Below are positions 1 through 64,000 of a stretch of DNA of 64,000 nucleotides, one piece after another. Source of the stretch: Yoonia sp. (lineage in GTDB: Bacteria > Pseudomonadota > Alphaproteobacteria > Rhodobacterales > Rhodobacteraceae); NCBI RefSeq assembly GCF_018402175.1, contig NZ_JAGYJK010000018.1, forward strand, positions 496,001 through 560,000, in the 5' to 3' direction. A program made the position numbers and the translations under genes. Each line of letters starts with the position of its first letter. Position 1 is the stretch's first letter. Under the pieces are notes generated by a model that was not told the origin of the DNA, searched no databases, and saw nothing but the letters and a program-made list of their open reading frames with translations.

Positions 1-259
1 CGAACCCCTGTTCCACCAGAAAGGCCAGCGCGCGATACGCAACCGGCGGCTTGGACCCCAGCCCTTCGGCGTCGAGCCGCGCCAGCACGTCATAGGCCCC
101 AAGGGCGCTGTGGCTTTCCAACAGGATTTCCAGCACCCGCCGCCGGACGGGGGTCATACGGACCTTGCGCGCCGCACAGGCAGCATCCGCCGCCGTCAAA
201 GCCACGCTGATACAGCTGTCATGATCGTGGCGGGCAAAGGCCATCGGGTCTTGGGACAT
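1..259 (-). CDS. zur: Fur-family zinc uptake regulator Zur (3' part outside window)
   Basis: Only the first 86 residues are present; the gene continues off the left edge. The translation starts MSQDPMAFARHDHDSC and then shows the Fur-type winged helix: RMTPVRRRVLEILLES (helix), GAYDVLARL and PPVAYRALAFL (recognition helix). It is divergent from znuA across a 69-bp gap that holds a Zur-type palindrome, which points to Zur rather than Fur, Mur or Irr. Family role: in zinc-replete cells Zur binds Zn and represses znuA and znuCB; znuCB would be expected to the left, outside the window. The metal-binding C-terminal domain cannot be checked here. Confidence 0.88.
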   Translation of the reverse strand, partial: MSQDPMAFARHDHDSCISVALTAADAACAARKVRMTPVRRRVLEILLESHSALGAYDVLARLDAEGLGSKPPVAYRALAFLVEQGF

Positions 260-269
260 GGGTACGCCT

Positions 270-289
270 TGTTATGATATAACATATCA
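270..289. promoter_or_regulatory. Zur box (overlapping AT-rich palindromes)
   Basis: In the zur/znuA intergenic region, GTTAT-N3-ATAAC (271-283) is a perfect palindrome and matches the core of known proteobacterial Zur sites. A second perfect palindrome, TGATAT-N3-ATATCA, overlaps it at about 275-289. The site is 40-60 bp upstream of the znuA start and about 10 bp upstream of the zur start, so one bound dimer or pair of dimers could repress both promoters. Confidence 0.75.
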
Positions 290-328
290 AATATAGCAGT
301 AGCGTGAAATCACTACAAGGACCACAAC

Positions 329-1285
329 ATGATTCGTTTTTTGTCGCTTTGCGCGCTTGCGCCCACCGCCGTCTTTGCCCAGGTGCCGCAGGTGATGACC
401 GATTTCGCCCCGGTCCACAGCCTGACCGCGCAGGTCATGGGCGATCTGGGCGCGCCTGATGTGTTGCTGCCCGCTGGCGCTGATCCGCATGATTACGCGA
501 TGCGCCCCAGCGATGCGGCCAATCTAGGCGCAGCCGATCTGGTGTTCTGGACCGGTCCCAGCTTGACGCCGTGGCTGAGCGATCTTCTTGATACGCTCGC
601 CCCAAATGCGGCACAGGTCGCGTTGCTGGATTTGGCCGGCTGGGACAGATTACCGGTCCGCGATATCCAGCAATTCGTCCTGCCCGCCGCCGAGGACGAC
701 CACGGGCATGATGATCACGAAGACCACGAAGACGAGCACGACGACCACGGCCATGACGACCACGCAGATTTCGATCCGCACGCCTGGCTCGACCCCGCTG
801 TGGCACAGGTCTGGCTGGCTGCGATTGCCGACCAGCTTGGCACCGCTGATCCCGATAATGCCGCGACCTATGCCGCCAATGCTGATGCGGCGATTGCCCG
901 CCTCACAGCGCTGGATGCTGAACTGGCCGCACAATTGGCCCCCTTCGCGGGTCTGGCCTATATCCTGCCCCATGATGGTTATCAGTATTTCGAGGCCCGC
1001 TATGGCCTGACCGCCGCAGGGGCGATTGCGGGGATCGATGCGCGCACCCCCGGCCCGGCACAGGTGGCCAGCCTGCGTGACCAGATGGCCGACAGCAATA
1101 TTGTCTGCGTGTTCAGCGACGCCGAAATCGGGGATCGCTGGGCCACTGTCGTGACCGAAGGCACAGGTGCGCACACAGCCCAGATCGACGGTGTCGGCGC
1201 GGGTCTGGACGGTGGCCCCGCGCTGTACGAGGCCCTGCTGCGCCGTCTGGCCGATGATTTTGCCGCCTGCCTTGGCGGTGCGTAA
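329..1285 (+). CDS. znuA: Zinc ABC transporter substrate-binding protein ZnuA
   Basis: Periplasmic Zn-binding lipoprotein-like component (318 aa, cluster 9/A-1 solute-binding family) that delivers Zn to ZnuBC. The N-terminus is a short Sec signal ending near VFAQ (residue 18). A hallmark acidic/histidine-rich loop lies at about residues 120-150 (repeats of DHGHDD, HEDHEDEHDD), followed by the FDPHAWLDP motif. Likely Zn ligands are His in ADPHDY, His in FDPHAWL, His in LPHDGYQYFE and the acidic residue in VFSDAEIGD. An AAGG ribosome site lies 8 bases before the ATG. It is expected to be Zur-controlled through the box at 270-289. Confidence 0.95.
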   Translation: MIRFLSLCALAPTAVFAQVPQVMTDFAPVHSLTAQVMGDLGAPDVLLPAGADPHDYAMRPSDAANLGAADLVFWTGPSLTPWLSDLLDTLAPNAAQVALLDLAGWDRLPVRDIQQFVLPAAEDDHGHDDHEDHEDEHDDHGHDDHADFDPHAWLDPAVAQVWLAAIADQLGTADPDNAATYAANADAAIARLTALDAELAAQLAPFAGLAYILPHDGYQYFEARYGLTAAGAIAGIDARTPGPAQVASLRDQMADSNIVCVFSDAEIGDRWATVVTEGTGAHTAQIDGVGAGLDGGPALYEALLRRLADDFAACLGGA

Positions 1286-1291
1286 ACGGCC

Positions 1292-2851
1292 CTAGAAATC
1301 AGTGGGGGCGCCGCCTTCCGCTTTGCGGCGCGCCACGAAATCAGCCAGTTCTTCCTTGATGGCCACGTCCAAGGGTGGGGCTTCAAAGGTAGCAAGGATG
1401 TCCTTGTACAGATGATGCGCACGTTCGGCGGTGCCGATGGCCCCCGCTGCCTCCCATGCTTCGTGATTGCGCCAGTCGGACACGAAAGGCTGATAGAACG
1501 CCTGTTCGAACCGGTCCTGCGTGTGCTGCGTGCCAAAGAAATGCCCGCCCGGCCCGACATCCTTGATCGCGTCAAGCGCAATGTCGTCAGGGCCAGTCGC
1601 GGTCAGCATCGGGTCCATATAGCGCTGGATCATCTGGACCACTTCGCAATCCATGATGAACTTTTCGGGGCTGGCGATCAGCCCGCCTTCGAGCCAGCCC
1701 GCCGCGTGATAGACAAGGTTGGTCCCCGATTGCACGGCAGACCAGAGCGAATTGGACGTTTCCCACATCGCCTGCCCGTCGGCCAGATTGGCGGCACAGA
1801 CACCAGATGCCCGCATCGGCAAATCGTAGAACCGCGCCATCTGGCCGGTCATCTGGGTCGCGCGCATATATTCCGGTGTGCCGAACGCGGGCGCGCCGGA
1901 TTTCATATCGACATTGCTGGTGAACGTCCCGATCACGCAGGGCGCGCCGGGCCGGACATATTGGAACAGGGCAATGGCCGACAAAGCCTCGGCAATCGAC
2001 AGGGTCACGGCCCCGGCCATGGTCACGGGGGCCATCGCGCCTGCCAGCGTGAAAGGGGTGACAATGACCGCCTGCCCGCGCCGGATACAGCGCAAACAAC
2101 CGTCGATCATCGGCACGTCGTGTTTCAGCGGCGATGTGGAATTGATATTGGTGTACATATGCGGTTTGGCGGCAAATTGCGCCTCGGTCAGGCCACCGGC
2201 GATGCGCACCATCTCCATCGCGTCCTCGATGCGTTCACGGCCCAGCGAATAAGCATGCGCCACCTTGTCGGTCAGGATCATCTTGTCGTGGATCACATCC
2301 AGATGCCGGACAGAGGCATGCACATCCACAGGTTCCACCGGATAGCCGCCGGAAAAATGGATGCAGTTGAAATATTGCGTCAGCCGCAGCAGGTTGGCGC
2401 ATTGGTCGCGGGTGCCAGACACTTTGCGCCCGATTTCCAGATCATGGTAATTGGGCGGCGAAGCGACAGCCCCGAACAGGATATGATTGCCGCCGATGGT
2501 GATCTTGCGGGCGGGGTTGCGCGGGGTGATGTCGAAACGCGCCGGCGCATGGGCCAGCATGTCCATCACCCAGTCGCGGCCCATGCGGACATTGGTGCCG
2601 TTGACCGTGCAACCGGCCTGCCGGAACAGCGCCAGCGCCTCTTGGTTCAGAAATTCGATCCCGATATCTTCGAGTATGCGCATCGCGCCGTCATGCACCG
2701 CCTGCACGCCTTCGGGTGTCAGCGGTTCGGTCGGGCGGTCGGTGTTGACGGGCAAATGCCACGGCATCTGGTCAATCGACGCAGTCCCGCGCCGCGTGGC
2801 GTTACCCGCCCGTCCGCCGCCGCGCCGCCGTGTCTTGGCCTCTGCCTGCAT
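1292..2851 (-). CDS. MttB-family methyltransferase (non-pyrrolysine)
   Basis: 519-aa protein of the trimethylamine methyltransferase superfamily (PF06253, TIM barrel). Seen: a basic N-terminus, then LTPEGVQAVHDGAMRILEDI, which is typical of the family start, and a full-length barrel without an internal stop. It therefore lacks the in-frame amber (pyrrolysine) codon of true MttB. Characterised non-Pyl members demethylate quaternary amines such as glycine betaine, proline betaine or carnitine and pass the methyl group to a corrinoid protein. No corrinoid protein or activating protein is next to it, so the substrate is not assigned. It is convergent with znuA (6-bp gap). The HAD gene lies about 80 bp upstream on the same strand. 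Confidence 0.85.
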   Translation of the reverse strand: MQAEAKTRRRGGGRAGNATRRGTASIDQMPWHLPVNTDRPTEPLTPEGVQAVHDGAMRILEDIGIEFLNQEALALFRQAGCTVNGTNVRMGRDWVMDMLAHAPARFDITPRNPARKITIGGNHILFGAVASPPNYHDLEIGRKVSGTRDQCANLLRLTQYFNCIHFSGGYPVEPVDVHASVRHLDVIHDKMILTDKVAHAYSLGRERIEDAMEMVRIAGGLTEAQFAAKPHMYTNINSTSPLKHDVPMIDGCLRCIRRGQAVIVTPFTLAGAMAPVTMAGAVTLSIAEALSAIALFQYVRPGAPCVIGTFTSNVDMKSGAPAFGTPEYMRATQMTGQMARFYDLPMRASGVCAANLADGQAMWETSNSLWSAVQSGTNLVYHAAGWLEGGLIASPEKFIMDCEVVQMIQRYMDPMLTATGPDDIALDAIKDVGPGGHFFGTQHTQDRFEQAFYQPFVSDWRNHEAWEAAGAIGTAERAHHLYKDILATFEAPPLDVAIKEELADFVARRKAEGGAPTDF

Positions 2852-2932
2852 GGTAAACCCTGCCCCGTGTCAGGGCAGGATGGCAAAACCGGCAGCACGA
2901 TGATGACGGAAAACCGACAGGTTAGGTCGGAT

Positions 2933-3640
2933 TCAGTCGGCGATCAGCTTTTCCCGCCGCAGCCAGGCCGGAATATCCGCGATGCTGTCCAGCACGATAT
3001 CGGCCAGCCCCGCCAGTTCGTCGCGCGGGGCGGGTCCGGTCAGCACGCCCACGGTCAGCATCCCCGCCGCACGCCCTGCATGCAGGTCATGCGTGCTGTC
3101 GCCAACCATCACGCAGACATCGGGGGCCAGCCCCGTCGCGTGGCAAAAGCCGATCAATTGCCCCGGCCCGGGCTTGGCGCCAAAACCGCTGTCATAGCCC
3201 GCGACAAAGGCGAAATCGGACCTGATCCCCGCCTTGTCCAGATGGCGCAGTGCTGGGCCTTCGGCATCGTTGGTCACCAGCCCAAGGGTCAGGCCCAGCT
3301 GGCGCAACCCCGATGTATAGGCGCGCAATGGCACGGCTTCGACTTGGGCGACCTGTGCTGATCCCGCGTTCATCCGCCCGATCAGCGCGGCCTTGTCCAC
3401 ATCACCCGGCAGCACGCCAAGGATCGCATCGGCCACCACATCCACGGTCGAGGCGATGACGATACTGCCCTGATGAAACCGTGCGTTTTCCATATCATAG
3501 CCCAATGTAGCCGCCAGCCTTTCGCACAGGATCGGGTCATCGCCCGCCTCTGCCACCAGCATGGCGCGGGTCCAGGCGCCCCATGTCGCGTTGAAATCGA
3601 ACAAGGTGCCGTCCTTGTCAAAAAGAATGCCTGCAATCAC
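2933..3640 (-). CDS. HAD-family phosphatase, phosphoglycolate phosphatase-like
   Basis: 235-aa HAD superfamily subfamily IA hydrolase. Motif I is FDKDGTLFDFNATW with the nucleophilic Asp, the motif II region is GLVTND, and motif IV is MVGDSTHDLHAGRAAGM. The best start is a GTG at 3640: it gives VIAGILFDKDG at the N-terminus and is preceded by GGAAAGGAAAG. An ATG upstream at 3709 would add a poorly conserved leader. The protein resembles Gph, which removes 2-phosphoglycolate, but HAD substrates are hard to predict, so the specificity is inferred. It is followed on the same strand by the mttB-like gene. Confidence 0.8.
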   Translation of the reverse strand: MIAGILFDKDGTLFDFNATWGAWTRAMLVAEAGDDPILCERLAATLGYDMENARFHQGSIVIASTVDVVADAILGVLPGDVDKAALIGRMNAGSAQVAQVEAVPLRAYTSGLRQLGLTLGLVTNDAEGPALRHLDKAGIRSDFAFVAGYDSGFGAKPGPGQLIGFCHATGLAPDVCVMVGDSTHDLHAGRAAGMLTVGVLTGPAPRDELAGLADIVLDSIADIPAWLRREKLIAD

Positions 3641-3699
3641 GGTGCTTTCCTTTCCGGTCTGGCCCGCACCGGACCCGACCGCGCGACGGCTGTCAAGCG

Positions 3700-3978
3700 T
3701 CAGGTCCAATGCACCTGTTCAGCCCCCGGCAAGGCATAGCGCGCGCGCAGCGGCATGTCATAGGCCAGCCCCTGCGCATCGCAAAAGGCCATCACCCAAT
3801 TGTCATCCATCGTCAGAAAATCCAGCACTGCAGCCTGAAAGGCCGGTTCCGCCGCGCGGTCGCGCAGATCATCGACCGAGGCCCCGCTTGCCCCCAGAAA
3901 GGTCGTGCAGATCTCGTCCTGTCCAGCCATCCACCCCAAAGCCTGAAGTGCGATCACCTGCGCCTGATCCGGTCCCAT
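3700..3978 (-). CDS. DUF3572 domain-containing protein
   Basis: 92-aa acidic, probably cytosolic protein. The sequence (ALQALGWMAGQDE, FLGASGAS, AAVLDFLTMDDNWVM) matches DUF3572, a small family of unknown function restricted mainly to Alphaproteobacteria. It lies 59 bp upstream of the HAD phosphatase on the same strand and is divergent from the PleD-like gene. No function is proposed. Confidence 0.8.
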   Translation of the reverse strand: MGPDQAQVIALQALGWMAGQDEICTTFLGASGASVDDLRDRAAEPAFQAAVLDFLTMDDNWVMAFCDAQGLAYDMPLRARYALPGAEQVHWT

Positions 3979-4072
3979 GTTCAGTCCTTAATTGTTTAGA
4001 AAGCTTTCTTTAACTATTAAAGCAGAAAGTGTCGGCGAGAAATGCTGTTGTTTCCATCATAAGGATACAGAG

Positions 4073-5464
4073 ATGTCGGGACGGATATTAATCGTCGATG
4101 CAGTACCGACCAACAGGATCGTACTGCGAGTCAAGATGCTGGCCGCGCAATTCGCGGTCGAAGCCTGCGCGTCTAGCGCCGAGGCGCGGGCGATCATCGC
4201 CAATCAATGCCCTGACCTGATCCTTGTCAACCTGTCCGACCCGACCGAGGACCGGCACGGGTTCTGCACCGCGCTCAGGGCGGACCCCAACACCAGCACG
4301 ATCGCGATCATCGCTGTCGGCACCGCCGATACGTCGCGCGCGCGGTTCGCGGCGCTGGATGCGGGGGCCGACGACGTGCTGGCCCGCCCGATCAATGATG
4401 CGCTGTTGCTGGCGCGCATCCGCAGCCTGTTGCGCGCAAGGTCGGTGACCGAGGAATTGCTGTTGCGCGACAGCACCAGCCGCGCCTTGGGATTTTGCGA
4501 AAATCGTGACAGCTTGGTCAATACGGGGCGCATTACGGTCATCACACCAGAGGCGGCACCGATGCCAGAATTGATTGCCACGCTCAATGCGGGGTTAGGT
4601 CATAGCGTCGTTGTGCAGACCGCGTCGGCCGTGCTGCGCCACACTGATGATGTGCATTGCGCCGATCTGTTGATCATTCCCGCGGCTGCCCCCTGTGACC
4701 ATGCCGTTGCGCTGTTCAGTCTTGTGTCTGACCTGCGCTCGCGGGTCGATACGCGGCTCGCGTCCTTGCTGGTCATGGTCCCCGATGGCAAACCCGAGGT
4801 GGGGGCGATGTTTCTGGACCTTGGCGCGGATGACGTGGTGATGCAAAATGCCCTGCCACAAGAGATAATCCTGCGCGCCAAGGCGCTGGTGCGCCGCAAA
4901 CAATTGCATGACGCGCTGCGCCGCAACCTGCTTGACGGGTTACAGGCGGCAGTGACTGATCCGCTGACCGGCCTGTTCAACCGCCGCTATGTCGATCATC
5001 ATCTTGCGCGCATGTCGGAACAATCGGCGGTGGCGGGCAGCGCGCTGGCCGTGATGATGATCGACATCGACCATTTCAAGGCGATCAACGATACCTATGG
5101 CCATGCCGCTGGCGACAGGGTGCTGGTCGCGCTGGCCGCGCGTCTGCGCGACAATCTGCGCGCGGTCGATCTGGTCGCCCGCATCGGCGGCGAAGAATTC
5201 CTGATCGCCATGCCACGCACCAGCGCCAGACAGGCGCAGGGGGCTGCCGACCGGCTGCGCCGGCTGGTGAACCAGACTCCGTTCGATCTGGGCGAGGCAT
5301 ATGCCCCGATCCCGGTGACGATCTCGGTCGGGGTGGCGCTGAGCGACGAGGCGGGGCAGGACCAGCCCGACACGCATTTGATGTGCGATCTGGCGGATGC
5401 TGCGCTCTATCGTGCGAAATCCGCCGGGCGCGACTGCGTGGCCATGCATCTGACAGCCGCCTGA
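4073..5464 (+). CDS. pleD: PleD-like response regulator with GGDEF diguanylate cyclase domain
   Basis: 463-aa two-receiver plus GGDEF protein that makes cyclic di-GMP from GTP. REC1 is at about residues 3-120, a degenerate REC2 at about 155-290, and GGDEF at about 305-455 with TDPLTGLFNRRY, DIDHFKAINDTYGH and the active loop RIGGEEF. An RAVD inhibitory I-site lies five residues before GGEEF. Start: ATG 4073 follows AAGGAT; a longer frame opening at 3992 lacks family similarity. REC1 begins ILIVDAVPTNR (second acidic-pocket residue is Ala), and the usual phosphoacceptor Asp appears as Asn in LILVNLSD, so classical activation by phosphorylation is doubtful. Confidence 0.9.
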   Translation: MSGRILIVDAVPTNRIVLRVKMLAAQFAVEACASSAEARAIIANQCPDLILVNLSDPTEDRHGFCTALRADPNTSTIAIIAVGTADTSRARFAALDAGADDVLARPINDALLLARIRSLLRARSVTEELLLRDSTSRALGFCENRDSLVNTGRITVITPEAAPMPELIATLNAGLGHSVVVQTASAVLRHTDDVHCADLLIIPAAAPCDHAVALFSLVSDLRSRVDTRLASLLVMVPDGKPEVGAMFLDLGADDVVMQNALPQEIILRAKALVRRKQLHDALRRNLLDGLQAAVTDPLTGLFNRRYVDHHLARMSEQSAVAGSALAVMMIDIDHFKAINDTYGHAAGDRVLVALAARLRDNLRAVDLVARIGGEEFLIAMPRTSARQAQGAADRLRRLVNQTPFDLGEAYAPIPVTISVGVALSDEAGQDQPDTHLMCDLADAALYRAKSAGRDCVAMHLTAA

Positions 5465-5468
5465 CCCG

Positions 5469-5912
5469 CTAGCGGCGCTGGTCGCGGTCCAGCCGGTCGG
5501 CAAAGGCCCGCCTGCGGTCCGGCGACATCGCGGCGATCCGGTCCAGCACCGCCATCCGCGCCCGCGCCTGCACCTGTGACAGCCGCGCCGCCTGATCCTC
5601 GATCAGGGCCTGTGTGACTGCCGGATCATAAGGATCGGCGCGCAGGGCCGCCGCCATCTGGCCGCGGAAATCATCCCCGCGCAGGCTGCGGTCGGCCCGC
5701 AATTCACGCGCGATGGCGCGCTTTTCATCGTCGGAAAAGGCGCGCGCGACAGGGCCGACGCCGAAATCGATCCGCGGCGACGAATGCGCCCCGAACCGCC
5801 CCGAAACCAGCGCGCCCCCGATCATCCCCGCGACCGCAAGGTTCAGCGCCAGCGACACCACCAGCACGATGCGCCAGATCCGCGACGGGCGGGTTTGCAC
5901 AAGATCAGCCAT
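5469..5912 (-). CDS. Spy/CpxP-like periplasmic heavy-metal sensor protein
   Basis: 147 aa. A single N-terminal membrane segment (about residues 12-36, IVLVVSLALNLAVAGMIGG) anchors a mostly helical, Arg/Asp-rich periplasmic domain, typical of the Metal_resist/Spy-like family (PF13801). Its start overlaps the end of the anti-sigma-like gene by 8 bases, so it is the last gene of the ECF sigma operon. Known relatives act as periplasmic chaperones or metal sensors. The exact signal here is not known. Confidence 0.75.
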   Translation of the reverse strand: MADLVQTRPSRIWRIVLVVSLALNLAVAGMIGGALVSGRFGAHSSPRIDFGVGPVARAFSDDEKRAIARELRADRSLRGDDFRGQMAAALRADPYDPAVTQALIEDQAARLSQVQARARMAVLDRIAAMSPDRRRAFADRLDRDQRR

Positions 5913-6252
5913 CGGAAAACTCTCCTGCGATCATAAATTCCTCGGGTGACAGACCCAGGCTAACCGGCTCGTCCAACAGCGCCGCGGCATAATCCGCGAC
6001 CACGGGTGGCGGGGCGATGCCGATCCAGATACCCGCCACGGTCGCCGTGGCCAGCCCGCCCAAGGCAGGCCAGCCGCCGATCATCCCGCGCAACTGCGCC
6101 CAGATCGAAGGCTGCGGGTGCCGCACCGGCACCGGGCGCGCCGCATCCGCCAGCACCCGCGCGATCAAGGCGTCATCCGGCACCGGCGTCAGCCTGCGCG
6201 CCTGCGCGAACAGATCGTCCAGCATGTCGTCAGGTGGGTTCGTCATCGTCAT
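5905..6252 (-). CDS. Putative anti-sigma factor (single-pass membrane protein)
   Basis: 115 aa. A cytosolic N-terminal half (about residues 1-60, DDMLDDLFAQARRLTP) is followed by one hydrophobic segment near residues 62-82 and a short periplasmic tail. It overlaps the 3' end of the ECF sigma gene by 23 bases and the next gene by 8. That position and topology, rather than a clear domain match, suggest an anti-sigma factor. There is no zinc-binding HxxxCxxC motif of ZAS anti-sigma factors. An unrelated small membrane protein cannot be excluded. Confidence 0.6.
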   Translation of the reverse strand: MTMTNPPDDMLDDLFAQARRLTPVPDDALIARVLADAARPVPVRHPQPSIWAQLRGMIGGWPALGGLATATVAGIWIGIAPPPVVADYAAALLDEPVSLGLSPEEFMIAGEFSDG

Positions 6253-6844
6253 ACCCCAGTTCTGCCTTGCGCCCCGCCATGATTGCGGACAGCGCCCGTT
6301 TGCCGCGTGCTGTCAGACTTTCCACAGACGCCACGCTGATGTCCATGATCGCCGCGATCTGCGGGTTGGACAATCCTTCCAGATGGCGCAATGCGACCGC
6401 TTGGGCCTGCCGTTCGGGCAATTGCGCCAAGGCATCCGACAAGGCGCGCAGCCTTGCACCGGTCTGCATCTGTGCCGCGACCGACGGGGCACTGTCCATA
6501 GGTTCGGCCACCGTGTCGATCGCCACATGCCGCCTTTTGCGCAGCCGGTCGGTGCACAGGTTCGCGGTGACGCGGTAGAGCCAAGTCGTGATCTGCGCCT
6601 CGCCCCGCCGCCAGTCGGGTGCGATCCGCCACAGCCGCAGCATGGCGTCCTGTGCCACATCCTCGGCCTCGGCGCGATTGGCCAGCATCCGCAGCGCCTG
6701 CGCCAGCACGCGCGGCAACACACGCTGCGTCAAAGCGCCGGCCGCACGCGGGTCGCCGCTGGCATGGGCCAGCAACAGATCCTCGTCCGAGGCATGGGCG
6801 AAAGGGTCGGATACCGCCATCATTTGTGATCGTGCTAGCGGCAT
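6230..6844 (-). CDS. ECF-type RNA polymerase sigma factor
   Basis: 204 aa. Sigma region 2 includes AEDVAQDAMLRLWR and ITTWLYRVTANLCTDRLRKR; sigma region 4 includes LPERQAQAVALRHLEGLSN and a helix-turn-helix up to VESLTARGKRAL. The length and the absence of regions 1 and 3 are typical of ECF sigma factors. A G-rich stretch (GGGGGGCGG) directly before the ATG at 6844 serves as the ribosome site. It heads an operon with the anti-sigma-like and Spy-like genes, and the EF-hand gene lies 53 bp upstream on the same strand. An envelope stress or metal stress role is inferred from these partners. Confidence 0.9.
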   Translation of the reverse strand: MPLARSQMMAVSDPFAHASDEDLLLAHASGDPRAAGALTQRVLPRVLAQALRMLANRAEAEDVAQDAMLRLWRIAPDWRRGEAQITTWLYRVTANLCTDRLRKRRHVAIDTVAEPMDSAPSVAAQMQTGARLRALSDALAQLPERQAQAVALRHLEGLSNPQIAAIMDISVASVESLTARGKRALSAIMAGRKAELGYDDDEPT

Positions 6845-6897
6845 CCGCCCCCCGTGACAATCGGCGACAGGTCGGTGGCCTGCCGCGCGGGTCTGGT

Positions 6898-7191
6898 TCA
6901 GTCACGCGCAGACTTGCCATGACGCCCGCCATGCGCGGCGCGCGCGGCTTCGATCTCGGCCAGTGTCACCATGCCGTCGCCATCGGCATCAACGCGGGTG
7001 AACATCCGTTCCGCGCGGCTGGCGGCACGGTCCTGCGCAAAGGCGGTGAATTCGGCCAGCGTCACGGCCCCGTCACCGTCTGTGTCCATCGCGGCAAAAT
7101 CCGGTCCTTGCCGGTGCCCCTGCGCAAAAGCCACCCCTGCGGTCAATGCAAGCGTTGCAACCAACCCTGCGGCGATCCATCCCTTCTTCAT
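6898..7191 (-). CDS. Small secreted EF-hand calcium-binding protein
   Basis: 97 aa. A Sec signal peptide (MKKGWIAAGLVATLALTAG, cleavage near AFAQ, residue 24) is followed by two canonical EF-hand loops, DTDGDGAVTLAE (about 36-47) and DADGDGMVTLAE (about 68-79), each with all Ca ligands at positions 1, 3, 5 and 12. The His/Arg/Gly-rich tail (HGGRHGK) might add metal binding. It is placed just upstream of the ECF sigma operon on the same strand, so it may be co-transcribed and could link Ca or metal status to that regulon; this is inference. Confidence 0.85.
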   Translation of the reverse strand: MKKGWIAAGLVATLALTAGVAFAQGHRQGPDFAAMDTDGDGAVTLAEFTAFAQDRAASRAERMFTRVDADGDGMVTLAEIEAARAAHGGRHGKSARD

Positions 7192-7374
7192 CTTGTGTCC
7201 TTTCAGTATCCGGCGGCCTTGTGCCGCTGACCCAGATTGAACGGGATCGTGCGGACTTTCCGTCGCAGATGTTGCAATTTTTCTTTTCGCAGGGCCGTGA
7301 CACTCGCACGCAGGGGCCAGCCCTTTCTTTTGACGCGCGAAAGGCCATGTAAGCATCACCCACAGGAGGGTCCG

Positions 7375-7767
7375 ATGACCGACACATCCACCAGCTACGC
7401 CGCCGAACGCCCCACCAAACCCGCGATCATGAACGGTCTGCGCTGCCGCTGCCCGAACTGCGGGCAGGGCAAGCTGTTCGACCGCTATCTGCATGTGGCC
7501 GACACCTGCCCGAACTGCGGCGAGGAACTGTTCCATCACCGCGCCGATGATGGCCCGGCTTATCTGGTGATCCTGCTGGTCGCGCATATCATCGGTTTCG
7601 CGATCCATTTCATGTGGGTCGCATGGCGGCCCGATCCTTGGGTCATGGCGACCGTGCTGTCCTTGGGTGCCGTGGCCCTGTCGCTGGCCCTGCTGCCCCC
7701 GATGAAAGGGCTGATGGTCGGCATTCAATGGGCGCGCCGGATGCATGGATTCGGCCTGAATTCATGA
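7375..7767 (+). CDS. DUF983 family membrane protein
   Basis: 130 aa. Two CPNC motifs near the N-terminus (RCRCPNCGQG and TCPNCGEEL, about residues 24-53) look like a zinc ribbon. Two transmembrane segments follow (about 62-82 and 87-108). This is the DUF983 layout; the function is unknown. The ATG at 7375 follows a strong AGGAGGG ribosome site. The stop overlaps the start of the Nudix gene (ATGA), so the two are translationally coupled. Confidence 0.85.
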   Translation: MTDTSTSYAAERPTKPAIMNGLRCRCPNCGQGKLFDRYLHVADTCPNCGEELFHHRADDGPAYLVILLVAHIIGFAIHFMWVAWRPDPWVMATVLSLGAVALSLALLPPMKGLMVGIQWARRMHGFGLNS

Positions 7768-8435
7768 CAGCCCTGCGCGACGCAGCCACGATCATCGTGC
7801 TGCGCGACGCAGCCACACGCCCTGCCGTCCTGATGGGACAGCGCGGCGCATCAATGGCCTTCATGCCGGGCAAATTCGTATTTCCGGGCGGTGCGGTTGA
7901 CCCCAATGACAGCCGCATCCCGCTGCCGGACCTGTCGCCGCGTGATCAGGCAAGGTTGCTGGCCGACAGCAGCATTGCCCCCGATTGCCTTGCCGCCGCC
8001 GCGATCCGCGAATTATGGGAAGAAACCGGCCAGATACTGGGCGCGCCCGCCCGATGGCCCGACCCGCCGCAAGGCTGGCGCGGTTTCGCTGCCACCGGCC
8101 ACCGGCCCAACGGCGCCGCGCTGCAATTCTTTTTCCGCGCGGTCACGCCTGTCGGTGCGCCGCGCCGGTTCGATGCACGGTTCTTTCTGGCAGATGCCGC
8201 CGATCTGGTCACCGACCCCGACGATTTCACCCGCGCCGAGGATGAACTGGCCAATCTGCAATGGGTGGCCCTTGATCAGGCGCGCAGCTTTGATCTGCCC
8301 TTCATCACACAGGTCGTGCTGGCGGAACTGATGGGCCATATCGCGCGCGGCGGCGATCTGCCCGATGTGCCGTTCTTTCGCAACGATGACGAGGCGCATC
8401 TGGTCAGCCGCCTTGGCGGGCGATCCCCGCTTTAA
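7764..8435 (+). CDS. Nudix hydrolase with a split Nudix box
   Basis: 223 aa. The substrate-side strand FMPGKFVFPGGAV and the catalytic end of the Nudix box RELWEETG are both present, but they are separated by about 50 residues, instead of the compact GX5EX7REUXEEXGU spacing. A long insertion inside the box is known from NUDT19-type enzymes, which act on CoA derivatives; that parallel is suggestive only. The start overlaps the DUF983 stop. The 3' end overlaps the convergent desaturase gene by 4 bases. Confidence 0.8.
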   Translation: MTALRDAATIIVLRDAATRPAVLMGQRGASMAFMPGKFVFPGGAVDPNDSRIPLPDLSPRDQARLLADSSIAPDCLAAAAIRELWEETGQILGAPARWPDPPQGWRGFAATGHRPNGAALQFFFRAVTPVGAPRRFDARFFLADAADLVTDPDDFTRAEDELANLQWVALDQARSFDLPFITQVVLAELMGHIARGGDLPDVPFFRNDDEAHLVSRLGGRSPL

Positions 8436-9310
8436 CGCGGCCAGAGTGGATGCGGCACCGGATCTTTCGCCCGCCACAGATACAGCCGGAAAATCTGGCC
8501 GTAGGACCGGAACAGATAGCCGCCATTGCGGCGCAAGTAATGATCCTTGCGCGCGCGGTAAACGGCGGGCAACGCATACCATGGCACGGTGGGATGCATA
8601 TGATGTACGACATGCAGGTTGTTATTCAGGAACAAAAACGCCAGCGGCCCGCGATCCTCGATAATCACGCTGCGGCCACTGGCGCGGGCATGGGCCTGAT
8701 GTTCCAGAAAGGTGCGCAGCTTCAGCAGCGACAGCCCCAGATAGGCCGCCAGCAGATAGGCCCAGACCGGCATCGGTGACGCCGCCACCAGCGCCAGCAC
8801 TGCCACCATGACCGGCAGATGCAGCAGCCATGCGCGGCCAATCGCGGCCGTCCCCTGCCGCCATTCGGAGATCCCGAAACCGACCGTCCCCAGCAGCGGC
8901 CCCAGCAAAAGCCGCCCCGCCAGCGTATTGTTCCACCCCAGCACGATCTGCAGTATGCGCGGTAACCGGTCCCAGACCGCAGGGTCCAGATAATTGCTTT
9001 CAGGATCGTCATAAGGGTCAGTGATCACCTCGTCATGGTGATGCGCACGGTGTGTGGCAGCAAAGCGGGCATAGGGAATAACCAGCGTCAGCGGCGGCCA
9101 GACCAACAGATCGTTGAGCCATTGCACCCCGAACGGATGGCCATGGATCGCCTCATGCTGCAGCGAGGAGTGCAGCGCGATGGCCACCCCCGCCAGGATC
9201 ACACCCAGCGGCAGTGGCAACAGCCAGAGCGCGGCCCCCCAGACGGCATAACAGCCAAGGATCAGGATCAGGGTGGGCCATGCGATGCGGGAAAAAGCGT
9301 GTGTTTTCAT
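8432..9310 (-). CDS. Fatty acid desaturase (membrane di-iron)
   Basis: 292-aa integral membrane protein with the three histidine clusters of membrane desaturases/hydroxylases: HEAIHGH (about 52-58), HRAHHHD (about 88-94) and HVVHHMHP (about 233-240). Hydrophobic helices flank them. Relatives introduce double bonds into acyl chains or hydroxylate carotenoids and lipids; the substrate is not evident. It is the only gene on its strand here and is divergent from the XRE regulator, which could control it (inferred from position only). Confidence 0.85.
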   Translation of the reverse strand: MKTHAFSRIAWPTLILILGCYAVWGAALWLLPLPLGVILAGVAIALHSSLQHEAIHGHPFGVQWLNDLLVWPPLTLVIPYARFAATHRAHHHDEVITDPYDDPESNYLDPAVWDRLPRILQIVLGWNNTLAGRLLLGPLLGTVGFGISEWRQGTAAIGRAWLLHLPVMVAVLALVAASPMPVWAYLLAAYLGLSLLKLRTFLEHQAHARASGRSVIIEDRGPLAFLFLNNNLHVVHHMHPTVPWYALPAVYRARKDHYLRRNGGYLFRSYGQIFRLYLWRAKDPVPHPLWPR

Positions 9311-9392
9311 ACCGCAACACTACGCTGGGCAAGAAGCTGCGTGAATGTCGTGACTAGTTCACAAAAATCAGTAAACGTGATAAATATTAACA

Positions 9393-10292
9393 ATGATGCG
9401 AATAATCGACAAACGTGACCGCGCCCGCCTGTTCCGTGACCGGCTGGTCGCGGCGATGGACCGGACCGGTATCACGCAGGCCGCGCTCGCGCGCCGGACC
9501 GGCGTTGACCGATCAACCCTGTCACAATTGCTCAAGGATCAGGGCGCGCGGCTGCCCAATGCGCAACTGGTCGCGGAATGTTCGGCCGCCCTTGGCGTCA
9601 GCGCGGATTGGCTTTTGGGCCTGTCGGACTTCCCCGAACAGGCCGCCGATCTGGTGGCCGCCGCGATTTCCATGCCCGAAGCCTCCCGCGCCATGGGCGA
9701 TGACCAGATCTTTGCCTGGCACCAGGAGGCCGCAGGCTACAAGATCCGCCACGTGCCATCGGGCCTGCCCGATATGCTCAAAACCACCGATATGCTGCGC
9801 TGGGAATATGCACCAGCGGTGGGCAAGACAATCGAGCAGGCGATCGGGGCCAGTGCGGACCGGCTGGGCTGGATGCAGCAGTCGAAATCGGATTACGAAA
9901 TCGCCCTGCCGCTGTCGGAGCTGGACAGTTTCGCGCGCGGTCAAGGCTATTACGCGGGCCTGCCGGTCAACGTCCGGCAGGACCAGCTGCGCCGCTTCCG
10001 CGATCTGCATGACCAGCTTTACCCCGCCCTGCGGCTGCATCTGTTTGACAAGCGCGCGGTCTATTCCGCCCCGGTCACAGTCTTTGGGCCGCTTCTGGCG
10101 GTGATCTATCTGGGGCGCAATTACATCGCCTTTCGCGACACAGAACGGGTCACAGCGATCACGCGGCATTTCGACATGCTGGTGCGGGGCAGCAAGATCG
10201 GCCAGGGCGACATGGCCGCGCATTTCGACGCGCTGATCCGCCTTGCCGCTACGGCTGAACCAGCATCAGACGGCCCAGATCATAGCCGTTGA
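9393..10292 (+). CDS. XRE-family transcriptional regulator
   Basis: 299 aa. An N-terminal Cro/CI-type helix-turn-helix at about residues 15-75 (RTGITQAALARRTGVDRSTL, then LGVSADWLLGLSD) is joined to a long C-terminal domain of unknown type (about 90-290). The ATG lies in an AT-rich stretch (GTGATAAATATTAACA) without an obvious ribosome site, so translation could be leaderless or start slightly downstream. It is divergent from the desaturase. Its last 44 bases overlap the 3' end of the convergent lipocalin gene. Confidence 0.8.
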   Translation: MMRIIDKRDRARLFRDRLVAAMDRTGITQAALARRTGVDRSTLSQLLKDQGARLPNAQLVAECSAALGVSADWLLGLSDFPEQAADLVAAAISMPEASRAMGDDQIFAWHQEAAGYKIRHVPSGLPDMLKTTDMLRWEYAPAVGKTIEQAIGASADRLGWMQQSKSDYEIALPLSELDSFARGQGYYAGLPVNVRQDQLRRFRDLHDQLYPALRLHLFDKRAVYSAPVTVFGPLLAVIYLGRNYIAFRDTERVTAITRHFDMLVRGSKIGQGDMAAHFDALIRLAATAEPASDGPDHSR

Positions 10293-10794
10293 ACGCCAGC
10301 ATCGCGCGCGCCGCTTCCAGCCTGTCGGCAGGGATCACCGGATCGCGGTTCAAAATCCACCCTGACCGGCCATCAGGTGCGCCCAGCACGACCGTGCGAT
10401 AGGTTTCATCCGCCCATAGCACCCAAAGATCGGCGCCCACAAACGGCACTGACGCAAACCGGACCTTCAACCGCCCCGGCCCGACGAGATCGGCAGCACC
10501 TTCAATCACCGACCGGACCGTGCCATCCGGCCTACGGCAGGTGTTGCGCACAGAAATCCGCCCGTCCGGCAAGGCGCCATAGTCCGCCGTGACCCCGACA
10601 CAACCCGCCTCGAACGGCACTGGATAGCGCGCGACCTCGTACCATGTTCCCAAAAACTGCTGCGGCGAAAAAACGGCCTTGGACGCCAAAGGCACGGATG
10701 TATCGCGGTACACCTCGAACAGCCCGCCGCGCGGCTCTCCGGGTTGCACCGCACAGCCCGCCAGCAGGACCGCCATCATCACGAAGTTGCGCAA
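10249..10794 (-). CDS. blc: Bacterial lipocalin lipoprotein (Blc-like)
   Basis: 181 aa from the preferred start. The lipocalin signature FLGTWYEVARYPVPFE, the RNTC segment and the C-terminal LNRDP region are present, as in outer-membrane Blc proteins that bind lysophospholipids or fatty acids. A TTG start at 10794 gives MRNFVMMAVLLAGC, a proper lipoprotein signal with lipobox LAGC, preceded by AGGGG. Starting further upstream at 10869 would read through the intergenic repeat at 10805-10830, which is unlikely. Internal ATGs at 10779 and 10776 are alternatives but leave no basic N-region. Confidence 0.82.
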   Translation of the reverse strand: MRNFVMMAVLLAGCAVQPGEPRGGLFEVYRDTSVPLASKAVFSPQQFLGTWYEVARYPVPFEAGCVGVTADYGALPDGRISVRNTCRRPDGTVRSVIEGAADLVGPGRLKVRFASVPFVGADLWVLWADETYRTVVLGAPDGRSGWILNRDPVIPADRLEAARAMLAFNGYDLGRLMLVQP

Positions 10795-10804
10795 ACTGGC
10801 CCCT

Positions 10805-10830
10805 GACTTCTTATTTCCAAAAATACTCCC
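10805..10830 (-). repeat. Dispersed intergenic repeat, box R1 (copy A)
   Basis: The plus strand reads GACTTCTTATTTCCAAAAAT then ACTCCC. The same box recurs at 19194-19219 (opposite orientation) and 54221-54245. This copy lies between the aldo/keto reductase stop and the lipocalin start, with no clear R2 partner. Confidence 0.8.
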
Positions 10831-10873
10831 GCGCGGCGCGCTCCGGTCCCGCTTGGGGGACCGGATCACCCCT

Positions 10874-11914
10874 TCAATAGGGCATCGGGTTCGCTCTATG
10901 CGCCGCCCCGATCGCCGCGATCAGATCATCCGACAACAAAGTATCGCGCCCCGCAAGGATATGCGCCAGTTGCGCCTTGTTGGTCGCGCCAAAAATCGCC
11001 GAAACAGGAAAAGGCCGCGTCGCCTGCCAGGCCATCGCCATATGCACCGGATCGACGCCATGGTCGCGGGCCAGGTCCAGATAGACCTGCGTGACGGGCA
11101 AGGTGCGCGGCGTCATCCGCCCGCCCAGATTGCCGTTGATCGCCAAACGGCTGCCTGCGGGCACCTCGTGTTGATACTTGCCGGTCAGCAATCCGCAGGC
11201 CAAAGGCGAAAAGGCCAAAAGCGTCACATCCTCGTTCACCGCCATTTCGGCCAAGTCGGTGTCATAGAGCCGCGACAACAGCGAATATTCGTTCTGCACC
11301 GATACCATACGTGGCAGACCAGCAGTTGTCGCCTGGTCGATCCACTTGGTCATGCCCCAGGCGCTTTCGTTGCTCATGCCGATCGCGCGGATCTTGCCCG
11401 CCGTGACGCAATCGTCCAGTGCGGACAGCACGTCGAGCATATGATCCATCGTCTGCTGGCGGTCCTGCCCCGACGGATCATAGGTCCAGTTCTGGCGAAA
11501 CGCATAAGACCCCCGTTCAGGCCAATGCATCTGGTACAGGTCGATCACATCGGTCTGCAACCGGCGCAGGGACGCATCCACCGCCTGCCGGATCACCGCT
11601 CCGTCATAGCCATACCCGTCGCGCACCCAGCCTGGGTTGTTGCCTGACACCTTGGTGGCAATCACAACCTCGGACCGGCGGCCCGACTTTGCGATCCATT
11701 CGCCGACAATGGTTTCCGACAGCCCCACGGTTTCGGCGCGGATCGGGTTGACCGGATACATTTCCGCCGTGTCGATGAAATTGATCCCCGCATCCAGCGC
11801 CATGTCGATCTGGGCATAGGCATCGGCACGGTCGGTCTGGTTGCCATAGGTCATGGTGCCAAGACACCAGTCAGTGACCATGATGTCACTGCGGCCAAGC
11901 GCGATCTTTTGCAT
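10874..11914 (-). CDS. Aldo/keto reductase (Tas-like)
   Basis: 346-aa TIM-barrel NADPH-dependent oxidoreductase. Catalytic tetrad candidates are Asp and Tyr in FIDTAEMYPVN, Lys in VIATKVSG and His in DLYQMHWPERG. The length and MQKIALGRSDIMVTDWCLG start match the Tas/YajO-like group. The natural substrate is unknown. It is the upstream neighbour of the lipocalin on the same strand, separated by an intergenic repeat, so it is probably an independent unit. Confidence 0.88.
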   Translation of the reverse strand: MQKIALGRSDIMVTDWCLGTMTYGNQTDRADAYAQIDMALDAGINFIDTAEMYPVNPIRAETVGLSETIVGEWIAKSGRRSEVVIATKVSGNNPGWVRDGYGYDGAVIRQAVDASLRRLQTDVIDLYQMHWPERGSYAFRQNWTYDPSGQDRQQTMDHMLDVLSALDDCVTAGKIRAIGMSNESAWGMTKWIDQATTAGLPRMVSVQNEYSLLSRLYDTDLAEMAVNEDVTLLAFSPLACGLLTGKYQHEVPAGSRLAINGNLGGRMTPRTLPVTQVYLDLARDHGVDPVHMAMAWQATRPFPVSAIFGATNKAQLAHILAGRDTLLSDDLIAAIGAAHRANPMPY

Positions 11915-11928
11915 GGTTTTATCCGCGA

Positions 11929-12402
11929 TCAGAACCGGTAGACCAGACCCAGACGGGTGGTCGTCGTATTCTCGGTATCGCCGTCCCGGATAAAGGACCG
12001 GATAAATTCACCGCGCAGCGCCATGTTGCCCTGCAGGTCGAATTCACCGCCAAGGCCAAGGCTCAGCCCGGTATCGGTGACATTATCATAGACGAATTGA
12101 TCGACACCAGCGGCACCAAATGCCGTGACCGTGCCGAAATCATACCGTGCCACACCGCGCAGGCGGCGGGTGTTGAAATCGCTGCTCGCGCCCAGCGCCA
12201 GCCCGAATTCAGCCTCGGCGCCAAAGGCAAGCGGCGCGTCAGCCGTGGCAACACCACCAAGGACGCTGATCAGCATATCGGATGACCCTGCATGCGGCAG
12301 CGCATAATCGCCACCAATGGCGCCATAGCCTTCGAGCGCGTGCAAAGGGCTGGCAAGGGTCAGGGCAGTAACAACGGCGGCAAGTAGTCTCATCGATGGC
12401 AA
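11929..12402 (-). CDS. Predicted outer-membrane beta-barrel protein
   Basis: 157 aa. A signal peptide (RLLAAVVTALTLASPLHA, cleavage near residue 22) is followed by alternating polar/hydrophobic strands (FGAEAEFGLALG, LRGVARYDFG, LGLGGEFDLQ). The C-terminus YRF, with a terminal aromatic residue, is typical of Bam-dependent outer-membrane barrels. About eight strands would fit an OmpX/OmpW-sized barrel. The start may be the second Met (12393). It lies 14 bp upstream of the aldo/keto reductase on the same strand. Confidence 0.65.
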   Translation of the reverse strand: MPSMRLLAAVVTALTLASPLHALEGYGAIGGDYALPHAGSSDMLISVLGGVATADAPLAFGAEAEFGLALGASSDFNTRRLRGVARYDFGTVTAFGAAGVDQFVYDNVTDTGLSLGLGGEFDLQGNMALRGEFIRSFIRDGDTENTTTTRLGLVYRF

Positions 12403-12529
12403 CCTTTCGTTGAAAATAGTCCGTTAAGACCGTGTAAACCGCAAGATGCTGCGGTGCAACAGATGTCGCGCATCTGGCATCTGCTGCGTGACATGGTTAT
12501 GCAGGGGCGAAACTTTGCAAGGACGTCGC

Positions 12530-14242
12530 ATGGCCCGCCATCTGATCACTTCCGCCATTCCCTATATCAACGGGATCAAGCATCTGGGCAATCTTGTCGG
12601 CAGCCAGCTGCCTGCCGATCTTTACGCCCGCTACCTGCGCAGCCGCGGGCATGAAGTGTTGTTTTTATGTGCCACTGACGAACACGGCACACCCGCTGAA
12701 CTGGCCGCTGCCAAGGCAGGCAAAGCTGTCGCCGAATATTGCGCCGAAATGCACGATGTACAGGCGCGCATCGCGGACGGGTTCGGTCTGTCGTTCGATC
12801 ACTTCGGCCGGTCCTCCAGCCCGCAGAACCATCGCCTGACCCAAGCCATGGCAGGCCGTCTGGCCGAAATGGGCCTGATCCGCGAAGTGACCGAAGATCA
12901 GGTTTATTCCGTCACCGATGGCCGGTTCCTTCCCGACCGCTATATCGAAGGCACCTGCCCCAATTGCGGCTTTGAGTCCGCCCGCGGCGATCAATGCGAC
13001 AATTGCACCAAGCAGCTTGACCCCACCGACCTGATCAATCCGCGGTCCACCATTTCAGGGGCCACCGATCTGGAGGTGCGCACGACCAAGCATCTGTACC
13101 TGCGGCAATCGGAACTGAAAGGCGCGCTGGCCGACTGGATCGACAGCAAGAAAGACTGGCCAATCCTGACGACATCCATTGCGAAAAAATGGCTCAACGA
13201 TGGTGACGGATTGCAAGATCGCGGCATCACGCGTGATCTGGACTGGGGTATCCCCGTGCGCAAGGGCGATCAGGACTGGCCCGGCATGGAAGGCAAGGTG
13301 TTCTATGTCTGGTTCGATGCCCCCATCGAATATATCGCCTGCGCGCAGGAATGGCAGGATGCGGGCAAAGGGGCCGATTGGAAACGCTGGTGGCGCACCG
13401 ACAAAGGTGCGGATGATGTCCGCTACACCCAATTCATGGGCAAGGATAACGTGCCGTTTCACACCCTGTCGTTCCCGGCCACGATCATGGGCACGCAGGA
13501 ACCGTGGAAGCTGGTGGATTACATCAAATCCTTCAATTACCTCAACTATGACGGCGGCCAGTTCAGCACCTCGCGCGGGCGCGGCGTGTTCATGGATCAG
13601 GCACTGGAGATTCTGCCATCCGATTACTGGCGCTGGTGGCTGTTGTCGCATGCACCCGAGACATCGGATGCCGAATTCACATGGGATGCGTTCCAGCAGG
13701 ATGTGAACAAGGATCTGGCCGATGTGCTGGGCAATTTCGTCAGCCGGATCACCAAATTCTGTCGGTCCAAATTCGGCGAAACCATCCCCGCAGGCGGCAC
13801 ACAGGGTGCGGCTGAAGAGGCGCTGATCGCCGCCCTGACCCAACGACTGACCGCCTATCAGGGCCATATGGACGGCATCGAAGTCCGCAAGGCCGCGGCA
13901 GAGCTGCGTGCGATCTGGGTGCTGGGCAACGAATACCTGCAAGCCAACGCGCCTTGGACCACGATCAAAACCGACCCCGACACGGCTGCGATGCAGGTCC
14001 GGCTTGGCCTGAATCTGATCCGTCTTTATGCCGTGCTGTCCGCGCCCTTTATCCCCGATGCCAGCAAGGTCCTGCTGGACGCGATGCAGACAGATGATGC
14101 CGCCTGGCCGGATGATATCGGCGCGGCCCTGACAGCCCTGCCCACCGGTCATGCGTTTACGGTGCCGGACAACCTGTTCCGCAAGATCACCGATGACGAA
14201 CGCGCGGGTTGGGCGGAACGGTTCGCAGGCGTGCGGACCTGA
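12530..14242 (+). CDS. metG: Methionyl-tRNA synthetase
   Basis: 570-aa class I aminoacyl-tRNA synthetase that charges tRNA-Met. The HIGH-type motif is seen as GIKHLGNL (about residues 14-21), a zinc knuckle as [17 protein letters not shown] (about 143-159), and the KMSKS equivalent as [10 protein letters not shown] (about 344-353). An anticodon-binding helical domain follows. ATG 12530 gives [15 protein letters not shown] and is preceded by AAGGA. It is a single-gene unit with its own terminator at 14262-14294. Confidence 0.97.
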
Positions 14243-14261
14243 TGATCTGCTAAAAGGTCAG

Positions 14262-14294
14262 GCCTTGGCGCACGATCCGCGCCAAGGCTTTTTT
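14262..14294 (+). terminator. Rho-independent terminator of metG
   Basis: A perfect 10-bp stem GCCTTGGCGC / GCGCCAAGGC with a 7-base loop is followed by TTTTTT, 20 bp after the metG stop. The T-run abuts the stop of the convergent TRAP gene. Confidence 0.92.
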
Positions 14295-14295
14295 A

Positions 14296-15450
14296 TCACA
14301 GACCAGCGAACAGATCGACGGCACCACGGCGCGCGAAATATTCGGTCTGGCTGATCGGGCCTGCGCCGTTGACCAGCGCGCGATAGGACTCATAGCTTTC
14401 CACGATCCGGCGGCCCAGATCGTCGTCATTAGCCACGCTTGCGGTGACGTCAAAGGACACGCGCGACAATTCGTTCCAGACATCATCTGGCAGACGGGTC
14501 GGCTGGACTCCGGATTCTGCCAGCAACTGGACCAGCGCGATCCCGTTGTTGCCATAGAAATCCGCCGTATGCGACGTCAGTTCTGCATCACAGATGGTTT
14601 CGAACAAGGCCCGGTCCTGTGCGTCAAGGCTGTTCCACAGATCGAGGTTCATGCCAAAAGACGCCATTGTGCCAGGCTCGTGAAAGCCGGGGTAAATATA
14701 GGTCGTCAGCAATTTCTGGAACCCGAATTGCAGGTCATTGTAAGGGCCGACCCATTCGGTCGCGTCGATTGATCCTTCGAACAAGGCAGAGACGATCCCG
14801 TCAGCGGGCAGGCTGACCGCGGTCGCGCCCATCGCGGCCAGCACCTGCGCCCCAAGGCCGGGCAGACGCATGATCAGGCCCTCAAAATCATCGGCGGTCA
14901 GGATCTCTTTGTTGAACCAGCCGCCCATCTGGATACCCGTGCCACCGCAGGCAATCGCCTTGACGTTATAGCGCGCGTTCAATTCGTCCCATAACGCCTG
15001 CCCACCGCCAAACTTTGTCCAAGCCGTCTGTTCAGGCGTTGTCAGCCCCAAAGGCACGGTGGTGAAAAAGTTAAAACCGCGGTGCTTGTTCTGGAAATAA
15101 TATTCAGCGGAATGGTACAGATCGACCTCGCCCGCGCCGACCGCGTCATGCACGCCGAAAGCCGGGACCAATTCGCCCGGCCAGTACAATTCGATATTAT
15201 AGCGCCCGTCAGAGGCGATGTTGATCTGCTCGGCCAGACGCACGGCGCTGTCGGCCAGACCGCCCAGCCCCGCAGGCCAGGACGAGGCTAGGCGCAAGGT
15301 GCGTGGCGCACCCTGCGCGATGGCTGGGGCGGCCAAGGCGGCAGCCCCTGTCAGCGCCGCACCACAGCCAAGCAAGGCACGCCTGCGCGACATGGCCTTG
15401 GCGGTTGATGGCGCGTTCAGCATGGTGTTGTCTTTCGCTGCATCTGTCAT
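14296..15450 (-). CDS. TRAP transporter solute-binding protein, DctP family
   Basis: 384 aa. The N-terminus carries SRRRALLGCGAALTGAAALA, a twin-arginine-like signal ending near AIAQ, then a DctP fold with LRLASSWPAGLGGLADSAVR, VDLYHSAEYYFQNK and the family region LIMRLPGLGAQVLAAMGATA. It resembles DctP proteins that bind alpha-keto or mannitol-type acids. The ATG at 15450 overlaps the stop of the upstream paralogue (ATGA), so the two are translationally coupled. No DctQ or DctM membrane subunits are in the window, so it is an orphan unless they are encoded elsewhere. Confidence 0.85.
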   Translation of the reverse strand: MTDAAKDNTMLNAPSTAKAMSRRRALLGCGAALTGAAALAAPAIAQGAPRTLRLASSWPAGLGGLADSAVRLAEQINIASDGRYNIELYWPGELVPAFGVHDAVGAGEVDLYHSAEYYFQNKHRGFNFFTTVPLGLTTPEQTAWTKFGGGQALWDELNARYNVKAIACGGTGIQMGGWFNKEILTADDFEGLIMRLPGLGAQVLAAMGATAVSLPADGIVSALFEGSIDATEWVGPYNDLQFGFQKLLTTYIYPGFHEPGTMASFGMNLDLWNSLDAQDRALFETICDAELTSHTADFYGNNGIALVQLLAESGVQPTRLPDDVWNELSRVSFDVTASVANDDDLGRRIVESYESYRALVNGAGPISQTEYFARRGAVDLFAGL

Positions 15451-16481
15451 TGTCCCAGCGCCCCTTTGCGGGCCGCAACAAACGCGGCCTCGCCGATCTC
15501 GCTCCAGCCAGCGACATCGCCGATAAAGAAAAGATACCCACCAGCCACATCGGCATCGAGTGTGCTGGCAGCAAAAATATCCGACATCACCTGATTGGCC
15601 GCCGCGATCTGCGCATCCCAGATATCGGTGGGCATGGCATGGCGGTTGATCGCCGCGCCTGCTGCCTGCAGGGTCAGGGCGCTCTGATGCATCGAAATCG
15701 TCCGGTTCAGGCCATGTTCGGCCATAATGCAACGTTCCACGATGCCTTTTTGGGCGTCCGACAGCGCGTTCCAGGTCTTCAGATTGATCCCCACCGACAA
15801 GGCCGCAGAGGGGCGGCCCGCATTCGGTGTGGTCATATGCGCAAAGCTCGCAAGCAGGCCGGCGCTTTCCATCTGCGCCACGCTTAGCCCTTCGAACACA
15901 TCAAGGCTGGCCAGATCGACAGCTTCGGCGCGGATGTCCACGACACTGCCGACACCCAACGCACGCATCGCATGCACCCCCAGCCCGACCGACCCCACAG
16001 CCGCGCCGGTCAGATCGTCAAGGCCCGTCAGCGGGGCCTTGGACCACAGCGGCAAGGGGCCGTCATCGCCGATCATAAAGGCCTTTACGCCGTGTTCCAT
16101 CCCCAGCAGGTCCAGCAGGAAACCTCCGTCACCGGCGGACATCCAGCCTTCTAGCTCACTTGGGCTCATACCGCCGGGCATGGCAGAAAAGATGCCAAAA
16201 GCAGGGTTGCTGCCAACAAAGGCCTCTGCTGCAGACAGATAGATGTCCGCCGCACCCGATGACACAATCTGCAGAAACGCGGCAGCATCGGTGGATGGCC
16301 TTTGTGTGACATTCAGCGCAATCATGCCACCTGATACCGCCGCAATCCGCGCCACAAGCGCGCGCGCCGCGTCCGGCCGGTCAGTGACAAGGGACAAGGA
16401 CAAGCTGGCCTGCGCCCGCGCTGGCTGCCCCGCGACCACCATCGCACCCAAACCAGTGCCGAAGAGGGTTCTGCGTTTCAT
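15447..16481 (-). CDS. Divergent TRAP-type solute-binding protein
   Basis: 344 aa. The signal peptide is MKRRTLFGTGLGAMVVAGQP with cleavage near ARAQ (residue 24). The body follows the DctP pattern (AADIYLSAAEAFVGSNPAFG, LTGAAVGSVGLGVHAMRALG, NLKTWNALSDAQKGIVERC) but is clearly diverged from the gene that overlaps its 3' end. Tandem DctP paralogues can bind different ligands, or one may act as a sensor for a signalling system; neither is shown here. It sits 90 bp downstream of the binding-protein/OmpA fusion gene. Confidence 0.75.
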   Translation of the reverse strand: MKRRTLFGTGLGAMVVAGQPARAQASLSLSLVTDRPDAARALVARIAAVSGGMIALNVTQRPSTDAAAFLQIVSSGAADIYLSAAEAFVGSNPAFGIFSAMPGGMSPSELEGWMSAGDGGFLLDLLGMEHGVKAFMIGDDGPLPLWSKAPLTGLDDLTGAAVGSVGLGVHAMRALGVGSVVDIRAEAVDLASLDVFEGLSVAQMESAGLLASFAHMTTPNAGRPSAALSVGINLKTWNALSDAQKGIVERCIMAEHGLNRTISMHQSALTLQAAGAAINRHAMPTDIWDAQIAAANQVMSDIFAASTLDADVAGGYLFFIGDVAGWSEIGEAAFVAARKGALGQ

Positions 16482-16571
16482 CGTTGTTCTTCCTTTGGTC
16501 GCTTGCCGGGCTGGACGCTGTCCTCGGCCCGCAGGATTATGCCTAAATTGGGTGCCAAACGGTCCAGCGGC

Positions 16572-18135
16572 CTAGCGCAGCCAGATCTCGACACGGCGGT
16601 TACTTTCGCGCCCGTCGGCGGTATCGTTGCAGCCCACAGGTGCCAGCGGCCCGTAAGACGCAACAGAGGTCCGCCCGGCCAGCACGTCGCCGCCCAAAGC
16701 AGTCACCAGCGCGTTGCGCACCGAACCCGCACGCAGCAGCGCCAGACGTTCGTTCAGGTCAAACCGGCCCACGTCATCGGTAAAGCCGATGATCAGGATC
16801 TCGCGGTTGCGCGCCGCGGGGCTGTTCAGGAAATCGACCATCCGCTGCACGTCTTCGCGCGCCTTGTTGTCGAGATTGGCCGAGCCAGAGGCAAAACGGA
16901 ACGTCGTGGACAACCGGTCCGCCGTTGCAAGGTCCCGTGACAGGGTCTGCACGGCGGCCAGCGTCGCCCCCGTACTGGCCGACAAGATTGCCGACGTCAT
17001 GCGCGTGCCTTGCAGGCTGATCGGCTGTGCGACAACGCTTTGATCGACATAGCCCACAGCCTCGATCATCGGCTGGGCTGCGGGTGATGTCATGAAGTCG
17101 ATGAACGCCGCCTGCGTCCCCGACATCACCGCATCACCGGCATAGGCGAAGACGCGGCGGCTGAGCGGATATTCTTCGGCCTTGATCGCGAAATCGGTCG
17201 CATAGGCCAGTGGTCCGCAGGTCTGCCGGATCGGCAGGATGACTGCCTCACCGGCATTGGCCAGGGTGGCGATCGCAATGGCATTGGGGTCGGCCATAAC
17301 GGCGGCCGCGACCGCGCTGTCATCGCTGACCCGCTCGGCGTTGGCGCGCAGGCGCGCTCGGTTAGGGGCCAGCACAAGTTCGGCAAAGGCAGTATCGACA
17401 GACGAGCCTTGCGCAGGCAACAGCATCCGGATCGGCGCATTGTCACCACCAAGTTCGGCCCAATTGGTGATGCGGCCAGACGCAACCAACGCAAGGTCCA
17501 CAAGCGATACCGACCGCAATGTATTGGCTGGGTGGACGATCGGCACCAGCGCATCCAAGGCTACAACCCGTTCACGGCTCAGGTCACGCAGGTCCGTGCC
17601 ACCGGCGACAACCACGCTCTGGGCGATGGCGGCTGGCACCGGCACTTTGGTCAGCGCCAAGTCGATATCGTTCTGCACCAGCTGCACAAAGGTAGCGTCG
17701 GCGCCTTGCACGGCGACATTGACCACACCCGCAGCGCTGTTGGTCTGAGTGTTCAGCATGTCGATCCGTGCCACGACACCCGCCTCGTCAGGCACCGACA
17801 GGCCCGACAGGCTGCGTGGTCCCAGCAAAACCGTTGACCAGCGCCTGCAACAGCGACGCAGTCTGCGCTTCGGTCACGGCGACATCAAGATCAAGGGTGA
17901 CGATCGTCTGCGGGCAGGCCGCGCCCAGACAATCGGTCGCCAAGCGCGATAGCCGCAACTGGCCGATTTCGGTATCCAGAAGATAGGTTTCATCGTCAAA
18001 GGAAACGAGGGTGCCGGTGATCGTGACGGCCTTGTCCTTGCTGGAGATCGTGACATTTTGTGCCATGGCGGCACCGGAGACTGCGAACAGACAGACGGCC
18101 AATGCCAGCGTATTTCGAAAATATCTCATCGTCAT
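16572..18135 (-). pseudogene. Phosphate-type binding domain fused to OmpA domain, apparent frameshift
   Basis: Two overlapping reading frames together make one protein. Frame one (18135 to about 17830) encodes a signal peptide (RYFRNTLALAVCLFAVSG, cleavage AMAQ) and an N-terminal domain up to LLQALVNGF. Frame two (about 17828-16572) continues GPRSLSGLSVPDEAG, a PstS-like binding domain, and then a C-terminal OmpA peptidoglycan-binding domain (FASGSANLDNKAREDVQRM, GFTDDVGRFDLNERLA, ESNRRVEIWL). Removing one base from the A-run at 17827-17830 (T-run in the gene) joins them into about 520 aa. The protein would be periplasmic and cell-wall bound. A sequencing indel is as likely as real inactivation. 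Confidence 0.8.
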
Positions 18136-18403
18136 GCCTCTTCACGTCTGTGTCTTTTCAAGGCCCGACGTGATGCCCGGCCACACGGATGACCGACAGC
18201 GGTAACGTCTCAATTAGGCAAAAAGATGATTAAATTGCGTCAGGCCGATTGATTGTTTCCAAACGCCTTCCAGTCCCGCAGGGATAGCGGCGCGCAAAGC
18301 CTGCAGCGTGCAGGCAGGATTGTAGGCCAGAGCCGAAGCTGGCAGGATGGCCACGCGGCGCCCACAAGGTCCCTTTGCCGCGATGACAACAAGGAAGACC
18401 AGC

Positions 18404-19111
18404 ATGATCATCGGCCATATCGGCGCGCGCGCGGGCAGCAAAGGTGTTCCGGGCAAGAATTTCCGCCTGCTGCACGGCAAACCCCTGATCGACTGGTCGC
18501 TGGACCAGCTTTTCGCCTGCGAGCGGATCAATCAGGTGGTGGTGTCCACAGACTGCCCCGACATCTATGCCCATGCGATCAAACGCGGCTGTCTGGATAT
18601 CGGGCTGCGGCCTGCGCATCTGGCGACCGACACGGCAGCGAAATGGCATGTCTGGCAACATGCGCTGGCCGAGGTAGAAAAACAGACCGGCCCTGCGACC
18701 ACGTTTCTGGATCTGGATTGCACGTCACCGCTGCGTCTGCCGCAGGATATCGCAGCGGGGCTGGACCTGTTCGAACGCGACAGTCCCGATATGGTGATGT
18801 CCTGCGTGGAAAGCCGCAAGAACCCCTATTTCAACATCCTTGAAACCGACGCGACAGGCGCGCTGCATGTCTCAAAACCGCTGCCGGGCGGAGTGGTGGC
18901 GCGCCAGCAAGCACCGCAGGTCTATGACCATGTCGGATTGGTCTATGTGCTGCGCCCCGATTACCTGCGCGCGGCGCAGAGCCTGTTCGAAGGCCGCGTG
19001 ATCCCGCTTGTCCTGCCGGTAGAACGGGGGCTTGATGTGGACAGCCCGTTCGATTGGGACATCATCGACTTTCTCATGGGCCAACAGATCGCACAGGGCC
19101 TGCGCGGGTAA
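18404..19111 (+). CDS. CMP-sugar (acylneuraminate-type) cytidylyltransferase
   Basis: 235-aa nucleotidyltransferase of the CMP-NeuNAc/CMP-KDO synthetase family. The nucleotide-binding start is MIIGHIGARAGSKGVPGKNF (conserved G-SKG-P-KN), followed by PLIDWSLDQ, VVSTDCPDI, FLDLDCTSPLR and the C-terminal DVDSPFDWDIIDFLM. The ATG at 18404 follows AAGGAAG. It probably activates a nonulosonic acid (sialic, legionaminic or pseudaminic type) made by the NeuB-like synthase at 20067. The exact sugar is not determined. HIGARAG replaces the commoner IPARGGS. Confidence 0.85.
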   Translation: MIIGHIGARAGSKGVPGKNFRLLHGKPLIDWSLDQLFACERINQVVVSTDCPDIYAHAIKRGCLDIGLRPAHLATDTAAKWHVWQHALAEVEKQTGPATTFLDLDCTSPLRLPQDIAAGLDLFERDSPDMVMSCVESRKNPYFNILETDATGALHVSKPLPGGVVARQQAPQVYDHVGLVYVLRPDYLRAAQSLFEGRVIPLVLPVERGLDVDSPFDWDIIDFLMGQQIAQGLRG

Positions 19112-19121
19112 ACCGCCTTTT

Positions 19122-19219
19122 GCATCTTCCGAGCTGAAATATCCCCGCCGGAGGCCGCGGCTTTGCCGCGACAGGGGCGCCGCCCCTGACCCCGGAAGTA
19201 TTTTTGGAAATAAGAAGTC
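19122..19219. repeat. Dispersed intergenic repeat, full R2-spacer-R1 unit (copy B)
   Basis: Between convergent genes. R2: GCATCTTCCGAGCTGAAATA then TCCCCGCCGGAGG. The GC-rich spacer has two small hairpins (CCGCGG-CTTTG-CCGCG and AGGGGCG-CCGCCCCT). R1: GGAAGTATTTTTGGAAATAA then GAAGTC. This is the most complete copy and defines the unit of about 98 bp. A role as a two-way transcription end is possible. Confidence 0.8.
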
Positions 19220-19231
19220 AGGCGCGCGGGA

Positions 19232-19939
19232 TTAGCGCCAGCCCTGCCACGGCCAGAGTGCTGCCTGTTTCGCCGCGAAGCTGCGGGTCAGTGCCGCGCG
19301 GTCATATTCGGTCTTGATCCAGTCCGCGATCCCGATCGGCGATTGCGCTGCGCGCGCGGCATAGACATCGAGGAAATGATCAAGGATGCCCGTGCTGGTC
19401 CGCCGGATATGCACATAGCGGAAAGACAATTGCCGCCGCGCAGATCCGATATCGGCACCTTCATGTTCCATCAGATAGATCGCGGCGGCCAGCCCGGTCC
19501 GGTCGGCGCCGGATTTGCAATGCATCAGGAAGGGCCGTTCCATCGTCGCGAAAGCGTCGAGCAGGGCCAGCAATTCGTCGCGGTCCGGCGCGCGGCGCGC
19601 GGCCATCTGCACATTGACCAATGTCAGCCCAAGGGCTGCGCAGCTTTCGACCTCGAACAGGTGATGCGGTTGCAGCGCAGCACCACGCAGGTTCAGCACG
19701 GTCTTGATCCCCATCTGCGCATAGGCGGCAAACCGGCTGTGGTTGGGGTGATTGGACCGGTACACGCCCGGCGCCACCTGATCGAAATTGTGCCAGTGCC
19801 GCCGCAGGATCCCGTGGTCGAGCCAGTCAAGATGCCATTGCGACCGCCGCCGTTCTGCCGGGTCGGTGATGTCATGACCAAAAGAATTGCGGAACGCCTG
19901 TTCCTTTTGTTCGAGCATCTGCTGCAATTTGCGAAACAT
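19232..19939 (-). CDS. Tyrosine/dual-specificity protein phosphatase family protein
   Basis: 235 aa. The P-loop of cysteine phosphatases is clear: MHCKSGADRTGLAA (C-X5-R, about residues 141-155). Upstream lie GVYRSNHPNHSRF and KTVLNLRGA, typical of the bacterial DSP-like group. A general-acid Asp may lie in ARRAPDRDE. It sits between the CMP-sugar synthetase and NeuB genes but on the opposite strand. In other bacteria phosphatases at polysaccharide loci dephosphorylate tyrosine kinases or sugar phosphates; the substrate here is open. The next Met (about 19918) is an alternative start. Confidence 0.82.
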   Translation of the reverse strand: MFRKLQQMLEQKEQAFRNSFGHDITDPAERRRSQWHLDWLDHGILRRHWHNFDQVAPGVYRSNHPNHSRFAAYAQMGIKTVLNLRGAALQPHHLFEVESCAALGLTLVNVQMAARRAPDRDELLALLDAFATMERPFLMHCKSGADRTGLAAAIYLMEHEGADIGSARRQLSFRYVHIRRTSTGILDHFLDVYAARAAQSPIGIADWIKTEYDRAALTRSFAAKQAALWPWQGWR

Positions 19940-20066
19940 CCGGGCCCTTGGTCGTTGCTTGGGCTGTGACTTGGACCATGTGCACGCGCAATGCAATCCC
20001 ACGCACGAATTGCCCTGCCGTTTGAAACCGCCTAGAAAGCCCCAGACACCTGAACCGGAGACAGTC

Positions 20067-21098
20067 ATGGACATCGCAGGCCGCAAGATCGGACCCGAGT
20101 ACCCGCCCCTTGTCATCGCAGAGATCGGCATCAACCATGGTGGCGATCTGGCCGTGGCCAAGGAGATGGTCCGCCTTGCCGCAGGTGCGGGTTGCGAGAT
20201 GATCAAGCACCAGACCCATATCATCGCCGACGAGATGACCGAAGAGGCCAAGCAGATCTTTCCGCCCAATGCCGATGTCTCGATCTGGGATGTGATGGAG
20301 GCCTGCGCGCTGTCACTGGACGAGGAGGCAGAGCTGAAACGCTATACCGAAAGTCTGGGCATGATCTGGATTTCGACGCCGTTTTCACGCGCGGCGGCGG
20401 ATTTTCTGCAGGATCTGGACGTGCCGGCCTTCAAGATCGGGTCGGGCGAGGCGGATAACCTGCCGCTGATCCGCCATATCGCGCGGATGGGCAAACCTGT
20501 CATCATGTCCACGGGTATGCAGAGCATCGAGAGCATCCGCGCATCCGTCGCCATTCTGGACGGCGCGGGGATTGAATATGCGCTGCTGGAATGCACCAAT
20601 CTATATCCGTCCCCGCCCGAGCTCGTATCGTTGCAAGGGGTGACCGACCTGAAAAACGCCTTTCCCCGCGCGGTGATCGGGTTTTCGGACCATTCGATCG
20701 GGCCGGATATGGCGCTGGCCTCGGTGGCTTTGGGGGCCTCCATTCTGGAACGGCATTACACCGATACCCGCTATCGCAAGGGCCCCGATATCATCAATTC
20801 GATGGACCCCGCCGAATTGCGGTACCTCATCGACCGTTCGCGCGAAATTCACACCGCGCTGCGCAATCCCAAACAGCGCACCGCCGCCGAAGAACCGGTT
20901 TACCGTTTCGCGCGCGCCTCGGTCGTGGCCGACCGTGACCTGCCCGCGGGCCATGTCATTACAGAGGCCGATATCTGGGCCCGCCGCCCCGGATCTGGCG
21001 AGATTGCCGGCTATGATTTCGACAAGGTGCTGGGCCGCACCACGACCCGCGCCCTGCCCCGCAACACGCAATTGAAATGGTCCGATCTGGATGGCTGA
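20067..21098 (+). CDS. neuB: N-acetylneuraminate synthase family protein (NeuB-like)
   Basis: 343-aa synthase that condenses phosphoenolpyruvate with an amino-hexose to form a nonulosonic acid. TIM barrel motifs: VIAEIGINHGGD, EMIKHQTHI, FKIGSGEADNLPLI, IMSTGMQS, GFSDHSIG and ILERHYTDTR. A C-terminal SAF (antifreeze-like) domain occupies about residues 285-343 (ASVVADRDLPAGHVITEAD). ATG 20067 follows CGGAG. It overlaps the GT25 gene by 8 bases. Whether the product is Neu5Ac, legionaminate or pseudaminate cannot be decided; no epimerase or acetyltransferase genes lie next to it. Confidence 0.9.
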   Translation: MDIAGRKIGPEYPPLVIAEIGINHGGDLAVAKEMVRLAAGAGCEMIKHQTHIIADEMTEEAKQIFPPNADVSIWDVMEACALSLDEEAELKRYTESLGMIWISTPFSRAAADFLQDLDVPAFKIGSGEADNLPLIRHIARMGKPVIMSTGMQSIESIRASVAILDGAGIEYALLECTNLYPSPPELVSLQGVTDLKNAFPRAVIGFSDHSIGPDMALASVALGASILERHYTDTRYRKGPDIINSMDPAELRYLIDRSREIHTALRNPKQRTAAEEPVYRFARASVVADRDLPAGHVITEADIWARRPGSGEIAGYDFDKVLGRTTTRALPRNTQLKWSDLDG

Positions 21099-21861
21099 AC
21101 TGCGCCGCGCCGATCTGGGCATCTGGCTGATCAACCTTGACCGCGATACCGGCAGGCTGGCGCGGATGCAGCAGCAGCTGGATGCGATGGGGTTGGCCTA
21201 TACCCGTTTTGCCGCGATTGACGGGCGGGCGCAGGCGGATGAACTGGCTGCGCGCGTCGATGCCGCAGCTTACGCGCGCAACATGGGGCAAAACGTGACC
21301 CCCGGCCATGTCGGTTGCTATGCCAGCCATGTCGCGGTCTGGGAACAGGTGGCGCAGGCCGCGCAACCTGTGGCGCTGATCCTTGAAGATGACGTGGTGT
21401 TTCACGATGATTTCCTGGACAGCCTGGATGCCGCGCTGGCGGGGGCCGCGGCCTGGGATACGCTGCGGTTCAATTGCATCCGCGCGAAATGGCCTGTCTG
21501 TCAGGGGTATCTGGGGCGGTATCGGCTGAATGCCTATATCGGGCCGTTTACCGGCAATGCCACCTATCTGGTCAAACGCGATGTGGCGGGGCGGCTGGCG
21601 TCCGGGTTCTGGCCGCAAACCCGCGCGCATGACCACGAAATGAACCGGTTCTTCCACCATGATTTCCGCCAGTTCGGGCTCGAGCCGTTTTCATCCCATG
21701 TCGATGACGGCGGGGTCAGCACGATCACCGGCACGGGGTTCGACCAGGTGCGCAAGTTTGCGTGGTACCGGCGGCTGCCGCATTACCGGCTGAAGGCGGC
21801 GAATTATCTGCGGCGGGCGTGGTGGTTGGCGCGGAACGGGTGTTTGTGGCGGCGGGCCTAG
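21091..21861 (+). CDS. Glycosyltransferase family 25 (LPS-type)
   Basis: 256 aa. The GT25 start IWLINLDRDTGRLARM, the middle TPGHVGCYASHVAVWE and the acidic motif PVALILEDDVVFHDDFL are diagnostic of bacterial LPS beta-glycosyltransferases of this family. The C-terminal tail is basic and aromatic, suggesting membrane association. It starts inside the end of neuB, so the two are coupled; it probably transfers a sugar within the same surface glycan. It is convergent with the GT8 gene (4-bp overlap). Confidence 0.88.
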   Translation: MAELRRADLGIWLINLDRDTGRLARMQQQLDAMGLAYTRFAAIDGRAQADELAARVDAAAYARNMGQNVTPGHVGCYASHVAVWEQVAQAAQPVALILEDDVVFHDDFLDSLDAALAGAAAWDTLRFNCIRAKWPVCQGYLGRYRLNAYIGPFTGNATYLVKRDVAGRLASGFWPQTRAHDHEMNRFFHHDFRQFGLEPFSSHVDDGGVSTITGTGFDQVRKFAWYRRLPHYRLKAANYLRRAWWLARNGCLWRRA

Positions 21862-22833
21862 CGCAGGTCAGGTGGCAAGACTCTATTCAGATCACCGCAG
21901 TGACGGTTAAATCCCTTGGTAAACAAGTGGATTTTCGTCATATGGCGAAAAAAGTATCGAAACAATGCGCCATTCCCGAGAGGGACATCAGCCGTGGGTA
22001 TTTTTTGTGCAAGCTCCGGATAGAATTTTTGAAAGAAGCGGCGTGCGGTTTCGCGGTATTTCAACAGCAATTTGCGTTCATGGTCGGACCACGGTTTGTC
22101 GTCACCAATGAAATGGACAATCTGAACGTCGATGAAACATTCGAATAGAGACCGCGCAAACGGCCATTGCCAATTCCACCCCATATTCAGCTGTGCCCGT
22201 TCGTTTTGAAGAACAATGTTCAGTAGCGTCTGGTCAAAATATATTGGTTTTCCTTGATAAAATTTGGCAGTCTCTGCACAACGCTCGCGCACGCGCGTTG
22301 CAATGAACCTTTCAACATCGAACAGCATCACACCCGAATTGAAGTAGGGTCCGTCAAGGCCAAGGGCCTTTTGATCAAATGTCGGCCTGTCAGGATGTTT
22401 CAGCTTTGTGATATCGGTCACGGCGCCGACCGGGCAGTTCATCAAATCAAGATGGAAGATAGTATCGAGCGCATCACCCACGACAAAGACATCACTGTCG
22501 AGATAAAGAATACGACTATATTGCCCCTGAAACGCCTCTGGCAGAGCGATCCGCAGATATGCCGCGAGACTAAACCGCTCAGTGACCGGCATCCCGTCAA
22601 AGGCATCCCCCACATCAATCTGGCACAGCCTGATATCATGAGCGCGCAACTCGGCGGGCAGATCGAGCGCATCAAGCGATGCGATGCAAATGTCATAGTC
22701 GCGCACAGGGTTGTTTCGCAGCAACGTGTGTATTGCCAAGTGAAGCGAAAGGCAAATATGCTTTATCAGCGCAAAAGATCACGCTTCGTCTGAACTTATG
22801 CGGGCGGTTTTCCGCCTTGATTTCAATCGTCAC
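21858..22833 (-). pseudogene. Glycosyltransferase family 8, apparent frameshift near the N-terminus
   Basis: The long frame (21858 to about 22739) has GT8 motifs: RILYLDSDVFVVGDALD (DXD-type), YFNSGVMLFDVERF and the HFIGDDKPWSDH C-terminal signature. Its own start would be a TTG inside the family's first helix. The missing N-terminus is in another frame just upstream: VIFCADKAYLPFAS, which joins LAIHTLLRNNP if one base near 22740 is removed. A GTG at 22833 gives a full-length enzyme of about 324 aa. The G+C content is lower than in its neighbours. Either a sequencing indel or a recent mutation explains the break. Confidence 0.8.
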
Positions 22834-22992
22834 ACGACACCACTCAACCTTAAGTCGAGTAACAAGTACCAACACACCCCAAGAGATGCAAATAGTCTTT
22901 TCTTGCGGCGTTACTTTTTCACTGGCCCAAGCAGTGCGATGATCGCTGCCGTGGCTTGAGATGCAATAGTAAGGCCGGGAAAAGCACCATTC

Positions 22993-24120
22993 ATGAAGCA
23001 GATCGAAGGATGGAAGGTCAGGCGCGAAGTGTTACGGCTGCGCAGACAGGTCGTTGCCCTGCCCCAGACACTGGTTGGATATGTTGATCTGTTGCTGGCA
23101 CCGGCACGCCGTCGTCAGCATCAGGCCAGCTTTGCCAGCCGTGTGCAAATGCATGACGGCGCTTGTCCGGCGGGCAAACAGATTGCGATCTATCTAGTCT
23201 ATCAGCCACAGGGACTTGCCCCAAGTAGCCTCGCGCTTTGTCGTGATCTGGTTGACAATGGCTTTGCGCCATTCGTGGTGCTGAACGCGCCACTGCCGGA
23301 TGCGGATCGCGCAGCATTGCAAGCCCATACATGGAAAATCATGCAAAGGCCGAATTTCGGCTATGATTTTGGTGGCTATCAGGATGCATTATTGACCCTG
23401 CGCAATTTGGTTCCCGATGCCAATGCCGCAATCATCATGAATGACAGTGTCTGGCTGAATATGGATCAGGCCCTGATTGCAATGCTGCAAGGCGCCCCGA
23501 CCGCGGTTGTTGGGCTTGTTCAGGAAAGCAAGCTACGGACTGATAACAAAAACAATCTGTCGGTCGATTTGCAAAATCTGCAATCATATTTTTACTTTAT
23601 CCATCGCGGATTTTGGCAAGACCCGCAATTCTGGCGGTTCTGGCAAGATTACATGATGGTCAGCAGTAAAAAGCGCACGATCAAGGCTGGCGAACTCGGC
23701 TTTACCAAGTATCTGGTCGCTAATGATATCCCGCATCAGGCGCTGATTTCCAAGATGCAGTTTCTGGATCAGATCAAAACCAAGAATAGCGATTATCTGC
23801 GATTTGTATTGCGATACGCGGTCTATACCAATCCGCATCTGGCGGCGGAACGCGATGCGCTGATTGCATGCCAAAACCCGTCAGCTTCGTGGCACGAGGC
23901 AACACAGGCGCATATCCGCCAGACTTTGATCCAAGAACCCTTGAACGGATCGTTCTGGGTTGCCGCTTGCGACATGTTCGGCGTCACCGTGATCAAAAAG
24001 AACAAAGATGCCCTGCCGGAACAGATGCGCAAGGCTTTCCTGACAGCCCATCGGGACGGCGCAATCGCGCTGTCACCAGATATTGCTGCTGAAATCGCCG
24101 CCAGCCTGCGCCGTGACTGA
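22993..24120 (+). CDS. Rhamnan synthesis F (RgpF)-like protein
   Basis: 375 aa. Similar to the RgpF family (PF05045) found with glycosyltransferases in polysaccharide loci: IAIYLVYQPQGLAPSSLALC, the conserved NFGYDFGGYQDALL, AIIMNDSVWLNM, then QSYFYFIHRGFWQ and GFTKYLVANDIPHQALI. Members are thought to be glycosyltransferases for rhamnan-type side chains. It is the last gene of the glycan cluster and is divergent from the GT8 gene across a 160-bp AT-rich gap. The G+C content is lower than the core genes, as is common for glycan loci. Confidence 0.78.
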   Translation: MKQIEGWKVRREVLRLRRQVVALPQTLVGYVDLLLAPARRRQHQASFASRVQMHDGACPAGKQIAIYLVYQPQGLAPSSLALCRDLVDNGFAPFVVLNAPLPDADRAALQAHTWKIMQRPNFGYDFGGYQDALLTLRNLVPDANAAIIMNDSVWLNMDQALIAMLQGAPTAVVGLVQESKLRTDNKNNLSVDLQNLQSYFYFIHRGFWQDPQFWRFWQDYMMVSSKKRTIKAGELGFTKYLVANDIPHQALISKMQFLDQIKTKNSDYLRFVLRYAVYTNPHLAAERDALIACQNPSASWHEATQAHIRQTLIQEPLNGSFWVAACDMFGVTVIKKNKDALPEQMRKAFLTAHRDGAIALSPDIAAEIAASLRRD

Positions 24121-24124
24121 TCGC

Positions 24125-25222
24125 CTATGTATTAAACAAGAAATGCAGAACATCGCCGTCCTTGACCGTGTAGGTCTTGCCTTCGGCGCGCATCTTGCCT
24201 GCCTCTTTCGCGGGCTGTTCGCCGCCGAGCCCGACAAAATCATCATAGGCAATCGTTTCGGCGCGGATGAAACCGCGTTCGAAATCGCCGTGGATCACGC
24301 CTGCGGCCTGCGGGGCGGATGTGCCAGCCTTGATCGTCCAGGCGCGGGCCTCTTTCGGGCCGACAGTGAAATAGGTTTGCAGGTGCAGCAGGGCGTAACC
24401 CGCGCGGATCAGACGGTCCAGCCCGGGTTCTTCCAGCCCCATTTCGTCAAGGAACATCGTGGCTTCTTCGGCGTCCAGCTGGCTGATTTCTTCCTCGATC
24501 CGGGCAGAAATCACGACCGATGAATTACCCTCGGCCGCGGCCATTTCGGCCACACGGGCGGACTGGCTGTTACCAGAACCGGCGCTGTTTTCTTCGACAT
24601 TGCAGACATACAACACGGGTTTGATCGTCAGCAATTGCAGCAGGCGCCATGCCTTGGCGTCATCGGCATCCACCGCAACGGTGCGGGCGGGCTTGCCTTG
24701 TTCAAGGGCGGCTTGCGCGGCTTCCAGCAGGCGGACCTGTTGGACCGCATCCTTGTCACCGCCCTTGACCTTGCGCATCAGGTTGGCCAGCCGTTTTTCG
24801 ATGCTTTCCAGATCGGCCAGCATCAGTTCGGTTTCAATCGTGGCGGCATCTTCGACCGGATCAACACGGCCTTCGACATGGGTGATGTCGTCATCCTCGA
24901 AACAGCGCAGCACATGGGCAATGGCATCGCATTCGCGGATATTGGCCAGAAACTGGTTGCCCAGCCCCTCGCCCTTGCTGGCGCCTTTGACCAGCCCCGC
25001 GATATCGACAAAGGTCATGCGGGTCGGGATGATCTGTTTGGAACCTGCAATCGCGGCCAGCTTGTCCAGCCGCGCATCCGGTACGGCGACATCACCGACA
25101 TTGGGTTCAATCGTGCAGAACGGGAAATTCGCGGCCTGTGCGGCGGCGGTTTTCGTCAGCGCGTTGAACAGCGTCGATTTGCCGACATTCGGCAGACCAA
25201 CAATCCCCATCTTGAAACCCAT
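24125..25222 (-). CDS. ychF: YchF/OLA1-type P-loop NTPase
   Basis: 365-aa translation-associated ATPase of the Obg-related group. G1 [15 protein letters not shown]3 [19 protein letters not shown], then a coiled-coil insertion (about 125-195) and a C-terminal TGS domain with [13 protein letters not shown] and [14 protein letters not shown]. YchF prefers ATP, binds ribosomes and is redox regulated in E. coli. It is convergent with the RgpF-like gene (4-bp gap) and divergent from trpA. Confidence 0.96.
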
Positions 25223-25350
25223 GCCCGTCTCTCCTTTGATCTTTGCGCGCTTCTAGGGGGCGCTGGGGTCTGACGCAAGCCCGTGGCCAGCGGGCATTGA
25301 TTTCCCGCGCCCTATCGCGCAGGAAGGGGCGATTGCAAACGGGGACGAAG

Positions 25351-26142
25351 ATGAGCAGAATCGACGCAAAATTCGCGCAATTGCGCAAAGATGGGCGCAA
25401 AGCCTTTGTCGCTTATGTGATGGCGGGCGATCCCGATTACGCCACGGGGCTGGAAATCGTCAAAGGTCTGCCCGCCGCCGGTGTCGATATCATCGAACTG
25501 GGGATGCCCTTTACCGACCCGATGGCCGATGGCAACACGATCCAGCTGGCCGGCCAGCGGGCCTTGGCCGCGGGCCAGACGCTGGAAAAGACGCTCGATT
25601 ACGCGCGTGCGCTGCGCGAAACCGACAATACCACACCGATCGTGATGATGGGCTATTACAACCCGATCTATTCGCGCGGCGTGGATGCGTTTCTGGCCGA
25701 TGCAGTGGCCGCGGGCATCGACGGGCTGATCATCGTCGATCTGCCCCCCGAGGAAGACGACGAACTGTGCATCCCCGCGCAAAAGGCGGGCATCAATTTC
25801 ATCCGGCTGGCGACCCCCACGACCGATGACAAACGCCTGCCCAAGGTTTTGGAAAACACGTCCGGTTTTGTCTATTACGTCTCGATGACCGGCATCACCG
25901 GCACCGCCGCCGTCCAGACCACCGAAGTCGCCCCCGAAGTCGCACGCATCAAGGCGAAAACCGATCTGCCCGTGATCGTTGGGTTCGGGATCAAGACGCC
26001 CGAGGCTGCGCGCGCCGTTGCACAGGTCGCGGATGGTGCTGTCGTCGGGTCTGCCATCGTGGACCGGATCGGACGCGGTGACAGCGTGGCCGAGGTGCTG
26101 GCCTTTGTGGCGGAACTGGCGCAAGGCACGCATACCGCCTGA
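25351..26142 (+). CDS. trpA: Tryptophan synthase alpha chain
   Basis: 263 aa. TrpA splits indole-3-glycerol phosphate to indole and glyceraldehyde-3-phosphate. Seen: [11 protein letters not shown], the catalytic Glu in [16 protein letters not shown], the second acid in [23 protein letters not shown], and the phosphate loop GFGIKTPE / [11 protein letters not shown]. The ATG at 25351 gives [13 protein letters not shown]; an upstream in-frame opening at 25243 runs into the ychF promoter region and is rejected. The partner trpB is about 6 kb away on the other strand, so the tryptophan genes are not in one operon here. Confidence 0.97.
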
Positions 26143-26199
26143 CCCATTGCATGCTCGCCCTGCATCGGTAATGTATCTTTACCAATTCGGGGAAATGCC

Positions 26200-27363
26200 A
26201 TGCCAGTCATCACCACCATCGCCGACCTGAAACGTCTGCACAAACGGCGCACGCCCAAGATGTTCTATGACTACGCCGAAAGCGGGTCATGGACCGAACA
26301 GACATTCCGCGAAAACACGTCCGATTTCGACCTGATCCGCCTGCGCCAGCGAATCGCGGTGGATATGACCAACCGCACCACGCAAAGCCAGATGATCGGG
26401 CAGGATGTGGCAATGCCCGTGGCGCTTGCCCCTGTCGGGCTGACCGGCATGCAATCCGCCGATGGCGAGATCAAGGCAGCCAAGGCGGCCGAGAAATTCG
26501 GCGTGCCCTTTACCCTGTCCACCATGTCGATCTGTTCGATCGAGGATGTGGCCGAAAACACCACCAAACCGTTCTGGTTTCAGGTCTATACCCTGAAAGA
26601 CGATGATTTCATGCAGCGCCTTTTCGACCGCGCGCGCGCGGCGGGCTGTTCGGCCATCGTTATCACGCTTGATCTGCAAATCCTTGGCCAGCGGCACAAG
26701 GATCTCAAAAACGGCCTGTCCGCGCCGCCGAAATTCACACTCGCCAGCATGGCCGACCTTGCCACCAAATGGGGCTGGGGGATCGAGATGCTGCAAACCA
26801 AACGCCGGTTCTTCGGCAATATCGTGGGCCATGCCAAGGGCGTGTCGGACCCGTCTTCACTGTCATCCTGGACGGCCGAGGCGTTTGACCACGCGCTGGA
26901 TTGGGACCGCGTCGCGCAGCTGATGAAAATGTGGGGTGGCAAGGTTATCCTGAAGGGCATCCTTGACGCTGATGACGCGCGCAAGGCGGCAGCACTGGGT
27001 GCGGATGCGATCATCGTGTCCAACCATGGTGGGCGCCAGTTGGATGGCGCACTGTCGTCGATCCGCGCGCTGCCTGCGATTCTGGACGCGGTGGGCGACA
27101 AGGTCGAAGTGCATTTCGACAGCGGCATCCGGTCGGGGCAGGATGTGCTGAAGGCTTTGGCGCTTGGCGCGAAAGGCACCTATATCGGGCGCGCCTATGT
27201 CAACGGGCTGGGGGCAATGGGCGAGGCCGGCGTGACCCGCGCGCTAGAGGTGATTCACAAGGAACTAGACACAACCATGGCGCTGTGCGGACGGCGCGAC
27301 ATCCGCACCGTGGACCGCGATATTTTGTTGGTGCCGAAGGATTTCGAAGGCAGTTGGCAGTAA
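26200..27363 (+). CDS. lldD: FMN-dependent alpha-hydroxy-acid dehydrogenase (LldD-like)
   Basis: 387-aa TIM-barrel flavoenzyme of the glycolate oxidase/L-lactate dehydrogenase family. Seen: MFYDYAESGSWTEQTFREN (start of the barrel), VALAPVGLTGMQ, FQVYTLKDDDF, the catalytic His-Arg in IIVSNHGGRQLDGALSS, and the FMN phosphate site VHFDSGIRSGQDVLKALALG. It most likely oxidises L-lactate to pyruvate with electrons passed to quinone; other 2-hydroxy acids are possible. It is co-directional with trpA after a 57-bp gap. Confidence 0.9.
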   Translation: MPVITTIADLKRLHKRRTPKMFYDYAESGSWTEQTFRENTSDFDLIRLRQRIAVDMTNRTTQSQMIGQDVAMPVALAPVGLTGMQSADGEIKAAKAAEKFGVPFTLSTMSICSIEDVAENTTKPFWFQVYTLKDDDFMQRLFDRARAAGCSAIVITLDLQILGQRHKDLKNGLSAPPKFTLASMADLATKWGWGIEMLQTKRRFFGNIVGHAKGVSDPSSLSSWTAEAFDHALDWDRVAQLMKMWGGKVILKGILDADDARKAAALGADAIIVSNHGGRQLDGALSSIRALPAILDAVGDKVEVHFDSGIRSGQDVLKALALGAKGTYIGRAYVNGLGAMGEAGVTRALEVIHKELDTTMALCGRRDIRTVDRDILLVPKDFEGSWQ

Positions 27364-27368
27364 CCAGT

Positions 27369-27482
27369 GTGACAGACCGTGGGGATTTTGCATCGCTCTG
27401 CGGTTTTCTGCGCCGGGCCAATGATGATTTGATTGACCAACGTTTAAAGTCGATTATGGGTGTGCGTGATCGCTGGCGCTGA
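27369..27482 (+). CDS. Possible small ORF (37 aa), uncertain
   Basis: A GTG-initiated frame 5 bp after lldD encodes a charged peptide starting VTDRGDFASLCGFLRRA and ending MGVRDRWR. The composition looks protein-like (balanced acidic/basic residues, no runs), but there is no ribosome site and no recognised family. It could equally be untranslated sequence between lldD and the next gene. Confidence 0.25.
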   Translation: MTDRGDFASLCGFLRRANDDLIDQRLKSIMGVRDRWR

Positions 27483-27532
27483 CCTGTTGGCGCCGGTCGT
27501 CAGATCGCAAACCAGAAATTAGGAAAATTCAG

Positions 27533-27733
27533 ATGCGTATGACCAACGTTCTTGCAACAGCCGCTGCTGTCGCCGCCCTCTCCACCACAGCTTTCGCTGG
27601 TGGCATGTCCCCAGAAGTGATGGAAGCACCTGTCGCTGTTGTCGAAGCAGCACCTGCTGGTTCGTCCGCAAACTCGACCTTCATCGTTGTGGGCGTTCTC
27701 GCCGCGCTGCTGATCGCTGCTGCTGCCGACTAA
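27533..27733 (+). CDS. Small secreted/membrane protein, hypothetical
   Basis: 66 aa. A signal peptide (NVLATAAAVAALSTTAFA) is followed by a short acidic/Pro/Val stretch (GGMSPEVMEAPVAVVEAAPA) and a C-terminal hydrophobic helix (FIVVGVLAALLIAAAA) ending in Asp. Proteins with this exact layout are common and abundant-looking in Rhodobacteraceae, but no function is known to me. It has an AGGA ribosome site, its own terminator and codon use typical of well-expressed genes. Confidence 0.8.
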   Translation: MRMTNVLATAAAVAALSTTAFAGGMSPEVMEAPVAVVEAAPAGSSANSTFIVVGVLAALLIAAAAD

Positions 27734-27762
27734 GCCGTTTCGGACTTCACCAAGTCCAATTG

Positions 27763-27794
27763 GGCCGCGCCAGATCACTCTGGCGTGGCCTTTT
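27763..27794 (+). terminator. Rho-independent terminator of the small secreted protein gene
   Basis: A 12-bp stem GGCCGCGCCAGA / TCTGGCGTGGCC (one G-T pair) with a TCAC loop is followed by TTTT, about 30 bp after the stop codon. Confidence 0.88.
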
Positions 27795-27870
27795 CGTTTC
27801 AGCTGCGCGGTTGCTGACGGCATATGTGCAAAGCAGCGGCCAGCCTGTTCGGCTAACGCCACGGGCCAGC

Positions 27871-29043
27871 TTACCCTTGATGTGGGGCAATGGCCGCTTG
27901 TGACACATGCGCTTTTTGCCGCGCCACCAGCAAGGCCAGCGGCAGGGTCGCCAACAGCAAAAGCGCGACGACCAGAAACGCGATGCGCAGGCCAAAGGCT
28001 TGGCTCATCAAACCCATCAAGGTGGGCGCGAAAAAGAACCCCGAAAAGCCGATCACGGCGGCCCGGCTGATCGCCTCGGTGCGCAGATGCGGCGGCACCA
28101 GCTTGCCCACCAGCGCCAGCCCCATCGGCCCGATGACCGAGACGCCCAGGCCCAGAATTCCAAAGCCCACATAGGCCCAGACCGGCGTTGGCGCGAGCGC
28201 GGCAATCACCGCCCCGCTGGCCGACAGGATCGACGCACCGATCAAGACATGCACCTCGCGCAGCCGTTCGGCGACGGCCTGTCCCGAAAACCGGCCAAAG
28301 GCCATCGTCAGACCCAGCATCGCAGGCCCCAGCGCGCCCTCGGCAGCCCCGCCGCCCAGCGTGCGTTCGACATGCAGCGCCGACCACGCCTCGACCGTGG
28401 CCTCGGACATGAAGGCGATCAGCACGATCCCACCGCACAAAAGGATCGGCCACAAAGGGTAACGGCCTGCATAGCCCTCCTCGGCTGTCACATAGGTCAC
28501 ATCCATCCGCACAAAGGGGATCAGGCACAGCGCGAAGACCGCGAAACCCGCAAAGACCGGCGCGGGCGGCATGCCGGCTTCGCGCGTGACACCCGCGATC
28601 AGGGCGGAACAGGCATAGGCGACCGAAAACATCGCGTGATTGGCGTTCATCAGCGGGCGTTTATGGGTGGCTTCCAATTCGCTGACACGCGCGTTCATCA
28701 CCACGTCCAGCAGGCCAGAGGCCAGCCCCACCAGCGCCATGGACGCCGCAAAGACCAGCGGATGCGTGATCTGCGACGGCAACAGCCAGGCAAAGGCCAG
28801 CGCCGCGATGGCCGCCTGCATCGACCGCGCGCCCAGCCAGCGGTCCAGCCTTGGTGCCAGCCACATCGCGGACACCAGCCCCGTCGCCGACCCCAAAAGC
28901 AAGGTGCCGAACAGCGCATCCGACGCCCCCAACTGCGCCTTGATCACCGGCACATGGGCGGCAAAACAGCCCCAGAAAATACCCACGACAACAAAGGCGA
29001 TGGCAGGTCGGCGGGACAGAATCAAGGCGCTGCGAATAGACAT
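27871..29043 (-). CDS. MFS transporter
   Basis: 390-aa integral membrane protein with about 12 hydrophobic helices. A loop 2-3 motif-like stretch (APRLDRWLGARSM) and repeated small-residue helices (LLLGSATGLVSAMWLA, GILGLGVSVIGPMGLALVG) are typical of the major facilitator superfamily, closest in feel to the YbjJ/fucose-permease-like group. The start is ATG 29043 (MSIRSALILSRRPA), at the end of the upstream frame that opens at 29079. The substrate is unknown. It is divergent from rplY. Confidence 0.85.
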   Translation of the reverse strand: MSIRSALILSRRPAIAFVVVGIFWGCFAAHVPVIKAQLGASDALFGTLLLGSATGLVSAMWLAPRLDRWLGARSMQAAIAALAFAWLLPSQITHPLVFAASMALVGLASGLLDVVMNARVSELEATHKRPLMNANHAMFSVAYACSALIAGVTREAGMPPAPVFAGFAVFALCLIPFVRMDVTYVTAEEGYAGRYPLWPILLCGGIVLIAFMSEATVEAWSALHVERTLGGGAAEGALGPAMLGLTMAFGRFSGQAVAERLREVHVLIGASILSASGAVIAALAPTPVWAYVGFGILGLGVSVIGPMGLALVGKLVPPHLRTEAISRAAVIGFSGFFFAPTLMGLMSQAFGLRIAFLVVALLLLATLPLALLVARQKAHVSQAAIAPHQG

Positions 29044-29254
29044 GACGCCATGGGTGGCGTGCAAACCGGTCCAAAGCAAGTTTCAAATCGCCACCCGTCG
29101 CGGCCCCACCCGTCACATGGGTCATGACCCATGCCACGCCCATGCCAAGGTCGGCAAAAACACCTTTTCAATCCGGCGAATTCCCCTTATAGGGCGGGCT
29201 TCATCGGGCTCGAACACCCTTGGAGGCGGGCCCCATTAGCAAAGGACTATGACT

Positions 29255-29869
29255 ATGGCCGGACAGATTCCTGATCTGAACGCCAAGGTACGCGCGGGGA
29301 CAGGCAAGGGGGCCGCCCGCCAAGCTCGTCGTGATGGCGACGTACCTGGCATTGTTTATGGTGGCGGCATTGACCCGCAATCCATTAACATCCCATTCAA
29401 CTATTTGCTGACGACCCTGCGCAAGGGCCGTTTCATGTCGACGCTGTTCAACCTCAAGGTCGAAGGCCAAGATGACGTGCGCGTGGTTTGCCGCGGCGTG
29501 CAGCGCGATGTGGTCAAGGATCTGCCGATCCACATCGACCTGATGCGCCTCAAGCGGACCAGCCGGGTGAACCTGTTCATCCCCGTTGAATTCATCAACG
29601 GCGACACCTGCCCCGGCATCAAGAAAGGCGGCGTTCTGACCGTCGTGCGCAACGAAGTCGAGATGGACGTGCTGGCGGGCGATATCCCCGATCACCTGAC
29701 CGTCGATCTGGCCAATGCCCAGATGGGCGACGTCATCCATATCAGCGACGTCACATTGCCCGAAGGCGCAAAGCCGGTGATCGACCGCAACTTTGTCATC
29801 GCCAATATTTCCGCGCCACGCGGACTGCTGGCAAGCACCGATGATGACGAGGCAACCGACGCCGCGTAA
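29255..29869 (+). CDS. rplY: 50S ribosomal protein L25/CTC family
   Basis: 204-aa long (CTC/TL5) form: an N-terminal 5S-rRNA-binding L25 domain ([20 protein letters not shown]) plus a C-terminal TL5 domain ending in an acidic tail. The ATG at 29255 is favoured over 29249 because the AAAGGA ribosome site lies 9 bases before it but only 3 before the earlier ATG. It is followed by a terminator and then pth, the usual rplY-pth order. Confidence 0.95.
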
Positions 29870-29887
29870 CCGGCACGGATAGACGAC

Positions 29888-29917
29888 AAAAAGGGCATCC
29901 TGCGGGGTGCCCTTTTT
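29888..29917 (+). terminator. Rho-independent terminator of rplY
   Basis: A 10-bp stem AAAAAGGGCA / TGCCCTTTTT with a GC-rich 10-base loop, about 18 bp after the rplY stop. Its A-tract would also let it work on the opposite strand. pth, 47 bp further on, then needs its own promoter or read-through. Confidence 0.88.
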
Positions 29918-29964
29918 CATGCGGGGGTCTGGTGCGCCGCCCTGCCACCCACTAGGTTGTTCCC

Positions 29965-30642
29965 ATGAAACTGTTGATCGGTCTTGGCAATCCTGGCGCG
30001 AAATATGCGCAGAACCGGCATAACATCGGCTTTATGGCGATGGACCGGATTGCAGCCGATCACGGCTTTGCCCCATGGCGCGCCAAGTTTCAGGGCCAGC
30101 TGTCCGAAGGCCGGATCGGGTCCGACAAGGTCGCATTGCTGAAACCCGAAACCTTCATGAACCTGTCCGGCCAATCCGTGGGCGAGGCGATGCGCTATCT
30201 CAAGCTCACCCCCGCCGATCTGATCGTATTCCACGATGAAATCGACCTGGCACCCGGCAAGGTGCGGCTGAAAACCGGCGGTGGCCATGCGGGGCATAAC
30301 GGGCTGCGCTCGATCCATGCGCATATCGGGCCGGATTATGACCGCGTGCGGCTGGGCGTCGGGCATCCGGGGCACAAAGATGCGGTGCCCGGCTATGTGC
30401 TGCATGATTTCGCCAAGGCAGATCTTGACTGGCTCGACGATGAAATGCGCGGCATCAGCGACGGGATCGCCCATCTGGTCACAGGCGATGGCGCGCGTTT
30501 TCTGAATGCCATCGCGCTGCGCACCGCGCCGCCGCGATCCTCGACCAGCACGCCCAAAGCTGCCAAGTCCCCCGCGCCAGAACCGGACCCCGCACCCGAC
30601 ACCCGCAGCGCCATGGCGCGGCTGATGGATAAATTTCGGTGA
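29965..30642 (+). CDS. pth: Peptidyl-tRNA hydrolase
   Basis: 225 aa. Pth releases tRNA from peptidyl-tRNAs that drop off the ribosome. Active-site regions: GLGNPGAKYAQNRHNIGF (catalytic His), KPETFMNLSG (Asn), FHDEIDLAPGK (Asp) and GGGHAGHNGLRS (Asn). The C-terminal extension is Pro/Ala-rich (about residues 190-225), longer than in E. coli. It overlaps the next gene by 4 bases. Confidence 0.96.
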   Translation: MKLLIGLGNPGAKYAQNRHNIGFMAMDRIAADHGFAPWRAKFQGQLSEGRIGSDKVALLKPETFMNLSGQSVGEAMRYLKLTPADLIVFHDEIDLAPGKVRLKTGGGHAGHNGLRSIHAHIGPDYDRVRLGVGHPGHKDAVPGYVLHDFAKADLDWLDDEMRGISDGIAHLVTGDGARFLNAIALRTAPPRSSTSTPKAAKSPAPEPDPAPDTRSAMARLMDKFR

Positions 30643-31688
30643 CAGTGACCGCGATCCGCGCGGCCTTCACCGCGCAAGCGGCGGCCTGCGCCAGCCTCGG
30701 CTCGCCCTTCATGGCACAGCTGATGCGGCTTTGCGCAACGCAGGACTGGCCCGCGGGGGCTGTGACCACCCGCATTCACGGCTGGACCGGCGATCTGGGG
30801 CCAAGCGGACAATCGGTGCCGTTGCGGCTGGCGGGTGCCTTGCATGCGCTGCAGCTGCAAGGTCATGCAAGGCTGACGCCAGTCTATCCGCCACATTCCA
30901 GCGATGATGCGGCACTCTGGGCGGCAGTGGCGGATGTGCTGGTCAGCGAACAGGCCGCCATCCTGCGCTGGCTCGATAGCCCGCCACAAACCAACGAGGT
31001 GCGACGGTCTGCCGTGCTGATCGCGCTTGGCCATTGGCTGGCGGATCGTTTCGCCCTGCCGCTGCGGTGCAGCGAATTGGGGGCCAGCGCGGGGCTGAAC
31101 CTGCAATGGGACGATTATGCGCTGGCACTGGGCGGACAGGTCTTCGGCCCCGCCACCCCTGCCTTGACGCTCAGCCCCGACTGGACCGGCGCCCTGCCGC
31201 CCGACACGCGGCCACAGGTGACGGCGCGCGCAGGCGTCGATCTGACGCCGCTTGATCCCCATGCAGCAGACGACGCGCTGCGCTTGCATGCCTATCTCTG
31301 GCCGGATCAGCCAGACCGCAAGGCGCTGACGCAGGCCGCAATCGCCACAGCACGCACCACCGTTGCCAAGGGCGATGCCATCGACTGGCTGGCAGGACAG
31401 CTTGACCATCAGCAGGGTCAGACCCATCTGATCTATACAACGATTGCGTGGCAATATTTCCCCGCAGCGGCGCAAGACCGGGGGACAGCCATGATCAGCG
31501 CGGCAGGCAGAACAGCACACGATGACGCGCCATTGGCATGGTTCGGGATGGAACCGGATGGCGCGGGCCCGGGTGCGGCGCTGACACTGCGGCTCTGGCC
31601 CGGCGACTTGACCTTTGCCTTGGGGCGCGCAGATTTTCACGGACGCTGGGTGCAATGGGCCCCCGTCCAAATCAATCAGAAAGACTGA
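30639..31688 (+). CDS. DUF2332 family protein
   Basis: 349 aa, starting with GTG inside the pth stop. It matches the DUF2332 pattern: FTAQAAACASLGSPFMAQLM, LRLAGALHALQLQGHARL, LRCSELGASAGLNLQWDDY (a methyltransferase-like glycine motif) and IYTTIAWQYF. The function is unknown; the ELGASAGLNL segment hints at a Rossmann-like methyltransferase fold, which is inference. It is translationally coupled to pth. Confidence 0.82.
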   Translation: MTVTAIRAAFTAQAAACASLGSPFMAQLMRLCATQDWPAGAVTTRIHGWTGDLGPSGQSVPLRLAGALHALQLQGHARLTPVYPPHSSDDAALWAAVADVLVSEQAAILRWLDSPPQTNEVRRSAVLIALGHWLADRFALPLRCSELGASAGLNLQWDDYALALGGQVFGPATPALTLSPDWTGALPPDTRPQVTARAGVDLTPLDPHAADDALRLHAYLWPDQPDRKALTQAAIATARTTVAKGDAIDWLAGQLDHQQGQTHLIYTTIAWQYFPAAAQDRGTAMISAAGRTAHDDAPLAWFGMEPDGAGPGAALTLRLWPGDLTFALGRADFHGRWVQWAPVQINQKD

Positions 31689-31692
31689 CCCT

Positions 31693-32070
31693 ATGGAAAA
31701 AGACCCGTCCTTTAACGTCCTCGGCAGCGCGCTTGCCACCTGTTCGACAGCCCCCATGACCGGCTTTTTCCGCAACGGGACCTGCGACACCTGTGCCGCC
31801 GACAACGGCAGCCACACGGTCTGCGCGGTGATGACAGCCGAATTTCTGGCGTTTTCGAAATATGTCGGGAACGACCTGTCCACGCCGCGCCCCGAATTCG
31901 GCTTTGCGGGGCTGAAGGCGGGCGATGGCTGGTGCCTGTGCGCGGGGCGGTTCCTGCAGGCGCACGAGGAAGGCTGCGCCCCGCAGGTCAACCTGCACGC
32001 CACCCATGTGCGCGCGCTGGATATCGTGCCGATCGACGTACTGCGCCAACACGCGCTGCCCTTCGACTAA
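31693..32070 (+). CDS. DUF2237 family protein
   Basis: 125 aa. Family hallmarks are NVLGSALATCSTAPMTGFFR, a run of conserved Cys/Gly (GTCDTCAADNGSHTVCAVM), a GDGWCLCAGRF segment and the C-terminal HATHVRALDIVP. The many conserved cysteines suggest metal binding or redox, but no function is established. It starts 4 bp after the DUF2332 gene in the same unit. Confidence 0.88.
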   Translation: MEKDPSFNVLGSALATCSTAPMTGFFRNGTCDTCAADNGSHTVCAVMTAEFLAFSKYVGNDLSTPRPEFGFAGLKAGDGWCLCAGRFLQAHEEGCAPQVNLHATHVRALDIVPIDVLRQHALPFD

Positions 32071-32074
32071 ACCC

Positions 32075-32108
32075 GCATCTTCCGAGCATAAATATCCCCG
32101 CCGGAGGC
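32075..32108 (+). repeat. Dispersed intergenic repeat, box R2 (copy C)
   Basis: GCATCTTCCGAGCATAAATA followed by TCCCCGCCGGAGGC, 4 bp after the DUF2237 stop. It is nearly identical to copies at 19122, 39520 and 62788. Its 3' end forms part of the hairpin at 32100-32130. Confidence 0.85.
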
Positions 32109-32130
32109 AAAAAGTTTTTCTGCCACCGGC
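32100..32130. terminator. Two-way terminator between DUF2237 gene and trpB
   Basis: An imperfect inverted repeat, GCCGG-a-GGCA-AAAAA / TTTTT-c-TGCC-a-CCGGC, lies between two convergent genes. A-tract and T-tract flank the apex, so it could terminate on both strands. It borrows the last bases of the R2 repeat. Confidence 0.6.
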
Positions 32131-32136
32131 GCGGCT

Positions 32137-33363
32137 TTACGCCTTCATATCGAACCCGAGATGCTTGGCCACGGTAAAGATATCCTTGTCGCCGCGCCCA
32201 CACATATTCATCACCAGCAGATGATCGGCAGGCAATTCGGGCGCGATCTTCATCACATGGGCCAGCGCATGGGATGGTTCCAGCGCGGGAATGATCCCTT
32301 CCAGCGCACAGCTCAGCTGGAACGCCTCTAACGCTTCGACATCGGTGATGGATACATATTTGGCGCGGCCAATGTCATGCAACCAGGCATGTTCCGGCCC
32401 AATGCCGGGATAATCCAGACCGGCGGAAATCGAGAAACCTTCGAAAATCTGGCCCACATCATCCTGCAACAGATAGGTGCGGTTGCCATGCAGCACGCCG
32501 GGGCGGCCACCGGTCAGGGATGCGCAATGTTCCATCTTGTCATTGACGCCTTTGCCACCGGCCTCGACCCCGATGATATTGACATCCTTGTCATCCAGAA
32601 ACGGATAAAACAGCCCCATCGCATTCGATCCGCCACCGATGGCCGCGATCAGCGTGTCGGGCAAACGGCCCTCGGCCTCTTGCATCTGGACCTTGGTTTC
32701 CTGCCCGATGATGGCCTGAAAATCACGGACCATCGCGGGGTAAGGATGCGGGCCTGCCACCGTGCCGATGCAATAGAACGTATCGCGCACATTGGTCACC
32801 CAATCGCGCAAGGCATCGTTCATCGCATCCTTGAGCGTGCCACGGCCGGATGTGACCGGCACAACCTCTGCGCCCAGCAGGCGCATGCGGAACACATTGG
32901 GTGCCTGCCGTTCGACATCATGCGCGCCCATATAGACCACGCATTTCAACCCGAATTTCGCACAGACCGTCGCTGTCGCCACCCCGTGCTGGCCCGCGCC
33001 GGTTTCGGCGATGATCCGGCTTTTGCCCATGCGGCGGGCAAGGATGATCTGGCCCAGCACATTGTTGATCTTATGCGCGCCGGTGTGGTTCAGCTCGTCA
33101 CGTTTCATATAGATCTTGGCCCCGCCCAGATGGGCTGTCAGCCGTTCGGCATGATACAGCGGGCTGGGACGGCCCACATAATGGGTCCACAGATGATGCA
33201 TTTCCGCCCAAAAGGTCGGGTCGGTCTTGGCATGTTCATATTGTTCTTCCAGCTCCAGGATCAGCGGCATCAGGGTCTCAGAGACGAAACGCCCGCCGAA
33301 CTGGCCGAACCGGCCTTTTTCGTCGGGGCCGGTCATAAAGCTGTTGAAAAGATCGTTTGCCAT
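32137..33363 (-). CDS. trpB: Tryptophan synthase beta chain
   Basis: 408-aa PLP enzyme that joins indole and serine to make tryptophan. The PLP lysine is in [15 protein letters not shown]; the phosphate loop is [33 protein letters not shown] is also conserved. Length and ends are normal. It follows trpF on the same strand with a 60-bp gap. trpA is about 6 kb away on the other strand. Confidence 0.97.
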
Positions 33364-33423
33364 TGCGCACCTGCTGTATTGGGTCGGGACAGACCTAACG
33401 TCCCTTAAAGGAATCGTAAACGC

Positions 33424-34065
33424 CTAACGCAAGGCGGCACAAAAGGCCGCAATCAGCGCCGCATCCTTGACGCCCGGCGCGGATTCGACGCCAGAGGACA
33501 CATCGACCTGCCCCGCGCCGGTCAGCGCCACCGCCTGCGCCACATTGGCAGGGGTCAGACCACCCGCCAGCATCCACGGCACCGGCCAGCGCCGCCCCGC
33601 GATCAACCGCCAGTCAAAGGACAGCCCATTGCCCCCCGGCAGATCGGCCCCTTTGGGCGGCTTGGCATCGACCAGCAACTGGTCGGCCACCTGCGCATAG
33701 ATATCCAGCGCCGCCAGATCATCCGGCCCCGCCACGCCCACCGCCTTCATCACCGGCAGGCCGTAACGCGCCTTGACCGCAGTCACACGGGCGGGCGTCT
33801 CTGCCCCATGCAATTGCAGGATATCGACCGGCACCTGCGCCAGCAGCGCATCGAGCTGGGCGTCATCGGCATCGACGACCAATGCCACCTTGGCCACACC
33901 GGCCGGCACCATGGCGGCAAGCGCGGCAGCCTGCGCCAATGTCACGTTGCGCGGGGATTTTTCAAAAAACACCAGCCCGACATAGGCCGCGCCCGCCTGC
34001 ACCGCAGCATCCAGCATCGCCGCATCGCGCAGCCCGCAAATCTTGACCCGTGTCGGCAATGCCAT
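33424..34065 (-). CDS. trpF: Phosphoribosylanthranilate isomerase
   Basis: 213-aa TIM barrel. Seen: [15 protein letters not shown] (catalytic Cys), [61 protein letters not shown] and [14 protein letters not shown]. It catalyses the Amadori rearrangement of PRA to CdRP. It abuts lapA (1-bp overlap) and precedes trpB, the ihfB-lapA-trpF-trpB order shared by many Rhodobacterales. Confidence 0.96.
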
Positions 34066-34421
34066 CAGCGCGTATTTTCCAGCAGCGCCAGCACATCATC
34101 ATCCGATTTCGCCCCGACAGAATCCCTGCGCATCTGCTGCAATTCCTGCCGCAGCGCCGCAACCTCGCGCGATTTGGCGCGGCCATCAGCGCGGATGCGG
34201 TATTCGCGCAGCCATTCCCACAAGAACCCGATGGCCAGACCCGCCCCGACACCGATAAAGATCACCACAAACAAAGGCAGCGTCACATCAGGCGACAGGC
34301 CCAACAGATCGCTCAGCCAGACGGGCATGGCGCGCAGGGTCACAGGGTCGCGGTTAGCCAGCCCGATCAGGATCAGGCATAGCGCGACAACGGCCCAAAA
34401 GGCATAGCGAATAGTCTTCAT
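34065..34421 (-). CDS. lapA: LapA-domain membrane protein
   Basis: 118 aa. Two transmembrane segments (about 5-23 and 45-68) are followed by a cytosolic coiled-coil tail ([16 protein letters not shown]). It matches LapA/DUF1049, a partner of LapB in control of LPS synthesis in E. coli. In this order the family is linked to ihfB and trpF. The functional transfer from E. coli is inference. Confidence 0.8.
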
Positions 34422-34430
34422 AAGACCCTC

Positions 34431-34712
34431 TTACAGCCCGTTCAGCCGGTCGCGCAACAATTTGCCCGTCTTGAAGAACGGCACATGTTTTTCATCAACC
34501 TCGACCGCCTCGCCGGTGCGGGGGTTGCGGCCCAGACGCGGGTCGCGCTTTTTCACCGAGAACGCGCCAAAGCCACGCAATTCAACGCGGTTGCCCTGCG
34601 CCATCGCATCGGTGATCCTGTCGAAGATGGTGTTCACGATCTTTTCGACATCCCGCTGGTACAGGTGCGGATTTTCGTCGGCAATTTTCTGGATCAGTTC
34701 CGAACGGATCAT
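34431..34712 (-). CDS. ihfB: Integration host factor subunit beta
   Basis: 93-aa HU/IHF DNA-bending protein. Seen: [37 protein letters not shown] and the DNA-intercalating loop [12 protein letters not shown], which carries the conserved Pro. The start at 34712 is fixed by family length; an upstream extension to 34943 would run through the promoter. It is the first gene of the ihfB-lapA-trpF-trpB run. Confidence 0.96.
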
Positions 34713-34929
34713 GGCAGCATCCTTTGGTTTGGCAATACGCGGGCAGACGCGATCCGGCAAACTATAGAAACAAAGACCCGATACGGAAAGCATGGCTTTC
34801 ACAGCTTTTGCAGTTTTTTGCCGCAAAGCGCCTGAATTTACAGGGAAGTTTGGCAATTTTTCGCCAGAACGGCGCAAACCCGTGGTGCCGCAGCGCGCCA
34901 GCCCACACCGATTCGCAGCCTGCACAAAC

Positions 34930-34960
34930 AAAAACCCCGCCACAATCGCGTGTGGCGGGG
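34930..34960 (-). terminator. Rho-independent terminator of rpsA
   Basis: On the minus strand a perfect 10-bp stem CCCCGCCACA / TGTGGCGGGG with a 6-base loop is followed by TTTTTG, about 25 bp after the rpsA stop. Confidence 0.92.
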
Positions 34961-34984
34961 CTGATTTGAACGGTCGAAACCGGG

Positions 34985-36655
34985 TTAGTCGCGCTTGAGC
35001 GCGGCGCCTAGAATATCACCCAGCGACGCGCCGGAATCCGACGAGCCAAACTGTTCGACAGCTTCTTTTTCTTCCGCAATCTCGCGTGCCTTGATCGACA
35101 GGCCCAGCTTGCGGGTCTTGCTGTCGATATTGGTCACGCGGACATCGACCTTGTCACCGGCGCCAAAACGCTCTGGGCGCTGTTCGGCACGGTCACGCGA
35201 CAGGTCGGACCGACGGATGAAGGATTTCATGCCTTCATATTCGACCTCGATGCCGCCATCTTCGATCTTGGTGACTTCGACAGTGATGATCGAGCCGCGC
35301 TTGACGCCGCCAATCGCATCCGCGAACGGATCACTGTCCAGTGCCTTGATCGACAGGCTGATGCGTTCTTTTTCGACGTCAACTTCTGCGACCTTGGCCT
35401 TGACCATGTCACCCTTGCGGAAATCGCCGATCACGTCTTCGCCACGGCCGTCCCATGTCAGATCAGACAGGTGGACCATGCCGTCGATGTCGCCTTCAAG
35501 GCCAATGAACAGACCAAATTCGGTGATGTTCTTGACTTCGCCTTCGACTTCGGTGCCCTCAGGATGGGTTTCTGCAAACACTTCCCATGGGTTACGCTGT
35601 GTCTGTTTCAGGCCCAGCGACACGCGACGTTTCGCTGAGTCGATTTCCAGCACCATGACTTCGACTTCCTGAGATGTCGAAACGATCTTGCCGGGGTGGA
35701 CGTTTTTCTTGGTCCAGGACATCTCGGACACGTGAACCAGACCTTCAACGCCGGCTTCCAGCTCAACGAATGCGCCGTAATCGGTGATGTTGGTCACGCG
35801 GCCCTGATGGACCGAACCCAAGGAGAACTTGGCTTCAACAGCATCCCATGGATCTTCTTGCAGCTGCTTCATGCCCAAGGAAATACGGTGGGTTTCCTTG
35901 TTGATCTTGATCACCTGCACCTTGATCGTCTCGCCGATGGCAAGGATCTCGGACGGGTGGTTCACACGGCGCCATGCCATGTCGGTGACGTGCAACAGGC
36001 CGTCAACGCCGCCCAGATCAACGAACGCACCGTATTCGGTGATGTTCTTGACCACGCCGTCAACTTCCTGACCTTCGGTCAGGTTGCCAATGACTTCGGC
36101 ACGCTGTTCGGCACGCGATTCTTCAAGGATCGCACGGCGCGACACAACGATATTGCCCCGACGACGGTCCATTTTCAAAATCTGGAACGGCTGCTTCATG
36201 TTCATCAGCGGGCCAGCATCGCGCACAGGGCGGACGTCAACCTGGCTGCCTGGCAGGAACGCGACAGCGCCGCCAAGGTCCACGGTGAACCCGCCTTTGA
36301 CGCGGCCAAAGATCGCGCCATCAACGCGTTCTTCGTCAGCATAGGCTTTTTCCAGACGATCCCAGGCTTCTTCGCGGCGGGCCATTTCACGCGAAATGAC
36401 GGCTTCGCCACGGGCGTTTTCGACCTGACGCAGGAACACTTCGACAGTGTCGCCGACTTTGATATCAGGGGCTTCGCCGGGATTTGCGAATTCTTTCAGA
36501 TCGATACGGCCTTCCATCTTGTAGCCGACATCGATGATGGCCTGGCCCGCTTCGATTGCGATCACCTTGCCTTTGACGACAGACCCTTCAGCGGGTGTGT
36601 CCATTTCGAAGCTTTCGTTCAAGAGTGCTTCAAACTCGTCCATTGTATTTGCCAT
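34985..36655 (-). CDS. rpsA: 30S ribosomal protein S1
   Basis: 556 aa with six S1 (OB-fold) repeats. Repeats 3-6 are easily seen by the recurring [40 protein letters not shown] and [20 protein letters not shown] patterns. S1 binds mRNA and helps start translation on structured leaders. The order cmk-rpsA-ihfB, with a CAT-family gene between cmk and rpsA, is close to the classical cmk-rpsA-ihfB cluster. It has a 215-bp leader region upstream, which also holds a terminator for the preceding genes. Confidence 0.97.
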
Positions 36656-36749
36656 GTGGCGTCGTTTTCCTAACGTTTGGTTTTATACGGGCCGAGCGGT
36701 TGTGTCCGCCGGTCTTTGGGTTTCGATTTGGTCGCGGGCCGATGCGGAT

Positions 36750-36782
36750 GTAAAACAACAGGGCCGGTGCATACCGACCCTG
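36750..36782 (-). terminator. Probable terminator of the aroA-cmk-CAT unit
   Basis: On the minus strand a hairpin AGGGTCGGT / ACCGGCCCT (one mismatch, 4-base loop) is followed by GTTGTTTTA, about 90 bp after the CAT-family gene and before the rpsA promoter region. The T-run is interrupted, so it is a moderate candidate. Confidence 0.6.
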
Positions 36783-36870
36783 CCCAAGTCTCACGTCCGC
36801 GCCTGTTATCGGCGCTTCGACAGGGCGGCATATAGGGGGGTTTGACTAGTGAAGCAAGCAGTTTTGCCGC

Positions 36871-37497
36871 TCAAAACGCGCGCAACGCATCCTGCACCGC
36901 TGCGAAATAGGCCCCGACTTGCGCACCATCGACCAACGCGTGATGCACCTCGAGCGTCATGGCCATGTCGAAACGCACGCCATGATCGACGATCCGGCCC
37001 CAAGTAACGCGCGGGATGCAATCCTGCGGTCCCGGCAGGGCATTGTTGATCGCAGTATAATCCAGCCACGGCATGCACGACAGATAGGCCAGATCGTCCC
37101 GTTCCCCGTCATTGGGTGCAAGATCGGCCCCCGCAGCGGTCCGGTCGATCAACGCTTTGGCCTGAAGGTCGAAACTGGTAAAATCCGCGACAAAAGGGAC
37201 ATAGGCATAGCCGAATGACCCCGCCTGCGTCGGCACCGTCATCGACAGGGTGATCATGTCGTGACGGACCACGTTTTCGCCGCGAAACCGCATACAAAGT
37301 TCCGGCACCGCATGGATACCCACCCCGATCGCATGCAGGCAGGCGCGATAGGGCGACAGGCCAGTTGCCTTGCGCGCCATCACGGCGGTCACATCAAGAC
37401 GCGAGGTCACGGCATAATGCGGGCGGTCATAGGTCCGGAAGAACCGGAATTGCGCAGCCCGCGGCCAAGTCGCCAGATCGACCGGATGGCTGGCCAT
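36871..37497 (-). CDS. Chloramphenicol acetyltransferase-family protein (CatA-like)
   Basis: 208 aa with the type-A CAT fold. The catalytic motif HHALVDGAQVG (HHxxxDG) lies near the C-terminus and the conserved start WPRAAQFRFFRTYDRPHYAV is present. CAT trimers acetylate chloramphenicol, but chromosomal relatives next to housekeeping genes often have other or unknown acceptors, so resistance should not be assumed. Its start abuts the cmk stop (1-bp overlap), so it belongs to the aroA-cmk unit. The insertion between cmk and rpsA is unusual. Confidence 0.82.
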   Translation of the reverse strand: MASHPVDLATWPRAAQFRFFRTYDRPHYAVTSRLDVTAVMARKATGLSPYRACLHAIGVGIHAVPELCMRFRGENVVRHDMITLSMTVPTQAGSFGYAYVPFVADFTSFDLQAKALIDRTAAGADLAPNDGERDDLAYLSCMPWLDYTAINNALPGPQDCIPRVTWGRIVDHGVRFDMAMTLEVHHALVDGAQVGAYFAAVQDALRAF

Positions 37498-38105
37498 CAG
37501 GCATGCACCGCGGCAACAAGCGCGATCGCCTCTGCCACAGCCTGATCGACCGTCATATCCGAGGTATCAATCAACATGGCATCCGCCGCGGCTGCCAAAG
37601 GTGCTGTCGCGCGGCCCGCGTCGCGCGCATCACGCGCCTGCACATCGGCCAGCACAGTTTCCAAAGTCATGTCGCTGCCCTGGGCCTGTAATTCCTTCCA
37701 GCGCCGTTCCGCGCGACAGGCGGCAGAGGCGGTGACGAACAGTTTCACCTGTGCGCCAGGACAGATCACCGTGCCGATGTCGCGGCCATCCAGTACGGCC
37801 CCACCGGGGCGCGCGGCAAACCCGCGCTGGAACGCGGTCAGCGCATCGCGCACGGCGGGGTCAGTTGCCACGCGGCTTGCGGCCTGCGCGACTTCGGCGG
37901 TGCGCAGGGCGTCACCGTCCAGATCCGCTGGGTCCAGCGCGCGGGCTGCTGTCACCGGATCAGCGCCCGCCAGCACCTTGGCCCCGACCGCGCGGTACAA
38001 AAGCCCGGTATCCAGATGCGCAAAACCGAAATGCGCCGCCACCGCCTTGGAAATCGTGCCCTTGCCCGCTGCCGCAGGCCCGTCGATGGCGACGGTAAAG
38101 CTCAT
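37497..38105 (-). CDS. cmk: Cytidylate kinase
   Basis: 202 aa. The Walker A is [33 protein letters not shown], the [13 protein letters not shown] segment and the CMP-binding region are typical. It phosphorylates CMP and dCMP. It overlaps aroA by 4 bases at its start and the CAT-family gene by 1 base at its stop. Confidence 0.96.
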
Positions 38106-39454
38106 GCGCTAATCCGTGCGATATGCGCACCCAGATCATTCATCAGCGGCTCGAAAATCGGGAAAGACGTTGTGATCGGGGCGGCATCATCCACGGTAAC
38201 AGGGTTCTGCGCCGCCATCCCCATGACCAGAAACGCCATTGCGATCCGGTGGTCCAGACGGCTGGCAACCGTTACACCACCCGGCACATGGCCATGGCCA
38301 AGCCCCGTGACGCGCCACCAGTCAGGGCCTTCGTCCACGGTCACACCGGCGGCACGCAGCCCCTGCGCCATGGCATCGATGCGGTCGCTTTCCTTGACCC
38401 GCAATTCCTTGACCCCGGGCATGTCGGTCACGCCTTGGGCAAAGGCCGCGACCACGGACAGGACCGGATATTCATCAATCATGCTGGCCGCACGCTCCGC
38501 AGGAACAGTGATCCCGCGCAGGTCGGGAGAATAGCGCGCGCGCAGATCGGCCACAGGCTCGCCGCCCTCGCTGCGCAGGTTCTCGAATGTCAAATCCGCG
38601 CCCATTTCCTGCAAGGTGGTGAACAGGCCCGCGCGGGTCGGGTTCAGCCCAATATTGGGCACCAGCACATCCGACCCAGGCACAATCAAGGCCGCACAGA
38701 CTGGAAAGGCGGCGGATGACGGATCACGCGGCACGACAATATCCTGCGGCTGTAATTCGGGCTGGCCGGTCAGGGTGATCACGCGGCCTTCGTCGGTATC
38801 CTCGACCGTCAGGGTCGCACCGAAACCTTGCAACATGCGCTCGGTATGATCGCGCGTCGCTTCCTTCTCGATCACGACGGTCTGGCCGGGGGCATTCAGC
38901 CCCGCCAACAGCACGGCGGATTTGACCTGCGCCGATGGGACCGGCACGACATAGCGGACAGGCACCGGATCTGCCGCACCCACCAGCGTCATCGGCAACC
39001 GCCCGCCCGCGCGACCGACAGATCGCGTGCCGAACAGCGCCAAAGGATCGGTCACGCGGCCCATCGGACGGCCGTTCAAGGATGCATCACCGGTGAATGT
39101 CACCGTGATCGGCGTGGTCGCCATGGCGCCCATGATCAGGCGGACACCAGTACCGGAATTACCGCAATCGATCACCTGATCGGGTTCGGCAAAACCGCCA
39201 ACACCCACCCCGCGCACCGACCATTGCCCACCGCCATGATCGGTCACTTCGGCACCAAAGGCGCGCATGGCTTTGGCGGTGTCCAGCACATCATCGCCTT
39301 CCAGCAGGCCGGTGATGCGGGTCTCGCCAATACACATCGCGCCCAAAATCAGGGACCGGTGCGAAATCGACTTGTCGCCCGGCACATGCGCCTGCCCCTG
39401 CAAGGGGCCACAGGCGCTGGACATCATCGGAATGGGGGTCGCGTGGGATGACAT
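38102..39454 (-). CDS. aroA: 3-phosphoshikimate 1-carboxyvinyltransferase (EPSP synthase)
   Basis: 450-aa shikimate pathway enzyme. Seen: [17 protein letters not shown] (phosphate/PEP site), [44 protein letters not shown] and [26 protein letters not shown] and ALRVKES-type motifs with an Ala after GNSG absent suggest the glyphosate-tolerance class cannot be settled by reading alone. The ATG at 39454 fits family starts; an in-frame opening at 39523 reads into the repeat. It is first in the aroA-cmk unit. Confidence 0.96.
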
Positions 39455-39519
39455 GAAAACTTCCTCGGTATGTGCGCCCCCTGATACCGCAGTGCATTGC
39501 AGGGGTCCATCGCACCCCT

Positions 39520-39553
39520 GCATCTTCCGAGCACAAATATCCCCGCCGGAGGC
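39520..39553 (+). repeat. Dispersed intergenic repeat, box R2 (copy D)
   Basis: GCATCTTCCGAGCACAAATA then TCCCCGCCGGAGGC, 10 bp downstream of the trmB stop (trmB is on the minus strand). Here it lies between two co-directional genes, so it may separate the trmB and aroA units. Confidence 0.85.
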
Positions 39554-39563
39554 TTAAAAGTTC

Positions 39564-40277
39564 TTAAACCCTGACAAAAGTCAGGTAATGCGGCACACGG
39601 CCCTCGCGCAAAGCCTTTTGTTCATAGCGCGTCGAAATCCAGTCGGCCCAAGGCTTGCGCCAATCGGCAGGGGTTTCAGCCAGCCAGTCAAAGCCTTGGC
39701 ACGGCACTTCTTCCAGCGTCTGGCGAACGTAATCGGGAATATCGGTGGCCACGCGCAGCACAGCCCCCGGTTTCATCACGCGGTGCAGGGGGGCCAGATG
39801 CTCAGGGGTGACGAACCGGCGGCGATGGTGGCGTTTCTTGGGCCAGGGATCGGGATAGTTCAGGAAGACACGCGAAATCGACTGTTCAGGCAGCACATCG
39901 AACAGATCGCGCACATCACCGGGATGCACGGCAAGGTTATCAACCCCGGCCTTGCGGATCTTGCCCAAAAGCATGGCAACACCATTGATGAAAGGCTCCG
40001 CCCCGATAATCCCGATGCCCGGATAGCTCTGCGCCATATGCACCAGATGCTCGCCGCCGCCGAAACCGATCTCCAGCCAGACATCCTTGCCCGGGAAAAG
40101 CGCGCCCAGATCAAGCTCAAGGCGGTCGGGGTTGGCCTCCCAGCTGACCGGACCGGGCGACAGCGGCTCCAGATCATTGTCCAGATAATCATGCTGGCTT
40201 GCGCGGATCGTCTTGCCGCGAAAGCGGCCATAGAAATTGCGCCATGGCGCGCCGGAAGGATGTTGTGTCTTGGTCAT
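39564..40277 (-). CDS. trmB: tRNA (guanine-N7-)-methyltransferase
   Basis: 237 aa. SAM-binding WLEIGFGGGEHLVHMAQ and the family signature VFLNYPDPWPKKRHHRRRFV are clear; TDIPDYVRQTLEE and the end TRYEQKALREGR are also typical. It makes m7G46 in tRNA. The start at 40277 (MTKTQHPSGAPWRNFYG) fits the family; an upstream opening at 40313 is not conserved. It is downstream of metK, with a 26-bp perfect palindrome in the 69-bp gap. Confidence 0.96.
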   Translation of the reverse strand: MTKTQHPSGAPWRNFYGRFRGKTIRASQHDYLDNDLEPLSPGPVSWEANPDRLELDLGALFPGKDVWLEIGFGGGEHLVHMAQSYPGIGIIGAEPFINGVAMLLGKIRKAGVDNLAVHPGDVRDLFDVLPEQSISRVFLNYPDPWPKKRHHRRRFVTPEHLAPLHRVMKPGAVLRVATDIPDYVRQTLEEVPCQGFDWLAETPADWRKPWADWISTRYEQKALREGRVPHYLTFVRV

Positions 40278-40318
40278 GCGGCGGCATGTAGCAATCCCGC
40301 CGCCGCATGGCAATCGGC

Positions 40319-40344
40319 GTAAGGTGGATCATGATCCACCTTAC
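40319..40344. repeat. REP-like palindrome P1 (metK 3' end)
   Basis: A perfect 26-bp palindrome: GTAAGGTGGATCA joined to its own reverse complement. It lies 2 bp beyond the reconstructed metK stop. Near-identical palindromes occur at 45610-45635 and 48419-48444. There is no following T-run, so it is not a classical terminator. Confidence 0.9.
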
Positions 40345-40346
40345 CT

Positions 40347-41529
40347 TTACACAGCGCGGCGCAGGGCCTCGACCAGATCGGTCTTTTCCCAGCTGAACCC
40401 GCCATCAGCCTCGGGCGCGCGGCCGAAATGGCCATAGGCCGACAGTGCGGGCATAGATCGGCCGGTTCAGCTGCAGATGTTCGCGGATGCCGCGGGGCGT
40501 CAGATCCATGACCTGTGCCACCGCACGTTCGATCGCCACGGGATCTACCTCGCCCGTCCCATGGGTATCGGCATAGATCGACAAAGGCTGCGCCACGCCA
40601 ATCGCATAGCTCAGCTGGATCGTGCAGCGGTCTGCCATGCCGGCGGCGACCACATTCTTGGCCAGATAGCGCGCGGCATAGGCGGCGGACCGGTCCACCT
40701 TGGTCGGGTCCTTGCCGGAAAACGCACCACCGCCATGCGGGGCGGCACCGCCATAGGTGTCCACAATGATCTTGCGCCCGGTCAGACCGGCATCACCGTC
40801 AGGGCCACCGATCACGAAGGTGCCGGTCGGGTTGACCCACCATTTGGTCGCCTCGGTGATGAAACCAGCGGGCAGGACCTCGCGGATATAGGGTTCGACG
40901 ATGGCGCGGATATCGGCGCTGGTCTGGCTTTCGAACTGGTGCTGGGTGGACAGCACGATGGATGTCACCTCGACCGGCTTGCCGCCTTCGTAACGCACAG
41001 ACACCTGGCTTTTCGCATCGGGGCGCAGGGTCGGTTCCTGACCCGATTTGCGCACCTCGGCCAGACGGCGCAGGATCGCATGGGCATATTGGATCGGCGC
41101 GGGCATCAGCGCATCGGTTTCGGTGGTGGCATAACCAAACATGATGCCCTGATCACCTGCGCCTTCATCCTTGCCCTCGGCGGCATCGACGCCTTGGGCG
41201 ATATGGGCGGATTGGCCGTGCAACAGGTTGGTGATCTCGCAGGTGGCGTGGTGGAATGCGTCCTGCTCATAGCCGATATCCTTGATCGCATCGCGTGCGA
41301 TCCCTTCGATCCGGCCCATGAATGCGGTCAGGCGGGACTTGTCGGTCAACCCGACCTCGCCCCCGATGACGACACGGTTGGTGGTGGCAAAGGTTTCACA
41401 GGCAACCCGCGCCTGCGGTTCCTCGGCCAGAAAAGCATCCAGCACCGCGTCGGAAATGCGGTCGCAAACCTTATCAGGATGCCCCTCGGAAACGGATTCC
41501 GAGGTGAAAATATAGTCTTGTCTTGCCAT
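40347..41529 (-). CDS. metK: S-adenosylmethionine synthetase, with an apparent frameshift near the C-terminus
   Basis: MetK makes SAM from methionine and ATP. Seen: [32 protein letters not shown] and [20 protein letters not shown]. The frame starting at ATG 41529 reads [16 protein letters not shown] and stops early at 40405, losing the conserved end. Dropping one base near 40441-40447 gives [20 protein letters not shown] and a normal end at 40347 (393 aa). metK is essential and normally single copy, so a sequencing indel is the likeliest explanation. Translation is controlled by the SAM/SAH riboswitch at 41536-41581. An upstream in-frame opening at 41622 would read through the riboswitch and is rejected. 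Confidence 0.9.
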
Positions 41530-41535
41530 GGGGAC

Positions 41536-41581
41536 GTGCTCCGATATGAAAAAGCTGTCACGCCAGGAAGCCGTTGTGACA
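41536..41581 (-). promoter_or_regulatory. SAM/SAH riboswitch (RF01727 type) upstream of metK
   Basis: The minus strand reads TGTCAC-AACGGCTTCCTGGC-GTGACA, a stem with the highly conserved loop of the SAM/SAH class, then a short linker and CGGAGCAC. The GGAG is both the metK ribosome site (9 bases from the ATG) and the pseudoknot partner of the CTTCC loop bases. Ligand binding would hide the ribosome site and turn off MetK synthesis when SAM or SAH is abundant. This class is known almost only from Rhodobacterales metK leaders. Confidence 0.95.
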
Positions 41582-41618
41582 GAACCAACCACCCGTCTAT
41601 GGTGTGGCGGCAGATGCG

Positions 41619-43100
41619 TCAATCGCTATCGCGTTTGCGGTTAACGGCGCAGATCGCGATGCCCAGCAGCAGCAACAGCCCGACCGGCCAATCGCCCAGA
41701 GCGGTATAGGGCGGGGCAGCGCGCACCGCTGGCAATGGTGCATCCAGCGCGCCATCCACGCCCAGCGGCAGCGCCGCGGTAATCCTGCCACGCGCATCGA
41801 TCATTGCAGAAATGCCGGTATTGCCCACACGCACCATCGGCAGGCCCTGTTCGATGGCGCGCAGCCGCGCTTGGGCAAGGTGCTGATGCGGGCCTGCCGC
41901 CTGCCCGAACCAGCCGTCATTGGTGATCAAAAGCAACAGGCGCGGCCGGTCAGGGCCGGTCACGATTTCCTCGGCAAAGATGCCTTCATAGCAGATCAAC
42001 GGCACGGCCAGCCCGATCCCGGGGATCGCAATCGGCCCCGGCAGCGTGCCTGCGGCAAATCCGCCGCCATCGGCGGCGGCAAGGCCACGCATACCAAACC
42101 GTCCCAGCAGATCGCCAAACGGGATATATTCACCAAAGGGCACCAAATGCTGCTTGTCATAGGTCGCGGTAATCCGGCCGCCCAGTTCCATCACCACCAG
42201 CGCATTGTAAAACCGCCCTGCGCCATCGACCCGCTGCACCCCGAACACCAGCGGCGCACCGCGTGCGGCCTCGTCCAACGGACGCAGATCGTCGATGACC
42301 TCGTTCAGCAGATAAGGCACCGCTGTTTCGGGCCAGACGATCAGATCGGGCTGGTCGCCCTGGCCTGACAAGGCGACCAGCCGGTTGACGAATTGGTCGC
42401 GATAGATCGCATCCCATTTTTGATGCTGCGGCGCATTGGGCTGGACCAGCCGCACGATCGGCGCATCCGCGGCAATCTGTGGCGCAGCTCCGGGGCGCAG
42501 AAGGATGGCCACCAGCAGCAGCGCCAGCAATGTCGCCGCCCCCGACCGCCACGCTGGCCGCACGATCCGCGCCACGGCCAGCGCCGCGACCAGCGTGACC
42601 CCCGTCAGCAGATGCGGCCCGCCAATCGCACTGGCCTGCGCCATCCATGTCGGCACCCAGATATGCCCCAACAGCGCCCAAGGAAATCCGGTCAGCACCA
42701 GTGACCGCGCCATTTCAGACGCCACCAGCAGCAAAGCCAGCATCAGCTGGCTGCGCGGCGCGATCCGTGTGGCGATCCAGCCTGCGACAGCCCAGAACAG
42801 CGCCGCGCCACAGGCCATGAAAACCAGCGCGAAAGGGGCCATCCAGCCATGGCGGGCGGCATCGACCAGAAACGGCTCGATGATCCAGCGCAGCGCAAAG
42901 GCGAAATAGCCAAGACCGAAAAACCAGACCCGCCATGCCGCGATACGCGGGCTGGCAAGGTCACGGTGCAATACCAGCAGCAGGGCCAGTGCGGCGATGG
43001 TCGCAGGCCACAGGTCCAGCGGGGCCTGCCCCAGCGCCGCACCCACGCCCAGCGCGAAAAGCACGCCAAAGCGCGCCCAGCCCGGCAGGCTGTCAAGCAT
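41619..43100 (-). CDS. lnt: Apolipoprotein N-acyltransferase
   Basis: 493-aa inner-membrane enzyme that adds the third acyl chain to lipoproteins. About eight transmembrane segments fill the first 210 residues, then a nitrilase domain with the catalytic triad: Glu in [13 protein letters not shown], Lys in [17 protein letters not shown], Cys in [25 protein letters not shown] is also conserved. Its start overlaps the corC stop by 8 bases, within the usual phoH-ybeY-corC-lnt operon. Confidence 0.95.
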
Positions 43101-43980
43101 CGCGGGTGGTGTTCAGACGCACACGCAGCCGTTTGATCCGGCGCGGATCGGCATCGACAACTTCGAATTCGGGGCCATCGGGGTGCTGGATCACTTCGCC
43201 GCGCGCGGGCAGATGGCCCGACAGCATGGTCACCAGACCGCCCAGAGTGTCGATCTCTTCCTCGTCGATATCGTCGTGGTTGGTCAGGTTCATCCCGATC
43301 TCGGCCTCGAAATCCTCCAGATCGGTGCGGGCCTGCGCCAGATAGACGCCGGGTTTTTCCATGATCCAGCTTTTCGCCTCGGCGATGTCATGTTCATCCT
43401 CGATCTCGCCCACGACCTGTTCGATCAGATCCTCGATCGTCAGCAGGCCATCCGTGCCGCCATATTCGTCGATCACCAAGGCCATATGGATACGTTCCGC
43501 CTGCATCTTTTGCAGCAGCACGCCCAGCGGCATCGAGGGCGGAACGAACAGCAAGGGGCGCAGCATGTCGCGCAGGTCAAGATCGGCATTGCCACCGTTG
43601 AACCCGTAACGCAGCGCGAAATCCTTGAGATTGGCAATGCCGACGGGTGTATCCAGCGTGGTGTCATAGACCGGCAGGCGGGTCATGCCGCTGTCGCGGA
43701 AGGTCTTGACCAGATCATCCTTGCTGATGGTCAGCGGCACGGCGACGATGTCAGTCTTTGGGACGGCCACATCTTCGACCCGCATCCGGCGCAGGTTCAG
43801 CATGCCCAGCACGGTCGGTTCGGGAGCTGAAACGCCCTGTACTGTTTCGCCGGTTGCGCCATTTGTGACCTTGGGCCTGAAACCCAGCCCAAGACGGGCC
43901 AGCAGGCCCGGTCGTTCTTCTGTCTGGTTCTGCGGCGCGCTTTGCGCTGCGCTAGAAGAACCGTCGCCCTGATCGCCCAT
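43093..43980 (-). CDS. corC: CorC/HlyC-family protein with CBS pair
   Basis: 295 aa, soluble form without the N-terminal DUF21 membrane domain. Two CBS motifs (about 75-195; MRVEDVAVPKTDIVAVPLT, then MALVIDEYGGTDGLLTIEDL) are followed by a CorC_HlyC transporter-associated domain (about 210-290). Relatives are linked to Mg/Co efflux. It lies between ybeY (32-bp gap) and lnt (overlap). Confidence 0.92.
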   Translation of the reverse strand: MGDQGDGSSSAAQSAPQNQTEERPGLLARLGLGFRPKVTNGATGETVQGVSAPEPTVLGMLNLRRMRVEDVAVPKTDIVAVPLTISKDDLVKTFRDSGMTRLPVYDTTLDTPVGIANLKDFALRYGFNGGNADLDLRDMLRPLLFVPPSMPLGVLLQKMQAERIHMALVIDEYGGTDGLLTIEDLIEQVVGEIEDEHDIAEAKSWIMEKPGVYLAQARTDLEDFEAEIGMNLTNHDDIDEEEIDTLGGLVTMLSGHLPARGEVIQHPDGPEFEVVDADPRRIKRLRVRLNTTRDA

Positions 43981-44012
43981 CGTATCCTTATCCGTGGGGC
44001 GGTTTGCCCCGT

Positions 44013-44507
44013 TCAGTCCCTATATGGGTTATCAACACCCATCTTGCCAAGTATCTCGACCTCTAAACCCTCCATTAGGGTGGCATCAAGGTCACGCTCG
44101 TGATCAAAGCCCAGCAGATGCAGGGTGCCATGCACCAAAAGATGCAGACAATGATGAATAAATTGTAACCCTGCGGCCTCTGCCTCGCGCAGGCAGGTGT
44201 CATAGGCGATGGCGATATCGCCCAGTTCGGCGTCCATCACAGGGTCGGGGGCCAGCGGCATTTCGCCGGCGACGGCAGGCGCGCGTTCGTCCGAGGGCCA
44301 GCTGAGCACATTGGTCGGCACCGTTTTGCCGCGAAAATCCGCGTTCAGCGCGGCGATGCGGTCATCGTCACAGGCCAGCAGCGCGATCTCGAACACCGAT
44401 GGTTCCAGCCCCAGCCGGTCAAACACCGCATCACTGGCCTGTTGGGCCAGCGCGTCGATATCCACCGCCGCCCAACGCGCGTCTTCGACCACGACATCGA
44501 CGCTCAC
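44013..44507 (-). CDS. ybeY: Endoribonuclease YbeY
   Basis: 164-aa Zn-dependent RNase needed for 16S rRNA 3'-end maturation and ribosome quality control. The metal motif HLLVHGTLHLLGFDHERD (HX3HX5H) and the FRGKTVPTNVLSWPSD region are clear. It overlaps phoH by 4 bases. Confidence 0.96.
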   Translation of the reverse strand: MSVDVVVEDARWAAVDIDALAQQASDAVFDRLGLEPSVFEIALLACDDDRIAALNADFRGKTVPTNVLSWPSDERAPAVAGEMPLAPDPVMDAELGDIAIAYDTCLREAEAAGLQFIHHCLHLLVHGTLHLLGFDHERDLDATLMEGLEVEILGKMGVDNPYRD

Positions 44508-45508
44508 TTGGGGTCGTCCGCCTCGTAGGCTTCGATGATCGCGGCGACCAGCGGGTGGCGCACCACGTCTTTCGATGTGAAATAGTTAAAGCTGATCTTG
44601 GGGATATGTTTCAGCAGGCGTTCGGCATCCCAAAGCCCCGAATTGACGCCGCGCGGCAAATCGATCTGCGTACGGTCGCCGGTGATCACCATGCGCGAGC
44701 CCTGGCCCAGACGGGTCAGGAACATCTTCATCTGCATCGTGGTGGCGTTCTGCGCCTCGTCCAGCACGACAAAGGCATTCGACAACGTGCGCCCGCGCAT
44801 GAAGGCCAAAGGCGCGATTTCGATCACCTTTTCCTCCATCATCTTGGCCGCTTGCTTGCCCGGCAGAAAATCGTTCAGCGCGTCATAAAGCGGCTGCATG
44901 TAAGGATCGACCTTGTCCTTCATATCGCCGGGCAGATAGCCCAGTTTCTCGCCCGCCTCGACCGCGGGGCGCGACAGGATGATCTTGTCGACATGGCCGT
45001 TGATCAGCATGTTCACGCCGACCGCAACGGCCAGATAAGTCTTGCCGGTACCAGCCGGGCCGATGCCAAAGGCCATTTCGTGATCGAACAACGCCTTGAC
45101 ATAGGCTTTTTGCGCCTCCGTGCGGGGTTCGACCAGCTTTTTGCGGGTCTTGACCTCGACCCGTGCAATCTCGCCTTTGAACAATTCGATCTGATCGACA
45201 GGTCCGGGCGCACCGGCAGGCCCCATGCGCAATTCGCGGTCGATATCGCCCGCCTCCAGCGAGCGGCCCTGTTCGAGCCGTTGGTACAAAGATTTCAGGA
45301 CTTCGAGCGCGTCCTGACGCGGCCCCTTTTCGCCGATCACCGCCAAAAGGTTACCACGGCGCAGGATCTGCACGCTCAGCTTGTCCTCGATGGTGGTCAG
45401 GTTGCGGTCATATTCACCGCACAGGTCGATCAACAGGAAGTTGTCGGGAAATTCCAGAACGGATTCAGTGATGTCGTCAGCGGGCGGGATCAATGCACCA
45501 GTGGCCAA
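44504..45508 (-). CDS. phoH: PhoH-like ATPase (YbeZ)
   Basis: 334 aa. Walker A GPAGTGKTYLAVAVGV, Walker B AFVVLDEAQNATTMQMKMFL, and MVITGDRTQIDLPRGVNSGL are diagnostic. It works with YbeY in RNA metabolism; a helicase-like role is proposed. The N-terminal about 110 residues form a KH-like/OB region typical of YbeZ. It heads the phoH-ybeY-corC-lnt run, about 120 bp downstream of miaB. Confidence 0.95.
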   Translation of the reverse strand: MATGALIPPADDITESVLEFPDNFLLIDLCGEYDRNLTTIEDKLSVQILRRGNLLAVIGEKGPRQDALEVLKSLYQRLEQGRSLEAGDIDRELRMGPAGAPGPVDQIELFKGEIARVEVKTRKKLVEPRTEAQKAYVKALFDHEMAFGIGPAGTGKTYLAVAVGVNMLINGHVDKIILSRPAVEAGEKLGYLPGDMKDKVDPYMQPLYDALNDFLPGKQAAKMMEEKVIEIAPLAFMRGRTLSNAFVVLDEAQNATTMQMKMFLTRLGQGSRMVITGDRTQIDLPRGVNSGLWDAERLLKHIPKISFNYFTSKDVVRHPLVAAIIEAYEADDPK

Positions 45509-45609
45509 ACAGCTCTCCTTTGAGTCTCGATATGGCTATCGTGGCAAGTCGCACCGCAAGGCGCAAGGCGGCAGTTGGGATTGGGACAATAAAGTTGCGC
45601 AAACACCGC

Positions 45610-45635
45610 GTAAGGTGGGTCTTGACCCACCCTAC
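45610..45635. repeat. REP-like palindrome P2 (on the miaB stop codon)
   Basis: GTAAGGTGGGTCT joined to TGACCCACCCTAC, one mismatch from a perfect palindrome. On the minus strand it contains the TAG stop of miaB (45634-45632). It belongs to the family at 40319 and 48419. Confidence 0.88.
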
Positions 45636-46942
45636 CCGATCAATTCACCCTTGAGCGAATTGGCGCTGTCCTGCACGATCCGCACACGGCGCACCTGCCC
45701 CAGCACCGTGACGGGGGCATCGGCATAGACGGCATGCAGATATTCGGATTTGCCGATCATCTGGCCCGCCTCGCGGCCAGCCTTTTCGAACAAAACCTTG
45801 ACCTCGCGGCCGATCATGCTGGCCTGGGTCTGTTGTTGCTGGTCGCGCAGCAGAGCCTGCAGGCGCTGCAGCCGTTCGTTCATGACATCATCGGGCAGCT
45901 GCGGTTTCTCGGCAGCCGGCGTGCCGGGGCGGGTGGAATATTTGAACGAATAGGCCTGCCCGTAATGCACATCGCGCACCAGTTGCAGCGTGTCCTCGAA
46001 ATCCTGATCCGTCTCGCCGGGGAAACCCACGATGAAATCGCCTGACAGCAGGATATCGGGGCGCGCGGTGCGGATCCGGTCGATCAAGCGCAGGTATTCC
46101 GCTGCCGTATGTTTGCGGTTCATCGCCTTGAGGATACGGTCAGACCCCGATTGCACCGGCAAATGCAGATAGGGCATCAGTTTGTCGCAGGTGCCATGCG
46201 CGTCGATCAGCGCCTGATCCATGTCATTGGGGTGGCTGGTGGTGAAGCGGATACGTTTCAGCCCGTCGATCTCGGCCAAGGCCCAGATCAGGCCCGCCAG
46301 CCCGCGCTCATGCCCGTGATAGGCGTTCACATTCTGGCCCAGCAGCGTCAGTTCGCGCACGCCCGCATCGACCAGTTCACGCGCCTCGCGCAGGATACGG
46401 TCGGCGGGGCGCGAGACCTCGGCCCCGCGGGTATAAGGCACGACGCAGAAGGCGCAGAATTTGTCGCAGCCTTCCTGCACGGTCAAAAACGCGGTCGGAC
46501 CGCGTTTGGCCTTTGATCGTGTCTTCAGCGTCTCGAATTTGTCATCATCGGGAAAATCGGTGTCAAGCGCCTTGGCACCCCCCTGCACGGCCGCATCCAT
46601 CGCGGGCAGGCGATGATAGCTTTGTGGCCCGACCACCAGATCGACCATCGGCTGGCGGCGCATGATCTCTGCCCCCTCGGCCTGTGCGACGCAGCCTGCC
46701 ACGCCGATTTTCAGATCGGGTTTCGCGTCTTTCAGCACCTTCATGCGGCCCAGTTCGGAATAGACCTTTTCCGCCGCCTTTTCGCGGATATGGCACGTGT
46801 TCAGCAGGATCATATCCGCGTCTTCGGCATGGTCGGTCTGCACATAGCCCTGCCCGCCCAGCGCCTCGGCCATGCGTTCGCTGTCATAGACGTTCATCTG
46901 GCAGCCATAGGTCTTGATAAAGAGCTTTTTGGGCGCAGTCAT
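45632..46942 (-). CDS. miaB: tRNA-2-methylthio-N6-dimethylallyladenosine synthase
   Basis: 436-aa radical-SAM methylthiotransferase modifying A37. The N-terminal cluster cysteines are in [24 protein letters not shown] and [12 protein letters not shown]; the radical-SAM CX3CX2C is [16 protein letters not shown]; a C-terminal TRAM domain ends the protein. ATG 46942 gives [15 protein letters not shown]; an in-frame opening at 47173 is rejected. The stop codon lies inside REP-like palindrome P2. It is upstream of phoH on the same strand. Confidence 0.96.
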
Positions 46943-47053
46943 GGGTTCGATCCGGTGCTGAGGTTGGGGGCGTTCTAGCGGCTTGGGGCTTTGCTTGCAA
47001 TGCGGCGCGATCTGGCACAATTTGCGCGTGTCTTTCACGGATGCCCGCCGCCC

Positions 47054-47911
47054 ATGCATTACCCCAACCTGTCCGCCCTGACCGCCGATAAAACGCGCGC
47101 CCTGTCCAAAGGGCCTGTCTGCCTGATCCTGATCGAAGATCAGGTCGCGGTAGAGCAAACGATCCGGCATCATGCGGCCCTTGGCTTTGGCACGCTGATC
47201 GCGTTCTGCGATCCGGCCATCGCCCTACCTGCGGATGTCGCACTGCACCGCGTCGATCATGACGTGACCCAGCCAGAGGCCCTGCCCCAGATCATCAACA
47301 CCATTAGCGCAGCCGCGCGTCGTGCGTGGATATATTACTGCTATAACGCCGAATTCCTGTTCTTTCCTTTCAGCGCGGATCGCAATCTGCGCGAGATGCT
47401 GACCTTCGTGACCGAAGAACGGCGCGACAGCGTGATGACCCATGTGATCGACCTATATGCGCGCGATCTGACCACCCATCCCGATGCGGTAGACCTCGAA
47501 GAGGCATGGTTCGACAGTGCGGGCTATTTTGCAATTCCGCGGCGTGATCCAGCGGGTGCTCTACTTGACCGGCAGGTGGATATCTGCGGCGGCCTGCGCT
47601 GGCGGTTTGAGGACCATGTCCCACCCGCACGCCGCAGGCTGGACCGTGTCGCCCTGTTCCGCGCGGCCAAGGGCGTGGTCATGGGGCCGGATCACCGGTT
47701 CAGCGATCCAGAATACAACACCTATGCCTGCCCATGGCACCACAGCGTGACCGCCGCCATCTGTTCGTTCCGCGCGGCCAAGGCTTTGCGGCGCAACCCT
47801 GGCAGCCGCGATGCTATAGCCACGTTTCACTGGCCAAAATCGGTGCGTTTTACATGGCAGGCGCAGCAATTGCTGGATCTGGGGATGATGGAGCCTGGGC
47901 AATGGTTCTGA
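47054..47911 (+). CDS. Hypothetical protein, possibly glycosyltransferase-like
   Basis: 285 aa from the ATG at 47054 ([16 protein letters not shown]); a TTG at 46991 would add 21 less typical residues. The segment [20 protein letters not shown] resembles the start of GT2/GT92-like domains that handle a nearby acceptor, and the C-terminal half ends in a [20 protein letters not shown] helix. No catalytic DXD is certain. It is divergent from miaB. Its last 62 bases overlap the convergent RAYT-like gene. The function is not assigned. Confidence 0.6.
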
Positions 47912-48383
47912 ACGTCGCGCCTTTGTCGTGATGCCATGATGCATAGGGCCAGTCGGTCGCGCGGCGCACCAGCCCTGCGCGGACAGGGGCCGTGGTGATC
48001 AGATGCAGATGCAGTGCAAAATCGCCATCATCCCGGATCACATGTTCCCAGAACCGGCGCTGCCAGATGCCTTTTTCGCCACGGCGTTTCTGCACCGCGG
48101 TCAGATTGTCAGGCACAGGCAGATGCCGCGAAAATGTGGATTTGATCATCCGCCAGCGCCCCGAAAAATCGGCATCACCCGCAGGCAATGTCCAGATCAT
48201 GTGGAGTTCGGCAGGCAGGATCACGGCCGCATCGATACGGAACGGCGATTGTTTGCGGCACAGGCGCACCGCATCGCGCAGCAGGCCGATCCGCGCCGTC
48301 AGCAGGTCGGACCGCTGGTCCTGCAAACGGACGGTAAAGAAATAGGTCCCGCCGGGGACATAGCGCCGGATATACTGTGACAT
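47850..48383 (-). CDS. REP-associated tyrosine transposase-like protein, catalytic residues lost
   Basis: 177 aa. Family features of RAYTs (Y1 transposase, IS200-like fold) are clear: YIRRYVPGGTYFFTVRLQDQ, DAAVILPAELHMIWTLPAGD, FSGRWRMIKSTFSRHLP and GIWQRRFWEHVIRDDGDFAL. The HUH motif normally HMH or HLH here reads ELH, and the catalytic Tyr position (family HVDYIHYNPV) reads HLHLITTAPV, so both His and Tyr are missing. It is therefore likely inactive as a nuclease, or repurposed as a DNA-binding protein. Palindrome P3 lies 36 bp upstream of its start. Confidence 0.82.
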   Translation of the reverse strand: MSQYIRRYVPGGTYFFTVRLQDQRSDLLTARIGLLRDAVRLCRKQSPFRIDAAVILPAELHMIWTLPAGDADFSGRWRMIKSTFSRHLPVPDNLTAVQKRRGEKGIWQRRFWEHVIRDDGDFALHLHLITTAPVRAGLVRRATDWPYASWHHDKGATFRTIAQAPSSPDPAIAAPAM

Positions 48384-48418
48384 CCGGTCAGCTTGCGGCA
48401 GAATGGTTAATTCATCGT

Positions 48419-48444
48419 GTAGGGTGGATTGAAATCCACCTTAC
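48419..48444. repeat. REP-like palindrome P3 (on the irr stop codon, beside the RAYT gene)
   Basis: GTAGGGTGGATTG joined to AAATCCACCTTAC, a near-perfect palindrome (two mismatched pairs). On the minus strand it contains the irr stop TAA (48443-48441) and it sits just upstream of the RAYT-like gene, the classical RAYT/REP arrangement. Confidence 0.88.
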
Positions 48445-48857
48445 TTGCGGCGCAGCCGGATCACGACATCGACCGATGCAATCTCGGCCCCTGCGGGCGC
48501 ATGCGGCAGGCGGCGGATTTCCAGCTGGTCGGCGGGAGCATCCGTCAGGCTGGCCGTGTCTTCCCAATAGAAATGCGGATGATCGGTCATATTGGTGTCG
48601 AAATAGCTTTTCGAGCCATCGACCGTGATCTCGCGCATCAGGCCGGCATCGCAAAAGGCGCGCAAAGTGTTGTAAACCGTGGCCAGCGACACCTTTTCGC
48701 CCGCGGCACTGGCGGCATCGAACAGGCTTTCGGCGGTGACATGGCGGTTCTGCCCGTCGCCCACCAACAGGTCAGCCAGCGTCAGCCGCTGCCGCGTCGG
48801 GCGCAAGCCTGCGCCTGCCAGCCAGTCGGTTCCGCGGTGATTGTCCATGTCTTTCAT
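48441..48857 (-). CDS. irr: Iron response regulator Irr (Fur family)
   Basis: 138 aa. Winged helix: GLRPTRQRLTLADLLVGDG and KVSLATVYNTLRAFCDAGL. The Irr-type motif DHPHFYWED replaces the Fur metal site. In Alphaproteobacteria Irr senses haem status and represses haem and iron-use genes under iron limitation. It is divergent from fabA across 148 bp, the conserved irr-fabA neighbourhood of this order. Confidence 0.9.
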   Translation of the reverse strand: MKDMDNHRGTDWLAGAGLRPTRQRLTLADLLVGDGQNRHVTAESLFDAASAAGEKVSLATVYNTLRAFCDAGLMREITVDGSKSYFDTNMTDHPHFYWEDTASLTDAPADQLEIRRLPHAPAGAEIASVDVVIRLRRK

Positions 48858-49005
48858 CAGGCCTGCCCCTTGTCCTGATCCTAATATGCGAGGAAACCCG
48901 TGAAAATCAAATGAAAAGACACAGCCGCGCCCTTGGTCTTGCCCTTGTGGATCGCGGGATGCTAGTCATCATCGCAACATTGCAACCCAGAACGAGACCC
49001 CCGCC

Positions 49006-49515
49006 ATGGCCGATTTCCCCACCAGTTTCGACAAAGAAGCCCTTTTGCAATGCGCCCGTGGCGAATTGTTCGGCCCCGGCAATGCGCAACTGCCCGCGCC
49101 GCCGATGCTGATGATGGACCGGATCACCGCCATTTCCGGCGACGGCGGCTTGCACGGCAAGGGCCATGTGGTGGCCGAATTCGACATCACGCCGGATTTG
49201 TGGTTTTTTGACTGCCATTTCCCGGGCAACCCGATCATGCCGGGCTGTCTGGGGCTGGACGGGCTGTGGCAGCTGACCGGGTTCAACCTTGGCTGGCGCG
49301 GCTGGCAAGGGCGCGGCTATGCTTTGGGCGTGGGCGAGGTCAAGCTGACCGGCATGGTCCGCCCCGACCGCAAGATGCTGACCTACAAGGTCGATTTCAC
49401 GAAAGCCCTGCAAACCCGCCGCCTGACGATGGGCGTGGCCAACGGCATCGTCGAGGCTGATGGGGAAGTGATCTATCAGGTGACGGATATGAAGGTGGCG
49501 CTGAGCGAGAGTTAA
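49006..49515 (+). CDS. fabA: 3-hydroxydecanoyl-ACP dehydratase/isomerase
   Basis: 169 aa. The hot-dog fold active site [20 protein letters not shown] carries the catalytic His, and the second acid lies in the same stretch (GLDGLWQL). FabA dehydrates 3-hydroxydecanoyl-ACP and isomerises the double bond, starting unsaturated fatty acid synthesis together with FabB. The partner fabB is 2.7 kb downstream, separated by a foreign insertion. Confidence 0.96.
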
Positions 49516-49627
49516 ATCCTTTTTGTTTCATAACCAACCAGTGTCAAAACTTAGGCGTACCTCGACTGTTTCGACAATGTAACTTCGACGACAGCGACTT
49601 TCACAAAGTAAGAAGAACCAAAGCTTC

Positions 49628-49708
49628 ATGAGATTGGTCAATCTGCTTTTACTCGGCGCAACAACTGACGGTGTTGCTCAGATCGGCCTTTTTATTGATA
49701 GGGGGTAA
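49628..49708 (+). CDS. 26-residue hydrophobic ORF upstream of the KAP NTPase gene
   Basis: ATG AGA TTG to TAA encodes MRLVNLLLLGATTDGVAQIG then LFIDRG. It is hydrophobic with a positive start, ends 5 bp before the KAP start and lies in the same lower-G+C segment. It could be a leader peptide, a small membrane partner or a chance ORF. No ribosome site is obvious (CAAAGCTTC before the ATG). It matches no family I know. Confidence 0.3.
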   Translation: MRLVNLLLLGATTDGVAQIGLFIDRG

Positions 49709-50763
49709 TTGATTTGAATGGTATAGTGCTGCCCGCCGAAGATGCTTGGAAAGACGACAAGCTCGGTTATAGTGAGATTGGTCACGCGTTCACCAACCTT
49801 ATTCAGTCGCTTGACACAGAAAAAGTCATTTCTATCGAGGCTGGGTTTGGTCGTGGAAAAACATTTTTCCGCCGAGCTTGGGCAGAGCAGTTACGGTCGG
49901 CGGGAGAAGTCGTAATTGAAGTTGACCTGCAGCAGTCTGATCATTCAGGTGATCCCCTCATTACCCTGCTCGGAGCGCTGGTAGACGCAATACCCAAAGG
50001 CACAAACACAACAGGTCAGCGAGCATTGGAGTCCGCGAAGAAGGTTGGAGCGCTATCTTTTCGTGCACTCACCCGTGCCATCCTCCGAGAAGGCGCCGAG
50101 GAAGTCTTTGAAACGTTAAGCGATGCTGCCATCGACCAATTAAAAGATTTCGACGCGCTTGATGACATTATTAAAGGCGTTGGCGGCGAGATGTCGAAAG
50201 TGGCCGGACAACTCATCGCATCACAGATGGCCGCTGAAAGGGTTCGAAAAACAGAACTTCCCAACCAGCTTGAAGCTCTGCGGAACGCGCTCATTGATGG
50301 CACACAAAGCGAACGAGTTGTAGTGATAATTGATGAGTTGGATCGCTGCCACCCCGAATATGCGATTTCTTTTTTGGAATCGACAAAACTCATCTTCGGC
50401 CGGTCTGGCTTCGTATTCTGTTTAATGGTCAACTCAGCCTATTTAGAAAATCTTGCAAGGCATAGGTTCGGCGTCGCGCAGGATGATGAAAAATACCTAG
50501 ACAAGTTTGTAGACATCAGACTGAAGCTTGCCCCTCAAAACGAGACTTTCAAGGCGGCTGTTTATGAAATGGCGTGTGATTTACCTTTAAAGATCGCTTA
50601 CGGCGATAATGAAGCATTTTCAGTAAAGCGCGCAGCGGAACTGGCTAGCACACTTGCAGTCGAGTGTGGCTTTTCCATACGCAAGACCAAGCGAGTATTG
50701 CTGAAGATTGAACTTGCTTTGCGCTGCTACGCGGATCGGCCCTTAGAGGCTGATTTGAAACTA

Positions 50764-51677
50764 ATTGAGTGAGTTCAGCAGGTTGTGCTTCTGTTCGGGT
50801 ATGAAGCTGAACGGAGATCACGATGGCCTGGACCGAACTCACCCGACGCCAACATGCCCGAGTGGGCGACAAGTATGCAAGCGATCTGACAGACCCCGAA
50901 TGGGCACTGATCGCGCCCTTCATGCCAGCACCCAAGACCACGGGCAGACCCCGCACCACAAGCTTGCGCGACGTGTTCGACGCGATCCTCTACATGGCTA
51001 CGACCGGGTGCCAGTGGCGGATGCTGCCAAACGACTTTCCGGCGGTATCGACTGTGCGGGGCTATTTCTATGCTTGGCGCAACGACGGTTTTCTCGATGA
51101 GATGAACCGCAAGCTGGTTGAAGCCGCGCGGCTGGCGGAGGGCCGCAAAGCCCAGCCGACAGCGGGCATCATCGACAGCCAAAGTGTAAAAACCACGGAA
51201 AGTGGAGGGGTTAGCGGATATGATGCCGGAAAAAGGGTCAAGGGCCGCAAGCGCCATATCGTCACTGACACGACCGGATTGCTCGTCGGTCTCGAGGTCC
51301 ACAGCGCCGAAATTCAGGACCGTGACGGCGCGCCGGATGTGCTGAAAGCCGTCGCCGCGCGCTATCCCATGCTGCGTCATATCTTTGCCGATGGTGGCTA
51401 CGCAGGCCCCAAACTGCGGGAGGCGCTGAAAGCCATCGGACGCTGGAGCGTCCAGATCGTCAAACGCTCGGACGCGGCACAAGGGTTTGAAGTCTTACCC
51501 CGCCGATGGGTCGTGGAGCGCACCCTTGCCTGGCTCGGGCGATGCCGCCGCCTGTCAAAGGATTGGGAGAAATCCATCGCCAGCGCAGAGGCTTGGGTGC
51601 TCATCGCCCATATTCGCCGCGTGACCCGCCACCTTGCAAGGAACTGAAAACGCTCGCTGAGTTTTGAATCAGACTCT
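50764..51677 (+). mobile_element. IS5-family insertion sequence (IS427/IS1031-like)
   Basis: About 914 bp. The right end reads TTTTGAATCAGACTCT; its reverse complement (GAGTCTGATTCA) partly matches the left GAGTGAGTTCA at 50767, giving imperfect inverted ends. The host TA is present on both sides (50762-50763 and 51678-51679), which fits the 2-3 bp duplication of this group. It carries one transposase gene. Exact ends may shift by a few bases. Confidence 0.85.
50823..51647 (+). CDS. IS5-family transposase
   Basis: 274-aa DDE transposase in one frame. An N-terminal DUF4096 domain (LTDPEWALIAPFMP, GCQWRMLPNDFPAVSTV) is followed by the DDE core: GIIDSQSVKTTESGG (D), HIFADGGYAGPKL (D) and RWVVERTLAWLGRCRRLSKD (E). 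The N-terminus MAWTELTRRQHAR and the length are normal, with no frameshift, so it may be active. It interrupts the KAP NTPase gene in the same orientation. Confidence 0.95.
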   Translation: MAWTELTRRQHARVGDKYASDLTDPEWALIAPFMPAPKTTGRPRTTSLRDVFDAILYMATTGCQWRMLPNDFPAVSTVRGYFYAWRNDGFLDEMNRKLVEAARLAEGRKAQPTAGIIDSQSVKTTESGGVSGYDAGKRVKGRKRHIVTDTTGLLVGLEVHSAEIQDRDGAPDVLKAVAARYPMLRHIFADGGYAGPKLREALKAIGRWSVQIVKRSDAAQGFEVLPRRWVVERTLAWLGRCRRLSKDWEKSIASAEAWVLIAHIRRVTRHLARN

Positions 51678-52188
51678 TAGATGCGCCTTTACTCGTATTT
51701 ATGGCATTCAAAGATGAGAGGCCAGATATTGTTAAAGAAAGCCACCTGCCACGTAGCTTTCTAACTCCTGAGGAGGGCAAAAAGCAATCAGATACATCAC
51801 ACAATGATCTGGTTCGCTTTGTTGATGAAAAAAAGTTAGACTATGAAAGGAACGCTCTGATTAAGGGTAAGGCAGCCGAGCTCTTAGAACTACCAGAGGA
51901 TCGCTACCTCAATCCTGAAGGCCACAATTACAAGCCTTGGGCACGGGCATTTATTGCTTTAGCGCCTCACTACATTCCATCCCATAGGAAAGCGCTCGAC
52001 GGTGTCGCTTCTGTGCTGGTCACATAATCCTCTAATCAATTTGTCATATGGCATAGTTAATCAGCAGTAGCGATGGCGGTGATCACAAAAGCCAAAGCCT
52101 GTTGTCCAACTTTCGTTGCACCCCCTCCCCCACTTGCCCCGCCCCCTCCTCTCCCCTACACACAACCAAAGCCAGTTAGGGAGGCCGC

Positions 52189-53418
52189 ATGCGCCGTGTT
52201 GTCATCACCGGGTTGGGGATCGTCTCGCCCATCGGGAATAATGCCACCGAAGTCACCGCCGCGCTGAAGGCCGGCACGTCCGGCATCGTCGCAAGCGCGG
52301 AAATGGCCGAACACGGCTTTCGCAGCCGCGTGGCCGGCACGCTCAAGATCGACGTGGCCGATCATGTGGACAAGCGCACTTTGCGCTTCATGGGCCCCGG
52401 TGCCGCCTATGCCCATATCGCGATGGGCCAGGCGATTGCCGATGCAGGGCTGACGCCTGACCAGATCGTCAACCCGATGACCGGCCTGATCGCAGGGTCA
52501 GGCGGGCCGTCCACCTCGGCCATGTTCGCCGCCCATAACGTCGTGACCGAAACGGGCGCAACCAAGCGGATCGGGCCGTTTGCGGTGCCCAAATGCATGT
52601 CCTCGACCATCAGCGCGAATCTGGCGACGGCGCATCAGATCAAGGGGATGAATTTCTCGATCACCTCGGCCTGTTCCACGTCCCTGCATTGCATCGGGAT
52701 GGCCGCACAGCAGGTGGCACTTGGTACGCAGGACATCATGTTCGCGGGCGGCGGCGAGGAATTGGACTGGACCCTGTCCTGCCTGTTCGACGCGATGGGT
52801 GCGATGTCGTCGAAATACAACGATACGCCACAGCGCGCGAGCCGGGCGTTCGACGCAGGCCGCGACGGTTTCGTGATCGCGGGCGGCGGCGCGATGGTGG
52901 TGCTGGAAACGCTGGACGGCGCCTTGGCACGCGGTGCGAAGATTTACGCCGAGGTGACCGGTTTCGCGGCCACATCCGACGGGGCCGATATGGTCGCCCC
53001 TTCGGGCGAAGGCGGCGAACGTGCAATGCGCGGCGCGCTGCGCACCCTGCCAGAGGGGCGCAAGATCAGCTATATCAACGCGCATGGCACATCGACCCCG
53101 GTGGGCGACGTGGGCGAGGTCGAGGCCGTGCGCCGCGTCTTTGGCCGCGGCACGACCCCGCCGATCAGTTCCACAAAATCCATGACCGGCCACAGCCAGG
53201 GCGCGACAGGCGCACAAGAAGCAATCTATTGCCTGCTGATGTTGCAGGACGATTTCATCGCGCCGTCGATCAACGTGGAAACGCTGGACCCTGCCCTTGA
53301 TCCGGCCGAAATTGCGACGGTGCGCGTGGACAATGCGGGGCTTGACACGGTGATGACCAATTCCTTCGGCTTTGGCGGGACCAACGGGTCGATGCTTTTG
53401 TCGAAATATCAAGGGTAA
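52189..53418 (+). CDS. fabB: 3-oxoacyl-ACP synthase I
   Basis: 409-aa condensing enzyme. Active site Cys in [14 protein letters not shown], His in [12 protein letters not shown] and His in [14 protein letters not shown]. FabB elongates the cis-3 unsaturated intermediate made by FabA. GGGAGG precedes the ATG. The 160 bp upstream include a striking C-rich run (about 52120-52160, CCCCCTCCCCCACTTGCCCC). It is followed 4 bp later by fabI. Confidence 0.96.
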
Positions 53419-53422
53419 GACG

Positions 53423-54214
53423 ATGACGATCACATTGCAGGGCAAACGCGGGCTGATCATGGGCGTGGCCAATGAACGGTCCATCGCCTGGGGCATCGCC
53501 AAGGCGATGGCTGATGCGGGGGCAGAGCTTGCTTTTTCCTATCAGGGCGAGGCGTTCGGCAAACGGCTGGAACCGCTGGCGCAATCGGTCGGCTCCAGCA
53601 TGATGGTCGATGTCGATGTGACAGACGAAGCCAGCATGGACGCCGCCTTTGCGATGATCAAAGACACATGGGGCACGCTGGATTTCGTCGTCCATGCCAT
53701 CGCTTTTTCCGACAAGAATGAATTGGCAGGCCGGATCATCGACACGAGCCGCGAGAATTTCAAAAACTCGCTGACGATTTCGTGCTATTCGTTCATCGAC
53801 GTGGCCAAACGGGCCTCCGACCTGATGCCCGACGGCGGCACCTTGCTTACGCTGACCTATCAGGGGTCCAACCGCGTCACGCCATTCTATAACGTGATGG
53901 GCGTGGCCAAGGCCGCACTGGAATCCGCCACCCGCTATCTGGCCAATGATCTGGGTCCACAAGGCATCCGCGTCAACGCGATCAGCCCCGGCCCGATGAA
54001 AACCCTGGCCGGTGCCGCGATCGGCGGCGCGCGCAAGACTTACAAGCACACGGAAATGAACACGCCGCTCCGCGCAAACGCCACGCTAGAGGCCGTGGGC
54101 GGCACCGCCGTCTATCTCGCCTCGGACGCAGGGGCCTGCACCACTGGCGAGATCATCCGCGTCGATGGCGGTTTCCACGTGCTGGGAATGCCACAGCCCG
54201 ACCATCTGGTCTGA
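53423..54214 (+). CDS. fabI: Enoyl-ACP reductase (NADH)
   Basis: 263-aa short-chain dehydrogenase of the FabI type. The NADH site is IMGVANERSIAWGIAKAM and the catalytic region is TPFYNVMGVAKAALESA (Tyr and Lys spaced as in FabI). ATG 53423 gives MTITLQGKRGLIMG; it sits 4 bp after fabB. It reduces the enoyl-ACP in the last elongation step. An intergenic repeat broken by an IS follows it. Confidence 0.95.
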   Translation: MTITLQGKRGLIMGVANERSIAWGIAKAMADAGAELAFSYQGEAFGKRLEPLAQSVGSSMMVDVDVTDEASMDAAFAMIKDTWGTLDFVVHAIAFSDKNELAGRIIDTSRENFKNSLTISCYSFIDVAKRASDLMPDGGTLLTLTYQGSNRVTPFYNVMGVAKAALESATRYLANDLGPQGIRVNAISPGPMKTLAGAAIGGARKTYKHTEMNTPLRANATLEAVGGTAVYLASDAGACTTGEIIRVDGGFHVLGMPQPDHLV

Positions 54215-54220
54215 GACCCC

Positions 54221-54320
54221 GACTTCTTATTTCCAAAAATACTCCGGGGTGAAGGCGCACCAGCGCCGATGGGCAGCGCCCCAATGCGGCTTTGCCGCAG
54301 CGCTCCGCGCGGGGATATTT
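54221..54320. repeat. Dispersed intergenic repeat, R1-spacer-R2 (copy E), split by an IS
   Basis: R1 (GACTTCTTATTTCCAAAAAT) starts 6 bp after fabI; a GC-rich spacer with a GCGGCTTTGCCGC hairpin follows; R2 begins CGCGGGGATATTT and is cut at 54320. The rest (ATTTATTCTCGGAAGATG) is at 55818-55835, after the IS. The order is inverted relative to copy B. Confidence 0.8.
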
Positions 54321-55817
54321 AGTTCGCCCTGAAGAACTCTCATCCTACTGTTTTTCATTCATAAAATTCGGTTTTTGCTAGGTTTTAGTTGCAGCTATTG
54401 GTATAATTGTAGTCAGAACCCTGCAATTTCGAGCTGCGATATGAAGCCCAGAAAGCCGCCTCCGGAACAAGATGACCTGCTGCGCGCACGGTTGGTCGAA
54501 ATGATCGACATGCGCCACGAACTGGTGAAGCTCGCCGACCTGATCGACTGGGAGGTGTTCGAGCGGGAATGGGCCGGGTTCTTCCCGTCGCAGACCGGTC
54601 GCCCGGCCACGCCGACGCGCGTGATCGCGGGGCTTCTCTATCTTCAGCACGCCTTTCGGCTGTCCGATGAAGCGGTGGTGGCGCGGTGGGCGGAGAACCC
54701 TTACTGGCAGCATTTCTGCGGCGAGACGTTCTTTCTGCATCGCCTGCCGATCGACCCGTCATCGATGACGCGCTGGCGCAACCGGATTGGCGAGGAGGGT
54801 GTCGAGTGGCTGCTGACCGAGACGATCAAGGCCGGACAGCGCGCCGGGGCGGTGCAGGATGACCACCTGAAGAAGGTTACCGTCGATACGACCGTGATGG
54901 AAAAGAACATCGCGCACCCCACCGATGCCCGGCTCTACGAAAGGGCACGGCGCAAGCTCGTCGGGCTGGCACGTGAGGCGGGCATCGACCTGCGCCAGAA
55001 CTACAACCGCCTCGGCCCCCGGCTATCCGGCCAGGTCGGCCGCTATGCCCATGCCCGTCAGTTCAAGCGGATGAGCAAGACGCTGCGTCGGCTTAAGGGC
55101 TATACCGGGCGCGTGCTGCGCGACATCGAACGGCAGATGGACAAGGTTATGGAAGGGCCGCTCAAGGCGCGGATCACGGAGGTCACGGCGCTTGTGAACC
55201 GGCTGCTGGCGCAGAAGCCGAAGGACCGCAAGAAGCTTTACAGCCTGCATGAGCCGGCGGTGGACTGCATCTCGAAGGGGAAAGCGCATAAGCGCTACGA
55301 GTTCGGCACGAAGGTCAGCGTCGCCACCACCACCGAGGGCGGCTTCGTCGTCGGCATGCGGTCGCTGCCGGGCAACCCTTACGACGGTCACACCCTGCAC
55401 GAGGCGCTGGAGCAGGTGGAAATCCTGACCGACCGGCGCCCGGACATGGCTTTCGTCGATCGTGGCTACCGTGGCCACGGCGTTGAAACCGTGAAGGTCT
55501 TCATCAGCGGTGCGCGGCGCGGCATCACCAGGACCATCGCGAAACTGCTGCGACGACGAAGCGCCATCGAGCCGATGATCGGCCACATGAAGACCGACGG
55601 CCGCCTGACCCGATGCCCGCTGAAGGGAACCACCGGCGATGCCCTCTTCGCGGTCCTGTGCGGCTGCGGTCACAACATCCGCATGATCCTGCGCCACCTG
55701 AGGGTCTTTTTGTACTGGATCATCCGGCTGATCACACTGCTCCGAGGGTTCACGCAGGACGCCGGTCGCCATCAGGCAATGCAGTTCGCCGCCTGAGGTC
55801 GTTGTTCAGGATGAACT
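54321..55817 (+). mobile_element. IS5-family insertion sequence inside repeat copy E
   Basis: About 1.5 kb. Inverted ends: left AGTTCGCCCTGAAGAAC, right (reverse complement) AGTTCATCCTGAACAAC. The 4-bp ATTT is repeated on both sides (54317-54320 and 55818-55821), as expected for IS5-type insertion. Removing the IS and one ATTT rebuilds an R2 repeat (GGGGATATTTATTCTCGGAA then GATG). Confidence 0.9.
54441..55796 (+). CDS. IS5-family transposase (long form)
   Basis: 451 aa in one frame. An N-terminal helical domain (WAGFFPSQTGRPATPTRVIA, AFRLSDEAVVARWAENPYWQ) is followed by the DDE core VTVDTTVMEKNIAHPTD (D), DMAFVDRGYRGHGV (D) and RRRSAIEPMIGHMKTDGRL (E). The start MKPRKPPPEQDD at 54441 fits; a frame opening at 54375 adds non-conserved residues. 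The element has clean ends and an intact gene, so it looks recent. It lies between the convergent fabI and FKBP genes and damages neither. Confidence 0.92.
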   Translation: MKPRKPPPEQDDLLRARLVEMIDMRHELVKLADLIDWEVFEREWAGFFPSQTGRPATPTRVIAGLLYLQHAFRLSDEAVVARWAENPYWQHFCGETFFLHRLPIDPSSMTRWRNRIGEEGVEWLLTETIKAGQRAGAVQDDHLKKVTVDTTVMEKNIAHPTDARLYERARRKLVGLAREAGIDLRQNYNRLGPRLSGQVGRYAHARQFKRMSKTLRRLKGYTGRVLRDIERQMDKVMEGPLKARITEVTALVNRLLAQKPKDRKKLYSLHEPAVDCISKGKAHKRYEFGTKVSVATTTEGGFVVGMRSLPGNPYDGHTLHEALEQVEILTDRRPDMAFVDRGYRGHGVETVKVFISGARRGITRTIAKLLRRRSAIEPMIGHMKTDGRLTRCPLKGTTGDALFAVLCGCGHNIRMILRHLRVFLYWIIRLITLLRGFTQDAGRHQAMQFAA

Positions 55818-55867
55818 ATTTATTCTCGGAAGATGGGGGCGCGGTGCAGATCCGCGCCCCCATAGCG

Positions 55868-56302
55868 TCAGGCGGCCTTGATCGCCACGACTTCGACCGC
55901 GAAGGTCAGATCCTTGCCCGCCAGCGGGTGGTTGGCATCCAGTATCACTTCGGTCTCGGTCACTTCGGCGACAGTCACCGGCACCACCTGCCCCTGCGGG
56001 GTCTGCATCTGCAACTGTGTGCCGGGGTCAAGCGGGATATCGGCGGGGATGTTGTCGCGCGGGACGGCCTGCTGCGCCTCGGGGTTATGCGCGCCATAAG
56101 CCTCTTCGCAAGGGACTTGGACGGTCTTTTTCTCGCCCACAGTCATGCCGGGGATCGCGGCATCAAGGCCGGAGATGATCTGGCCGGAGCCGATCACGAA
56201 TTCCAGCGGATCGCGCCCCGCAGAGCTGTCGAATGTCACCCCGTCCTGCAGGGTGCCAGTGTAGTGGATCTGGACGGTATCGCCCGCTTTGGCCTGTGTC
56301 AT
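55868..56302 (-). CDS. FKBP-type peptidyl-prolyl isomerase (SlyD-like)
   Basis: 144 aa. The FKBP fold start GDTVQIHYTGTLQDGVTFDS is followed by an insert-in-flap domain (CEEAYGAHNPEAQQAVPRD, then DIPLDPGTQLQMQ) and NHPLAGKDLTFAVEVVAI. This is the SlyD/FkpB layout of a folding helper with prolyl isomerase and chaperone activity. There is no His-rich C-terminal tail, so the Ni-binding function of E. coli SlyD is unlikely. Confidence 0.92.
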   Translation of the reverse strand: MTQAKAGDTVQIHYTGTLQDGVTFDSSAGRDPLEFVIGSGQIISGLDAAIPGMTVGEKKTVQVPCEEAYGAHNPEAQQAVPRDNIPADIPLDPGTQLQMQTPQGQVVPVTVAEVTETEVILDANHPLAGKDLTFAVEVVAIKAA

Positions 56303-56432
56303 CGCGTCTTTCCTTTCGTTTTCTCAATAAATCGCACAACCTACGTAGGAAGGCGGGTCCCTGATTGCAAACCGCTTTGCCTCTTTCCGCCGCCGCGCCG
56401 CCGTGCTTAGGTCGCGCCAAGGGGGGGCCATC

Positions 56433-57110
56433 ATGCCGATCACGACCTGTGTTTTCGATGCCTATGGCACGTTGTTTGACGTCAATGCCGCAGCGGCCAA
56501 GGCTGCGGATGATCCAGCCTATCCGGCATTGGCGGCGATCTGGCCCGCCCTTGCGCGCGACTGGCGGCGCAAGCAGCTGGAATATAGCTGGCTGCGCGCT
56601 GTGGCGGACCGGCATTGCGATTTCTGGCAGGTCACGCAGGACGGGCTGGACTGGGCGCTCGCGGCGCAGGGGCTGGACGATCCCGCCTTGCGCGCCCGCC
56701 TGTTGGCGCTTTACCGCCAGCTGCCAACCTATCCAGAAGTCGCTGCCATGCTGGCCGCGCTCAAGGCACGCGGGCTGACCACCGCGATCCTGTCGAACGG
56801 ATCGCCCGATATGCTGGACGCCGCTATTGCATCGGCGGGGATCGCGCCGCAGCTTGATGCCATCCTGAGCGTCGAGGCCGTGGGCGTCTTCAAACCACAT
56901 GCCCGCGTTTACGATCTGGTGGGCGCGCAGTTCGGCTGTGCCAAGGATCAGGTGTTGTTCGTCTCCTCCAACGGCTGGGATGCGGCGGGGGCTGCGGGTT
57001 ACGGGTTTCGCACAATCTGGGTCAACCGCGCCGGTGATCCGCCGGACAGGCTCTATGCCCAGCCGCACCATACCCTGCGCGATCTTGTCACCATTCCGGA
57101 GCTTGTCTGA
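56433..57110 (+). CDS. Haloacid dehalogenase, type II
   Basis: 225 aa. L-2-haloacid dehalogenase motifs: nucleophile in CVFDAYGTLFDVNAAA, the Arg/Leu region LEYSWLRAV, the catalytic Ser in AILSNGSPDML, Lys in VGVFKPHARVYDLV and the end FVSSNGWDAAGAAGYGF. It hydrolyses 2-haloalkanoic acids to 2-hydroxy acids, though relatives with other substrates exist. It starts a run of six genes with overlapping ends. The ATG at 56433 follows GGGGGG. Confidence 0.9.
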   Translation: MPITTCVFDAYGTLFDVNAAAAKAADDPAYPALAAIWPALARDWRRKQLEYSWLRAVADRHCDFWQVTQDGLDWALAAQGLDDPALRARLLALYRQLPTYPEVAAMLAALKARGLTTAILSNGSPDMLDAAIASAGIAPQLDAILSVEAVGVFKPHARVYDLVGAQFGCAKDQVLFVSSNGWDAAGAAGYGFRTIWVNRAGDPPDRLYAQPHHTLRDLVTIPELV

Positions 57111-57927
57111 TGCCCCGTTTCACCACGCCTGACGGCACAGCGCTGCATTACACCGACGCAGGCACCGGCTTGGCCGTCATCGCGCTGGCGGGGCTGACGC
57201 GCAATGGCGCGGATTTCGACCATGTCGCCCCACATCTGCCCGTCCGCCTGATCCGGCCCGATTATCGCGGGCGCGGGCAGTCGGACTGGGCCGATCCCGC
57301 GACCTACACCATTGCGCATGAAGCCGCTGATGTGCTGGCCCTGATGGATCATCTGGGGCTGGACCATGCCGCGATCCTCGGCACATCGCGCGGGGGGCTG
57401 ATCGCGATGCTGCTGGCCGCGACCGCCAAGGACCGGCTGATCGGCGTCGCGCTCAACGATATCGGGCCAGAGATCGCGCCCGCTGGTCTGGCCGTGATCA
57501 AAGAGTATATCGGCCGCAACCCGCCGCAGAAAACCTATGCCGCGGCGGCAGAGGCGCGCGCCAAGCTGTGGACCCATTTCACAGATGTCCCGATGGACCG
57601 CTGGCTGGCCGAGGTGCAGGCGCATTACACGCAAACCCCCGACGGGCTGGTGGTCCGCTATGACCCGCGCCTGCGCGATACGGTGCTGGCGGCGGGCGCG
57701 CAGCCGGTGCCGGACCTCTGGCCCTTGTTCGACGCGTTGCAGGGCCTACCGCTGGCCTTGATCCGGGGGCGAATTCGGACCTTCTGACCGTGCAGACGGC
57801 GGATGAAATGGCCCGCCGCCGCCCCGACATGATCCGCACCGATGTGCCGGGGCGCGGGCATATCCCGTTTCTGGATGAACCACAGGCGCTGGATGCGCTG
57901 CATGCATGGCTGGAGAGAATGCAATGA
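57110..57927 (+). pseudogene. Alpha/beta hydrolase, apparent frameshift near the C-terminus
   Basis: The frame from 57110 shows IRPDYRGRGQSDWADP, the nucleophile elbow AILGTSRGGLIAML and then stops at 57787 after LALIRGRIRTF. Adding one G to the run at 57765-57769 reads LALIRGANSDLLTVQTADEM and continues to RGHIPFLDEPQALDALHAWL, which supplies the catalytic His and ends at 57927 (about 272 aa). The reconstructed stop overlaps the next start (ATGA), which supports the repair. The substrate is unknown. Confidence 0.82.
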
Positions 57928-58886
57928 ATATCGAGATGATCCGCGCTGCGGCCCAAAGGCTCGCAGGCCATGCGCGGCGCACGCCAATCCTGACCTCGCC
58001 GTTTCTGGATGCCATCGCGGGGCGGCGGGTGTTTGTGAAGGCCGAATGCCTGCAACATACCGGATCGTTCAAGTTCCGGGGGGGCTGGTCCGCCGTGTCG
58101 GCCTTGCCGCCCGCCGCGCTGCAAAAGGGGGTGATCGCCTTTTCCAGCGGCAACCATGCCCAAGGCGTGGCCTTGGCCGCGCGCAGCCATGGCGCACCCG
58201 CCGTTATCATCATGCCCGCCGATGCCCCTGCGGTGAAGATCGCCAATACCCGCGCCTTGGGGGCCGAGGTCGTGCTTTACGACCGCGCGACCGAGGATCG
58301 TGACGAAATCGGCGACAGGCTGGCCGCCGCACGCGGGTTGACGCTGATAAAACCATTCGACGAACCGCTTGTCATCGCGGGCCAAGGCACCTGCGGGCTG
58401 GAAATCGCGGCCGAGATGACGGCGCTTGGCGTGACCCGCGCCGATGTGATGGTCTGTTGCGGCGGTGGCGGGCTGACATCGGGGATCGCCCTTGCGCTGG
58501 CGGCCGATGCGCCCGGCCTGCGCGCGCGCCCCATCGAACCCGAAGGGTTTGATGATGCGACACGGTCATTGGCCAGTGGCCGGATCGAACGCAACGCGCG
58601 CCTGTCAGGCTCGCTTTGCGATGCGATCATCACACCGCAGCCGGGCAACCTGACCTTTCCGATCATGCAGGACCATTGCGGGCCGGGGGTCGTCGTGACC
58701 GAGGATCAGGCCTTGCAAGCGATGGCGCTGGCCTTTGACCGGCTGAAAATCGTGTTGGAACCGGGCGGCGCGGTGGCGCTGGCGGCGGCACTGTTTCATC
58801 CGGATGCCAGCGAGGGCGATGCGGTGATCGCGGTCGCCACCGGCGGCAACGTCGATCCTGCGACTTTTGCCAAGGCGCTGGCCTGA
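57924..58886 (+). CDS. Threonine/serine dehydratase-like PLP enzyme
   Basis: 320-aa fold-type II PLP protein. The PLP lysine is in TGSFKFRGGWSA, the substrate loop is FSSGNHAQGVAL, and the phosphate cradle is CCGGGGLTSGIALAL. There is no C-terminal ACT-like regulatory domain, so it is closer to catabolic threonine ammonia-lyase, serine racemase or hydroxyectoine/3-hydroxyaspartate ammonia-lyases than to biosynthetic IlvA. The first residues MNIEMIRAAAQRLAGHARRT are typical. It overlaps both neighbours. Confidence 0.85.
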   Translation: MNIEMIRAAAQRLAGHARRTPILTSPFLDAIAGRRVFVKAECLQHTGSFKFRGGWSAVSALPPAALQKGVIAFSSGNHAQGVALAARSHGAPAVIIMPADAPAVKIANTRALGAEVVLYDRATEDRDEIGDRLAAARGLTLIKPFDEPLVIAGQGTCGLEIAAEMTALGVTRADVMVCCGGGGLTSGIALALAADAPGLRARPIEPEGFDDATRSLASGRIERNARLSGSLCDAIITPQPGNLTFPIMQDHCGPGVVVTEDQALQAMALAFDRLKIVLEPGGAVALAAALFHPDASEGDAVIAVATGGNVDPATFAKALA

Positions 58887-59672
58887 TGCAGGTTGTCCGC
58901 GACGGCGTCGCGCTGGATTATGATGTCAGCGGGCCGGACACTGGCGCGCCTGTGGTCTTTGCCAATGCGCTGGGGACAACGCGGGCAATCTGGGATCAAG
59001 TCATCGCTCACCTGCCCGCCGGTCTGCGGATCATCCGCTATGACATGCGCGGGCATGGAGCCTCGGATGCGCCGGATGGCCCCTATAGCATGGGCCAGCT
59101 GGTCAGCGATGCCGAGGCGGTTTGCGATGCCGCAGGTGTGCGCGATGCACTGTTCATCGGCCTGTCGGTCGGCGGGATGGTCGCCCAAGGGCTGGCGGTG
59201 AAACGCCCCGATCTGATCCGCGCGCTGGTCTTGTCCAACACCGCCGCCAAGATCGGCAACCCGAAACTCTGGCAGGACCGCATCGACATTGTCCGCGCCA
59301 AGGGGCTGACGGCCCTGTCGGACGCCGTTCTGCAACGCTGGTTCGCGCGGGGGTTCTATGGCACCCCCGCGATGCAGCCATGGCGCGCGATGCTGGAAAG
59401 CACGCCTGTTGCGGGCTATACCGGCACCTGTGCAGCCATCGCCGGCACCGATTTCTACACCCCGACCGCTGGCCTGCGCATCCCGACGCTGGGCATCGCG
59501 GGGATCGACGACGGATCGACGCCGCCTGATCTGGTGCGCGAAACACGTTGATCTGATCCCCGGATCGCAATTCGTGCTGATGCGCCGCGTGGGCCATCTG
59601 GCTTGTGTCGAAGACCCCGCGACCTATGCCACGCATCTGGCGGATTTCGTGAAAGCAACCGGCCATGTCTGA
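58886..59672 (+). pseudogene. 3-oxoadipate enol-lactonase-like hydrolase (PcaD family), apparent frameshift
   Basis: The frame from 58886 has ITRYDMRGHG-like IIRYDMRGHGASDAPDG, the elbow LFIGLSVGGMVAQGLA and LGIAGIDDGSTPPDLVRET, then stops at 59551. Dropping one base near 59541-59548 gives VDLIPGSQFVLMRRVGHLAC with the catalytic His and ends at 59672 (about 261 aa, the usual PcaD length). It overlaps the next gene. No other beta-ketoadipate genes are nearby, so another lactone or ester may be the substrate. Confidence 0.82.
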
Positions 59673-60369
59673 TTTCCTGCTGATCCACGGGTCGTGCCAC
59701 GGGGCATGGTGCTGGGACGACCTGATCCCGCATCTGACCACCATGGGCCACACGGCCCGCGCCATCGACCTGCCGTCGCATGGGCAGGACAGGACACCTG
59801 CAGGCGAGGTGACGCTCGCCCTTTACGCCCGCGCGATTGTTGCGGCCATTGAGACGCCGGTCATTCTGGTGGGCCATTCCATGGCGGGCTATCCGATCAC
59901 CGCTGCGGCGGGTCTGGCCCCCGACAAGATCAGCGCGCTGGTCTATGTCTGCGCCTATGTGCCGATGGCGGGCAAGTCGCTGGCGGATATGCGCCGGATG
60001 GCGCCGTCGCAGCCTTTGCTGGATGCGATCATCGTGGATGAGGCGCGTGTGACCTTCTGCGTCGATCCGGCGAAGGCCGCCGAGAAATTCTATCACGATG
60101 TCCCGCCTGCCCGCGCCGCCTGGGCGATTGGCCAGCTAGGGCCACAGCCGATCCTGCCGCAGGAAACGCCGCTGGTCCCCATGCACAGCCTACCCCGCCA
60201 TTATCTGCGCTGCACCGATGACCGGACCATTCCGCCGAAATTTCAGACCACCATGACCGCCGACTGGCCCGCAGGCACGGTCAGCGACCTGCCGACATCG
60301 CATTCGCCTTTCCTGTCCGATCCCGCGCTTTTGGCGCAGCATCTGGACCGGATCGCAAGGGCGATCTGA
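59665..60369 (+). CDS. Alpha/beta hydrolase (esterase/methylesterase-like)
   Basis: 234 aa. The oxyanion start FLLIHGSCHGAWCWDDL and elbow VILVGHSMAGYPIT, with late Asp and His (YLRCTDDRTIPP, TSHSPFLSDP), match the HNL/methylesterase-like group of alpha/beta hydrolases. It starts 8 bases inside the PcaD-like gene, and its stop directly precedes the MFS gene. It has a full catalytic triad and no frameshift. Confidence 0.88.
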   Translation: MSDFLLIHGSCHGAWCWDDLIPHLTTMGHTARAIDLPSHGQDRTPAGEVTLALYARAIVAAIETPVILVGHSMAGYPITAAAGLAPDKISALVYVCAYVPMAGKSLADMRRMAPSQPLLDAIIVDEARVTFCVDPAKAAEKFYHDVPPARAAWAIGQLGPQPILPQETPLVPMHSLPRHYLRCTDDRTIPPKFQTTMTADWPAGTVSDLPTSHSPFLSDPALLAQHLDRIARAI

Positions 60370-61629
60370 ATGGTGCTTGCAAACCGGGCCGAACCGCCGG
60401 ACGCTGGGCAGATGGACAAACGCCTGCCCGTCACATTCATCCTGATATCGGTCATGCTGGACGCGATGGGGATCGGGCTGATCCTGCCGGTGATGCCCGC
60501 CCTGCTCCAAGAGATCGAAGGCACAGGGCTGGGCCAAGCCGCCGTCTGGGGCGGGGTGCTGGCCACGGTCTTTGCCGCGATGCAGTTCCTGTTTGGCCCG
60601 ACGCTGGGCAGCTTGTCGGACCGCTACGGGCGCAGGCCGGTGCTGATCATCTCGCTGGTGATCATGGCACTGATCTATGTGCTGATGGCGCTGGCGCAGA
60701 TGATCTGGCTGTTGCTGGTCGGGCGGATCATCGGCGGGATCACGGCGGCGACGCAAGCGACATCCGCGGCCTATATGGCCGATATCTCGCGCCCCGAAGA
60801 AAAGGCCGCCAATTTCGGGCTGATCGGGGCGGCCTTCGGGATGGGGTTCATCTTTGGCCCGCTGATCGGCGGGGTGCTGGCCGAATATGGCACGCGCGCG
60901 CCGTTCTGGGCGGCGGCGGTGCTGGCGGCGGCAAATGCGGTCTTTGGCTATTATGTCCTGCCCGAAACCGTGACCGACCGGATCCGCCGCCCGTTTGACT
61001 GGCGCCGCGCGAACCCTTTGGGTGCCTTGCGCAATATCGGCGCATTGCCAGGGCTGAAGCGGCTCTTGCTGATCAGCTTTGTCTATACGATCGCGTTTTT
61101 CGTCTATCCGGGTGTCTGGGCCTATTTCGGGGCCGAAAGGTTCGGCTGGGGGCCGGGGATGATCGGGCTGTCGCTGGCGGTCTTTGGCGTGGGCATCGCG
61201 GTTGTGCAAGGGCTGCTGATCCGGCCCATCATCGCGCGGATCGGCGAAAGGCGGGCCGTGATCCTCGGGCTGGGGGTCGATGTGGCGGCCTTCGTGGCAC
61301 TTGGGTTCGTGACCAATGGCTGGATCGCGCTGGCGCTGACGCCGCTGACGGCCTTGGGGTCCATCGCAGGACCGGCCTTGCAAGGGATCATGTCGCGCAC
61401 CGCCGCCGACAACCAGCAAGGCGAATTGCAGGGCACGATCAGCTCGATCAACGCGGTGGCAACGATCGTGGCCCCTTTGCTGGTGACACAGACGTTCTGG
61501 TTTTTCACCACGCCCGATGCCCCCGTCTATCTGCCCGGCGCGCCGTTTTTGCTGTCAGCCCTGCTGACCATCGGCTGCATCGCGGTTTTCATGCAGACAC
61601 CAAGGCCAAAGCGCGCCCGCGGCACATAA
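60370..61629 (+). CDS. TCR/Tet-family MFS efflux transporter
   Basis: 419 aa, 12 transmembrane helices. Motif A GSLSDRYGRRPVLIISLVIM, GRIIGGITAATQATSAAYMA and GFIFGPLIGGVLAEYG (motif C-like) place it in the TetA/Bcr group. The start may be the later ATG 60412 (MDKRLPVTFILISVMLDAMG), which fits family N-termini better. It is the last gene of the overlapping run. A role in exporting a product or toxic intermediate is inferred; drug resistance is not shown. Confidence 0.85.
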   Translation: MVLANRAEPPDAGQMDKRLPVTFILISVMLDAMGIGLILPVMPALLQEIEGTGLGQAAVWGGVLATVFAAMQFLFGPTLGSLSDRYGRRPVLIISLVIMALIYVLMALAQMIWLLLVGRIIGGITAATQATSAAYMADISRPEEKAANFGLIGAAFGMGFIFGPLIGGVLAEYGTRAPFWAAAVLAAANAVFGYYVLPETVTDRIRRPFDWRRANPLGALRNIGALPGLKRLLLISFVYTIAFFVYPGVWAYFGAERFGWGPGMIGLSLAVFGVGIAVVQGLLIRPIIARIGERRAVILGLGVDVAAFVALGFVTNGWIALALTPLTALGSIAGPALQGIMSRTAADNQQGELQGTISSINAVATIVAPLLVTQTFWFFTTPDAPVYLPGAPFLLSALLTIGCIAVFMQTPRPKRARGT

Positions 61630-61701
61630 GGTCGGGTTCGGGGTTGCAGTCAGGCGCGCGCCGCTTCAGGCTGGGGGGTGAACCCGTTGACAGGACCCAA
61701 C

Positions 61702-62781
61702 ATGCCCCAGATCAAAGCTGCCGTTTGCCATGCCTTCGGCGCACCGCTGACCATCGAAACTGTCACCCTTGCCGCGCCAGCGCATGGCGAGGTCGAAGTC
61801 ACATTGAAAGCCTGCGCCATCTGCCATTCCGACGTCACCTATATCGACGGCGGCTGGGGTGGCACCCTGCCTGCGGTTTACGGCCACGAAGCGGCAGGCC
61901 ATGTTACAGCGCTTGGTGCGGGCGTGCGCGGGATTGCCTTGGGCGATCCGGTGGTGGTCACGCTGATCCGGTCCTGCGGCACCTGCCCCTCTTGTGCGAG
62001 CGGTCGGCCCGTCGCCTGCGAAAGCGACATGGCCAGCGGGCCATTGACGATGGCCGACGGTAGCCCGTTACATCAGGCGATGCACACCGGCGGTTTTGCC
62101 GAACGGGTCGTCGTGAACCAAAGCCAGGTCGTCAAATTGTCAGACACGATTTCGATGGAGGCGGCGTCCCTGCTGGCCTGCGGGGTCATCACCGGCATCG
62201 GCGCGGTGGTGAATGCCGCGCAATTGCGCGCGGGGCAGGATGTGGTCGTGATCGGGACGGGCGGCGTTGGTCTGAACGCCATCCAGGGCGCGCGGATCGC
62301 GGGCGCACGCCGGATCGTCGCGGTGGATATGACGCCGGAAAAGCTCGCCATCGCGCAGGAATTCGGGGCGACCGATACGGTGCTGGCGACCAGCGACAAG
62401 CCATGGCGCGCCGCAAAAAAGGCGATGGGGCGCGGGGCCGATGCGGTCTTCGTGACCGTGGGCGCGATCCCCGCCTATGATCAGGCACCGCAATATCTGG
62501 CCAATGGCGGCAAGGTCATCATGGTCGGCATGCCCCATTCGGGGGCCATGTCCAGCTATGAGCCCGTGATGCTGGCCGCCACCGGCCAAGGCATGGTCGG
62601 GTCCAAGATGGGTGACGTGGTGATCGCGCGCGACATTCCGTGGATGGTCGACCTGTATGAACAGGGGCGGCTGAAACTGGACGAGCTGATCTCGGGGCGC
62701 TGGCGGCTTGACCAGATCAACGAAGCCATCACCGATACCAAGACGGGTTCAGCCAAACGCAATGTGATTATCTTCGACTAA
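61702..62781 (+). CDS. Zinc-dependent alcohol dehydrogenase
   Basis: 359-aa medium-chain dehydrogenase. Catalytic zinc: Cys in KACAICHSDVTY, His-Glu in VYGHEAAGHV. Structural zinc: SCGTCPSCASGRPVAC (four Cys). NAD(P) site: VVIGTGGVGLNAIQGARI. The end SAKRNVIIFD resembles glutathione-dependent formaldehyde dehydrogenase relatives. ATG 61702 (MPQIKAAVCHAFGAPL) is preferred to 61678. It is separated from the MFS gene by 72 bp and followed by repeat copy F. Confidence 0.9.
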   Translation: MPQIKAAVCHAFGAPLTIETVTLAAPAHGEVEVTLKACAICHSDVTYIDGGWGGTLPAVYGHEAAGHVTALGAGVRGIALGDPVVVTLIRSCGTCPSCASGRPVACESDMASGPLTMADGSPLHQAMHTGGFAERVVVNQSQVVKLSDTISMEAASLLACGVITGIGAVVNAAQLRAGQDVVVIGTGGVGLNAIQGARIAGARRIVAVDMTPEKLAIAQEFGATDTVLATSDKPWRAAKKAMGRGADAVFVTVGAIPAYDQAPQYLANGGKVIMVGMPHSGAMSSYEPVMLAATGQGMVGSKMGDVVIARDIPWMVDLYEQGRLKLDELISGRWRLDQINEAITDTKTGSAKRNVIIFD

Positions 62782-62787
62782 CCCTCC

Positions 62788-62820
62788 CATCTTCCGAGCC
62801 CAAATATCCCCGCCGGAGGC
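62788..62820 (+). repeat. Dispersed intergenic repeat, box R2 (copy F)
   Basis: CATCTTCCGAGCCCAAATAT then CCCCGCCGGAGGC, 7 bp after the alcohol dehydrogenase stop. It is again at a gene 3' end, with no R1 box near. Confidence 0.85.
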
Positions 62821-62864
62821 ATCACGACCTCACCCCGACCACCACAGCGACACTGAAAAACCAC

Positions 62865-62885
62865 GCCCCGGGCCTGACCCGGGGC
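62865..62885. repeat. GC-rich hairpin upstream of the enolase-family gene
   Basis: An 8-bp perfect stem GCCCCGGG / CCCGGGGC with a CCTGA loop, 27 bp before the ATG at 62912. There is no T-run. It may be a leader structure or a remnant terminator. Confidence 0.5.
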
Positions 62886-62911
62886 CTCGCCCTCACATCA
62901 GGGACAAAGCC

Positions 62912-64000
62912 ATGAAACTTGCCGATCTCGACATCATCATCACCGCCCCGCCTGCCCCCGGTTGGGGCGGACGCTACTGGATCATCCCCAAGGTCACGAC
63001 CGACACCGGCGTCGTGGGTTACGGCGAATGCTATGCCTCATCGGTTGGGCCAGAGGCGATGAAGGCCGTCATCACGGATGTTTTCGCGCGCCACATGGCC
63101 GGCGAGAACCCCGAGAATATCGAACTGATGTTCCGCCGCGTCTATTCGTCCGGCTTTACCCAGCGCCCGGACCTGACGGTGATCGGCGCGTGGTCGGGGC
63201 TTGAAATGGCCTGCTGGGACATTCTGGGCAAGGACCGCGACCGGCCCGTGCATGCGCTGATCGGCGGGCGCACGAATGACCGCATCCGCGCTTATACCTA
63301 TCTTTATCCGCGCCCCACACATGCGCTGCCCGACTTCTGGTCCAGCCCCGACATGGCCGCCGAAGTGGCGCTGGACATGGTGGATCAAGGCTATACGGCG
63401 GTGAAATTCGACCCCGCCGGCCCCTATACGATCCGCGGCGGGCATATGCCGTCGATGCATGACCTGTCGCTGTCGGTGGAATTCTGCAAACAAATCCGCG
63501 CGGCTGTGGCCGACCGTGCCGACCTGCTGTTCGGCACCCACGGCCAGTTCAGCACTGGCGGCGCGATCCGGTTGGGCCAGGCCATCGCGCCCTATAGCCC
63601 GCTGTGGTACGAAGAACCGATCCCACCCGACAACGTCGCCGAAATGGCAAAGGTTGCAGGGGCCGTGCCGATCCCGATTGCCACGGGGGAAAGGCTGACC
63701 ACCAAGGCCGAATTCGCGTCCGTGCTGCGCAGCGGGGCGGCGACGATCCTGCAACCGGCACTTGGCCGGTCGGGCGGTATCTGGGAGACCAAGAAAATCG
63801 CTGCCATGGCCGAAGTCTATAACGCGCAGATCGCGCCGCATCTTTACGCGGGCCCCGTCGAATGGGCGGCCAATATCCAGCTGGCCGCGTCCATCCCCAA
63901 TATCCTGATGGCCGAAACCATCGAAACGCCGTTCCACATGGCGCTGATCAAGAACAGCCTGACGGTCGAGGGTGGCTATATCCCCGTCCCCACCGCCCCC
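62912..64000 (+). CDS. Enolase-superfamily (mandelate racemase/sugar acid dehydratase-like) protein, 3' end outside window
   Basis: 363 codons are present and the frame runs off the right edge. Mandelate-racemase-type layout: an N-terminal capping domain (MKLADLDIIITAPPAPGWGG, VGYGECYASSVGPEAM), then the barrel with VKFDPAGPYTIRGGHMPSMH, LWYEEPIPPDNVAEM, PIPIATGERLTTKAEF and QIAPHLYAGPVEWAA. Sugar acid dehydration is the likeliest chemistry. The usual first metal-binding Asp (DFHGR in DgoD) reads GTHGQ here, and the QPD Asp reads QPALGRSGG, so the activity may be unusual, such as a cycloisomerase. GGGACAAAG precedes the ATG. Confidence 0.82.
   Translation, partial: MKLADLDIIITAPPAPGWGGRYWIIPKVTTDTGVVGYGECYASSVGPEAMKAVITDVFARHMAGENPENIELMFRRVYSSGFTQRPDLTVIGAWSGLEMACWDILGKDRDRPVHALIGGRTNDRIRAYTYLYPRPTHALPDFWSSPDMAAEVALDMVDQGYTAVKFDPAGPYTIRGGHMPSMHDLSLSVEFCKQIRAAVADRADLLFGTHGQFSTGGAIRLGQAIAPYSPLWYEEPIPPDNVAEMAKVAGAVPIPIATGERLTTKAEFASVLRSGAATILQPALGRSGGIWETKKIAAMAEVYNAQIAPHLYAGPVEWAANIQLAASIPNILMAETIETPFHMALIKNSLTVEGGYIPVPTAP

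Follow-up and report, generated by a model that had tools for sequence, protein, structure and literature searches.

We have identified in Yoonia sp. a RAYT-family gene without catalytic residues, whose product is probably a domesticated, vertically inherited RAYT that would have lost strand cleavage, kept its fold and its recognition of REPs, and bind a REP family of its own. It encodes 177 amino acids on the reverse strand (47850–48383) of the window, i.e., the whole 64,000-nucleotide stretch of DNA that was analysed.

The locus and the residues lost from the protein

The gene begins with an ATG codon and was recognised by the open reading frame call, by NCBIfam and by the match of its product to PDB entry 4er8 in sequence and fold. 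Its upstream neighbour is irr, encoding the iron response regulator (48441–48857, reverse strand; NF045678, 1.7e-61), and its convergent neighbour is a GT2-like gene (46991–47911, forward strand; Glyco_tranf_2_4, 2.9e-07, and synteny). According to the ORF coordinates, the C-terminal coding end of the RAYT-like gene overlaps the 3' end of the GT2-like gene in antisense (47850–47911, reverse strand). Beyond the latter lies miaB (TIGR01574, 1.4e-146, residues 83–512), whose extent is 45632–47173 on the reverse strand according to the ORF caller, the start being probably further downstream. The REP palindrome is found between irr and the RAYT-like gene (48419–48444). It is a 26-mer, GTAGGGTGGATTGAAATCCACCTTAC, composed as GTAG-GGTGGATT-GA-AATCCACC-TTAC, and the irr stop codon falls inside its end tag. 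A second REP of the same family, detected as a core match with at most two mismatches, lies between trmB and metK (40323–40340). Thus, of the palindromes that an earlier note on this DNA had placed near metK, miaB and irr, two sites were found (48423–48440 and 40323–40340) and not three separate ones. Elsewhere in the window, the interval from fabA to the KAS I (fabB-like) gene holds an ORF for a KAP-type P-loop NTPase (Pfam 2.9e-24) and an IS5-type transposase (49714–51647, forward strand), and a second DDE-type transposase ORF (DUF772, DDE_Tnp_1) is located at 54375–55796 (forward strand).

The earlier note held that the protein keeps the RAYT scaffold, and this is correct. It matches the NCBIfam model NF047646 (REP_Tyr_transpos) with an E value of 3e-49 and 166.6 bits (cut-off 80) over residues 4–147, so that the homology spans the whole RAYT core domain, and a Pfam search assigned no family to it. 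The sole PDB sequence match at E values up to 1 was the E. coli TnpAREP, 4er8 (7.8e-39), and the same entry ranks first in fold comparisons with the AF2 model (pLDDT 83.9; Foldseek 4.4e-18; Z 20.4 with 142 residues aligned and rmsd 2.0).

The alignment to 4er8 confirmed the two substitutions previously noticed. The HMH of 4er8 corresponds to ELH at residues 59–61, the first HUH His being replaced by Glu (codon 59, 48207–48209, reverse strand) and the second one (61) being retained, and the catalytic Tyr is replaced by Leu (codon 128, 48000–48002, reverse strand). This account of the catalytic loss was nevertheless incomplete, since it did not mention that the metal-ligand Asn is replaced by Ala (codon 132, 47988–47990, reverse strand), nor that RAYTs with complete motifs occur elsewhere in many of the same genomes. 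The Y---NP motif reads LITTAP, and it is a passage of PMC6006769 that gives the RAYT Asn its role as a metal ligand. Codons 108–117 (48033–48062, reverse strand) encode Q108, E113 and R117, which align with Q95, E100 and R104 of 4er8. In a passage of PMC8266576, the GTAG contacts are given as Q95, D100 (as printed) and R104; the aligned residue at position 100 of 4er8 is Glu. These three positions are largely conserved among the syntenic copies described below (Q in 50/52, E in 44/52 and R in 47/52).

The conserved C-terminal tail was considered as a functional domain and rejected, since it overlaps the GT2-like gene, has a low pLDDT in the AF2 model and is most variable at codon position 2 (differences of 0.285/0.514/0.281 at the three positions). 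Because the codon-position pattern of residues 162–177 deviates in this way, the tail seems to be held by the overlapping GT2-like frame.

A fixed locus under purifying selection

We searched 119 genomes for RAYT matches and, by mapping their neighbours, classified as syntenic those copies lying beside irr on the GT2-like/miaB side. A syntenic copy is present in 53 of the 56 genomes of this marine genus (Yoonia/Loktanella) and in one genome of another genus (G061); it was not found in G030, G054 and G055. The GT2/miaB side is present at every syntenic copy of the genus except L019, where the contig ends before GT2, and in 20 of the 54 copies irr is placed about 0.9 kb further upstream. The syntenic copies form a single clade (SH-aLRT 98). 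The gene has therefore both a fixed locus and vertical inheritance, as a domesticated gene should.

The syntenic gene is under purifying selection. The median dN/dS over residues 1–150 was 0.127 (5–95%: 0.047–0.288) for the 66 pairs with a usable synonymous distance, the lowest value in a sister pair being 0.024, and 0.197 for non-syntenic copies (78 pairs). Codon-position differences in the syntenic gene (0.289/0.227/0.560) are greatest at the third position. Relaxed selection, which would have spoken against domestication, was not found. The ordinary decay of a transposase gene has some damaged copies in its favour, i.e., the broken L063 and L086, the internal deletion of L020 and the early stop of L051. 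However, the reading frame of 52 of the 54 syntenic copies is uninterrupted for at least 140 codons, dN/dS is low, third positions differ most, and the substitutes are themselves conserved (Ala132 in 51/52; Leu or Val128 in 52/52), which makes decay hardly credible. Taken over the entire clade, the selection result is itself evidence against it, and the persistence of the gene in 53/56 genomes together with purifying selection supports the claim of the earlier note that this is a domesticated protein rather than a decaying one.

We compared the key residues of the 52 alignable syntenic copies with those of 34 non-syntenic RAYTs (31 from the genus and 3 from other genera). His59 is present in 1/52 syntenic vs 34/34 non-syntenic proteins, His61 in 47/52 vs 34/34, Tyr128 in 0/52 vs 31/34, and Asn132 in 0/52 vs 31/34. 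A clade without Tyr and under purifying selection had been anticipated and was found; the ELH motif that it was expected to share was not, as residue 59 is most commonly Lys (29/52) and is Glu in only 4/52. Homologues with a normal HUH and Tyr, whose presence in close relatives would have contradicted domestication, did not appear among the syntenic copies.

As a rule, HUH enzymes require both the metal site and the Tyr. The protein could still cut if its active site had been rebuilt around His87, His125 and His127 (H-x-H), which are nearly invariant in the clade. In fact, His87 (49/52 syntenic vs 4/34 non-syntenic) and His127 (50/52 vs 3/34) are typical of the syntenic copies; His125 is common to both sets (49/52 and 28/34). 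We regard this explanation as very unlikely, because residue 128 is Leu or Val in all 52 copies and the comparison of two sister species (see below) showed no clear new REP insertion.

The source genome also carries one non-syntenic RAYT with complete motifs, located beside a ThyX-like gene. Among the 53 genus genomes with the syntenic gene, 29 hold a non-syntenic RAYT locus (some of them truncated) and the other 24 have no full-length non-syntenic RAYT (22 no second match, 2 short fragments only).

To follow the residues outside the genus, 394 genomes of the family were searched, of which 127 had a match; loci were taken from the best 30 genomes, and 28 of them (L285–L312) belong to other genera. 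Eight of these 28 loci, all with Ala132, are found at the irr/GT2/miaB locus (L294 is the same locus as L081), and HUH is still present in four of the eight (residue 128: Tyr in L287, Phe in L286 and L289, Leu in L288). More Ala132 proteins, e.g., from Roseobacter- and Tateyamaria-named records, lack the irr/GT2/miaB neighbours. In a tree built without the catalytic columns (123 rows), one branch with a support of 90 separates all the Ala132 rows except L308, and the tree requires 2 changes for Ala132, 7 for Tyr128 and 6 for His59. These counts suggest that Asn132 was probably lost first in this RAYT clade, and Tyr and His later and more than once. Two non-syntenic RAYTs from other genera, L300 and L308, have apparently suffered a separate catalytic loss, reading QHIL and HRIA at positions 59/61/128/132.

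The REP family and its covariation with the gene

The REP core at 48423–48440 is one of two matches in the window with at most two mismatches, where the chance mean is 0.02. In the source genome, 15 exact matches to the core, GGTGGATNNNNATCCACC, and a single one containing a mismatch were found, and the reversed-pattern control gave 0 matches. The palindrome thus represents a separate REP family, and the RAYT-like gene is adjoined by a REP that recurs across the genome. Exact cores of two types, GGTGGAT and GATGSRT, were counted in the 56 genomes; these counts leave out the GGTGGGT type genome-wide and include one or two copies at the RAYT-like gene itself. Of the 53 genus genomes that carry the syntenic gene, 42 have 10–71 REPs each.

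The pattern G[GA]TGG[GA]T-N4-A[CT]CCA[CT]C is found within 300 bp upstream of the gene in 39 of the 53 genus copies. These 39 genomes also have at least 10 REPs, 11 genomes have neither feature, and the three exceptions (G016, G026 and G049) have REPs, but the pattern is not matched upstream of the gene. In 38 of 39 genomes, the upstream REP is of the same type as the REPs of the genome at large. In 17 syntenic copies (e.g., L053, L047 and L048) the coding sequence itself contains a second REP at +461, which is hence translated, and in L051 this REP lies just past the early stop. Counting L051, its arms are identical to those of the upstream copy in 12 of 18 cases; in L045, L051, L056, L060 and L062 they read GATGCGT vs GATGGGT upstream, as if they were diverging.

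It might be argued that these REPs are the trans targets of canonical RAYTs, or were so in the recent past, the syntenic gene being a passenger or a dominant-negative inhibitor. Non-syntenic RAYT loci are indeed present in 29 of the 53 genomes, and the turnover of sites between distant species (see below) needs some mobilising activity. However, none of the 34 non-syntenic copies has the REP pattern of the syntenic gene within 300 bp. Many of them adjoin other GTAG-tagged palindromes, those of L069, L070 and L080 having similar arms with a wider spacing. In addition, REPs are not more numerous when a non-syntenic RAYT exists (median 21 vs 29 without it), and at least 10 REPs are found in 18 of the 24 genomes without a full-length non-syntenic RAYT vs 24 of the 29 with a non-syntenic locus. 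We therefore consider this explanation improbable.

The REPs vary together with the N-terminal sequence of the syntenic protein. Tyr or His at residue 4 together with Arg6 was found in 39/40 genes where the genome has at least 10 REPs vs 1/11 of the rest (Fisher 9e-9), but the motif and the threshold were both selected with the data in view, and the genomes are related to one another; this Y-x-R motif is mostly absent in REP-poor genomes. G044 keeps the motif with only 3 REPs and has lost Q108 and E113, and G017 has no Arg6, yet has 14 REPs. The gene is broken in G049 (47 REPs) and in G016 (11 REPs), and no RAYT was found in G055 (13 REPs), the assembly of which has 440 contigs and is 92% complete. 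On a tree of the neighbouring genes, the motif and the REP trait each change about six times; of the 5 independent pairs, 4 show agreement, or 3 under a tenth of the pairings, and none runs against it (sign test 0.125–0.25); on the tree of the gene itself, 1 of 2 independent pairs agrees.

The REP type is also associated with residue 2, which is Ser or Ala in the 26 genomes of GGTGGAT type and Thr in the 14 of GATGGRT type, a perfect correspondence over 40 rows that involves about three switches on the trees. The agreement is 2/2 pairs (p 0.5) on the neighbouring-gene tree and 1/1 on the gene's own tree. The tree-corrected association tests are thus not significant, because there are few independent events. 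We take residue 2 as a lead and not as an established specificity residue, since it was picked out of 155 columns as the best one, and the REP type changes only about three times. A putative action of the protein at the palindromes, which the earlier note had suggested, is supported by this covariation of REPs and protein.

REP sites in related genomes

G005 and G008 are sister species, both without a second RAYT match. Of the 30 exact G008 REPs, 24 match an exact G005 REP (23 of 29 loci). Among the remaining loci (6 of G008 and 3 of G005), the corresponding site in the other genome was located for 8, of which 7 hold the same REP with arm mismatches, including L222 and L209, with both arms changed at the same site. 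The flanks of L227 have diverged, and L241 was not found in the sister-genome stretches examined. Altogether, 29/30 and 27/28 REPs have a counterpart at the corresponding site of the sister genome, whether identical or mismatched in the arms, and this comparison revealed no clear new insertion that would indicate recent REP movement without a second RAYT. The arms differ less than the flanks (13/420 vs 317/3360, p 2e-6; 6/378 vs 273/3024, p 1e-8; the flanks include coding sequence), and the tags differ nearly as often as the flanks (19/240 and 16/216, both ends pooled). Among the arm pairs with changes, pairing is broken in 10 and 2 and compensated in 1 and 2.

G042 has REPs of the GATGGRT type and also lacks a second RAYT match. 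Seven of its 20 sampled REP loci coincide with a GGTGGAT-type REP elsewhere, with both arms changed. In these cases the two REPs share a gene junction, except at L263, where they share a position inside a gene; the match at L276 is based on a single flank. One of the seven corresponds to the window site at 40323, and the orthologous REP of G042 reads GATGGGTTTCAACCCATC. On the other hand, only 4 of the 15 REPs of the source genome are at orthologous places in G008, which implies a turnover of REPs over longer times that a dead enzyme leaves unexplained.

According to crude ORF calls, the REPs lie mostly between tandem or convergent genes (27/32 in G008, 28/31 in G005, 19/24 in G042 and 10/15 in the source genome) and seldom between divergent ones (1/32, 0/31, 2/24 and 4/15, respectively). 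The contexts in G005, G008 and G042 thus make a promoter-type function less likely, though it may yet apply, given that 4/15 of the source genome's own REPs are divergent. Since REPs are mostly tandem or convergent, an influence on the 3' ends of genes or on the structure of the chromosome seems likelier than one on promoters.

The same contexts fit REPs that are maintained because they act as hairpins in their own right (at mRNA 3' ends, in termination or in supercoiling), the dead RAYT having another job and sharing with them only ancestry and location. They are those expected of 3'-end elements, though 4/15 own REPs are divergent; in addition, the arms are more conserved than the tags, and REPs persist where the gene is broken or undetected (G016, G049 and G055). 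We find this explanation unlikely, though less so than the action of canonical RAYTs, since it does not account for the joint variation of REP presence and N-terminal motif, for the agreement of REP type with the locus in 38/39 genomes, or for the change of arm type in place. Because this last change occurs at orthologous sites, a shared trans factor is called for.

Probable recognition without cleavage

Since the fold, the residues aligned with the GTAG contacts and a dedicated REP family have been kept, and the metal ligands and the nucleophile have been lost, REP recognition without cutting would be the most likely activity of this protein. We infer REP binding, the absence of cleavage and any effect on expression or chromosome structure from sequence comparisons. 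The domesticated RAYT would bind its own GTAG/GTAA-tagged palindromes, probably as single-stranded or extruded hairpins. The REP just upstream of its own start would be among the bound sites, and autoregulation would then be likely. Protein and palindrome would co-evolve, so that when one is lost or changes its type, the other would tend to follow. More tentatively, and as a possibility to which we give less than even weight, the RAYT/REP pair may have turned into a pure recognition network, in which a catalysis-free protein serves dozens of mostly fixed palindromes, the arms are retuned genome-wide in concert (GGTGGAT vs GATGGRT at orthologous sites), and residue 2 (Ser/Ala vs Thr) or its neighbours are part of the specificity switch.

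The system resembles the RAYT/TnpAREP of E. coli (4er8) in sequence, in fold, in the adjoining GTAG-type REP and in the residues aligned with the GTAG contacts. It differs from it in that the first HUH His, the Tyr and the metal-ligand Asn have been lost clade-wide, in its single fixed locus, and in its REPs, which number only 10–71 in most genomes and have largely kept their places between the two sister species compared. It shares palindromic REPs, a GTAG tag and a short loop with the group 3 TnpAREP described in parts of PMC8266576, whose REPs are perfect palindromes; however, cleavage of the cognate REPs is reported for the group 3 proteins assayed in that work, and Tyr mutants served as catalytic mutants. 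A passage of PMC3733652 reports HUH and Tyr as conserved across all the RAYTs that it aligned, and one of PMC6006769 retains the 722 of 924 sequences having both the HuH and Y motifs, the others being deemed probably non-functional. The proteins studied here also lack these motifs, but unlike what that exclusion assumes, their clade shows purifying selection. In the literature searched, we found no report of a catalysis-free RAYT clade. The proposal of Bertels and Rainey, as cited in a passage of PMC8049555, that REPINs and RAYTs form a promoter/transcription-factor system likewise sees the RAYT as a binder of dispersed sites. It was made for RAYTs generally, whereas here REPs between divergent genes are rare in G008 and G005, yet not in the source genome.

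Whether REPs are selfish leftovers or useful to the host is presented as an open question in a passage of PMC8049555. This clade offers a natural lineage in which a RAYT has lost its catalytic residues and REP number, arm type and many positions have been kept, and which thereby separates binding from transposition. Moreover, complete and catalysis-free RAYTs share one genome, beside different palindromes, and constitute a testable set.
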